From positions 1 through 21,072 of IMG/VR virus record IMGVR_UViG_3300035691_000021: DNA of 21,072 bases. One strand, 5' to 3'. The notes beneath the pieces were generated by a model that was given only the letters and a program-made list of their open reading frames with translations, did not search any database and had not been told where the DNA came from. The position numbers and the translations under genes were made by a program. Positions within the stretch are counted from its first letter, which is position 1; each line of letters opens with the position of its first letter. This DNA is from a virus. This document shows, in pieces, positions 1 to 21,072 of the stretch.

Positions 1-1
1 G

Positions 2-1282
2 GTGTTCTTCACCGCGGACGGTCGGTATGTGATCGGCGACATCAAGACCACCGGTCACCTCGACGCCCAGGCGCTGGAGGCCGCGGTGCAGATGGCCGTG
101 TACGCCACCGCCACGCACATCGAAGGCGAGGACGAGCAGGGCCAGCCCAAGGGCGTGTTCAGCGCGATGCCCTACGCCCTGGATCCCGACGAAGCCGTGC
201 TGATCCACGTCGACCGCGACACCGGCGCCACCGCGGTGTACCGAGTGGACCTGCGGTTGGGCCGCTATGGCGCCAATCTCGCCGAGCAGGTCCGTTCCTG
301 GCGACAGACCAAGGGTGTTCTGCTGCCCTACGTCCGCCCGGCCGGCGACCTCACCGCCCAGCTGGAGCGCTCGCTGGCTGTCGTGCCCGCCCCGGCCGCG
401 GTCACCCCCAGCCTGGTCGACGTCGACCAGGTCGCGCAGCGCCGTGCTGCCCTGCACGCCGTCCCCGACTCGCCGGTGTCGATCGACGAACCGGCAGACC
501 AGACCGACGCCAATGACCAGCCTGACTCGGCCGGCGTGCAGCCCGGCCCCAGGCCGACCCCGATCCCCACCCCGGTCAACACGGTCAACACGGTCAACAC
601 GGTCGGCTCGCCGGCTGACCAGGCTGGTGCACCAGCTGATCGGCTGGCGTTGAAGACCGCCGACGAGCTGATGAAGCTCGACAAGGCCCACCTGCAGCAG
701 TACGGGCGTGAGCGTGGTGTCACCGACCTCGCGCACACCCGCAAGGTACTGGTTGAGATCTTCACCCAGGCGGGCATCGTCGCCGGATCGGGTAACGAGA
801 ACATGGCTCAACAGAGCCAAGATCGCATTCCGGATGACCAGTCAGCCACACAGCCAGCCGTGCAGCACGCCGGGCCACCAGCGCCCACCGACGATCCGGA
901 CGACCCGCGCACGCAGGCGTTCCGCAGTGTTGTGCTGGCGCGGATCACCGTGGCGGCCACGGTGACCGAGCTGGCGAAGTTCCATCGGTCGGTCGTGTCG
1001 CAGTACGGCTACCAGGCGTGGACCGACGAGCTGACCGAGGCCGCACGAGTGCGTGTCGAACAGCTCGACACCCAACACGACGCGCAGGACATGTTCGAGG
1101 CGATCGCGGCCGGCATCGCCGCGTGCCAGTCCAGCCACGACCTTGCCCGGCTGTGGGAGGACGTGACCGTCGGCGGATCGGCGCCGGCGCGCTGGACAGA
1201 TGAGGTGCAGAACGCCGCGCTCGCGCGCATGGCGCAGATCAAAGCCGAGCAGCAGCCGGCCCCCAGCAACCCGTTCGGCTGA
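2..1282 (+). CDS. PD-(D/E)XK nuclease (RecB/Cas4-like), 5' partial, with DNA-binding-like tail
   Basis: Probable phage recombination or DNA-processing exonuclease. The visible N terminus carries the end of a RecB-family nuclease core: G-D-I-K-T (D13, K15) and Q30-x3-Y34 in a helix, matching the D-x-K and Q-x3-Y motifs. The upstream catalytic motifs are missing, so the gene almost certainly begins before the window; the GTG at position 2 is only the first start-like codon available. A Pro/Thr-rich linker follows (about residues 130-215, including an N-T-V repeat). Next is a SAP/HeH-like helical segment (about 218-257) of the kind that often binds DNA. Two similar helical modules follow, each with a W-T-D-E motif at W340 and W398. 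The protein ends S-N-P-F-G. Its neighbour downstream is a probable ssDNA-binding protein, which supports a recombination or replication role. The nuclease call is fairly firm; the exact role is inferred. Confidence 0.8.
   Translation: MFFTADGRYVIGDIKTTGHLDAQALEAAVQMAVYATATHIEGEDEQGQPKGVFSAMPYALDPDEAVLIHVDRDTGATAVYRVDLRLGRYGANLAEQVRSWRQTKGVLLPYVRPAGDLTAQLERSLAVVPAPAAVTPSLVDVDQVAQRRAALHAVPDSPVSIDEPADQTDANDQPDSAGVQPGPRPTPIPTPVNTVNTVNTVGSPADQAGAPADRLALKTADELMKLDKAHLQQYGRERGVTDLAHTRKVLVEIFTQAGIVAGSGNENMAQQSQDRIPDDQSATQPAVQHAGPPAPTDDPDDPRTQAFRSVVLARITVAATVTELAKFHRSVVSQYGYQAWTDELTEAARVRVEQLDTQHDAQDMFEAIAAGIAACQSSHDLARLWEDVTVGGSAPARWTDEVQNAALARMAQIKAEQQPAPSNPFG
573..599 (+). repeat. 9-bp tandem repeat, three copies, in frame
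   Basis: Three perfect copies of cggtcaaca lie head to tail, with a partial fourth (cggtc) after them. The unit is 9 bases, so it stays in frame and adds N-T-V tripeptides to the linker of the nuclease. It is probably a slippage-prone linker repeat with no separate role. Confidence 0.85.
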
Positions 1283-1348
1283 GCGGGATCGCAGTAACCA
1301 CAACAGAAAACAGCGACAGCAACATCAATAGCGAGAGGTACGACAGCA

Positions 1349-2098
1349 ATGTCCAACGCAGACAGTTTCTTCGGTGGCGGCCCCCAACTCTCCTGGGCGA
1401 TCACCAAGCCCGACGGATCGTGGGAGCGCGACCAGACCATGCTCGGTGTGATCCGTGGCGGGGTGATCGTCAAGGAACCCGACATCCGGCAGATGACCAA
1501 GCTGGGCACCGGCGAGCCGCTGTTCTGGGATGACGCCAAGACACAGCCCAAGATGCAGATGATCGTAACCCTGCGCTGCGACGGCACCGCGCAGGCCACC
1601 CTGCCCAACGGCACGGTTGTGACTGCCCGCGACGAGCGCACCGGTCCCACCGACAACGGCGACCGGCAGCTCTACATCAACTCCCAGGAGATGAAGAACG
1701 CGATCAAGACCGCGTTCTCCGCCGCTGGCGCCGAAGGCCTTCGGGTCGGATCGATCCTGCTCATCGCGATGACCGGCACCCGTCCCAGCAAGATTAAGGG
1801 CGGCTACCCGGCGTCGACGTTCGCCTCGGTGTACGTGCCTGGCCAGGTTTCCATTCCCGACCGGCACAACCCCACTGGACAGAACCCGTTTGACGCCGCC
1901 GCACCCGCGCAGCAGATGACACAGCAGGTGGTTCAGCAGCCGGCTCAGCCTGCCGTCCCGATGCAGCAGAGCGCGCCCGCGCAGTTCCCGCAGCAGGCCC
2001 CCGCCCAGCCCGCGGCAGGTGCGGACAATCCGTTCGGTGGCCCCAGCCAGGTGCCGGCGACCGTGGCACCGCTGCAGGGCGCCAACCCGTTCGCCTGA
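1349..2098 (+). CDS. Probable single-stranded-DNA-binding (OB-fold-like) phage protein
   Basis: The 249-residue product has a compact N-terminal domain of about 170 residues, rich in beta-strand-like segments. It resembles actinophage proteins that sit beside RecB-like nucleases, with G-T-G-E-P-L-x-W, then P-K-M-Q-M-I-V-T-L, and later R-x-L-Y-I. The C-terminal third is a flexible Gln/Pro/Ala-rich tail, as in SSB proteins, ending G-A-N-P-F-A. N-P-F also occurs twice more, near residues 175 and 229. A GAGAGG ribosome site lies about 10 bases before the ATG. Position between nuclease and RusA, plus the tail architecture, point to coating of ssDNA during replication or recombination. The family resemblance is from memory and the ssDNA-binding role is inferred. 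The tail end differs from the acidic D-D-D-I-P-F tip of bacterial SSB. Confidence 0.6.
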   Translation: MSNADSFFGGGPQLSWAITKPDGSWERDQTMLGVIRGGVIVKEPDIRQMTKLGTGEPLFWDDAKTQPKMQMIVTLRCDGTAQATLPNGTVVTARDERTGPTDNGDRQLYINSQEMKNAIKTAFSAAGAEGLRVGSILLIAMTGTRPSKIKGGYPASTFASVYVPGQVSIPDRHNPTGQNPFDAAAPAQQMTQQVVQQPAQPAVPMQQSAPAQFPQQAPAQPAAGADNPFGGPSQVPATVAPLQGANPFA

Positions 2099-2106
2099 CC
2101 CCAGAC

Positions 2107-2152
2107 CGGGGAGCGCGCCGGGTGATGCCCCCGAACCCCGGCGCGCTCCCCG
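2107..2152 (+). terminator. Strong 16-bp hairpin after the SSB-like gene
   Basis: Perfect inverted repeat: 2107-2122 pairs with 2137-2152 around a 14-base loop. The stem is almost entirely G/C. No T-run follows, so it is either an actinobacterial-type terminator without a U tract or an mRNA-stabilising 3' end. It lies 8 bases after the stop codon of the SSB-like gene and 35 bases before the next start. Confidence 0.75.
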
Positions 2153-2186
2153 CCCAATACCACCTGCCTCACAAAGGAAACCGATC

Positions 2187-2444
2187 ATGAGCAACCGACC
2201 CGGATCTGCCGGCGCCGGCATCGCCGAGACCGACATCGGCAACGCGATCCGCGACCTCGCCGCCGCGATACGGCAGGCCTTCGGCCGCGAGCCGATTGGA
2301 GAGCGTGAGGCCGCCGCAACCGCCCTGATGGAGTTCGCGGACTTGATCGACCGCGGTCCGAACTTCCCACTGCGGCCGTCGTTGTTCTCCGGCATGGCCC
2401 GGGAGCGGGCGGCCGACATCCGAGCGGGGGTCGACCGTGGCTAG
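2187..2444 (+). CDS. Small helical protein of unknown function
   Basis: An 85-residue protein starting at ATG 2187 with an AAAGGA ribosome site 8 bases upstream. The same frame stays open further upstream to 2019, but that stretch overlaps the SSB-like gene and the hairpin, so the internal ATG is chosen. The product has a Gly/Ala-rich start, then predicted amphipathic helices (A-I-R-D-L-A-A-A-I-R and A-L-M-E-F-A-D-L-I-D). No catalytic motif is recognised. It lies inside the replication operon between the SSB-like gene and the RusA gene. Confidence 0.6.
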   Translation: MSNRPGSAGAGIAETDIGNAIRDLAAAIRQAFGREPIGEREAAATALMEFADLIDRGPNFPLRPSLFSGMARERAADIRAGVDRG

Positions 2445-2481
2445 TCAGTCCCGCCCAACAATCCACACAGGACGGTGATCG

Positions 2482-2949
2482 TTGTTCAACCCTGACAACC
2501 CGTTCGCCGCTCCCGCGGTGACCTCCTCCGCGTCCTGTTCCGCACCGGCCGGCCTGTCGGTGTGGGTGGCCGGCCTGCCCAAGCCACAGGGCAGCAAGAC
2601 CTACCTCGGCCGCGGTCGGATGCGCGAGTCCAGCAAGGGCCTGCCGTCGTGGCGCGCGGATGTGCGCGCGGCGCTGCTGGCCACCGGCGTCCGAGTGCCC
2701 GGCGCGGTGTCAGCGGGGTTGGAGTTCGTCATGCCGCGCCCCCAGCGCGCTCGGCCCGGGCAGCCGGCCGACCGGATTCCGGATCTCGACAAGCTCACCA
2801 GGGGAGTGCTCGACGCGATGACCTCCGCCGGTGTGATCGAGGACGACGCGCGGGTGGTCAACTTCCACCGGCTGCACAAGCGCCTGGCCGAGCCCGGCGA
2901 ACCGACCGGCTGCCGCATCAGCGTGCGGAGGTGGGCGGCGTGCAGCTAG
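2482..2949 (+). CDS. RusA-type Holliday junction resolvase
   Basis: A 155-residue protein with the RusA signature. G-L-P-K-P-Q-G-S-K-T opens the fold, and P-D-L-D-K-L-x3-V-L-D-A-M (D101, D103) is followed by G-V-I-E-D-D-A-R-V (D121/D122). These match the metal-binding aspartates of E. coli RusA (D70, D72, D91). The catalytic Lys76 position, four residues after the second Asp, is Arg107 here. The start is a TTG at 2482 with AGGA 9 bases upstream; an in-frame TGA at 2476-2478 rules out a longer protein. RusA enzymes cleave four-way junctions, and in phages they debranch DNA before packaging. The N terminus reads N-P-D-N-P-F-A and sits ahead of the domain. The gene overlaps the polymerase gene by 10 bases. 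Confidence 0.88.
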   Translation: MFNPDNPFAAPAVTSSASCSAPAGLSVWVAGLPKPQGSKTYLGRGRMRESSKGLPSWRADVRAALLATGVRVPGAVSAGLEFVMPRPQRARPGQPADRIPDLDKLTRGVLDAMTSAGVIEDDARVVNFHRLHKRLAEPGEPTGCRISVRRWAACS

Positions 2950-5069
2950 CCCGTTACGAGGTAGGCGGTTGGCCGGACCGGTCGGCCGAGCTGCGAGTCG
3001 CGCGCACCGTGGCGGACCTGGCCGAGCTCGACGCGTGGCTGGCCGAACGTGCCGAGCGGCCGCTGGGGCTGGACCTGGAGACCAACGCGGCCGATCCGTG
3101 GCACCGCGGCTATCGGACGCGGTGCGTGCAGATCGCCGACGTGGACTGCTCCTGGGCGGTGCCGATCACCCCGGACAACGGCGCGTGGCTGGCACACGAT
3201 GTCTCGCGGATGATCCGCCGGCACCCGCTGTTTGTGGCGCACTTCGCCGAGGCCGATATCCGGTTCGCTTCGCGCGGACTACCGGACTCGCCGATCCGGC
3301 TGTACGAGCCGACCCCGCACGTCGTCGACCTGCAGGTGGCGTTGGCGATCTATGACCCACGCACCGTCACGACGGCGAACAAGGCTGAGCGGATCGACCC
3401 GCGAATCCCGCGCAAGAAGGGCCTCAAGGAGACCACGACGCGGCTGCTCACCCCAACCCTGCAGGCCGCCGAGACCGCGCTGCACGCCCGATTCCGCGAG
3501 CTAGCCCCGACCGGGTGGCGCACGCCGGCCAAGAGTCGACAGTGGGGATTCGCCCACATCCCCGACGACGACCCGACCTACCTGCTCTACGCCGCACTCG
3601 ACCCGCTGTGCACCATCCGGCTGTGGCACCTGCTACTGGGTGAGATCGGCAAGCGCGGCCAGCTGGGCAGGCTGCGCGCCGCGCTGGTCGAGCAGTGGAT
3701 GATGGACGGTGCCACCTTCGCCGGCCTGCAGGTCGACGGCCCCTACGCGCGCTGGCTGGACACCCAGCTGGCCGACGTGGTGGACAAACTCACCGGCTAC
3801 CTCGCGCAGTTCGACGTGCCGCCCAGCGGGCAAGGGCCAGCCGTCGGGCGCGCGCTCGCCGAGCTCGGGGTCGAGCCGGTGAAGGTCAACGACAACGGCG
3901 CGGTCAGCTGGGACCGCGCCGCGCTGACCATGCTGATCGAGCAGCTGGAGCAACAGGCAGCTTCGTCGCCGTCGGGCTCCGGTGTGCCGGGCAGGGCGCT
4001 GCAGCTGGTCGGACCGGCGCACCAGCAGCAGGCCCACCAGCGCGCCCGCGCGCGGGGTCTCGCGCAGGCGGTGCTCGACGTGCGCCGGGCCGGCAAGTTT
4101 CGCTCGGCCTACGTGGCGCCGATGCTGCGCGCGGTCGACGCGGGCGACGGCGCAATGCACTGCGGTGTGCGCGCCCTGGGCACGATCACCAGCCGGATGA
4201 CCCACTACGGCACCGAGTCCGCCGGGCCGCTGGGGCAGTTGCCCAAGCGCGACACCCGCATCCGCGCCGCGGTGCGCTCCCGCCGCGGCCAGGTGCTGGT
4301 GTCCGCCGACTACCGCCAGGCCGAGCCGCACGTGATGGCCGCGCTGTGCGGGGACGAGGTGATGCTGGCCGATCTGCTTGCCGGCGACATCAACGCCGCG
4401 ATCGCCACCATGGTCTACGGCGACATCAACGACGGCGGCGCCTACGACAAGACCCAGGGCAAGACCGCCGGCACACCCTCCTACGCGATGCGCCAGTCCG
4501 CAAAGTTCGGATGGCTGGCCTGGTGCTACTCGTGCTCGCCGCGCAAACTCGCCGCGCTGCTCGGCCGGCCGCTGGGGGAGGGTGAGGCGATCATCGAGCG
4601 GTGGCGCGGCCGTTACCGCCGTTTCGCCGCCTGGCAGGACGAGGTCAACAAGCTCGCCGTGGTGCCGCTGGACTCCGGGTGGCGGGTGCCGCTGTGGGAC
4701 CGCTGCTGGGTCGATGACGACGGCGCGCTGCGGCTGCGCTACCGCTACGGCGCACCGGTGCCCAGTCGACTCGGACCCAACGCGGCCACCCAGGGCGGCC
4801 AACGCGACCTGCTCGCGGTGTCCATGCACCGGCTCAACCACGCCGGCTGGTCCTGGGCACTGCGCTTCGCGCTGCATGACGAGCTGCTGCTCGAAGTGCC
4901 CGCGCCGATGGCCGAACAGGCCCGCGCCGACCTCGAGGCGGCGATGACGGTCACCTACCGCGGCGTCACCATCGGCTGCGAGGCCACGATCGAGGGCCGC
5001 ACGTGGCTCGCGCAGCCGACCGAGTTCGACCACGCCACGCTGACCGCTCTGGACGAGGAGGACGCATGA
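2940..5069 (+). CDS. polA-like: Family A DNA polymerase (Pol I-like, exonuclease plus polymerase)
   Basis: A 709-residue replicative polymerase. The GTG at 2940 is preferred because GGAGGTG lies at 2927-2933 with good spacing; the frame is open back to 2562, but that part only shadows rusA. The N-terminal 3'-5' exonuclease shows D45-x-E47 (motif I), a probable motif II near H-F-A-E-A-D, and Y217-x3-D221 (motif III). The polymerase domain shows motif A S-A-D457-Y-R-Q-A-E, O-helix motif B R518-x3-K522-x3-L526-x3-Y530, and motif C H646-D647-E648. The 5' nuclease domain of bacterial Pol I is absent, as in phage replicative polymerases. The residue equivalent to E. coli Phe762 is Leu526. It overlaps RusA upstream and the primase-helicase downstream (ATGA), suggesting translational coupling. 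Confidence 0.93.
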   Translation: MQLARYEVGGWPDRSAELRVARTVADLAELDAWLAERAERPLGLDLETNAADPWHRGYRTRCVQIADVDCSWAVPITPDNGAWLAHDVSRMIRRHPLFVAHFAEADIRFASRGLPDSPIRLYEPTPHVVDLQVALAIYDPRTVTTANKAERIDPRIPRKKGLKETTTRLLTPTLQAAETALHARFRELAPTGWRTPAKSRQWGFAHIPDDDPTYLLYAALDPLCTIRLWHLLLGEIGKRGQLGRLRAALVEQWMMDGATFAGLQVDGPYARWLDTQLADVVDKLTGYLAQFDVPPSGQGPAVGRALAELGVEPVKVNDNGAVSWDRAALTMLIEQLEQQAASSPSGSGVPGRALQLVGPAHQQQAHQRARARGLAQAVLDVRRAGKFRSAYVAPMLRAVDAGDGAMHCGVRALGTITSRMTHYGTESAGPLGQLPKRDTRIRAAVRSRRGQVLVSADYRQAEPHVMAALCGDEVMLADLLAGDINAAIATMVYGDINDGGAYDKTQGKTAGTPSYAMRQSAKFGWLAWCYSCSPRKLAALLGRPLGEGEAIIERWRGRYRRFAAWQDEVNKLAVVPLDSGWRVPLWDRCWVDDDGALRLRYRYGAPVPSRLGPNAATQGGQRDLLAVSMHRLNHAGWSWALRFALHDELLLEVPAPMAEQARADLEAAMTVTYRGVTIGCEATIEGRTWLAQPTEFDHATLTALDEEDA

Positions 5070-7084
5070 ACGCCCCGTCCAGCACCATCACACCCGAACA
5101 GCAGCGCGCCCTCGACATCGCCCGCGATCTCGTGCGGGTCGGCGTGCCGCTGTTCGTCGCCCCGCCGGACCCGAGCAAGCCCACCGGGTTCGCGCTGCCT
5201 GGCCGGTGGCAGACCGCCGAGCCGGCGCTGTCCACGGTGGATGCCTGGCAGCCCGGCTGGGCGCTGGGCATGGTCACCGGCGTCAAGCTGGACCTGGTCG
5301 ACATCGATCCGCGCAACGGCGGCGACGCCAGCCTGCTCGGGCTCGACGGCGTCGCCCTGGCCTTGGCCGCCACCCCCTCGGGCGGCGAGCACTACTTCGT
5401 CGCGCCGATCGGGGTGGAATCCCGCGACGGCGTCTATCCCGGCGTCGACCTCAAGTCAGGCAACGGCGACCGCTCCGGACGCGGATTCGCGTTCATCGCC
5501 CCCACGGTCAAGCCGTCCAAAGTGGATGGACAACCACGAGCATACGAGTGGATCGTGCGGCCGGTCGCCGGCAGCATCTGCGACACCGCCAACTACGTCT
5601 CCACCCACGGCGTGCACGGTCCGTTGGCCGTGCTGCGCGACCGCGTCACCGAGCTGCGCGCCGCGGCCGGCCGACCTGATCTCGCCGCCGGCCCGCGTAC
5701 CGTTGCCCGCTCGGTCGCCGCGCGCGAATGGAACCAGGCCCTCACACGTCTGGTCGACGACATCCGGCACTGGAATACCCACGGCTGGGGTGGCGAGGCG
5801 CACGCCGGGCTGCTCGCCGCCAGCACCCATCTCGCTCGCCTCGCGCCTGAGCACGCCGAGCAGGCCTTCCTGCAGGCATTCGCGGCCGCCGGCGCCGAAC
5901 CCGACGAGGACGACCTGCGCAAGCTCGCCACCGCGTTGGAACGGGCCGTGCCCGACCGGGTGGTCGACGACGCGGTGCTGCCCGTGCAAGACCGCTTCTG
6001 GCTCGGCGGCGAGTTCGCCGGGAGTGAACTCGGCCCAAAAGGTGAGGGCGCCCCTCCCGCGCCCGACCCGCCGCCGGCCGGCACCTTCGACTTCGTCACC
6101 CCCGAGCGTGTGCGCAACCGTCAGCCGCCCCCACAGGCCACCTACGGCACGTTCGGCGGAACGGTGCCGGTGTTCTACGGCGAAGGCGTGCACTGGCTGC
6201 AAGGCGAGAGCGAGAGCGGCAAGTCCTGGGTCGCGCTCGCGCACGCCCTGGAGGTGATGCGCGCCGGCCGGCCCGCCCTGTTCGTCGACTACGAGGACAC
6301 CGAGCACACCGTGCTGGAGCGTCTGGCGCAGCTCGGCGCGACCGACGAGGAGTTCGGTCGCCTGGTCTACGTCGCCGCGGTCGACATCGCTTACCAACAC
6401 ATCCGCGACCACGTCGTCACGGCCGTGGACCGCTGCTACGGCATCGCCGTCATCGACGGCGTCACCACCGCCCTGCAGACCGCCGGCCTGAGCGGCCGCG
6501 ACGAGCAGGAACTCACCCAGTGGACCAACGACCTGCCCCGCCGGGTGGCCTCCGCCCAGGTCGTCGACCACGTCGTCAAGGCACTGGACGACCGCCGCGG
6601 CATGGCCATCGGCACCCAGGCCAAAAAGAGCGTGGTCACCGGCACCGCGTTCGAGGTCGTCTGCACCGAGAAGTTCGGGCGTGGTTCCGCGGGCACCATC
6701 GAGCTGTATCTCCAGAAGGACAAACGCGGCGGCGTCCGCGCGCATCTGCCCAAGGGATTGCGGCTGCGATTCGCCAGCGACCCCGATGACGGCCACGTCG
6801 AACTCATCACCGCCGCAGTCGCCCGCCAACACAACCCCGACGCATTCTTCGGCAATGACCCGATAGACATTCGCGCACAAGCATTGCTCGAACGACTCCG
6901 CGCCCACGAGGCCGCCGGCTGGCGCCCGCCCGCCAACCTCAGCGTCCGCGAACTGGTGCGCGTGTTGCGCGATGAATTGAATGAACGCGGCGCAAATGAG
7001 GAATTCCGGCGGGCCGCTCACCTCTTCAAGGCCGAGAAGGGCCAGCCCGTCAACCTCGGTTCAGACCACGACAGGGAGTACTGA
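5066..7084 (+). CDS. Primase-polymerase fused to RepA/RecA-like helicase
   Basis: A 672-residue fusion that probably primes and unwinds phage DNA. The N-terminal half matches bifunctional primase-polymerase (Prim-Pol, AEP superfamily): V-D79-I-D81 metal-binding pair, then S-G-G-E-H109-Y-F and D-L-K-S-G-N. The second half is a RecA-like ATPase of the RepA/AAA_25 type, with Walker A G380-E-S-E-S-G-K-S387, an acidic F-V-D-Y-E-D strand, and a Walker B-like A-V-I-D-G. The last 60-70 residues form a helical tail that may bind DNA or partners. The start is the ATG at 5066 overlapping the polymerase stop; the frame open to 5003 only shadows the polymerase. With the upstream polymerase it supplies most core replisome activities. 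The candidate origin repeats begin 17 bases after its stop. Confidence 0.9.
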   Translation: MNAPSSTITPEQQRALDIARDLVRVGVPLFVAPPDPSKPTGFALPGRWQTAEPALSTVDAWQPGWALGMVTGVKLDLVDIDPRNGGDASLLGLDGVALALAATPSGGEHYFVAPIGVESRDGVYPGVDLKSGNGDRSGRGFAFIAPTVKPSKVDGQPRAYEWIVRPVAGSICDTANYVSTHGVHGPLAVLRDRVTELRAAAGRPDLAAGPRTVARSVAAREWNQALTRLVDDIRHWNTHGWGGEAHAGLLAASTHLARLAPEHAEQAFLQAFAAAGAEPDEDDLRKLATALERAVPDRVVDDAVLPVQDRFWLGGEFAGSELGPKGEGAPPAPDPPPAGTFDFVTPERVRNRQPPPQATYGTFGGTVPVFYGEGVHWLQGESESGKSWVALAHALEVMRAGRPALFVDYEDTEHTVLERLAQLGATDEEFGRLVYVAAVDIAYQHIRDHVVTAVDRCYGIAVIDGVTTALQTAGLSGRDEQELTQWTNDLPRRVASAQVVDHVVKALDDRRGMAIGTQAKKSVVTGTAFEVVCTEKFGRGSAGTIELYLQKDKRGGVRAHLPKGLRLRFASDPDDGHVELITAAVARQHNPDAFFGNDPIDIRAQALLERLRAHEAAGWRPPANLSVRELVRVLRDELNERGANEEFRRAAHLFKAEKGQPVNLGSDHDREY

Positions 7085-7086
7085 AA

Positions 7087-7563
7087 ATGTCCGGAATGCC
7101 CGTGCCCCAAGATCACGGCACGCTTCGGCACGCTTCGGCACACACCGTGCCCCAAGATCACGGCACGCTTCGGCACGTTTTGCAGATCAGACGAAAAATA
7201 GCAGGTAAGGAACTTGCAGAACGTGCCCCAAGATCACGGCACACTTCGGCACACCACTTCACGAGGCTAGGCCGGCCTGGTAGTTACCCCCGAAGGGGGT
7301 ACCAGGTCGAGCCCTGGGCCACGGCCTCTTGGCGACGGCGAGCCGGCGTGGTTCTCTCGGCCTGGGAGCTGGTGGCGCTCGCATCGGGTAGGGTTCCGCC
7401 GATCACGACGGTGCTGCGCCTGCACCCAGCGCTCGGAATAGCGGCCACCTGGTGGCTGGGGATGCATGTGCTTCATTCGAATGGCTCGACAAACACAAAG
7501 CAATTGTCGGTCAATTCAATCGATGATCTCAGTCGGTCAGCAAATACGGGTGGTCCGCGATGA
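7087..7563 (+). CDS. Putative small membrane protein; N-terminal half made of DNA repeats
   Basis: A 158-codon frame with ATG 7087 and a GGGAG ribosome site 8 bases upstream, two bases after the primase-helicase stop. The first 60 residues are encoded by the 31-bp repeats and look unlike a conserved protein. The C-terminal half looks real: a hydrophobic, Trp-containing stretch with S-A-W-E-L-V-A-L-A-S-G-R-V-P-P-I-T-T, then W-W-L-G-M-H-V-L, resembling small actinophage membrane proteins. An alternative GTG start at 7348 would leave 71 residues and place repeats and hairpin in an untranslated region, but it has only a weak ribosome site. The 3' end is locally AT-richer (about 48% G+C by my count over 7471-7560). 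Function unknown; the start is uncertain. Confidence 0.5.
   Translation: MSGMPVPQDHGTLRHASAHTVPQDHGTLRHVLQIRRKIAGKELAERAPRSRHTSAHHFTRLGRPGSYPRRGYQVEPWATASWRRRAGVVLSAWELVALASGRVPPITTVLRLHPALGIAATWWLGMHVLHSNGSTNTKQLSVNSIDDLSRSANTGGPR
7101..7252 (+). repeat. Three 31-bp direct repeats flanking an AT-rich patch (candidate origin/iterons)
   Basis: Copies lie at 7101-7131, 7146-7176 and 7222-7252. Copies 1 and 2 are identical; copy 3 differs at one base. Each contains CGTGCC, 10 bases, then GGCAC, so a GTGCC/GGCAC inverted repeat, followed by a further GGCAC one helical turn (10 bp) on. Copy 1 is extended by another GGCAC at 7137-7141. Between copies 2 and 3 is an AT-rich stretch (7177-7221, about 40% G+C by count) in an otherwise GC-rich genome. 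The offset from copy 2 to copy 3 is 76 bases, so copy 3 lies in a different reading frame and conservation is at the DNA level. The layout resembles iterons beside an unwinding element, or operator sites. Origin function is inferred. Confidence 0.6.
7276..7306 (+). other. GAA-loop hairpin, possible terminator or origin structure
   Basis: TACCCCC (7285-7291) and GGGGGTA (7295-7301) pair around a three-base GAA loop. An outer CCTGG (7276-7280) pairs with CCAGG (7302-7306), leaving a 4-base TAGT bulge. A C-GAA-G loop is known to make very stable DNA mini-hairpins. No T-run follows. It lies 24 bases after the last 31-bp repeat, so it may belong to the same DNA element or end transcription of the replication operon. 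Confidence 0.55.
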
Positions 7564-7814
7564 ACGACACTACACGCGACCAGTCGGCCGAATTGATCGT
7601 CAATACCCAGTCGTGCCCCGAGGGTTTCCATTGGATTGGTCAATCGTTCTGTACCTGTGACAGGTGCGGACTTCCTGCCTGGGAGCATGCCGGGGAAGCG
7701 ACCGTCCCGCGCGATAGCGGGCCGTTCGACAACGCGCCGTTGGTGCTTCGTCCGTGGCAGCCAGGTGAGGCAGAGGCGATTCGCCGGCGATGGGCCAGAG
7801 GCGGTGATAAGTGA
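7560..7814 (+). CDS. Small Zn-ribbon-like phage protein
   Basis: An 84-residue protein whose ATG overlaps the previous stop (ATGA), with GGTGG upstream. It contains F-C-T-C-D-R-C-G-L-P-A-W-E-H: closely spaced cysteines followed by W-E-H, as in small zinc-binding proteins common in actinophages. The C terminus is rich in Trp, Pro and Arg. No enzyme motif is seen and the function is unknown. Local G+C is lower at its 5' end than in the operon as a whole. Confidence 0.65.
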   Translation: MNDTTRDQSAELIVNTQSCPEGFHWIGQSFCTCDRCGLPAWEHAGEATVPRDSGPFDNAPLVLRPWQPGEAEAIRRRWARGGDK

Positions 7815-8674
7815 TGACAGCTGTCCTCACCCATCTGGAGCTCTCACCCGTCGGATGTGTGCTCGGTTGCGTGTGTGCGACCACTGGTCAGCCGTGGCCG
7901 GCGGCGGACTACCAGCTGGCCTGCGAGCGCTGCGCTGATCGGCTGCGCGAGCTGTTGGCCAGCATCCAGCAGGCCGTCGAGCTGCTCGCCGACCCTGAAT
8001 GTCTGTTGCCGACCAGCGGCACGGCACGTGGCACCCACGGGTTCGGGCCGCACTCGCCGGCCGTCGATGCCAAGCTGGCACATCTGGACGTGCGTACCGA
8101 GTGGACTCCGGAGGCTGGCTTCGGGGCGCTCGCCGCGATCGAGTCGTGGGCTCGGATGCTACGCGAGGAAACCCAGTCGGCCCCGCCGTCTGGTCGGGCG
8201 ACGATCGGCCGGGAGCTGGGCACGATCCGATTCCATTGGCCGGTGGTGCTGCGCTCGCCGTGGCTGGACGAGTTCGCCGGCGAGATGCGGCAGGTGTGGG
8301 CACAGCTGCAGCGCACACATGGCTGGCTCGAGCCGGTGGTGCGGGTCGGGGCCTGCCCGACCGAGCTCGTCGGGCCGACCGTGGACGGCTCGCCGCTGGT
8401 GTGCGGCGCCCCGCTGCGGGTGCGGCCTGGCGCGGGGGAGATCGCCTGCCAGCGGTGTGGGGACGTGCGCTCCCGGCCGCGCTGGTCGGAGCTCGCCGAC
8501 CCGTGGACGGACTATGCCGAGCTGCACGAGGCGCTGGGGGTCGCCGTCGGCACGCTGTGGCGGTGGTGCAGCGAGGATCGATGGCGCACGTCGGGGACAC
8601 GCTCACGCAGGCTGGTGGCCCGCGCTGATGCGCTGGCCTCATTCCAGCGACGCAGAGGAGGATCGGCGGCATGA
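7811..8674 (+). CDS. Zn-binding protein with C-terminal helix-turn-helix; putative regulator
   Basis: A 287-residue protein. GTG 7811 overlaps the previous stop, and AGAGGCGG lies about 7 bases upstream; ATG 7814 is one codon later and equally possible. The N terminus has a cysteine cluster (C16, C20, C22, C38, C41). A second cluster (C182, C198, C213, C216, the last two as C-x2-C) looks like a zinc ribbon. The C terminus contains E-A-L-G-V-A-V-G-T-L-W-R-W followed by a basic tail, typical of a helix-turn-helix with a recognition helix. Two zinc sites plus a DNA-binding end suggest a transcription-associated or DNA-binding role, but the family is not named here. The position before the late promoter region makes a regulator of late genes possible; this is inference. 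Confidence 0.7.
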   Translation: MMTAVLTHLELSPVGCVLGCVCATTGQPWPAADYQLACERCADRLRELLASIQQAVELLADPECLLPTSGTARGTHGFGPHSPAVDAKLAHLDVRTEWTPEAGFGALAAIESWARMLREETQSAPPSGRATIGRELGTIRFHWPVVLRSPWLDEFAGEMRQVWAQLQRTHGWLEPVVRVGACPTELVGPTVDGSPLVCGAPLRVRPGAGEIACQRCGDVRSRPRWSELADPWTDYAELHEALGVAVGTLWRWCSEDRWRTSGTRSRRLVARADALASFQRRRGGSAA

Positions 8675-8994
8675 ACGAAATCCTGGCGTGGCTGCTAGAG
8701 CAGGTCGCCGAGGACGAGCGTGTTGCGACCGCCGCGAAGAACGACCTCGACGCGGCGCCGTGGTGGACTTACGAGCATGCAGCGAGCTGGGACCCTGCTC
8801 GCGTGCTTGCCGAGTGTGACGCGAAGCGGAGGATCATCTCGCTGTTCACCCTGCCCGTCGGCGATACCAACCTGACCGATAGAGAGACCAAGGCCCGAGT
8901 CCTCTTGGACGAGCATTTCCCGCATCCAGCGCTGCTACTGCTTGCCCTGCCTTACTCCGATCGCCCCGGCTACAGACAGGAGTGGCTGCCGTGA
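8671..8994 (+). CDS. DUF6221-like protein
   Basis: A 107-residue protein whose ATG overlaps the previous stop (ATGA). It begins with an acidic helix (L-L-E-Q-V-A-E-D-E) and carries W-D-P-A-R-V-L-A-E-C-D-A-K-R-R-I, which resembles the core of DUF6221, found in Streptomyces and actinophages. It ends Y-R-Q-E-W-L-P, another usual feature of that group. The function of the family is unknown. The family assignment is by recall and was not searched. Confidence 0.68.
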   Translation: MNEILAWLLEQVAEDERVATAAKNDLDAAPWWTYEHAASWDPARVLAECDAKRRIISLFTLPVGDTNLTDRETKARVLLDEHFPHPALLLLALPYSDRPGYRQEWLP

Positions 8995-9248
8995 ACAGAT
9001 TCGGTGGCCATCCACGCTCTGAGGGACGCTCGTGTTCTGAGCCGCTCGCCGGTCCGACGTCGCCAAGTGGAGTATCGAGCGCCAATAGCAGTGGCATGAC
9101 CGAGCTGCCGCGTAGGGCGGTGTGGGAGCAACTGCCCGGCCTGGTCTGGGCCTCGTGGCAGCCCGTATGGCGACTCAAGTCCTGGGAAGACAGTCCGGAG
9201 ATTACGGAACCGAACGGAGAATCCCATGTGGCAACAGATCGAGACTGA
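8991..9248 (+). CDS. Hypothetical protein
   Basis: An 85-codon frame with GTG 8991 overlapping the previous stop and AGGAG 8 bases upstream; the in-frame GTG at 8982 lies inside that ribosome site and is less likely. The N-terminal half is Ser/Gly-rich and looks disordered. The second half has several tryptophans (W-E-Q-L, W-A-S-W, V-W-R-L-K-S-W). It overlaps the next gene by 23 bases. No family is recognised. Real translation is plausible from the spacing, but coding evidence is moderate. Confidence 0.48.
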   Translation: MNRFGGHPRSEGRSCSEPLAGPTSPSGVSSANSSGMTELPRRAVWEQLPGLVWASWQPVWRLKSWEDSPEITEPNGESHVATDRD

Positions 9249-9660
9249 CCGCTGGACCTGGACGGCTGACCAGGACAGGCACCTGCTGTTGCGCCACGAC
9301 GGCGTGTATGTCGAGCTGCACGGCAATACCCTGCACCGCTACGTCGGTGGCGAGGGAATCCACCTCACCCCGGCGCCCGACGGTGACGGGCTGCATCTGG
9401 CCGACGTGCGCTGGACCCACAGCGCCGTGGCACCGGAGCTCGCCGACATCACCGACGCCGACGTGTGGCGTCGGATGTCCTACGCCGTCAGCGTTGACGC
9501 ACCCGACTGGGAGCTGCCCGCCTACGACCCGGCGACCATCGTCACCGAGCCCACCGGGTTGCCGGTCGACCCGAGTTGGCAGGAGGGCGCAGACCAGTTC
9601 GCGGCGATGCAGGCGCAGACCGTTGAAGACGCGCGGGCCCGGCTGACTCAGCAGGACTGA
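9226..9660 (+). CDS. Hypothetical protein, Trp-rich N terminus
   Basis: A 144-residue protein with ATG 9226 and a GGAGA ribosome site. The first 40 residues alternate aromatic and charged residues (W-T-W-T-A-D) and look like a small beta-rich domain. The C-terminal half is acidic with a helical end. No catalytic or metal motif is seen. It is the last gene before the intergenic promoter/terminator region, so it probably closes the early or middle operon. Confidence 0.6.
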   Translation: MWQQIETDRWTWTADQDRHLLLRHDGVYVELHGNTLHRYVGGEGIHLTPAPDGDGLHLADVRWTHSAVAPELADITDADVWRRMSYAVSVDAPDWELPAYDPATIVTEPTGLPVDPSWQEGADQFAAMQAQTVEDARARLTQQD

Positions 9661-9684
9661 CCTGGACACGCGACCTGGTCGCAC

Positions 9685-9714
9685 TTGCGCGTTGACCTGC
9701 ACCGAAGCTACATT
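9685..9714 (+). promoter_or_regulatory. Candidate late promoter
   Basis: TTGCGC (9685-9690) and TACATT (9709-9714) are separated by 18 bases, a fair sigma70-type match with the TAnnnT form of -10 box usual in actinobacteria. It lies in the only long intergenic region of the window, just before the terminase genes. A start point 6-7 bases downstream would fall on the ATG at 9720. An overlapping TTGACC (9692-9697) has no -10 at proper spacing. It is a prediction by eye. Confidence 0.45.
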
Positions 9715-9719
9715 CGTTC

Positions 9720-9788
9720 ATGTTGGTGTCGTGTGCCCAACGAGAACCCCGCCCGGGTGAGCAACCCAGGCCCGACGGCCCCCGCTGA
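9720..9788 (+). CDS. Possible leaderless 22-codon leader peptide
   Basis: An ATG at 9720 opens 22 codons (M-L-V-S-C-A-Q-R..., Pro/Arg-rich) and ends at TGA 9786-9788. The ATG lies where transcription from the candidate promoter would begin, so it would be translated from a leaderless mRNA, which is common in actinobacteria. The stop codon lies in the loop of the following terminator hairpin, so ribosomes finishing here could open that hairpin. It may be a regulatory leader peptide, or chance. Confidence 0.3.
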   Translation: MLVSCAQREPRPGEQPRPDGPR

Positions 9789-9810
9789 GACCGGGGCCGT
9801 TTCTCATTCT
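9775..9810 (+). terminator. Intrinsic terminator upstream of terminase small subunit
   Basis: An 8-bp perfect stem, ACGGCCCC (9775-9782) with GGGGCCGT (9793-9800), and a 10-base loop. It is followed by the T-rich TTTCTCATTCT (9800-9810), the classic rho-independent form. It lies downstream of the candidate promoter and directly before the GGGAGG ribosome site of the next gene. It would therefore stop incoming early transcripts and also attenuate transcripts started at 9720. Confidence 0.65.
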
Positions 9811-9824
9811 CGGGAGGTGTCGCG

Positions 9825-10550
9825 ATGCCCAAGCCTGCCAAGCCGAAGTGCATCGGGCGCGTCCCGGTCAAAGACGCCAACCGCCAGCGCGTTCACGACG
9901 AGCACGGCAACCTGGTCACCCGCCCCTGCACCAAGTGGCCCGTTGCCGGCGCCACCGTGTGCGACAGCCACGGCGGCAATGCGCCCCAGGTCCGCCGGCA
10001 CGCCCTGGTGCGCGCCGAGCTCGACTCGTGGGGTCTGGGCGATAGCAAGATCGACCCGGGAGAGATGCTGTTGCGGCTCGTGTCGCAGGCCGGCGCGCGC
10101 GTCGAGCGCTACTCGCTGCTACTCGCCGAGGCGTTCGACGCTGCCGAGCGACTGCGCAAGTCCACCGAGCACGTCAGGGTCGACGGAGACGAGGAGAGCG
10201 CGGCCGTACAGCAGGCCCGCGAAGACCTCGACCGGATCTTCACCACTGGTGGCGTCGGCGCGCTGATTGGCAACACCTACTCGGCGAGCAATGCTGGCAG
10301 CTTGTACGCCACTGGTGAGCAGATCCGTGGCCTGGCCATGCTCGAAGCCCAAGAGCGCGACCGGTGCGCCAACTTCGCCGCCAAGGCCGTCGCCGCAGGG
10401 CTTGCCGAGCGCGCTGTCCGACTCGCCGAGCGCCAGGTCGAGCTGATGGTCGCCGCGGTCGAAGCCGCACTCGACGCCGCCGGCGTCCCAACCGACCGCC
10501 GCGCCGAAGCCAAGCTCGCCGCCGCGTCACACCTGCGCCTCGTCAACTGA
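9825..10550 (+). CDS. terS: Probable terminase small subunit
   Basis: A 241-residue protein with ATG 9825 and GGGAGG 7 bases upstream. The N terminus carries a zinc-finger-like set (C9, C35, C46, H49, in the form T-V-C-D-S-H-G-G), frequent in actinophage small terminases. A long, largely helical, charged body follows, suited to oligomerisation, with A-x3-A-V-R-L-A-E-R-Q-V-E-L near the end. Small terminase recognises the packaging site and loads the large subunit. The call rests on this N-terminal form, the helical make-up and its place one gene before the large terminase. No cos or pac site could be recognised. Confidence 0.7.
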   Translation: MPKPAKPKCIGRVPVKDANRQRVHDEHGNLVTRPCTKWPVAGATVCDSHGGNAPQVRRHALVRAELDSWGLGDSKIDPGEMLLRLVSQAGARVERYSLLLAEAFDAAERLRKSTEHVRVDGDEESAAVQQAREDLDRIFTTGGVGALIGNTYSASNAGSLYATGEQIRGLAMLEAQERDRCANFAAKAVAAGLAERAVRLAERQVELMVAAVEAALDAAGVPTDRRAEAKLAAASHLRLVN

Positions 10551-10564
10551 ACAGGAGACAACCC

Positions 10565-10828
10565 ATGGTCCCGACACCCAGCATCGGCAGGATCGTTCTC
10601 GTGCCGATGGACCCGCGAGACAACAACGGCGCAGACCGCGCCCCTGCCGTGATCACCCGCGTCTGGTCCGACACCACGATCAACGTGAAGGTCCTCTCGG
10701 ACGCCACCGGCAGCGTCGAGTGGCGAACCTCGGTCGGACTGGTCGACGAGCTGCCCGACTTCGCGCTGGCCACCGAGGAGCAGCCCGGCAGCAGCATGCA
10801 CGTCTGGGCATGGCCACCGCGCGTCTGA
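10565..10828 (+). CDS. Small conserved phage protein, beta-rich, unknown function
   Basis: An 87-residue protein starting at ATG 10565 with AGGAG upstream; the longer open frame (from 10364) overlaps the small terminase and is not used. The pattern P-S-I-G-R-I-V near the start, A-P-A-V-I-T-R-V-W in the middle and W-A-W-P-P-R-V at the end is that of a widespread small actinophage protein often seen near structural or lysis genes. It is probably a small beta-barrel-like fold. No function is known to me. Confidence 0.68.
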   Translation: MVPTPSIGRIVLVPMDPRDNNGADRAPAVITRVWSDTTINVKVLSDATGSVEWRTSVGLVDELPDFALATEEQPGSSMHVWAWPPRV

Positions 10829-10851
10829 GCAAGCCCTGAAGGGCGGTCGCC

Positions 10852-12321
10852 GTGGACGTGCTGGAGATGGTGGCGGCCCGGCTGGAAGCAGACGCCCAGC
10901 AGGCTCGGCAGGCTGGCCGCTACCGGATCGACCCGAAGGCGTGGATCGACGATCGGCTCGACGAGTACCTGTGGTCCAAACAGGACGACATCTGCGCCAG
11001 TGTCGTCGCCCACCGCTACACCGCCGTGCAGTCCTGCCATGGCCCCGGCAAGAGCTTCCTCGCCTCTCGCCTGGTCGCGTGGTGGCTACACGTGCACCCG
11101 CCCGGCACCGCCCGCGTCGTCACCACCGCACCCACCGGCGACCAGGTCCGCGCCATCCTCTGGTCCGAGGTCAACGCGGCGGCCGCCAAAGCATCCGCCA
11201 AAGGCGAGCCGTTCATCGGTCGGGTCAACGAGGTCGAATGGAAGCTGGGCAAGCAGCTGGTCGCGTTCGGCCGAAAGCCCAGCGATTACAACCCGCACGC
11301 ATTCCAGGGCATCCACGCCCCCTACGTGCTGGTGATCCTCGACGAGGCCGGCGGCATCGTGAAGCAGTTCTGGACCGCCGCCCGCGCGCTGACCACCGGC
11401 GAGAACTGCCGCATTCTCGCGATCGGCAACCCCGACGACCCGGCATCGGAGTTCGCACGGGTGTGCGGCAACCCGCGCTGGAACCTCATCAAGATCCCCG
11501 CCGCGGCCACCCCGAACTTCACTGGCGAGTACGTACCCGACGAGGTGCGCGCCGCGCTGGTCGGCCCGGCCTACGTGGACGACATGGCTGCCGAGTACGG
11601 GATCGAGTCGCCGATCTACGTCAGCAAGGTGCTGGCCGAGTTCCCCCAGGACTCCGACGACGGTGTCGTGCGGCTCTCGGCGCTGCGTGGCTGTTCCGCT
11701 CCGGAGCCGAACCCGCGCAGCCCGGAAGAGACCAGCCCGGTCGAGCTCGGTGTCGACCTCGGCGCCGGCGGCGACGAGACGAGCATCCGCGAGCGGCGGG
11801 GCATGCTGGTCGGTCGGGTGTGGCGCTCGCGGTCGCGCGACAGCATGCACGTGGTCGGCATGATCCTGGAGGCGATTCGGGAGACCGGGGCCACCGCGGT
11901 GAAGGTCGACGTGATCGGCATCGGCTGGGGTGTGGTCGGCCGTCTCGCCGAGCTGCGCGCCGAAGGCCGGCACGCCGCCGCCGTGTACGGGGTGAACGTC
12001 GCCGAATCCAGCTACCGGCCTGAGCGGTACGCCCGGCTGCGGTCGCAGATCTGGTGGGAGGTCGGCCGGCAGCTCTCCGAGCAACACGGCTGGGACTTCT
12101 CACATCTCGCCGAGGCCGATCGGGAACGCCTCGTCACACAGCTGGTCGCGCCGAAGTACACCCACGACTCGTCCGGCCGGATTGTGGTCGAGCCCAAGGA
12201 CGAGACCAAGCTGCGGCTCGGCCGGTCCCCAGACGACGCGGACGCCCTGCTCCTCGCCTACTACACACCGCCGGTGCACACCCAGAACCCAGGTGACTGG
12301 CTACGGCAGATGCGGGGGTGA
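10852..12321 (+). CDS. terL: Terminase large subunit (ATPase and nuclease)
   Basis: A 489-residue packaging motor. The ATPase domain shows a Walker A-like S-C62-H-G-P-G-K-S68 (the first Gly of the usual motif replaced by Ser), a Walker B V-L-V-I-L-D164-E165, and coupling motif I-L-A-I-G-N-P. The RNase H-like nuclease domain begins at L-G-V-D302-L-G-A-G-G-D-E, then V-K-V-D-V-I-G-I-G, and ends with S-P-D-D-A-D-A, supplying the metal-binding acidic residues. GTG 10852 has GAAGGGCGG upstream. It cuts concatemeric DNA and drives it into the prohead through the portal encoded next. Confidence 0.93.
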   Translation: MDVLEMVAARLEADAQQARQAGRYRIDPKAWIDDRLDEYLWSKQDDICASVVAHRYTAVQSCHGPGKSFLASRLVAWWLHVHPPGTARVVTTAPTGDQVRAILWSEVNAAAAKASAKGEPFIGRVNEVEWKLGKQLVAFGRKPSDYNPHAFQGIHAPYVLVILDEAGGIVKQFWTAARALTTGENCRILAIGNPDDPASEFARVCGNPRWNLIKIPAAATPNFTGEYVPDEVRAALVGPAYVDDMAAEYGIESPIYVSKVLAEFPQDSDDGVVRLSALRGCSAPEPNPRSPEETSPVELGVDLGAGGDETSIRERRGMLVGRVWRSRSRDSMHVVGMILEAIRETGATAVKVDVIGIGWGVVGRLAELRAEGRHAAAVYGVNVAESSYRPERYARLRSQIWWEVGRQLSEQHGWDFSHLAEADRERLVTQLVAPKYTHDSSGRIVVEPKDETKLRLGRSPDDADALLLAYYTPPVHTQNPGDWLRQMRG

Positions 12322-12324
12322 GCC

Positions 12325-15009
12325 GTGGGCCGCTCTCGGCGCCAGCGCAAGCAACTGCGCAACCAGCAGCCGGCGCCGCAGGCGAAAGCGCTGCAGCCCA
12401 TCGCCCGCGACATCCCCGCCACCCAGCCCATCGGGCAACAGGTCGGCGCCGCGGCTCCGCTGGCACGGGACTGGTTCAGCTACCCGTTCGGGCCCGGCAC
12501 CCCGATCGTCCCGGCCCCGATCGACCCGGTCCGCGGCGACACCGGCCGCGCCGAACCCCGCCAGTGGGCCTACCCGGTCTCGTGGAACCTGCCCGGCAAC
12601 GACAGCCGCGGCAACCGATGCGTGCCCTGGCAGGTGCTGCGCGAGGCCGCCGACAACATCGCGCTGCTGCGTGACTGCATCCGCATCCGCAAGAACGAGA
12701 TCTTGGCTCTCGACTGGACCGTGGCGGTGTCCAAGCGCGCGATCCAGGCCGAACAGCGCCGCGCCCCCGACGACAAGCGCACCGATATCGAACGCAAGAT
12801 GCGAGATCGGCTCGCACCTGAGATCGAGCGCTGCGAGGCGTTCTGGAGTCGGCCCGATCCGCGCAACGGGCTGAGCTTCGCGAAGTGGGCCAGCAAAGTG
12901 CTGGAGGAGCACCTGGTCCTCGACGCGCTCGCGATCTACCCGCGCTACACCTACGGCGGTGACCTGGCCGGGCTGGAGGTCATTGACGGGTCCACCATCA
13001 AGCCGCTGCTGGACCACTACGGCGGCCGCCCGGTGCCCCCGGAGCCGGCCTACCAGCAGATCCTGTACGGGTTCCCACGTGGCGAGTACCACGCCACCGT
13101 GTCCACACCCGTCGGGTCGGCCGGCCTGGACGGCGCCGCCGTCGACGCCGCCTACCTGGCCGACCAGCTGATCTACGAGGTGCGCGAGGTGCGCACCACC
13201 ACTCCGTACGGCTTCTCCGCGGTCGAGCAGTCCCTCTACGACGCCGACCTGTGGATGAAGCGGATGTCGTGGCTACGCGCCGAGTACACCGACGGGGTGA
13301 TGCCCGCCGGGTGGATGCTCAACGAGGAGTCGACCTGGACCCCGGAGCAGCTCAAGGCGTTCGAGACCGAGTTCAACGACTTCTACAGCGGCATGACCCA
13401 GCAGCGGCAGCGGTTCCGGGTGCTGCCGCCCGGCATCAAGCCCGACCATTCGGGTCGCGACCTGGGTGAGCGGTACCGCCCCGAGTACGACCTGCATCTG
13501 CTCAAGCTGATGTGCGCACATTTCGACCTGACGATTGCCGAGCTCGGGTTCACCGAGGCGAAGGGGTTGGGGTCGGCCGGCTACCACGAGGGCCAGGAGA
13601 ACGTCCAGGAGCGCAAGGGCACCCGCCCTGATCTGAAGTGGTTCGAGTCGGTGCTCACCGGCATCTCGGTGGATCACCTCCGGATGCCACCGGAATTGGA
13701 GTTCCGGTGGCTGGGGCTCGACGAGGAAGACCAGACCGCCGCGGACGACTTGAACCGGACACGGTTCAGCAGCGCTGGGATCACCCTCAACGAGTGGCGC
13801 GACGAGCAGGGCATGGCGCCCTACACGTTCGCCGAAGCGGACATGCCGATGCTGGTCACCCAGCGCGGCGTCGTGTTCCTCGAAGGAGCATCAGAACTCG
13901 CACCGGCGGGCGAACTCATCAGCCCTGCACAAGCCCCACCGCTGCAAGGGCAGGGCGAGGGCGGCAACCAAGAGGAGCAGGACGATCAGGGCGATCAGGA
14001 AGCCGACACGCCCAAGCCGGTCGCCAAGACCGGCGACAAGGCAGCCGAGCTCGCCGCTTACCGCCGCTACGCCGCCAAGGGCAACCGATCTCGCCAGTTT
14101 CGGTGGGAGCACCACTCCGCCGAGGAGATCGCACTCCTGGTCAAAGCAGGTGGTGTTGACCCAAAAGCATCGGTCCGGCGTGACTGGCCGGGCTGGACGG
14201 TGGACCTGCAGGCGGCCGCACTGTGGGCTGGGCGCATCGGCGAGGAACTGACCAGCGCGGTCGACCTCCGCCGGCTCGCTGAGCGCTGGCTGACCAGCCG
14301 CCCGTCGGCTGCCAAGGCTGCACCGACCGGACCGGGCGCGCACGACGCGGCCGGCTGGCTCGACGCCGAGGGCGTCACCGTGACCGCCGCTCTGCGGGGC
14401 GTGCTGCACGACGTGTGGACCGACGGGTACGTGCTCGGCGACCGGGCGGCGCTCGCGCTCACCGTCGACGCTGACGTCGACTGGTCCGGGTGGACACCCG
14501 GCGACAGCGATGCCGCGCTGGAGGCGCTCGGCGCCGACGGGCTCGGCGAGGGGCTGCAGGCGCTGCTCGACCAGGCCGATGTCGAGATCACCTCAATCGC
14601 CACCAACCGCATGATCGAGCTGGCCGAGGTGCTCGCCGGCGCCGCCGAACGCGGCTCCTCGGTCGACGAGCTGGAGGCGGCGCTGCGCGACGTGCTCGAC
14701 AACCCAGCCTGGTCGCGGATGATCGCTGTGACCGAACTGAACCGGGCGATCTCCGCGGCCACCCTGAGCCGCTACGCCACAGCCGGGATCGAAGCCGCCT
14801 ACTGGATGACCGCCATGGACGAGCGTGTCTGCTCGGACTGCGGCGGCAACGAAGACGCCGGCGCCGTGCTACTCAACCAGCCGTTCCCCAACGGCTCATA
14901 CCAGCCGCCCGCACACCCGCTGTGCCGCTGCGCGCTCGCACCTGTCATCGCTGACCTGTCCGAAGTGGACACAACCGGTCTGGCCCCGGCGGACCTGGAG
15001 GCATCGTGA
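12325..15009 (+). CDS. Portal protein fused to MuF-like minor head protein
   Basis: An 894-residue fusion. Residues about 1-530 form a portal: Trp/Pro-rich start, a helical stem region, E-H-L-V-L-D-A-L-A-I-Y-P-R-Y, and later A-H-F-D-L-T-I-A-E-L-G-F. An acidic Gln/Glu/Asp-rich linker (about 542-566) separates it from the second part. That part ends in a SPP1 gp7/MuF-type domain: V-T-E804-L-N-R807, then D-E-R-V-C836-x2-C839, and P-P-A-H864-P-x-C867-R-C869. The portal is the dodecameric DNA gate; MuF-type proteins sit inside the head and may be ejected. GTG 12325 lies 3 bases after the terminase stop, with GGGGGTGA upstream. Such fusions are known in some actinophages. I see no toxin domain after MuF. 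Confidence 0.9.
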   Translation: MGRSRRQRKQLRNQQPAPQAKALQPIARDIPATQPIGQQVGAAAPLARDWFSYPFGPGTPIVPAPIDPVRGDTGRAEPRQWAYPVSWNLPGNDSRGNRCVPWQVLREAADNIALLRDCIRIRKNEILALDWTVAVSKRAIQAEQRRAPDDKRTDIERKMRDRLAPEIERCEAFWSRPDPRNGLSFAKWASKVLEEHLVLDALAIYPRYTYGGDLAGLEVIDGSTIKPLLDHYGGRPVPPEPAYQQILYGFPRGEYHATVSTPVGSAGLDGAAVDAAYLADQLIYEVREVRTTTPYGFSAVEQSLYDADLWMKRMSWLRAEYTDGVMPAGWMLNEESTWTPEQLKAFETEFNDFYSGMTQQRQRFRVLPPGIKPDHSGRDLGERYRPEYDLHLLKLMCAHFDLTIAELGFTEAKGLGSAGYHEGQENVQERKGTRPDLKWFESVLTGISVDHLRMPPELEFRWLGLDEEDQTAADDLNRTRFSSAGITLNEWRDEQGMAPYTFAEADMPMLVTQRGVVFLEGASELAPAGELISPAQAPPLQGQGEGGNQEEQDDQGDQEADTPKPVAKTGDKAAELAAYRRYAAKGNRSRQFRWEHHSAEEIALLVKAGGVDPKASVRRDWPGWTVDLQAAALWAGRIGEELTSAVDLRRLAERWLTSRPSAAKAAPTGPGAHDAAGWLDAEGVTVTAALRGVLHDVWTDGYVLGDRAALALTVDADVDWSGWTPGDSDAALEALGADGLGEGLQALLDQADVEITSIATNRMIELAEVLAGAAERGSSVDELEAALRDVLDNPAWSRMIAVTELNRAISAATLSRYATAGIEAAYWMTAMDERVCSDCGGNEDAGAVLLNQPFPNGSYQPPAHPLCRCALAPVIADLSEVDTTGLAPADLEAS

Positions 15010-15479
15010 ACACACAACCATCCGCGGTCGACCAGTGGGACGGGACCGGCGTCGCCGGCACGGTCGCCAAGACCGAAGACGAACGCAGATACACCCTCAC
15101 CGTCGCCTACCCGGCGAACAAGGCGGACGTGTCGGTCGCCTCCGACGGGCACAGAGATTTCGCTGGTCCGCAGGCCGTCGAAGACGCCTGCTGGGCCTAC
15201 ACCACCAAGAGCCGACAGGTCGGGCTCTGGCACGCCGACGGAACCGACGGGGCCGGCCAGGTCGTCGAGTCCTACATCTACCGCGGCCCCGACTGGGAGA
15301 TCAGCGCCACCGACGGCACCACACAGATCGTGAAGTCCGGCGACTGGCTGATCGGCATCGTCTGGGACGAGACGACCTGGCCCCTGGTCAAGCAGCAGCT
15401 GATCGGCGGGGTGTCGATGCAGGGGACCGCGGTTCGGCGCACACCATCGCCGGACGCCGTCGAGGGGTTGAGGAGCTGA
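15006..15479 (+). CDS. XkdF-like prohead maturation protease
   Basis: A 157-residue protein whose GTG overlaps the previous stop (GTGA). It matches the XkdF-like putative phage serine protease family (Peptidase_S78_2 type): G-L-W-H76 in a strand, then G-Q-V-V-E-S-Y-I, G-D-W-L-I-G-I-V-W, and G-G-V-S137-M-Q-G. H76 and S137 are the candidate catalytic residues. It lies between portal-MuF and scaffold/capsid, the normal slot for the protease that trims scaffold and capsid delta domains. Confidence 0.8.
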   Translation: MNTQPSAVDQWDGTGVAGTVAKTEDERRYTLTVAYPANKADVSVASDGHRDFAGPQAVEDACWAYTTKSRQVGLWHADGTDGAGQVVESYIYRGPDWEISATDGTTQIVKSGDWLIGIVWDETTWPLVKQQLIGGVSMQGTAVRRTPSPDAVEGLRS

Positions 15480-15480
15480 C

Positions 15481-16278
15481 GTGAACAAGCCATCCACGGT
15501 CGAGATCACCGAACTGGAGAAGATCGAGGCCGAGCGGGTCGACGGCGTCGCCAACCCCGCGAACGGCTTCCCGATCCTCATGCTGAAGTCGCTGCCCGAC
15601 AAGGACCCCGACACAGCCGACGCGGCCAAGGACGCCATCAAGAGCGCGGCCGCCGAGCTCCTCGCCGCGGTCACCGCACTCGTGCCCGGCGTAGACCTGT
15701 CCGCCCCCATCACCAAGGCCGACGGCGACGAGGCCGCGAACATCGGCGACGCCCAGTCCGCGATCGCCATGATCGCCCGACTGATCGTGCGCGAGGCGGA
15801 GTCGCTGGCCGCCGGGAACCTCGGCGAGGCGTGCGACATCAGCGACCTGCTGTGCGCGGTCGACGCGCTGCGCTGGTTCATCAACGACGAGCGCTACGAG
15901 GCCGCCGAAGACGCGGTCGTCACCATCGCCATGTCGGCACCCACCGACACCACCAAGACCACCGGCGCCGACCTGGCGCCGGCACTGGACGAGACCCGCA
16001 TCAACGAGATCATCAAGGCCGCTCTGGCAGAGGCCACCAAATCCCACGAGGCGCAGCTCGCCGCTGTGCGGGACGAACTGGCGAAGGTCAAGGCCACCCC
16101 GATCCCCGGCGGGCCCGTTCTCACCCGAACCGCTGACGACGCCGCCAAGGCGGCACAGCGGGACCACCACGCCCACAAGGCCGCCTACTACCGCACGCTC
16201 GCCGAGCAGGTATCCGACCAGCGCACCGCCGCCGGATACCGAGAGCTCGCCGCGAAAGCGGACGCCGGCCAGGGCTGA
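15481..16278 (+). CDS. Putative scaffolding / capsid assembly protein
   Basis: A 265-residue protein with GTG 15481 right after the protease. The N terminus, E-L-E-K-I-E-A-E-R-V-D-G-V-A-N-P-A-N-G, resembles segments that follow XkdF-type proteases in other phages, where the two parts can be one protein. The rest is Ala/Asp/Glu/Lys-rich and helical; L-A-A-V-R-D-E-L-A-K-V is a likely coiled coil. This composition and the place immediately before the capsid gene suggest an internal scaffold removed by the protease. The scaffold role is inferred. Confidence 0.62.
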   Translation: MNKPSTVEITELEKIEAERVDGVANPANGFPILMLKSLPDKDPDTADAAKDAIKSAAAELLAAVTALVPGVDLSAPITKADGDEAANIGDAQSAIAMIARLIVREAESLAAGNLGEACDISDLLCAVDALRWFINDERYEAAEDAVVTIAMSAPTDTTKTTGADLAPALDETRINEIIKAALAEATKSHEAQLAAVRDELAKVKATPIPGGPVLTRTADDAAKAAQRDHHAHKAAYYRTLAEQVSDQRTAAGYRELAAKADAGQG

Positions 16279-16299
16279 TCTGCCAGAGGAGCACAACCC

Positions 16300-17967
16300 A
16301 TGTACACCGCACCCAGCCCCACCGACATGTTCTCCGACGCCACCACCGCGGTCGAAGTGGCGCAGCGGTTCGAGGTCTACAAGACCGCGCTGCGCAAGTC
16401 CCACGAGCAGGCCGGCCGCGGCGGCCAGCGGTTCGTGCCCGAGCACGGCATCGTCGACGTCGGCAGCAGCGCACAGGTCGTCGAGAAGCTCGACGCCATC
16501 ACCAAAAGCCTGGCCCCCGACGCACTCGCCTCGGTGCAGACCGAGCTGGCCGCACTGAAGGGCCAGCTGGCCGAGGTCACCAAGGACTGGACGACCACCT
16601 TCCCGAACTCCACGCCGGGCCTGGTGCCCTACGACCTAGAGGCCCCGGCGAAGGTCATCGTCCCGCGGGTCACGCCGCTGCGGAACCGGATCACCCGGGA
16701 CAACACCGGCAAGGGCAACGCTCGCGAGATCCGCCGCATCACCGGCTGGACCAACGGCGGCGTCGGCGGTGTCGCCGACTCCATGGCGTTCTTCGACTCC
16801 CAGTCGACCACCAACACCTTCGGCGGTGTGGCCGGCCTGCGCCGCCCCAACAAGATCACCTACGCGTCGGACACCAAGACGTTCTCCTACGTGGAGCAGG
16901 GCCTGTCCGACTCGGTGACCTTCAAGGCGCAGTACACCGGTGAGGGCTTCGACAACATCCGGCAGCTGTCGCAGACCGCGCTGCTGTGGGCCACCTTCGG
17001 TGCCGAGGAACGCGGTCTGCTGTTCGGCCGCGGTGCCTCCGCCAAGGGCTACCTCGGCGCGGTGTCCGCCCCGGTGATCGCAGTCGCCTCCTCGGCGACC
17101 GGCGGCGCGGTCGCAGCTGGCACCTACTTCATCAAGGTGACCGCCCGCGCCGGTGGCGGCGAGTCGGTGGTGTCCAACGAGGTCAACACCGGTGCTCTGT
17201 CCGGATCGACCAACCAGTTCACCGTGACCGTCAGCACCGAACCCAACGGTGCGCTGGGCTACAACCTGTACATCGGCACCAGCACCGGCACCGAGACCTA
17301 CGTGACCAGCTTCGTCGGCAACTCGGTCACCATCCTCACCACCCCCGCCGGCGGCGGAGCAGCGATGCCCGTCGCCGACTCCACCGCCAACGCCAATGGC
17401 TACGACGGGTTCCTCACCGTGCAGTCCGACCCGGCGCAGGGTGGCTATGTCAAGCGGGTCAACGCCGCGGTCACCAACGACGACCCGTGGCAGCAGGCCT
17501 TCCTCGCGCTCTACGGCGCGAGCATCCAGCCCGGCGGTGGCGCCAACCAGGACAAGCGCCTGGCCGATCCGGAGGAGATCTGGGTCGACGGCGGTGTGCG
17601 CAAGAAGCTCGGCGACTACCTCAAGGGCACCGCCACCAGCAGTAACTACCGCCTCGCGTTTGAGGGCGGAGCCAACGGCCGCGTCGTCGGCGAGGTCGTC
17701 AACGGCATCGCCAACCAGGTCACCGGCACCATGTGCGACCTGGAGGTCCACCCGTACATGCCGCTGGGTGTCTCGCTGATCCGGTCCCGCACGCTGCCGA
17801 TCCCCAACACCGAGATTGGCGCCACCGCCAAGGTGGTCAACGTGCGCGACTACATGTCCTTCGACTGGCCCGAGATCCAAATGACCTACGACCAGTCGAC
17901 CTACCTGTTCGGCACCCTGGTGCACTACGCGCCGGCCTGGTCTGGGCTGCTGCTCGGCCTGCAGTAA
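16300..17967 (+). CDS. Major capsid protein, HK97-like, with inserted Ig/Fn3-like domain
   Basis: A 555-residue protein with GAGGAG before ATG 16300. The first 105 residues are helical and charged, like a delta (scaffold) domain, followed by a possible processing region near D-W-T-T-T-F-P-N-S. The fold then continues with V-I-V-P-R-V-T-P-L-R-N and G-x-A-R-E-I-R-R-I. Residues about 255-365 form a Gly/Thr/Val-rich block (A-G-T-Y-F-I-K-V-T-A-R, G-E-S-V-V-S-N-E-V, Y-N-L-Y-I-G) typical of an Ig or fibronectin-III-like domain. The HK97-type chain resumes at G-Y-D-G-F-L and runs to Y-A-P-A-W-S-G-L-L-L-G-L. The insert would sit on the capsid surface. The capsid call is firm from sequence and context; the insert fold is by pattern. 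Confidence 0.88.
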   Translation: MYTAPSPTDMFSDATTAVEVAQRFEVYKTALRKSHEQAGRGGQRFVPEHGIVDVGSSAQVVEKLDAITKSLAPDALASVQTELAALKGQLAEVTKDWTTTFPNSTPGLVPYDLEAPAKVIVPRVTPLRNRITRDNTGKGNAREIRRITGWTNGGVGGVADSMAFFDSQSTTNTFGGVAGLRRPNKITYASDTKTFSYVEQGLSDSVTFKAQYTGEGFDNIRQLSQTALLWATFGAEERGLLFGRGASAKGYLGAVSAPVIAVASSATGGAVAAGTYFIKVTARAGGGESVVSNEVNTGALSGSTNQFTVTVSTEPNGALGYNLYIGTSTGTETYVTSFVGNSVTILTTPAGGGAAMPVADSTANANGYDGFLTVQSDPAQGGYVKRVNAAVTNDDPWQQAFLALYGASIQPGGGANQDKRLADPEEIWVDGGVRKKLGDYLKGTATSSNYRLAFEGGANGRVVGEVVNGIANQVTGTMCDLEVHPYMPLGVSLIRSRTLPIPNTEIGATAKVVNVRDYMSFDWPEIQMTYDQSTYLFGTLVHYAPAWSGLLLGLQ

Positions 17968-17978
17968 CCCCTCACCGT

Positions 17979-18022
17979 CTGTCGCCCCGGGAGACCGGTG
18001 GAGGCGCCTCCCGGGGCGACAG
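17979..18022 (+). terminator. Strong 15-bp hairpin after the capsid gene
   Basis: A perfect inverted repeat, 17979-17993 with 18008-18022, around a 14-base loop, 11 bases after the capsid stop. No T-run follows. It is very like the hairpin at 2107-2152 in stem length, loop length and position behind an abundant-protein gene, so it is a partial terminator or an mRNA 3'-end stabiliser. Confidence 0.75.
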
Positions 18023-18067
18023 GCTTCATCGACCACACCTGATCACCCGATACGGCTGGAGGCCGTC

Positions 18068-18394
18068 ATGCCGCCCACGGTGCATACACCGCCGTCCCCC
18101 GCCGCCCGCATGCAGATCGAGTCGTGGCCCGACGGGCAGCGGCTGAGCATCGTCTCGACCGGCGACCGGCTGACCACCGCCGGCATGGCCGCGGTGCTCA
18201 CCACACTCGGCTCCTACTACGCGGGCCTGAGCACCGCGCAGCAAGCCAAGCTCGCAGCGTTGGTCAACAACCAGCTCGTCGCCCTGTCGGCCTACAACCT
18301 GACGTGCGCCGTGCTGGCCGCCGACGCGGCAGCGGTCGCGGCGAGCCTCACCACCAACGTCCGCACCGCCGGCAACACCACACCGAACTCGTGA
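18068..18394 (+). CDS. Small structural-region protein, unknown
   Basis: A 108-residue protein with CTGGAGG before ATG 18068. The N terminus is Pro-rich; the rest is Ala/Leu/Thr-rich and helical (A-A-V-L-T-T-L-G, then Y-N-L-T-C-A-V-L-A-A-D-A-A-A-V). It is the first gene after the capsid terminator, where decoration or head-completion proteins often lie, but no family is recognised. Confidence 0.6.
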   Translation: MPPTVHTPPSPAARMQIESWPDGQRLSIVSTGDRLTTAGMAAVLTTLGSYYAGLSTAQQAKLAALVNNQLVALSAYNLTCAVLAADAAAVAASLTTNVRTAGNTTPNS

Positions 18395-18672
18395 GCACCC
18401 TCGTGGACACCGTGCGCGTCGGCGCCCCGGACGGGCGGGTGCGGGAGGTCGACGGAGTCAGCGGCCGCCGCTACCGCTCCCGCGACGGAATGTACGAGAT
18501 GGCGCCGGCCGACGCGAAAGCACTGCTGTCGGTAGGCGGCTTCACACCGGGGCTGGGCGGGCCGACCCCGCGTGCCACCGGCTACCGCTGCCACGACTGC
18601 GGCTTCGGCTCCTACTTCATCAGCTGCTCGCGCTGTGGTGGCGCCTGCAGCAAGGAAACCGAGGAGGTCTGA
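18391..18672 (+). CDS. Small Zn-ribbon head-region protein
   Basis: A 93-residue protein; GTG 18391 overlaps the previous stop (GTGA), and the longer open frame upstream only shadows the preceding gene. The N-terminal half has V-D-G-V-S-G-R-R-Y. The C-terminal half carries G-Y-R-C-H-D-C-G-F-G-S-Y-F, then C-S-R-C-G-G, two C-x2-C pairs that make a complete zinc ribbon. Similar small proteins occur near head genes in actinophages. It is perhaps a head-completion or assembly factor; this is inference. Confidence 0.7.
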   Translation: MSTLVDTVRVGAPDGRVREVDGVSGRRYRSRDGMYEMAPADAKALLSVGGFTPGLGGPTPRATGYRCHDCGFGSYFISCSRCGGACSKETEEV

Positions 18673-18673
18673 C

Positions 18674-18913
18674 ATGCCGCGAGGCGTCTACGACCGCACC
18701 AAGAAGAAGGGACCGACCGTGTCCGACATCACCGAGCCCGACATCCCCAACCCCGACGACCCCACCCCACAAGTTGACCCGCTGGCCGATCCGCCAGTTG
18801 ACCCGACGCCGGTCGCCGAACTCTGCGGCCTGTGCTGGCCCGATGGCTGGCCGCACAACACCGACAGCGCGATGTGCGAGCACGGCGAGTGGACCAACAC
18901 CACCGGCAACTGA
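18674..18913 (+). CDS. Small Pro/Asp-rich Cys protein
   Basis: A 79-residue protein from ATG 18674, with GAGGAGG about 8 bases upstream inside the previous gene. M-P-R-G-V-Y-D-R-T-K is a start often seen in phage proteins. A GTG at 18719 with AAGGGA upstream gives a shorter alternative beginning M-S-D-I-T-E-P. The middle is a Pro/Asp-rich linker, and the end has C-G-L-C-W-P-D-G-W-P-H, then C-E-H-G-E-W, a likely zinc site. Function unknown. Confidence 0.58.
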   Translation: MPRGVYDRTKKKGPTVSDITEPDIPNPDDPTPQVDPLADPPVDPTPVAELCGLCWPDGWPHNTDSAMCEHGEWTNTTGN

Positions 18914-18951
18914 CCACTGTCCCGAGGCTGCATCGCAGGAGGTGAACCCAG

Positions 18952-19836
18952 GTGCTCACCACGCCCTACGTGACGACTACCGCGTTCCGCGCGCACCCCA
19001 CGTTCCTGGACGTGATGAACCTGCGCACCGGCGACAGCAGCGCTCTGGACCAGGACGCCGAGCTCAACAACATCCTGCTCATGGCGTCGGCGGATGCCGA
19101 CAACTACGTGCGGATGGGCACGACCAACGGAGCCGGACTCGGCGCGCACAGCCATACCCAGAACGAACGGCTCACCCCCAACCGCAAGGGCCAGCTGGTG
19201 CTGGCCGCCGAGCACCACCCGGTCAGCCAGGTCACCGCACTGGCCTGGGGCTACCAGCCCAACGCACTCACCGCCGTACCCGATCTTGGGGTGATCTGGA
19301 CCGAGAACGGCGGCCGCACATTGGTCGCCGCCGTGATTCCGATCGGCATGCAGTGGCTGCAGTTCGGGGCGCCGATGACCGGACAGGAGCTGTACACGGC
19401 CTGGACCTACACGGCCGGCTACGCCAACACGCTGCTCGCCGGCCCGGTCTCCGCCGGCGGGATGTCCATCCCGGTCATCGACCCGGCAGGAATCGCCGTC
19501 GGTGTGTCACTTCGAATCTGGGACCCAGGCGCCGAGGAGGCCGTCATCGTGGCCCCCAGCTACCTCGCCGGGTCCACCACGGTGCCGATCACCACCGCGC
19601 TGAGGTTCGACCACACCGCCGAAAGCCCCACTGGGGTGTCGGGCCTACCCGCCGAGGCACACCTCGCGGTGATCCTGTACGCGGCGGCGCTGCTCCAGCG
19701 CCCGGACAGCGAGAACGAGGACACCTTCCCCTCGACCACCGTGCGACCCAACACCCGCATCGGCGGCAGCCACGACGGCACCGGGTTCGTCGCCGAGGCC
19801 GAGCGGCTGCTCTTCTCATACCGGAGGATCAGATGA
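18952..19836 (+). CDS. Head-tail connector (adaptor) protein
   Basis: A 294-residue protein with a near-perfect ribosome site (AGGAGGTGA at 18937-18945) before GTG 18952. The N-terminal half is helical, with D-A-E-L-N-N-I-L-L-M-A-S-A-D-A-D, as in gp6/gp15-type adaptors. The middle contains a beta-rich block (about 160-225; S-I-P-V-I-D-P-A-G-I, then T-V-P-I-T-T-A-L) that looks like an inserted domain. The end, L-A-V-I-L-Y-A-A-A-L-L, is a helix of the same adaptor bundle. It would close the portal from below and receive the tail. The function is inferred from pattern and gene order. Confidence 0.72.
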   Translation: MLTTPYVTTTAFRAHPTFLDVMNLRTGDSSALDQDAELNNILLMASADADNYVRMGTTNGAGLGAHSHTQNERLTPNRKGQLVLAAEHHPVSQVTALAWGYQPNALTAVPDLGVIWTENGGRTLVAAVIPIGMQWLQFGAPMTGQELYTAWTYTAGYANTLLAGPVSAGGMSIPVIDPAGIAVGVSLRIWDPGAEEAVIVAPSYLAGSTTVPITTALRFDHTAESPTGVSGLPAEAHLAVILYAAALLQRPDSENEDTFPSTTVRPNTRIGGSHDGTGFVAEAERLLFSYRRIR

Positions 19837-20027
19837 GCGCCATATGTCCGCATTGCAACGACACCGGACATGTCTGCGAGAACCATCCAGAGCATGCGTG
19901 GGCGGGAATCACCGGCGGCGAGGAATGCTGCGGGGGAGCGGGCATGCCGTGCCAACTGTGCTGCGATCCGCCACGCGACGGTGAGTCGGTGATTGCAGCC
20001 TTCACCCCGCGCAAGTTTCGCCAATGA
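19833..20027 (+). CDS. Cys-rich mini-protein
   Basis: A 64-residue protein whose ATG overlaps the connector stop (ATGA); the longer open frame upstream shadows the connector. It has C-P-H-C-N-D-T-G-H-V-C-E-N-H-P, then E-C-C-G-G-A-G-M-P-C-Q-L-C-C: nine cysteines and three histidines, enough for two zinc sites. Such C-x2-C proteins are common in actinophages and have no known function. It too ends in ATGA with the next start, so translation is coupled on both sides. Confidence 0.72.
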   Translation: MSAICPHCNDTGHVCENHPEHAWAGITGGEECCGGAGMPCQLCCDPPRDGESVIAAFTPRKFRQ

Positions 20028-20584
20028 GCGCCAGGCGCGTGGCGGATCTGTTCTGCCAGTACTTCGGCGGGGCGTACGACCCGACCACCCACACCTACCG
20101 CACACCACAGATCACCGTCGCGAACATGGATGGGCCGATCGTGCGTCGCGCCGCACCTAAGCGCGACGACCACGCCAGCGACTACACCCTCGGCACGGCA
20201 GGAATCCCGATCGGCTGCGCCACCGTCGTGCTGCTCGAACGCGGCGTCGAGTCCCGGGCCGCGGTCGCCGGCGCAACCTCCGGTGTGAAGCAGATCCGGT
20301 GGACGGTGCGCATGCACAACTTTCTCCGCGCAGCCAGCGAGTACGCCGAGACCGTGCAGGATGCCCAGTACGATCTACTTGACGCCATCCGCGCCAAGCT
20401 CGAAGCGGACCGCACATGCGGCACCGGTGGATTTGAGGCTGGCTACGGGGTCGGTTTCCAGGTCGGTGAGGGCGGCGAGCCGTGGATCCGCTGGGAGATC
20501 TCCCCGGTGATGACAACCCCGAAGGATCTGTCGAAGGGCTACGTGCTGGTCGAGTTCGACGCAGACGAGTACATCCAGGCCTGA
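20024..20584 (+). CDS. Tail terminator / neck-like protein
   Basis: A 186-residue protein coupled to the preceding gene by ATGA. It has an alternating beta-strand and helix pattern (Q-I-R-W-T-V-R-M-H, then Y-D-L-L-D-A-I-R-A-K-L) and a strand-rich end, G-Y-V-L-V-E-F-D. This, with its place after the connector and before the tail tube protein, fits a tail-completion or terminator protein. The assignment is mostly positional. Confidence 0.62.
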   Translation: MSARRVADLFCQYFGGAYDPTTHTYRTPQITVANMDGPIVRRAAPKRDDHASDYTLGTAGIPIGCATVVLLERGVESRAAVAGATSGVKQIRWTVRMHNFLRAASEYAETVQDAQYDLLDAIRAKLEADRTCGTGGFEAGYGVGFQVGEGGEPWIRWEISPVMTTPKDLSKGYVLVEFDADEYIQA

Positions 20585-20639
20585 CGACGCAGGGCGCCCG
20601 TCTCGGACACCTGACCAACACATTGCATCGGAGACAGCC

Positions 20640-20855
20640 GTGGCTAAGTGGCGGTTCACCAACAGCCAGACCCTGATCTACCCCGAGTTCGGTGTGCTGG
20701 CCGAACCCGGTTCGGTACACGACTGGCCCGACGAGCCGCCCGCCGACGGGCATTGGGAGCCGACCGGTCAGCCCGCCGCGCGGCGTGCGCCGAAACCTGA
20801 GCCAGCGGTAGTCGACGACGCGAGTGCCACCAAGACCGACGCCACCGAGGAGTGA
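20640..20855 (+). CDS. Small tail-region protein, unknown
   Basis: A 71-residue protein with GGAGA before GTG 20640. K-W-R-F-T-N-S-Q-T-L-I-Y is followed by G-V-L-A-E-P-G-S-V and W-P-D-E-P-P-A-D-G-H-W, a pattern seen in small actinophage proteins beside the tail tube gene. The C terminus is disordered, Pro/Ala then acidic. Function unknown. Confidence 0.65.
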   Translation: MAKWRFTNSQTLIYPEFGVLAEPGSVHDWPDEPPADGHWEPTGQPAARRAPKPEPAVVDDASATKTDATEE

Positions 20856-20858
20856 GTC

Positions 20859-21072
20859 ATGCCTGCCACCCCCGCCACGTTCGCCTCCGCCAAGCAGTTC
20901 TTCGGCGTCGCCAAGGAATCCACCGGCCAGGGCACCGCGACCGCGATGACCGCCACGCTGCCCATGGTCAAGTTCGACCCCGAGGACAAGCCAGTCCCGC
21001 TCGAAGACATGGCGCTGCGCGGCAGCATGGTCGACTCCTACGGCCTGCAGCAGGGCGTCATCAAGACCGAGT
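20859..21072 (+). CDS. Major tail (tube) protein, 3' partial
   Basis: The frame opens at ATG 20859, with GAGGAGTGAG just upstream, and runs off the window with 71 codons visible. The start, T-F-A-S-A-K-Q-F-F-G-V-A-K-E-S-T-G-Q-G-T-A, and the later F-D-P-E-D-K and L-R-G-S-M-V-D-S-Y-G match major tail subunits of actinobacterial siphophages. Gene order supports this. The missing C terminus prevents checking for an Ig-like extension. Confidence 0.78.
   Translation, partial: MPATPATFASAKQFFGVAKESTGQGTATAMTATLPMVKFDPEDKPVPLEDMALRGSMVDSYGLQQGVIKTE

Follow-up and report, generated by a model that had tools for sequence, protein, structure and literature searches.

Directly behind the primase-helicase gene of an uncultivated virus lies an array of short DNA boxes that we interpret, with a probability of about 0.77, as an iteron-type phage replication origin that would be recognized by the primase-helicase itself, through its C-terminal domain. 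The repeat array is a real feature of the window (by which we mean the whole stretch analyzed, a linear IMG/VR virus record of 21,072 bp). An earlier note, made from these letters alone, had offered an iteron origin with an unwinding element or an operator cluster as options. The comparative evidence favored the origin, since arrays were found at the same place in close relatives and behind RepA-type helicase genes in general, their boxes covary with the C-terminal domain, and DnaA-box-like sequences occur in some relatives. The operator option did not gain similar support and we regard it as unlikely.

The GC content of the window, a fragment of metagenomic origin that has no near kin, is 62-74% (500-bp windows), and the cultured phages nearest to it are mostly Streptomyces and Microbacterium phages, so its host is probably an actinobacterium. 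The primase-helicase carries a Prim-Pol primase domain (PF09250, Pfam E 5.2e-6, above the curated cut-off) and a helicase that is RepA-like by profile: the family profile matched the RSF1010 RepA structure 1g8y with an E of 4.6e-9, and the profile of a second helicase type (type B, see below) matched the same structure with 2.9e-9. AlphaFold modeled the C-terminal part as three helices at a pLDDT of about 85, and a comparison of this domain with PDB folds returned only weak GntR winged-helix and ribosomal small-subunit matches; the full-length model was too weak for a fold search. Small genes follow the primase-helicase, and terminase and portal genes extend from 10852 onwards, where TerL starts. 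The repeats occupy the gap between the helicase stop codon (ending at 7084) and the likely next start at 7348, that is, 7085-7347. A program-listed ORF at 7087-7563 spans them, but its first half is probably not a gene. No RNA family was found in the window with Rfam. Tandem 9-bp units (CAACACGGT) were also observed at 568-603, within an exonuclease-like ORF.

Table 1. Coordinates of genes and array elements in the window.
Feature	Position	Strand	Remarks
DNA polymerase A gene	2562..5069	+	upstream of the primase-helicase gene
Primase-helicase gene	5003..7084	+	Prim-Pol aa 42-187; RepA/AAA_25 RecA-fold helicase ~aa 394-524; C-terminal domain ~aa 620-680 (Pfam and profile)
C-terminal three-helix domain, candidate box reader	6860..7036	+	AlphaFold and covariation with box sequence
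Repeat 1	7101..7131	+	31 bp; GTGCC-10-GGCAC core, then GGCAC boxes at 10 bp
AAGATC	7109..7114, also 7154-7159 and 7230-7235	+	common to 7/8 family arrays
Additional in-phase GGCAC box	7137..7141	+	10 bp past the last box of repeat 1
Repeat 2	7146..7176	+	identical to repeat 1
Imperfect inverted repeat GGCACGTTTTGCAG / CTTGCAGAACGTGCC around the AT-richer spacer	7172..7227	.	fold and sequence
AT-richer spacer, candidate unwinding stretch	7185..7224	.	40 bp
GCAGGTAA	7201..7208	+	1 mismatch to GCAGGTCA, which is present in 7/8 family arrays
Repeat 3	7222..7252	+	1 mismatch
Hairpin CCTGGT..ACCCCC-GAA-GGGGGT..ACCAGG	7276..7306	.	CCCCCGAAGGGGG core found again in the array of relative L122
Small ORF 3' of the array, probable next gene	7348..7563	+	without family match

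The sequence confirmed the three 31-bp direct repeats (CGTGCCCCAAGATCACGGCACGCTTCGGCAC, two identical copies and one with a single mismatch) that had been noticed behind the gene. They begin 17 bp past its stop codon, are spaced by 45 and 76 bp, and their register reaches 36 bp at 97% and 86%. Ten GGCAC half-sites (7102-, 7117+, 7127+, 7137+, 7147-, 7162+, 7172+, 7223-, 7238+, 7248+) follow a layout of an inverted pair 15 bp apart and then direct boxes at 10 bp each, in agreement with the inverted GTGCC/GGCAC half-sites and boxes one helical turn apart described earlier. All three copies of the full 20-bp core in the window fall in the array and there are zero elsewhere in it; GTGCC-N9-11-GGCAC was observed four times against an expectation of 0.4, and a 6-mer density scan of 521 windows ranked the array first (z 9.0, next best elsewhere 5.2). 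The AT-rich patch between the repeats exists and its enrichment is modest (55-60% AT versus roughly 20-45% in the surroundings). The C-GAA-G hairpin behind the repeats is likewise present, and the enrichment of hairpin stems over control windows was mixed across the family. The earlier note had also placed the repeats in different reading frames; this holds for repeat 3, which is shifted, but repeats 1 and 2 share a frame (45 = 3 x 15), a point made immaterial by the intergenic position of the stretch. GC skew, proposed as a check, changes sign locally at the array (98-100th percentile for 1-2 kb flanks), but nothing consistent was seen among relatives. No DnaA box was found in the array of the window.

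Next we consider the close relatives, which were retrieved by protein searches for the whole layout, except for L122, which was found through its helicase half. The repeat sequence of the window was absent from them, and the exact 20-mer GTGCCCCAAGATCACGGCAC had zero matches in the other viral contigs searched, but an array of the same architecture was found in the same place. Specifically, all relatives with the Prim-Pol plus RepA-type helicase architecture carry a dense box array there, with a different box in each relative: GGCCGC in L004, CTCAACG in L006, GGGACACA in L007, CGGCACAC in L008, AACCCC in L009, CGGCAA in L018 and GAGACC in L122, versus GGCAC in the window. About 220 bp separate the gene from the array in L007, with a short coding-like stretch in between. 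Across eight arrays (the window, L004, L006-L009, L122 and the Streptomyces phage Dagobah), two elements are preserved despite the changing boxes: GCAGGTCA in seven of the eight (the window carries GCAGGTAA instead) and CAAGATC, also in seven. In 200 simulated sets, no 8-mer was common to more than 5 arrays and no 7-mer to more than 6. DnaA-box-like sequences are present in the arrays of L009 and of the Microbacterium phages Leaf and Hendrix, which would fit an origin; compared with control windows, most DnaA-box variants showed little or no enrichment, and the variant TTTTCCACA some excess. Several relatives, L007 and L008 among them, carry a small MerR/HTH_17-like gene after the array (8258-8608 and onwards in L008), followed by an HNH endonuclease-like gene. 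Prim-Pol relatives with a D5-type helicase (L019-L023) had no array directly behind the gene, and some of these loci showed other 6-mer peaks.

To quantify the association, the helicase parts of type A (window-like) and type B (L008-like) were used as queries, which yielded 160 loci, and an array was called when a k-mer count against first-order Markov sequences exceeded a z of 5 with at least five copies. Arrays were detected at 95 of the 155 scorable gene ends of RepA-type helicases in viral contigs (43/77 for type A and 52/78 for type B), a figure that is not a count of independent events because some loci are near-duplicates; about 60 gene ends lacked an array by the threshold used. Among other gene ends in the same loci, which served as control, 1 of 68 was positive. 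The 95 positive arrays had 63 different top 6-mers, and same-strand box spacing over 91 arrays peaked at 10-11 bp, which suggests that identical protein subunits line up along one side of the helix.

The variation of the boxes follows that of one part of the helicase. In partial Mantel tests on dereplicated sets, box similarity was correlated with C-terminal domain similarity in type A (n 37, r 0.27, p 0.0007, with core and next-ORF similarity removed) and in type B (n 41, r 0.36, a value reached by 0 of 3000 permutations). The partial correlations with the ATPase core were 0.04 (A) and -0.04 (B), and those with the next ORF -0.07 (p 0.95, A) and 0.06 (p 0.05, B). L007 and L008 share 95% identity over the Prim-Pol half and 85% over the HTH gene behind the array, but no more than 48% over the helicase core and 45% over the C-terminal domain; core, C-terminal domain and array differ with sharp borders, and the helicase half appears to have been exchanged together with its array. 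Among about 117 proteins, the best match to the C-terminal domain of the window was that of L008 (43% over 37 aa), which is also its best box match, with the same GGCAC box, even though the cores of the two helicases belong to different types (26%). The cross-type correlation across all A x B pairs was weak (r 0.085), and the pair of window and L008 ranked top on both measures. The boxes are apparently read by the C-terminal domain of each adjacent helicase. Linkage alone should couple the array to both of its neighbors, so the one-sided coupling argues against it; since the C-terminal domain is the nearer neighbor of the array, physical linkage could still account for part of the covariation.

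The same comparisons bear on other possible functions of the array. On the one hand, boxes that bind a repressor or the helicase itself, and so control the next genes or the replication operon, would explain the position of the array between two genes on the same strand, its inverted half-sites and the small MerR/HTH_17-like gene that adjoins it in several relatives, and immunity operators, too, typically change their box specificity fast. On the other hand, box similarity does not track the downstream ORF (the HTH proteins of L007 and L008 are 85% identical and their boxes are different), no recognizable HTH gene was found behind the array of the window, and a scan of 6900-7700 limited to sigma-70-like promoters found none. 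Binding by a terminase or a ParB-like protein, with the array as a packaging start (cos/pac) or as a partition site, is very unlikely: an HNH-like gene lies within about 1 kb after the array in several relatives, as read from sequence, and TerL lies downstream in the window, but the box tracks the helicase C-terminal domain and not the downstream ORF, and there were no ParA/ParB-like matches among the ORFs scanned. Slippage can create local tandem duplications, but a non-functional repeat expansion without a trans-acting reader is scarcely credible given the same array position in distantly related genomes, the helical spacing and mixed orientation of boxes, the diversity of top 6-mers over the 95 arrays, and the seven CGGGAC boxes that six Dhillonviruses keep while their spacers diverge.

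For the origin, we propose that the C-terminal domains of primase-helicase subunits would dock on the GGCAC boxes and that the subunits, the boxes being in helical phase, could line up along one side of the DNA. The AT-richer spacer would then serve as the loading site of the helicase ring, which would unwind it, after which the Prim-Pol half would prime synthesis. The array, its position, its recurrence across the class and the covariation of box and C-terminal domain were computed, and from these we infer binding, loading, unwinding and priming. Such a protein would be a self-contained initiator, performing alone the jobs of RSF1010 RepC (iteron binding), RepA (helicase) and RepB' (primase).

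The origin oriV of the IncQ plasmid RSF1010 is similar in having a RepA-type helicase, several direct repeats with a 20-bp core, an AT-richer stretch and a nearby hairpin. It differs in that here the primase, helicase and proposed box reader are one polypeptide, the primase is of the Prim-Pol type and the replicon is a tailed phage. A separate RepC-like protein had no match among the main ORFs scanned in the window, several of which are without family match. The helicase of the satellite phage P4 alpha protein belongs to SF3. As described in PMC4234260, this protein is a primase-helicase too, and it binds the origin repeats with a DNA-binding domain of its own, as we propose for the window, but its primase is of the Toprim type, as opposed to Prim-Pol in the window, and the boxes differ. 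ORF904 of the Sulfolobus plasmid pRN1 also fuses a Prim-Pol-type primase/polymerase to a helicase; its C-terminal DNA-binding domain is a winged helix, a fold that the three-helix domain of the window weakly resembles, and conserved flanks surround a sequence-divergent center in the pRN1 origin (PMC4234260), which is putatively located directly 3' of the Prim-Pol replication gene (PMC4234260, PMC3869888). In contrast to the RepA/AAA_25 helicase and iterons of the window, pRN1 combines an SF3 helicase with a 100-bp stem-loop without iterons. The same task is carried out by three proteins in RSF1010, by one in P4 and, as proposed, by one in pRN1 (PMC4234260). Finally, 'Region B' of phage SO-1 (NC_013600) and its equivalents in other Dhillonvirus genomes consist of direct, inverted and palindromic repeats right after the replicative helicase-primase gene, with GCGGGACA boxes; the N-terminal part of the helicase and the box differ from those of the window.

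The principle is therefore already known from these plasmid and satellite-phage precedents, and the interest lies in the class, with its recurring layout, hypervariable boxes and variable reading domain. Our data lean towards a general rule: in RepA-type helicases from phages of widely different bacteria, the C-terminal reading domain would diverge fast and be matched to a hypervariable iteron array right 3' of the helicase gene, the two forming a modular origin-initiator code, which may give each phage its own origin specificity and be moved by recombination as the helicase (or its tail) plus the array. We found no description of this array class in the openly accessible papers searched. To our knowledge, most phages lack a mapped origin. 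Should the rule hold, sequence alone could be enough to locate the origin in many phages that have RepA-type helicases. Paired C-terminal domains and boxes would then also be a natural set for learning how initiator specificity changes, and could tell whether phages in the same cell are mutually exclusive at the origin, like incompatible plasmids.

Among cultivated phages, the same layout was observed in Dagobah, the Microcystis phage MinS1, Hendrix and Leaf, the Alteromonas phage PB15 and the E. coli phage bob. No array was found behind the helicase gene of E. coli Bas73 and Salmonella SETP7, and the more distant RepA-like helicases of Gordonia, Mycobacterium, Nocardia, Corynebacterium and Caulobacter phages showed no clear gene-end array; a weak gene-end peak (z 4.5) was seen in Puppers, one of the phages with these more distant helicases. 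Among the six Dhillonviruses, bob alone departs from a constant C-terminal domain. Its helicase-primase gene has a 3'-terminal tandem duplication (L213, 3958-4112) that changes the frame of this domain relative to the five others, either as a sequencing error or as a real change, and the GCGGGACA array of bob is intact.

Several individual arrays have features of their own. The array of Dagobah (L030, 4050-4164) enters the 3' end of the helicase gene, such that the last residues of the protein are box-encoded (EPVGEPVGEPVADLLEPVGEPVADLHEPV). Leaf (L036, 4182-4588) and Hendrix (L034, 4185-4553) have intergenic arrays behind the primase/polymerase gene, with the DnaA-box-like sequences TTATCCACA or TTGTCCACA. 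In the Sodalis phage SO-1 (L217, 2466-2945) the annotated 'region B' repeats lie directly behind the helicase-primase gene, and a similar region A is found elsewhere in the genome. The Streptomyces phage KimJongPhill (L035, 561-880) has a CAGAACG x8 array upstream of the gene rather than behind it, in a 750-bp gap three genes before the primase/helicase ends. MinS1 (L033, 2353-4300) encodes a RepA-type helicase fused to a DnaB N-terminal domain and followed by a GGACGA/CGTCCC array, which overlaps two small annotated ORFs that are maybe spurious. This phage also encodes an Lsr2 family protein, which is typical of actinobacteria and odd given its cyanobacterial host.
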